Positions 1-13,473 of a DNA stretch of 13,473 bases are shown here, piece by piece. Numbering within the stretch: position 1 is the stretch's first letter; every line of letters begins with the position of its first letter. Where the stretch lies: positions 1-13,473 of the forward strand of contig LJUI01000064.1 of the NCBI GenBank assembly GCA_001303705.1, written 5' to 3'. Below the pieces are notes generated by a model. That model was not told where the DNA came from and did not search any database. It saw only the letters and a program-made list of their open reading frames with translations. The stretch comes from a candidate division TA06 bacterium SM23_40. GTDB lineage: Bacteria; LJUI01; SM1-40. The translations under genes were made by a program, and so were the position numbers.

Positions 1-808
1 CGATGTTGTTCGCCCCTTCGAATATGGAGTTCCCGGGCTTCGGCGTCTCGGCCACGGTTCCTGCCGCCCCCTTGGAGAGGTGCGCTAAGACGGAAGCGGG
101 AAGCTCCTCGCCCAGACCGTATCGGGAGATGATGGTGAGGCACTCCCCGAACGTGCTCTCGTCCGCCACGGTAGGACCTGAGGCGATGACATCGAGCCGT
201 TCGCGGATCACATCGGAGAGGATGAGCGTCACCACGGGCGCAGGCGCCGCGGCCTCAGCCAGACGGCCGCCCTTTATCCGCGAAATATGCTTGCGGATTG
301 CGTTCATCTCGTTGATCGTCGCTCCGGAGCGCAGCAGCATGGAGGTCGCCGCCTGCTTCTCCTCAAGGGTGACCGCCCCCACCGGCAGAGGGAGCAGAGC
401 CGATCCCCCGCCCGACAAAAGGACAATCACGAGGTCGTGCTCGCCCGCTCCCCTGGCGATCGCGAGTAAGGCCTCGGCAGCCCGCTCGCCCGTCTGGTCC
501 GGAATAGGATGGCCCGCCTCCCGCAGCTCGATTCGCCCGAGCTCTGCCACATATCCGTACTTGACGACCACAAGCCCCGAGGTGATGCGGTCGCCGAGAA
601 TCTCCTCAACTGCTCGCGCCATCGATGCACCAGCCTTACCCGCCCCCACCACGAAGACATGTCCCACGGTTCCGAGATCGTACCGGCGCTCGCCGACAGA
701 GAGCATTTCTCCTCTCTTCGTCATAAAGCGATGCACCGCCCTGCCAGGATCAACGGCCCGGAGGGCGGCATCAAATATGCGGTGTGCGTCTGTGCGAAGA
801 CGATTCAT
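1..808 (-). CDS. Glycerate 2-kinase, GK-II (DUF4147/MOFRL) family, 3' end beyond window
   Basis: Phosphorylates D-glycerate with ATP, feeding it into lower glycolysis as 2-phosphoglycerate; cytoplasmic. The 269 residues visible (usual length roughly 420-450) show the N-terminal domain of the family: GAGKAG at 55-60, AGHPIPDQ at 98-105, SGGGSALL at 132-139, NEMNAIRKHISRIKGGRLA at 166-184 and SDVIRERLDVIASGPT at 198-213. The C-terminal MOFRL part lies outside the window. In the SDV loop the family often has a Gly-Asp (SDVxGD); here it reads SDVIRE, which is a tolerated variant. The start is uncertain. ATG at 808 gives the usual short N-terminus (MNRLRTDAHRIF). An in-frame ATG at 853, behind AGGTGA with a very short spacer, would add 15 residues. 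Family assignment is secure; the preferred product (2- versus 3-phosphoglycerate) is known for the family rather than seen here. Confidence 0.93.
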   Translation of the reverse strand, partial: MNRLRTDAHRIFDAALRAVDPGRAVHRFMTKRGEMLSVGERRYDLGTVGHVFVVGAGKAGASMARAVEEILGDRITSGLVVVKYGYVAELGRIELREAGHPIPDQTGERAAEALLAIARGAGEHDLVIVLLSGGGSALLPLPVGAVTLEEKQAATSMLLRSGATINEMNAIRKHISRIKGGRLAEAAAPAPVVTLILSDVIRERLDVIASGPTVADESTFGECLTIISRYGLGEELPASVLAHLSKGAAGTVAETPKPGNSIFEGANNI

Positions 809-812
809 TGAG

Positions 813-1064
813 TCAGATCCCGGCGAATCGACTGGTGGCTCTCCTCTCTGCATCGGTCACCTGTTGCTGCAGTCGCTCCTGTTCGGGTCCAATATATTCT
901 CTCTCCCAGATGGGCCAGTTGATACGGCCCACATCCGCACCATATACAACAGATATCTGCAAGAGACCCCACAGCCAGTTCTCCGAACCAGCACATACCG
1001 AATTAACCTCGCTGTGGCGACGATTGTACACAACCAGTATCTGCCAGACAAGCGCTTTTCTCAT
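813..1064 (-). CDS. Possible small protein, 83 aa, directly upstream of the glycerate kinase
   Basis: I do not recognise this product. The frame opens at ATG 1064, behind GAGGG with a 10-nt spacer, and its TGA ends 4 nt before the kinase ATG at 808, a spacing that would suit translational coupling. The conceptual protein is rich in Trp and hydrophobic residues in its middle (WLWGLLQISVVYG at about 30-42, INWPIWEREYIGPEQERL at about 48-65) and has a charged tail. It has no signal peptide and no full membrane helix. The frame stays open upstream of the ATG to a TAA near 1136-1138 without an ATG, GTG or TTG start, so it could also be the remnant of a longer gene. GC at third positions is lower than in neighbouring genes. 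It may be real, a decayed gene or chance; no function is claimed. Confidence 0.38.
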   Translation of the reverse strand: MRKALVWQILVVYNRRHSEVNSVCAGSENWLWGLLQISVVYGADVGRINWPIWEREYIGPEQERLQQQVTDAERRATSRFAGI

Positions 1065-1119
1065 GTGTGCCGATCCCTCGATCAGCTCCCTGACGAGAAT
1101 TAAGGGGGTATCAGGGCGA

Positions 1120-1148
1120 TTGACACCCTGCTCTCGTTATGGTATCTT
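1120..1148 (+). promoter_or_regulatory. Sigma70-like promoter for the propeller gene
   Basis: A perfect -35 hexamer TTGACA (1120-1125), a 17-nt spacer and a -10 hexamer TATCTT (1143-1148, 4 of 6 matches). Transcription would start near 1155 and leave a leader of about 118 nt before ATG 1273. A weaker minus-strand match overlaps it (TTCTCA at 1159-1164, 17 nt, CATAAC at 1136-1141) and could serve the divergent kinase side, but that one is speculative. Confidence 0.6.
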
Positions 1149-1272
1149 CAGTAGGAACTGAGAAACCTGCATACAGACGCACCCGACGGTCCACTCCGAG
1201 ACATCGAACAGGCGGCGGTCAGTTTCTTGGCCGCCCATATCGTTCAACTGCAGCATTGCGAGGTGTCGAATC

Positions 1273-3051
1273 ATGGAAAAGGCGAATAGACGTAATGGCC
1301 AGCAGGCTGTAGGACGCATCGCGCGATCGAGGGCCCGGGTCGGCCCCGCAGTCTCCTCGAACCGCGCCAACCCCGCAACGCCGGTTTCTCGCCGCGGGCC
1401 CGTGAGCGCCATGGTCTCGATCCCGACAGCAGTGATCTTGCTGACCGTCGTCAGCTGGTGGGCCGTTCCTCCTCGGATCGGCGCCCTCGAGATCACCACC
1501 CTCTGGTCCTATCCAATCGACGGCGGGGTGCTGCCCACCGCTGCAGTAGGGGACCTGGCCGAGGACGAAGGCCTGGAGGTCGTGGTGGGGGGAGCGTGGA
1601 CGGTCTACGCGTTCACCAGTTCCGGATCGGTTCTCTAGACGTATCCCACCGGCAGCAGCTACAACATCGTCTCGCCGCCCGCCGTTGCCGACATCGACGA
1701 CGATGGTGATCTGGAGATCGTCGCCTCAACGGCGGAGCGCGTTTTCGCCCTCGACCACGAGGGCAACGAGAGATGGAGCTTTCCGTTTCTGACCGCGGGC
1801 TCGATCCAGAATACGATCTCAGCTCCGGCAGCGGCCGACCTGGACGATGACAGAAAGCTCGAGATCCTCGTCGGCGAGTACGGCGGCACTCTCCACGTCC
1901 TCGATCCGGAGACAGGGACCGAAGAGTGGAACTTCCCCACCGGGTATATCATTGGCGCCTCGCCGACGATCTCAGATCTGGAGGGCGACGGCTCGCTCGA
2001 GGTGCTGATCCCGAGTTTCGACCGCTATCTCCACTGCCTCGACGCAGAGGGGAATGAGATCTGGAGCTTCTACACGCCGGGTTCGGGCATAACAGGCTGG
2101 ATGATCTCGACGCCGGCGGCGGGCGACGTCCGCGACGACGATAACCTCGAGATCGCCGCCACATCCAACTACCACAGCATCTACCTCCTGGACGCTGAGG
2201 GGGCACCTCTCTGGCAGCACTCTCAGTACGGGTATGCCACGGCCTCGCCGGCGATCGGTGATATCGACGGCCAGGGAGACAGAGAGATCATTGTCGGATA
2301 CGGATCGTACCTCATCGCCCATGACCCGCAGGGAGCCGAGCTCTGGACATTCGATGTGGGAGCCGGGTACGACATCATCTCCTCCCCGGCGCTTGCCGAC
2401 CTGGATGGCGACGGGCAGCTGGAGGCCATCATCGGAGATATCGATGCGGACCAGCCGAATGACCCGACGAGAAAGGCCTGGATCGTCTCCTCGACCGGGG
2501 ACGAACTCTGGTCGATGGAACTGGGCGGGGTACCGGGCGCACCCGTCGTCGCCGACATCAACGACGATGGGCAGATGGAGATCATGATCGGCACTCGCGC
2601 CGGCCACATCTTCTACGTCTTCCAGGCAGACTCGGTCCTCCCCGAGACCGGCCTCGTCGAATGGGGGATGTTCCACCACGATCCCTGGCATACGGGACTT
2701 CATGGGTTCGAGATCACCACGGCACCGGTCGAGGTGACACTCACTCCGGAGTCCACAACCCTCTCCCCCGGGGATACGCTCAAGATCGACGTGGTCCTCT
2801 CGAACAGGACGGCCGAGTGGCAGACGTTCGCCTTCGCCACCGTAGTGAAGCTCCCTAACAATCCCCGTTGTCGGTCTGTTGTGGGCCCCCTCGAGCTCAC
2901 GCTCTTCCCCGAGGCTGTGATGACCGGCCAGCTCTCGCACGAGGTGCCGCTCATAGCGCCGGAAGGCGATTATCAGTACCGAGCGCTTGTCGGCACGTCA
3001 CCCGAGGATATCTGGGACGATGACGAGTTCACGTTCACCGTGGTGCCGTAG
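1273..3051 (+). pseudogene. Secreted beta-propeller (PQQ/FG-GAP-like repeat) protein interrupted by in-frame TAG
   Basis: A 592-codon frame is open from ATG 1273 to TAG 3051 except for a TAG at 1636-1638 (codon 122). ATG 1273 has GAGGTG 7 nt upstream; ATG 1411, just before the hydrophobic segment (residues about 47-65), is the alternative start. Eight repeats follow, each with a D-x-(D/G)-x-D/G-x-LE-hydrophobic strand (near residues 94, 140, 190, 235, 285, 330, 376, 428), and each closes with Trp: residues 78, 168, 219, 264, 314, 358, 413, 464. The TAG falls at 122, where the next Trp of the series should be, so TGG to TAG is the simplest reading. Residues about 477-592 form a C-terminal Ig-like domain with PESTTLSPGDTLKI. 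No sorting domain is seen. Without suppression, the product is a 121-aa stub; the first ATG/GTG/TTG after the stop is GTG 2002 (residues 244-592). The rest is undecayed, so this is either a very recent mutation or a sequence error. Confidence 0.78.
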
Positions 3052-3121
3052 CAGTTCGGAACTGCAGTTCTGCGCCCTCCCTGCACATCGGCGAGGAAGC
3101 CGACGGGGAGGATGTATCTTT
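3052..3121. other. Convergent intergenic gap with two inverted repeats
   Basis: The 3' ends of the propeller gene and the lipoprotein gene face each other across 70 nt. An inverted repeat GCAGTTC/GAACTGC (3051-3057 and 3059-3065, 1-nt centre) begins on the last base of the plus-strand stop codon and overlaps the palindrome GAACTGCAGTTC. A second hairpin, CATCGGC-6-GCCGACG (3086-3105), is followed on the plus strand by TATCTTTTC only about 9 nt later. Neither has a proper adjacent T-run, so terminator function, possibly bidirectional, is tentative. Confidence 0.35.
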
Positions 3122-4009
3122 TCAGAATCCCAGTTTCCGAATCTTCCTCTCAAGAGACTTCGGGAGGCGCCTTCCTCTTGGCTCCTCCCCTGGCGCTATG
3201 AGGGTCGAACCGCCTACTCGGAGCCTGAGGTATGGACCGTACGTCCATCCATAAAAGAAGCCGATGCCGTCTCCCTGCACATTTCCTTCTGTTCCTTCCT
3301 CCACAGGGTACGACCTCAACGCAGAGGGCCACAAGCGTCCGCCGCTGTACAGCAGAGTATCTATCTCAGCCAAGCAGGGAAATAGCTGCGACGAGGCAAA
3401 GGTTATGGATCTGTCGGGAAGCAGGGTATCGACGTCACATTCGAACCGTGCATAGCTTCCTAACGTATCCACATACTCATAGTACAACGAGAACTCAACG
3501 TGGTATACATCGGCTCCATATGCTGCGGCCCATTCGACCGTCAGCCCCGAACCCAGGGGAATCGTGTCGACGACCGAGGTGTCATGTGAGGTGAGTTCGA
3601 AATGGCCGGGAAGCATGGTCGATGCGTAAGCGATCCCCGAGCTTCCGTTGAGCAAGATGCCAGTAACGACGAGTCGAGCCGAATCACCGGGGAAGAGTGG
3701 GAAATTTCCGGAAGTGAAGTAGTAGGCCCATCGGCTAGGATATGGGAACCTGTTATAGGGCACCCTGATTCCGTTGACTTCGACTCTTGGAAGTGCGGGA
3801 GTATTCTGAACCAGCAGACTGACGAGAGCCGTCGTATCGGCTGTAAGCCAGTTGTCGGTCTCCGCCCATCCCATTACGTACAAGACCGTCTCTCTGGGAA
3901 CACCCGCTGGCCCTGCCGGGCCTGTAGACCCGCGACAGCCCGCAGCAACTGCCGCTGCGATGATCACGACTGTCATGAGTACTTTCCTGGTGTTCTCGTT
4001 CTTTTTCAT
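3122..4009 (-). CDS. Lipoprotein of unknown function with collagen-like linker
   Basis: A 295-residue exported lipoprotein that I cannot assign to a named family. The start is set at ATG 4009 because GGAGG lies 6 nt upstream; the in-frame TTG at 4033 has no ribosome binding site. Residues 1-10 are basic (MKKNENTRKV), 11-24 form a hydrophobic signal segment, and VAAGC at 21-25 is a lipobox with lipid-modified Cys25. Directly after it is a short collagen-like tract GSTGPAGPAG (27-36), probably a flexible tether, then a Thr/Ser/Tyr-rich beta-type region with DTLLP and DTLLYSGG segments, and a basic C-terminus (RGRRLPKSLERKIRKLGF). GC content appears lower than in selAB. It is separated from selB by 228 nt with a terminator, so it is probably a separate transcription unit. 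Surface localisation is an inference. Confidence 0.85.
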   Translation of the reverse strand: MKKNENTRKVLMTVVIIAAAVAAGCRGSTGPAGPAGVPRETVLYVMGWAETDNWLTADTTALVSLLVQNTPALPRVEVNGIRVPYNRFPYPSRWAYYFTSGNFPLFPGDSARLVVTGILLNGSSGIAYASTMLPGHFELTSHDTSVVDTIPLGSGLTVEWAAAYGADVYHVEFSLYYEYVDTLGSYARFECDVDTLLPDRSITFASSQLFPCLAEIDTLLYSGGRLWPSALRSYPVEEGTEGNVQGDGIGFFYGWTYGPYLRLRVGGSTLIAPGEEPRGRRLPKSLERKIRKLGF

Positions 4010-4015
4010 GGCACG

Positions 4016-4020
4016 CCTCC
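4016..4020 (-). promoter_or_regulatory. Ribosome binding site deciding the lipoprotein start
   Basis: GGAGG on the minus strand with a 6-nt spacer to ATG 4009. This site is the reason for rejecting the longer TTG start at 4033. Confidence 0.8.
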
Positions 4021-4110
4021 ACTCTTCGATCAAAATCTACGGTGACTCGGTCCTCCCGGATTGTGAGCTTCCCGACCCGCCCTGACACGTTCATGATGTG
4101 CGTACTCCAT

Positions 4111-4146
4111 AAGAAAATGGCTACAGTTCTTGATAACCGTAGCCAT
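4111..4146 (-). terminator. Intrinsic terminator downstream of selB
   Basis: On the minus strand a 12-bp stem, ATGGCTACGGTT pairing with AACTGTAGCCAT (one G-U pair), with a 6-nt loop ATCAAG, is followed directly by TTTCTT. It lies about 90 nt after the selB stop and before the lipoprotein gene, so it would end the selAB transcript. In the plus direction the hairpin has no following T-run. Confidence 0.75.
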
Positions 4147-4186
4147 CAGGCGCTTGATCTCATCTTCGCCACCCCTCTCTTCGCAA

Positions 4187-4227
4187 GCGTGCGGCATCCG
4201 CGACGCACGCCGGCCGCTGGAGCGGCC
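4187..4227 (-). other. Two tandem GC-rich hairpins in the selB 3' region
   Basis: Hairpin A is GGCCGC-TGGA-GCGGCC in plus-strand order (4212-4227), a perfect 6-bp stem with a 4-nt loop. Hairpin B is GCGTGCG-10-CGCACGC (4187-4210), a perfect 7-bp stem. They are one base apart and begin about 10 nt after the selB stop. Neither is followed by T residues. They might stabilise the 3' end of the transcript upstream of the real terminator. Confidence 0.5.
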
Positions 4228-4237
4228 TCTCCGACCC

Positions 4238-6133
4238 TTACTCCCGGTCTTCTCCCTTCACCTTCCTGGCCAGAATGCGCTCATCGCCGACGCGGCGCGT
4301 GAAGCCGATCCTGTCGAAGTACTCGAGGAGCGGCACGGAGTATTTACGGCTTGAGCCGAAGAGGTCGCGCACCTGGCTCACCGTGATGCTGCCGTTCTCC
4401 CTCAGCTTCGCCCCCAGGCCCTCCCTGATCTGGGCTATGGCATCTCTATGAAATATCAGATCCTCGGATACGCGGGTCAGCTCGCCCGTCTCCAGAAGAT
4501 AGAAGAGCACCTCCTCCGCCACACCGCGTTCCTCCCCGAACGGATCGAGCACCTGATTCCTGGAAGGAGGCTGGAACTTACCCTGGCGATAGAGTTCCTC
4601 GATCCGTCTCCTGACCTCTTCCTGTCTCGCCGTCAAGGTCGGCCTGAAGGAGCTGAGGGCCACTCGGTCTCGTCTCACCTCGATGGTTTTCATTTGAGCA
4701 AGGATCTCATCGAACGCGCCCGCGCGGAGCTTCATCCTACTCCTCAACTCCTCTTTGGGCATGCCCGGCCTCAGCGGATTGCGACGATGGAACTCGGAGA
4801 GCAGGGAGCCGATCTTCTTCTCCAGTTCGTCCAACGACTGCCGGTGCACGAGATGAGCGCCGATGCGCCGCACCTCCCCGGCGTCGACCAGGCGCTGAAC
4901 CGCCTCGCCGAGCTCTTCCGCGGATACGCTCAGGCTCTCGCGGAGCTCCCCCTCGGTCCGCTCGCCGAGCAACAAGCTCTCCCGTACCGCAGTGTCGAGC
5001 TCGGCCCCACCTCTTGCCTCGAGCGCCGTGACAACTTGTTCGTCGAATCGCTTGTGGCGTTCCGCCACTGGATCGAGGATCGTCCCCCCGCCGATCAGCC
5101 AGAGCGGTGAGTAGTTGCGGAGCACGAACCGATCCCCCCGCAGCCCCGTCGTCTTCGCCTCGAGACGGAGCTGGGCCAGGCCCACCTGGCCGCCCTTCAG
5201 TTCCTCAGCATCGAGGAGGACCAGTCTGCCGATGATCTCCGCGCTGCCGATGGCGAGGCGAATACGCGTCCAGTTCTTGAGCCGCTCGACCTTCGGGAGT
5301 AGTTCAAGTCTGACATCGATCGTCTCAGTGGGGCGGAGGTACCCCGGAGCGGCAACGACCGCACCCCGCCTCAGCGCCTCACGCTTCACACCCGGTAGAT
5401 TGAGGGCCACCCGCTGTCCTGCATGCGCCTCATCGGCCCGGGCTCCGTGTACCTGTACCTGCCGGGCCTTACTCTTCAGAACCTCGGGCAGCAGCTCCAC
5501 CTCATCCCCCTCGCGGATCACGCCGGAGACAAGCGTGCCGGTGACTACGGTGCCAACACCTTTCATGGTGAAGACGCGATCGATCGGCAGCCGCGGCGGC
5601 ATATCGAGCCTCCGCCCTTCGACGGCGGCAGCTGCCGAATCGAGTGCGGAGACGAGGTCGTCGAGGCCTTCTCGCGTCACGCCGGAGACCCGAACGATGG
5701 GACTCCCCTCCAGCGTCGTACCCGCAAGGAGCTCGTGCACCTCCTCCTCGGCCAGTTCCACTACCTCCTGTTCGACGAGATCGGTCTTCGTCATTGCAAC
5801 GACTCCGTGAGAGACCCCGAGGAGGTGGAGGACAGTAAGGTGATCGCGCGTCTGTGGCATCACACCCTCGTCGGCAGCAACGACCAACAGGGCGAGATCG
5901 ATGCCCCCGATGCCGGCGAGCATGTTCTTCATAAAACGTTCGTGGCCGGGGACGTCGATGACGCCGACCCGGCCTACACTGGGGAGTTCCAGCGGCGCAA
6001 ACCCGAGTTCAATCGACAGTTCCCGCCGCTTCTCTTCTTCGAGTCGATCGGTGTCGATCCCGGTGAGCGCTTTGATGAGCGTCGTCTTCCCGTGATCGAC
6101 GTGTCCCGCCGTCCCCACGATCACATGCTTCAA
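4238..6133 (-). CDS. selB: Selenocysteine-specific elongation factor SelB
   Basis: A GTPase that carries Sec-tRNA(Sec) to ribosomes paused at a UGA next to a SECIS hairpin; 631 aa, normal family length. The G domain has P-loop [11 protein letters not shown] (7-17), switch [12 protein letters not shown] (37-46), DVPGHE (60-65), TKTD (115-118) and SG (150-151). EF-Tu-like domains follow (about 180-345, ending near [17 protein letters not shown] at 339-355). The C-terminal winged helices, which read SECIS RNA in the family, end in [21 protein letters not shown] (594-614). Switch I has Glu-Leu where RGI/RGM is usual. The start is TTG 6133: it gives the family N-terminus [11 protein letters not shown], with GGAG about 12 nt upstream. 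TTGA is shared with the selA stop codon, so translation is probably coupled to selA. Assignment is very secure. Confidence 0.97.
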
Positions 6134-7581
6134 TGTGCGCCCAACTCCTCTCTCAGCCGGGACGCGGCGGCGATTATCTCGGTGCCCTCACCTCGCTGCA
6201 GGGTGCGGACGTCGAATACGACCCGGTCACCTTCGATTCGCGCGATGATCGGCGGATCATGAGAACGCAGCCAGTCAGCCAGCCACGCAGCGCTCTTGTG
6301 CGCAATCCTGAGAGCAACCAGATATGTGGGAATGACCTGACCGGGAAGCGAGCCGCCGCCGACAGCCGACATACCCTCGACTACCTCCACATCTCCGTGC
6401 TCGCCCAGCGTCGAAGCGAGCCGCCTGGCCAGCCGGCGCGCCTCGCCCCTGACCGATCGGATCGGCCTGGCGATCATCTTGAATACCGGAATCTCATCCT
6501 CGACGCCCACGCCAGCCTGGTAGATACGAAGCGTCGCCGTGAGGGCGGCAAGAGTGAGTTTATCGACACGCAGAGCCCTGGCCAGGGGGTTGCGCCTCAT
6601 CGGCTGCACTAGATGGGTCCGCCCGAGGACGATCCCTCCCTGGGGGCCTCCCAGGAGCTTGTCCCCGCTGAACGTAACGATGTCGATCCCCGACCGCACC
6701 GACTCTCCCACAAGCGGTTCACCCACCAGCCCGTGCGGGGCGAGGTCGACGAGAAGCCCGCTGCCGAGATCCTCCATCGACATGATGCCGTGCCTGGCTC
6801 CGAGAGCGGCGAGGTCCTTCGCCCCGACCTCACAGCAGAACCCTACCATCCGATAGTTGGAGGTATGGCTGCGCAGGAGGATTGCCGTCTCCGGGCCAAT
6901 GGCCTGCTCATAGTCTCTGACATATGTCCGGTTGGTTGTCCCCACCTCTACGAGCTTGGCTCCACTCCTCTCGAGCACGTCAGGCAGGCGGAAGGAATCC
7001 CCGATCTCGATCAACTGTCCCCTCGAGACGATCACCTCGCGCCCTTTCGCCCAGGTGTCGAGGGCGAGCAAGACAGCGGCAGCGTTGTTGTTGACGACGA
7101 GGGCATCTTCAGCGCCGGTCAGATCGCAGAGCAACTTCGTTACATGGTCGAGTCTCGATCCACGGACCCCCTGTACAAGATCATATTCCAGATTGCTGTA
7201 TAGGCCACCCACCTCCTCAAGCGCCTTGAGCGCAGCCCGCGGCAAGAGCGCGCGGCCGAGGTTGGTGTTGATGATGACGCCGGCGGCATTGATGACGCGA
7301 CACGGGCCCACTCGGCCCTCCCGCCGCAGATCTTCCTCCACCTCGCTCAGAAACGACTCCCGGCCGAGGGCGACCGCTTCCAGCTCGTCTTCTCCTGCCT
7401 CCTCGATACGGATGCGCCATCTCTCAGCCACCCGACGCATCGAACTCGCGACGACCGTCCTGGGATACCCGGCGAACCGCTCTCCCACCGAATCGTCGCG
7501 AAGGAGAGAATCGATCGAAGGTATCGCCCGATAGTATTCCCCGCGTCGGGCCGTGCTCGCATCATCTCCTGAACGACTCAT
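6130..7581 (-). CDS. selA: L-seryl-tRNA(Sec) selenium transferase SelA
   Basis: A PLP enzyme, decameric in studied bacteria, that converts Ser-tRNA(Sec) to Sec-tRNA(Sec) using selenophosphate. The 483 residues are slightly longer than the E. coli enzyme. The SelA N-terminal domain is at about 19-60 (IPSIDSLL, AGYPRTVVASSMRRV), then the aminotransferase-fold core with NAAGVIINTNLGRALLP (98-114), EYDLVQGVRGSR (132-143), NNNAAAVLLAL (164-174), the SMEDLGSG segment (268-275) and the PLP-binding lysine in FSGDKLLGGPQGG (Lys308). Start ATG 7581 lies behind AGGAGGGG with an 11-nt spacer. It follows the Omp28-like lipoprotein gene by 51 nt and overlaps selB by 4 nt. All key motifs are intact. selC and selD are not in this window. 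Confidence 0.97.
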   Translation of the reverse strand: MSRSGDDASTARRGEYYRAIPSIDSLLRDDSVGERFAGYPRTVVASSMRRVAERWRIRIEEAGEDELEAVALGRESFLSEVEEDLRREGRVGPCRVINAAGVIINTNLGRALLPRAALKALEEVGGLYSNLEYDLVQGVRGSRLDHVTKLLCDLTGAEDALVVNNNAAAVLLALDTWAKGREVIVSRGQLIEIGDSFRLPDVLERSGAKLVEVGTTNRTYVRDYEQAIGPETAILLRSHTSNYRMVGFCCEVGAKDLAALGARHGIMSMEDLGSGLLVDLAPHGLVGEPLVGESVRSGIDIVTFSGDKLLGGPQGGIVLGRTHLVQPMRRNPLARALRVDKLTLAALTATLRIYQAGVGVEDEIPVFKMIARPIRSVRGEARRLARRLASTLGEHGDVEVVEGMSAVGGGSLPGQVIPTYLVALRIAHKSAAWLADWLRSHDPPIIARIEGDRVVFDVRTLQRGEGTEIIAAASRLREELGAH

Positions 7582-7632
7582 CAGGCCTATTTCCCCTCCT
7601 ATCGACTCCTCTCCGATCCGACCCTCTGACGA

Positions 7633-8706
7633 TCAAAAGCGCGTGCCCCCTGCCTGCAGCACCTCGTTGCCTGCGGGATCCTGGAGGAACGCAACCGCCC
7701 CCAACTTCGTCGCATCCCACTCACCATCCACACTGAATACCCGCACGATCTCTGACGTATCTCCCTTCTGAATGGTGATGGGCTCTCCCTCATCATCCGG
7801 TATCATGTCACGCACCACAAACCAGTGGAGCGAGTCGCCGATCGGGATCGTGTTTCGAACGCTATCCTCGAAGACAACGACGTGGAGCCGCAGGCTGTCG
7901 ACCAGGATCGAGTCGGTGGCGATCAGTTGCACAGTGACAGTACCACTAGAGCCACCCACCGAACCGGAGACGTCGATACTGAGAGGTGTCGTCTCTGACA
8001 GCTCGACCAGGATGCTGTCCCGGTACGCGTTGTATGCTGCATCGGGAGAGACCGCTCCTATGAATCGTATCGTTCCATCGATCATCACGGTCGGCAACTG
8101 ACCCGTGGCGCCGTACCACGCGGTTCTCGCCGTCGTCTCGGCGGTCGTCATCTGATCGCCCGTGTGGTACTGGAGAACGACCAGATCGTCTCTCGTGTAC
8201 TCATGTACGAGAAGATCGATAGCAGCGTTCGAGTTCGGGCACGCCTGACAGAAGACACTGCCGAATTCCTCTAAGAGTACAGTCCGCGGTACCCGCAACG
8301 ACGCCGATCCGTGAAAGACCAGGCTTGTATCGGACATCGCATCTCCATCGAGATCTTCGACGCCCTGGATCGAGATCAGGTAATCGATATGACTCTGCCC
8401 CTCAGTCGACAGCACCACACGGATATCATCATCGCCCAGGTCTGCTCCCAGGATGAGAAGCGGATCGGGCGTCCCGGCAACTACGATCGAGTAGTTCCCC
8501 ACTTCCTCGGCCGATGTTTCATCAACCATTTCGGAGAATGTGATCCGCACGTGCTCGTCATCGGTTGACACTACCGAGACGACTGTCAGATCCCCGACCC
8601 CGGGCTCTTCAGGAGTCCTCTTCTTATGGCATCCCATAGCGCTGATGAGTGCGAGAGCCAGCAAGACACTCAGCACGGCAAACGCATTGATTCGCCAGTG
8701 ACTCAC
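7633..8706 (-). CDS. Omp28-like lipoprotein with Ig-like and thioredoxin-fold domains
   Basis: An exported 357-residue protein. Residues 1-25 form a signal peptide and Cys26 follows A-M-G, a slightly non-canonical lipobox (CHKKR next). Residues about 38-132 look like an SbsA/Big_5-type Ig domain (ITFSEMVDETSAE, NYSIV). Residues about 141-217 resemble the Omp28 thioredoxin fold: LLEEFGSVFCQACPNSN carries a CxxC pair (Cys153, Cys156), and QLPTVMIDG (203-211) matches the cis-Pro loop. Residues about 240-357 are a second beta domain ending in QDPAGNEVLQA, typical of Omp28-type proteins. The start is GTG 8706, with AGAGAGG about 10 nt upstream. It lies between glmS (74 nt) and selA (51 nt) on the same strand. 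A redox role is inferred from the CxxC; the substrate is unknown and no selenocysteine replaces either Cys. Confidence 0.88.
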   Translation of the reverse strand: MSHWRINAFAVLSVLLALALISAMGCHKKRTPEEPGVGDLTVVSVVSTDDEHVRITFSEMVDETSAEEVGNYSIVVAGTPDPLLILGADLGDDDIRVVLSTEGQSHIDYLISIQGVEDLDGDAMSDTSLVFHGSASLRVPRTVLLEEFGSVFCQACPNSNAAIDLLVHEYTRDDLVVLQYHTGDQMTTAETTARTAWYGATGQLPTVMIDGTIRFIGAVSPDAAYNAYRDSILVELSETTPLSIDVSGSVGGSSGTVTVQLIATDSILVDSLRLHVVVFEDSVRNTIPIGDSLHWFVVRDMIPDDEGEPITIQKGDTSEIVRVFSVDGEWDATKLGAVAFLQDPAGNEVLQAGGTRF

Positions 8707-8770
8707 GATACCCTGACCTCTCTCTCGACGCCGAACGATCGCCCGGACACTATGTCACCGCCCGGAACAC

Positions 8771-8787
8771 TGAGTGACGATCACTCA
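8771..8787 (-). terminator. Hairpin over the glmS stop codon, possible weak terminator or attenuator
   Basis: A perfect 7-bp inverted repeat TGAGTGA-TCG-TCACTCA includes the glmS TGA. It is followed on the minus strand by GTGTTCC rather than a T-run, so at most it would attenuate read-through into the lipoprotein and sel genes. Confidence 0.35.
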
Positions 8788-10607
8788 ACTGTTACACTCT
8801 TCGCCAGATTGCGCGGCTTGTCAACATCGCAGCCCCTGGCTACCGCCATATAATAGGCAAGCAGCTGCAACGGTATAACCGTCAGCAAGGGCGTGAGGAA
8901 GTCGAGTGTCTCAGGCACCTTGATCACGTAATCCGCCCGGTTGCCGATCTCCCCGTCGCTCTCAGACGCGAGGGCGATCACGATGCCCCGACGTGACTTG
9001 ACCTCCTCGATGTTACTCATGATCTTTCCGTAGACACTATCCTTGATGGCGATGAAGACAACGGGCATATTCTCATCAATGAGCGCAATGGGACCGTGCT
9101 TCATCTCAGCAGCAGGATAACCTTCAGCATGGATGTACGATATTTCCTTCATCTTGAGCGCACCCTCGAGAGCCACCGGGAAGTTATAGCCCCGGCCGAG
9201 GAAGAGGAAGTTCGACCGATCAGCAAATCGATGAGCGATCTCCTTGATCGAATCCCTGGTCTCGAGAATCCGCTCGACCTGCTCAGGCAGCCTGTCAATT
9301 GCCTGGACGATCTGCTTGCCCCTGTCCGCGGAGAGCCCCCGCATCCGCCCGAGGAAGACCGCAATCAGCCCCAGCACAACGACCTGTGAGGTGAATGCCT
9401 TGGTGGATGCTACACCGATCTCCGGGCCCGCGTGGATATAGATCCCTCCGTCCGACTCACGCGCAATGGTGCTCCCCACGACGTTGCAGATCCCGAGTAC
9501 CGTCGCACCTTTGCGTTTCGCCTCCCGCATCGCGGCCAGAGTGTCGGCCGTCTCGCCTGATTGGCTGATAGAGAAGAAAACTGTCTTTTCATCAATCACC
9601 GGACTCCGGTAGCGGAATTCCGAAGCATATTCCACCTCCACCGGGACTCGCGCCAGCTCTTCGATCATATACTCGCCGATGAGACTCGCATGCCACGATG
9701 TCCCGCACCCGCTGAGGATGATCCGGTCCGCCCTGCGAAGGATATCACGGCATTGATTCAGGCTGGAGGAGCGCACCGTACCATCCGCGAAGTCGAGACG
9801 TCCTCTCACCGCATTGCGCAAGCTGACGGGCTGCTCGAATATCTCCTTGAGCATGAAGTGCGCAAACCCGCCCTTCTCTATCATCTCGAGGTTCCAGGAG
9901 ATCTCCTGTATCGATGGCTCGATCGTCTCGCGAGCCAGGGTAGTGATCACAAATCCTTCATCGGTAATATGCACCAGCTCGCCGTCCTGTAAGTAGACCA
10001 CCCGGTTCGTATGACGCAAAAGCGCCGCCACGTCCGAGGCGATGAGATACTCGCCATCACCATCGCCAACGACGAGCGGACTGCCATTTCGTGCGGCGAC
10101 GATCTCCCGGGGACTGTCGAGCGCAAGGACGGCCAGCCCGTAAGTCCCCTCGACCTCCGATAATGCAATGCGCGTCGCCTCGAGAAGATCCCCATCATAG
10201 TATTCTTCGATGAGGTGGGCGAGAATCTCGGTGTCAGTGTCGGTCCGGAAGGTATGGCCTTTTCCCTTCAGGTAGGCCTTGAGGGTCAGGTAGTTCTCGA
10301 TGATTCCGTTGTGGATCACCGCGATCTTCCCGGCGCAGTCGAGGTGTGGGTGGGCATTCTCATCTGACGGGACACCATGGGTCGCCCACCGGGTATGCGC
10401 AATGCCGATGGTCGTGTCGACTCTATTCCCTGCAAGAAGGGACTCGAGTTGAGACACTCTCCCCTTCTTCTTCTCGATCATCAAGCCGTCAGATGTGATG
10501 GCCGCTACCCCGGCCGAGTCATAGCCTCGGTATTCAAGACGTTTCAGTCCCTCGAGCAGGATCGGCAACGCCTGTTCTTTCCCGATGTAGCCAACGATTC
10601 CACACAT
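8781..10607 (-). CDS. glmS: Glutamine--fructose-6-phosphate aminotransferase (isomerizing) GlmS
   Basis: Makes glucosamine-6-phosphate from fructose-6-phosphate and glutamine, the entry step to UDP-GlcNAc for peptidoglycan and LPS. Full length at 608 aa. N-terminal Ntn glutaminase: Cys2 (nucleophile after Met removal, MCGIVGYIG), LEYRGYDSAG (24-33), HTRWATHG (71-78), HNGIIENY (99-106), RTDTDTE (121-127). Two SIS sugar-isomerase domains: SGCGTSWHA (299-307), SQSGETADT (348-356), STKAFTSQ (401-408), GRGYNFPVALEGALK (471-485), EMKHGP (501-506), and the signature C-terminus DKPRNLAKSVTVE. ATG 10607 is preceded by AAAGG 8 nt away, and glmM ends 13 nt upstream. That gap is far too short for a glmS ribozyme. 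All catalytic motifs are intact. Confidence 0.98.
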   Translation of the reverse strand: MCGIVGYIGKEQALPILLEGLKRLEYRGYDSAGVAAITSDGLMIEKKKGRVSQLESLLAGNRVDTTIGIAHTRWATHGVPSDENAHPHLDCAGKIAVIHNGIIENYLTLKAYLKGKGHTFRTDTDTEILAHLIEEYYDGDLLEATRIALSEVEGTYGLAVLALDSPREIVAARNGSPLVVGDGDGEYLIASDVAALLRHTNRVVYLQDGELVHITDEGFVITTLARETIEPSIQEISWNLEMIEKGGFAHFMLKEIFEQPVSLRNAVRGRLDFADGTVRSSSLNQCRDILRRADRIILSGCGTSWHASLIGEYMIEELARVPVEVEYASEFRYRSPVIDEKTVFFSISQSGETADTLAAMREAKRKGATVLGICNVVGSTIARESDGGIYIHAGPEIGVASTKAFTSQVVVLGLIAVFLGRMRGLSADRGKQIVQAIDRLPEQVERILETRDSIKEIAHRFADRSNFLFLGRGYNFPVALEGALKMKEISYIHAEGYPAAEMKHGPIALIDENMPVVFIAIKDSVYGKIMSNIEEVKSRRGIVIALASESDGEIGNRADYVIKVPETLDFLTPLLTVIPLQLLAYYMAVARGCDVDKPRNLAKSVTVE

Positions 10608-10620
10608 GATCGTGGCCTTT

Positions 10621-11961
10621 CTACAGTCTTTCCTTTACGACTGAACACATCCTTGAGGCTTCCTCTTCTTCAGGAGCCTCAGCGATTATCCGGACGATCG
10701 GCTCGGTGCCCGAGACACGAATATGGACCCACCTATTCTCCCACATCACCTTGACGCCATCCGTCAGATCGTAACTGCCATCGGGGAACGCGCTCCGCGC
10801 GATGTCGGTGAGCTCATCCTGTGTAGCCGACGTCGCTCGAGCCGATTCCTTCACTATGTGGTAGCGCGGCAGCCCGCCGGCCAGCTCGTCGACCGACACT
10901 CCCTGCCCTGCGAGGGAGGCGAGAACGAACGCCATGCCCACCATCCCGTCTCGTGCATAGTGGAGCTCGGGGAAGATCACCCCCCCATTCCCCTCGCCTC
11001 CGATCACGGCCTTACTATCCCGCATCGCCCTGACGACGTGGGCCTCCCCCACCTTGCTACGTATCACCGGTTGCCCGAACCGCGCCGCGATATCGTCGAT
11101 CGCACGCGAGGTGGAGACGTTAGCCACGACCGGGCCGGGCCGGATCGCGAGCACATAGGAGACGGCGAGCGCGAGCGATGCCTCTTCCCCCAGCGGTTTG
11201 CCGGAATTCGAGACGATCGAAAGCCGATCCCCGTCGGCATCGGTCGCGAACCCCACATCCGCCTGCACCTTCCTGACCGCCTGAGAGAGCTCGGAGAGAT
11301 TGCGGGGCACCGGCTCCGGGTCGCGCGGGAACAAACCACTGGGCTCGCAATTGAGTTCCACGACAGCGCACCCCAGCGATCTGAGCAGCTGAGGAAAGGC
11401 GATGCTGGCACCGCCGTTGCAGCAATCGATGGCGACTCCGTATTGCCTCTCGCGGATGCGATCGACGTCGATCACCGAGAGGCCGAGCACTCTCTCTATA
11501 TGCCGATCGACTGCACTTCTGTCGGCGGTGATCGATCCGATATCGCCCCAGCCAACCCTTTGTGTCGTGCCGGCCCGGTACAGGTCGAGAAGACGTGCCC
11601 CCTCACCGGCACTGAGGAATGCCCCTCCCGCACCGACGAACTTCAAGGCGTTCCACTCGACAGGATTGTGGCTCGCCGTGATCGCGACCCCTCCCGATGT
11701 CTCCAGCTCCTCGACCGCAAGCTGAATCGTCGGCGTGGGCACGATCCCGACATCGGTCACGTCGCATCCGGTCGAGACAAGTCCGGCAACGAGCGCATCT
11801 CGCATCATCTGCCCGGATCGACGGCTATCGCGCCCCACTACCACCCGCCCTCCGGCGAGGTATGTCCCGAATGCCGCCCCGAATCGGACGACGACCTCCG
11901 GGGTGAGCCCCTCTCCCACCACGCCCCGCACCCCTGAGACCCCGACAATCAATGATTCCAC
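10621..11961 (-). CDS. glmM: Phosphoglucosamine mutase GlmM (phosphohexomutase superfamily)
   Basis: Interconverts GlcN-6-P and GlcN-1-P. I set the start at GTG 11961 because GGAGG lies 5 nt upstream (446 aa); an in-frame GTG at 11976 would add 5 residues and lacks a site. Numbered from 11961: N-terminal VSGVRGVVGEG (8-18), active-site serine loop TASHNP (95-100, Ser97 is phosphorylated in the family), metal loop DADGDR (241-246), sugar loop GEGNGG (322-327) and phosphate loop RVSGTEP (415-421). The sugar loop differs from the GE(Q/M)SGH of classical bacterial GlmM/PMM and resembles archaeal-type phosphohexomutases, so specificity rests partly on adjacency to glmS (13 nt downstream). A phosphomannomutase/phosphoglucomutase activity is the alternative. 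The gene opens the run glmM-glmS-lipoprotein-selA-selB. Confidence 0.92.
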   Translation of the reverse strand: MESLIVGVSGVRGVVGEGLTPEVVVRFGAAFGTYLAGGRVVVGRDSRRSGQMMRDALVAGLVSTGCDVTDVGIVPTPTIQLAVEELETSGGVAITASHNPVEWNALKFVGAGGAFLSAGEGARLLDLYRAGTTQRVGWGDIGSITADRSAVDRHIERVLGLSVIDVDRIRERQYGVAIDCCNGGASIAFPQLLRSLGCAVVELNCEPSGLFPRDPEPVPRNLSELSQAVRKVQADVGFATDADGDRLSIVSNSGKPLGEEASLALAVSYVLAIRPGPVVANVSTSRAIDDIAARFGQPVIRSKVGEAHVVRAMRDSKAVIGGEGNGGVIFPELHYARDGMVGMAFVLASLAGQGVSVDELAGGLPRYHIVKESARATSATQDELTDIARSAFPDGSYDLTDGVKVMWENRWVHIRVSGTEPIVRIIAEAPEEEEASRMCSVVKERL

Positions 11962-11966
11962 ATCGG

Positions 11967-11971
11967 CCTCC
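11967..11971 (-). promoter_or_regulatory. Ribosome binding site deciding the glmM start
   Basis: GGAGG on the minus strand, 5 nt before GTG 11961. It lies downstream of the alternative GTG 11976, which therefore has no comparable site. Confidence 0.7.
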
Positions 11972-12016
11972 AGCACCTATGATGCCGACCATCTGCATGG
12001 CCCCTCCGGTGCGGGA

Positions 12017-12040
12017 GTTACCGCCAGCACATGGCGTAAC
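12017..12040 (-). promoter_or_regulatory. Hairpin in the glmM leader
   Basis: Minus strand GTTACGCCA-TGTGC-TGGCGGTAAC forms a 9-bp stem with one bulged base and a 5-nt loop. It sits between the predicted transcription start (about 12071) and the glmM ribosome binding site, so it would be in the 5' untranslated RNA. There is no T-run; a regulatory role is possible but unproven. I do not recognise a known riboswitch. Confidence 0.45.
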
Positions 12041-12077
12041 TACGCATGCCTGGCCGCACCGATCGGGCCGCGCCCAA

Positions 12078-12106
12078 ATAGTACATGCTCAATCACAGTT
12101 TGTCAA
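12078..12106 (-). promoter_or_regulatory. Sigma70-like promoter of the glmM operon
   Basis: Minus-strand -35 TTGACA (12101-12106, perfect), a 17-nt spacer and -10 TACTAT (12078-12083, 4 of 6). The start would be near 12071, giving a leader of about 110 nt before GTG 11961. Confidence 0.65.
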
Positions 12107-12211
12107 CGGCCTCGGACGTCCGCGCAGGAGAAGGCGCCAGGGGGGATCCCCGGGGGGCTAGTCGGGACCTCTCGGGAGGGACAGGGCGGCAGCGCGTGGC
12201 GAAGGAGAAAT

Positions 12212-12227
12212 GAGAGAACCGGCTCTC
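12212..12227 (-). terminator. Possible weak terminator after the tRNA pair
   Basis: GAGAG-CCGGTT-CTCTC forms a 5-bp stem followed on the minus strand by ATTTCTCC, about 29 nt after the tRNA-Thr 3' end. An imperfect stem (ATCCGGA/TCCGGGAT) precedes it. The T content is low, so this is tentative. Confidence 0.35.
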
Positions 12228-12255
12228 GTGATCCCGGAGCGAAGCTTCCGGATTC

Positions 12256-12331
12256 TGGAGCCGATGAGCGGACTCGAACCGCTGACCTGACGATTACGAA
12301 TCGTCTGCTCTACCAGCTGAGCTACATCGGC
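12256..12331 (-). tRNA. tRNA-Thr (anticodon CGU), CCA encoded
   Basis: A 76-nt cloverleaf read on the minus strand: acceptor GCCGATG/CATCGGC with discriminator U and encoded CCA, D arm GCTC-AGCTGGTA-GAGC, anticodon stem GACGA/TCGTC with loop TTCGTAA (anticodon CGT, reads ACG), a 5-nt variable loop and T arm AGCGG-TTCGAGT-CCGCT. All stems pair perfectly. It lies 42 nt downstream of tRNA-Phe and is probably cotranscribed with it. Confidence 0.97.
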
Positions 12332-12373
12332 CCCACAATGGTACACCCCCCACGTGCAGGGGAAAGAGTTCGC

Positions 12374-12449
12374 TGGTGCCGAGGCGCAGAATCGAACTGC
12401 GGACACCTGGATTTTCAGTCCAGTGCTCTACCTACTGAGCTACCTCGGC
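12374..12449 (-). tRNA. tRNA-Phe (anticodon GAA), CCA encoded
   Basis: A 76-nt cloverleaf on the minus strand: acceptor GCCGAGG/CCTCGGC with discriminator A and encoded CCA, D arm GCTC-AGTAGGTA-GAGC, anticodon stem CTGGA/TCCAG with loop CTGAAAA (anticodon GAA, reads UUC and UUU), T arm CGCAG-TTCGATT-CTGCG. All stems pair perfectly. Confidence 0.97.
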
Positions 12450-12843
12450 ACAGAGATCAGACGCCCTCGCCGCCTGCGCAGGGCAGGACGAGCGAGATGC
12501 GCGTACAAGATACAAAATCGCACCCCGAATGTCTAGACCTTTTTTCGGGCTCTACATGAGGGAATGATGTTGCCGGATTGGTGGTGTGGGCGATGCCTTC
12601 TACACCCTGCACGAACGGACCTGCTGTCACCTCTTGACCCGAGCCCCACCGACAAACCTGCTCGATCGAGTGTCGGGGGAGCCAGGCGCCGCAGCGAGAT
12701 TACCTCCCGGTTCACGCCCGGATCCGGCGGATCAACGTCGATCATCCCGGTTCTGGTCGATGCCTCAGGCAAAAGGTTCCCATACGAAGAGATCCGGACT
12801 CGGCCGATTGCCTCAATCAGTTGCCCCATTGGATCATACGATG
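12450..12843. other. 394-nt gap without a supported gene
   Basis: This stretch between the sorting-domain protein and tRNA-Phe holds the tRNA promoter (12507-12535) and the palindrome GTCTAGAC (12531-12538) overlapping its -35 box. A 98-codon minus-strand frame (12533-12829) has no ribosome binding site, resembles no family I know and becomes Arg-rich at its end, so I do not call it. No clear terminator for the upstream gene is visible. Confidence 0.5.
12507..12535 (-). promoter_or_regulatory. Sigma70-like promoter of the tRNA-Phe/tRNA-Thr unit
   Basis: Minus-strand -35 TAGACA (12530-12535, 5 of 6), a 17-nt spacer and -10 TATCTT (12507-12512, 4 of 6), followed by GTACGCGC. A GC-rich discriminator like this is common at stable-RNA promoters under stringent control. 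The start would be about 12500, roughly 50 nt before the tRNA-Phe 5' end. Confidence 0.6.
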
Positions 12844-13473
12844 TTACCGCAGCAACACCATCCGCCTCGTCTCTCTCGTCTCACCGGCCTCGAGACAACA
12901 GAAGTACACGCCGGAGCCGACCTCCCTCCCCCGGCCGTCGCGGCCATCCCACACCACCTGGTGCGGGCCGGGAGAGAGAGTCCCGGAGACGAGCTCCCGT
13001 ACGAGCGCGCCCCGTATGTCATATACTGCAAGGGAGACCTGCCGATGGTCCGGGATCGCATAGCTGATCGTCGTCGCCCTTCCAAACGGATTCGGGCGGT
13101 TCTGGCTCAGGTAGTGTAATCTCCGACCGGGTTCCACATCATCCCGCCCACCGACCTCCACCCACCCATCTGCATTCGTCTTGATAAGATAGACATCATC
13201 GTTGCCTGCCCCGAACGACTCGGTGAAGCCTGTGACTATGTACCCCCCATCGGCCGTCGGCGCGACAGAATGGCCCGAGTCCCATTCCAAACCGCCGTAG
13301 GTCCGCGTCCAGACCGTGTCCCCCGCTGCGTCTGTCTTGATGAGATAGACGTCATAATACCCCGCGCCGAAGGAGGTGGTCATTCCCGCGATGATATACC
13401 CCCCGGCCCCCGCCGCGACCGAATAGCCCCAGTCCGAGCCCGGGCCGCCGTAAGTCCGCGTCCAGACCGTGTC
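12844..13473 (-). CDS. Secreted repeat protein with C-terminal Por/FlgD-like sorting domain, 5' end beyond window
   Basis: The last 209 residues of a larger exported protein; the reading frame is open through the window edge. Two tandem repeats of 51 and about 52 residues are visible (DTVWTRTYGG ... GYIIAG ... SFGAGYYDVYLIKTDAAG, then DTVWTRTYGG ... GGYIVTG ... SFGAGNDDVYLIKTNADG), of the kind that build beta-propellers in FCB-group surface proteins. Visible residues about 121-209 are a C-terminal sorting/FlgD-Ig-like domain: YLSQNRPNPFGRATTISYAI, VSLAVYDIRGALVRELV, HQVVWDGRDGRGREVGSGVY, and the terminal MVLLR. Such domains are type IX secretion signals where that system exists; here the secretion route is an inference. 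FCCL replaces the usual FYRL-like strand, giving two adjacent Cys. Domain calls are firm; function is unknown. Confidence 0.9.
   Translation of the reverse strand, partial: DTVWTRTYGGPGSDWGYSVAAGAGGYIIAGMTTSFGAGYYDVYLIKTDAAGDTVWTRTYGGLEWDSGHSVAPTADGGYIVTGFTESFGAGNDDVYLIKTNADGWVEVGGRDDVEPGRRLHYLSQNRPNPFGRATTISYAIPDHRQVSLAVYDIRGALVRELVSGTLSPGPHQVVWDGRDGRGREVGSGVYFCCLEAGETRETRRMVLLR
13291..13473. repeat. 153-bp tandem coding repeat at the window edge
   Basis: The segments ending at 13320 and 13473 (about 27 nt, encoding DTVWTRTYGG on the minus strand) differ at a single base (taggtccgc versus taagtccgc) and lie exactly 153 bp (51 codons) apart. They mark the boundary of the protein repeat unit. 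The downstream copy (13194 to about 13338 region) is one codon longer. The array probably continues outside the window. Confidence 0.75.

Follow-up and report, generated by a model that had tools for sequence, protein, structure and literature searches.

The locus considered here raises the question of whether an in-frame TAG within a gene for a secreted propeller protein marks a broken or misread gene, the end of one gene before another, or a codon that candidate division TA06 bacterium SM23_40 reads as an amino acid. The window, that is the whole stretch of DNA analysed (13,473 nucleotides of contig LJUI01000064.1), contains the following features of this locus.

1120..1148, forward strand: promoter-like site upstream of the propeller gene (TTGACA, 17 nt, TATCTT), a consensus match only
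1402..3051, forward strand: secreted FG-GAP/PQQ-like propeller gene, interrupted, whose product has an Ig-like domain at its C-terminus; in the upstream direction, the open frame reaches as far as an ATG at 1273
1402..1635, forward strand: upstream fragment, with a signal-peptide-like segment and one propeller blade
1636..1638, forward strand: in-frame TAG at a propeller blade boundary that is normally Trp
1639..2709, forward strand: open frame after the TAG, holding the other FG-GAP blades, in which the first ATG, GTG or TTG is a GTG at 2002
2710..3048, forward strand: C-terminal domain of the propeller gene, approximately 110 residues

The interrupted propeller gene

The TAG at 1636-1638 is the sole stop inside the frame that runs from the ATG at 1273 to the terminal stop at 3049-3051, which is likewise TAG. 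In this frame a signal-peptide-like segment is followed by eight FG-GAP/PQQ-like blades and, at the C-terminus, an Ig-like domain; the predicted product is a secreted propeller of the FG-GAP/PQQ class, as judged from repeated blades that score above the cut-off. The PF13517 score is 88.8 bits for the part downstream of the TAG alone and 87.1 bits when the TAG is read as W. In common with the FG-GAP_3/PQQ_2 secreted beta-propellers (PF13517, PF13360), the protein has the blade motif ...LWxYxTG...SPAxxDIDxDGxLEI, a signal-peptide-like segment and tandem blades; it differs from them in having TAG for Trp at one boundary and in carrying a C-terminal domain that is amplified in the genome. A preliminary description had given the gene 592 codons. 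An open frame of that extent does begin at the ATG at 1273, but the dicodon scores reveal a coding signal that fades upstream of approximately 1400. Since the signal begins only there, GTG 1402 or ATG 1411, both of which precede the signal-peptide-like segment, is more likely to be the true start than ATG 1273, and the gene is probably about 546-549 codons long.

The position of the stop follows the repeat pattern of the protein. Tryptophan occurs at residues 78, 168, 219, 264, 314, 358, 413 and 464, with a spacing of 44-55 residues when residue 122 is counted in. Residue 122 is the stop and the only blade boundary without Trp, which is present at all eight of the other boundaries; the preliminary description had placed the TAG at the missing member of this series, and the correspondence is exact. 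In a Trp-anchored blade alignment, the Trp column of the query consists of the seven other aligned blades and the closing boundary at 464. The proposed alignment of homologues at this column gave the same picture, the homologue L010 having Trp in seven of its seven aligned blades. Eight further Trp residues (62, 63, 109, 276, 403, 472, 516 and 581) lie outside the repeat series.

The claim that the frame is intact and repeat-like on both sides of the TAG also holds. The dicodon signal in this frame is positive and the best of the six frames both immediately before and immediately after the stop, and the other 470 codons contain neither a second stop nor a frameshift. Following the TAG, 121 codons pass before the first possible start codon, so that there is no second cistron; together with the unbroken coding signal and blade pattern, this identifies 1273-3051 as one interrupted gene, not two. 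It is accordingly highly improbable that a true gene end at the TAG is followed by a separate gene, even though the part after the TAG, taken by itself, retains matches to propeller families. The upstream piece, in contrast, gave no match of its own in a Pfam scan of 1489-1635, and a split into two genes is absent from the homologues L010, L011, L012, L044, L045 and L046, all of which are single frames. The nearest of the homologues compared is at most 39% identical, and the 59 genomes compared share only the taxonomic domain with the source organism.

UAG as a possible sense codon

Amber suppression or partial reassignment, in which UAG would stand for Trp or some other amino acid and the full propeller would be made, would account for a stop lying exactly at a conserved Trp in a frame that is otherwise intact. 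The preliminary description had listed this reading together with its expected traces, namely a suppressor tRNA, pyl genes and an excess of in-frame TAGs in other conserved genes. None of these traces was found in what was searched. No tRNA with the anticodon CTA (CUA) occurs among the 43 tRNAs found with Rfam and the tRNA-Sec of this genome, the completeness of which is estimated at 89.76%. PylB, the sole pyl gene searched for (pylS, pylC and pylD were not), gave a best match of 23.5 bits against a cut-off of 348.2. The gene for RF1 (prfA) is present, scoring over its cut-off at C23:10729-11481 and lacking only its start at the end of the contig (C23 ends at 11485).

The usage of TAG as a terminator points in the same direction. 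The genome comprises 2.88 Mb in 189 contigs, of which 1.92 Mb (about two thirds) was covered by the scans for stop usage and interrupted frames. TAG terminates 462 of the 1,110 genes of at least 200 amino acids in this portion (about 42%), compared with 547 for TGA and 101 for TAA; it also follows the shared C-terminal domain in 49 of 95 frames, the propeller gene among them. Internal stops are found in one of 72 FG-GAP_3 matches, that one being the propeller gene itself, and in none of 34 ABC_tran (ABC ATPase) matches, leaving no other internal TAG in the conserved families sampled. Because of the tRNA set, RF1, the frequent TAG terminators and the clean conserved domains, a general suppressor or reassignment is unlikely, and amber suppression or partial reassignment as an explanation of this particular TAG is very unlikely.

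The tRNA search also revealed a cluster of four tRNAs (Thr-CGT, Gly-GCC, Pro-CGG and Pro-GGG) at C142:6170-6603 (L169). The same anticodons are found elsewhere in the genome, and the cluster is possibly mobile or foreign.

Editing of the mRNA from A to I would convert UAG to UIG, which is read as UGG, and this single change would restore the Trp and on its own explain why the stop lies at a Trp site. Many bacterial genes are recoded by such editing according to PMC12255301. The same paper, however, states that TadA, the known bacterial A-to-I enzyme, requires a UACG motif, whereas the site in question is CUAGAC (1635-1640), and the main text of that paper, as searched, reports no editing of stop codons. 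No local hairpin was found at the TAG, and editing is exceedingly unlikely here. There is likewise only a very slim chance that UAG is decoded as Trp by any route, whether natural suppression at a low level, a suppressor tRNA outside the sampled set or A-to-I editing, which would yield the full propeller in regulated amounts.

Interrupted frames were sought over the same 1.92 Mb as stops that are flanked by coding signal and not soon followed by a start codon. Most of the raw hits proved to be ghost frames or neighbouring genes sharing a frame. Three TAG candidates remained, namely the propeller gene, C58:3230 and C2:431, and the latter two are not at Trp sites, which argues against suppression. 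The TAG at C58:3230 was created by a 33-bp tandem duplication (C58:3200-3265, L151) in a gene for an Omp28-like/FlgD-Ig protein; thus, ordinary kinds of interrupted frames do occur in this genome. C2:431 is a weaker candidate, with a Pfam match on neither side. Against these three plausible TAG frames there are no convincing TAA or non-Sec TGA interruptions in the portion scanned, an excess of TAG that would appear slight and not significant relative to chance.

UGA sites and the amplified C-terminal domain

Most of the convincing TGA-interrupted frames resemble selenoproteins. More specifically, three paralogous secreted proteins carry an in-frame UGA in the context GW[W/Y]C-UGA (C75:2714, C75:4207 (L157) and C99:4152 (L165)), and each ends in the amplified C-terminal domain. 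A short hairpin lies approximately 18-21 nt after each of these UGA codons, with its stem pairing kept despite substitutions in both arms (GCUCC/GGAGC versus GGUCC/GGACC). Two of the downstream parts were scanned against NCBIfam and matched nothing, and the three proteins are probably an undescribed selenoprotein family, to judge from context and hairpin. The hairpin resembles the one following the UGA of a gene at C35:11227 on the reverse strand (L140; CG-U-HxGECHY), which we take to be MvhD/HdrA-associated. On sequence grounds, several undescribed UGA selenoproteins that are secreted and have a SECIS-like hairpin with covariation appear to be encoded in this genome.

Additional candidate selenoproteins were observed. 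Cys-rich, beta-helix-like secreted proteins with an in-frame UGA are encoded on the reverse strand at C60:10271 (L152), C65:3174 (L155) and C117:11160 (L096), and two of the three have a common UxxCGGGGIRC context and a hairpin after the UGA. Further in-frame UGA candidates, besides the MvhD-like protein of C35:11227, are a thioredoxin-like UxxC protein at C38:4364 on the forward strand (L143) and an EPCG-U-H protein with CxxCH motifs at C13:4352 on the reverse strand (L119).

As in selenocysteine recoding, which is present in this genome, the propeller gene has an in-frame stop in a conserved secreted protein. It differs in that the stop is UAG and has no hairpin (z = -0.38, versus about -0.8 to -2.6 at the UGA sites). 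The earlier remark that the neighbouring selA and selB do not explain a UAG was therefore right: a SECIS-like hairpin accompanies the UGA sites of the genome and is lacking at the TAG.

Within the 1.92 Mb of the genome that was scanned, approximately 96 open frames carry the C-terminal domain of the propeller protein. This domain ends within 25 residues of the stop in 85 of 95 frames and is nearly always at the extreme C-terminus. It has no match in NCBIfam and no convincing match in Pfam, and may serve in sorting or anchoring. Elsewhere in the window, on the reverse strand at 12844-13383, the C-terminal part of another protein matches the T9SS type A sorting domain TIGR04183 at 26.7 bits (cut-off 23).

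Nonsense mutation or base error

The TAG very probably reflects a recent nonsense mutation, whether fixed or still segregating, or else a wrong base in the consensus of the draft assembly, a joint reading that the preliminary description had included. A gene-breaking mutation or base error, not a new reading of the genetic code, explains the observations most simply: a single-base lesion, presumably a G-to-A transition from TGG to TAG, in an otherwise intact secreted propeller gene. The coincidence with Trp is not in need of special explanation, because about half of all transition-derived TAGs would hit Trp. The gene contains 102 codons one substitution from TAG, or 103 when the lost one is added, and TGG makes up 17 of these 103. 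Transitions lead to TAG only from TGG (17 codons) or CAG (14), so that the share of TGG is 17 of 31; blade-boundary Trp codons account for 9 of 103 by any substitution and for 9 of 31 by transitions. Thus, a nonsense transition hitting a Trp is an even bet, and one hitting a blade-boundary Trp has a chance of about 3 in 10.

If the lesion is real, it must be young, since the other 470 codons are intact. RF1 would terminate translation at the TAG, and the resulting one-blade fragment would be about 75 residues long if counted from the probable start and 121 if counted from ATG 1273. The downstream part lacks a nearby start and a signal peptide, and the allele as written would most likely be null.

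Phase variation commonly targets secreted repeat proteins, and the preliminary description had suggested that it might act here by point mutation. Such a reversible point change, or recombination with another copy, is nonetheless scarcely to be expected at this locus: no hypermutable tract is seen at 1636 and only a single copy of the propeller was found in the genome, leaving the suggestion without sequence support.

A nonsense mutation or base error would place the propeller gene beside the nonsense (pseudogene) alleles and draft-MAG base errors of surface-protein genes, which likewise have a single stop, an intact frame and no recoding machinery, with TAG as a normal terminator. It differs from these in that the site affected is that of the repeat's best-conserved residue. 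Both a nonsense allele and a consensus base error are ordinary events. Taken alone, one broken or misread gene among approximately 96 frames with the C-terminal domain carries little weight, and only a demonstration that UAG is decoded would make it important. The TAG of the propeller gene nevertheless provides a useful contrast to the UGA interruptions of the same genome, which do look like genuine recoding.
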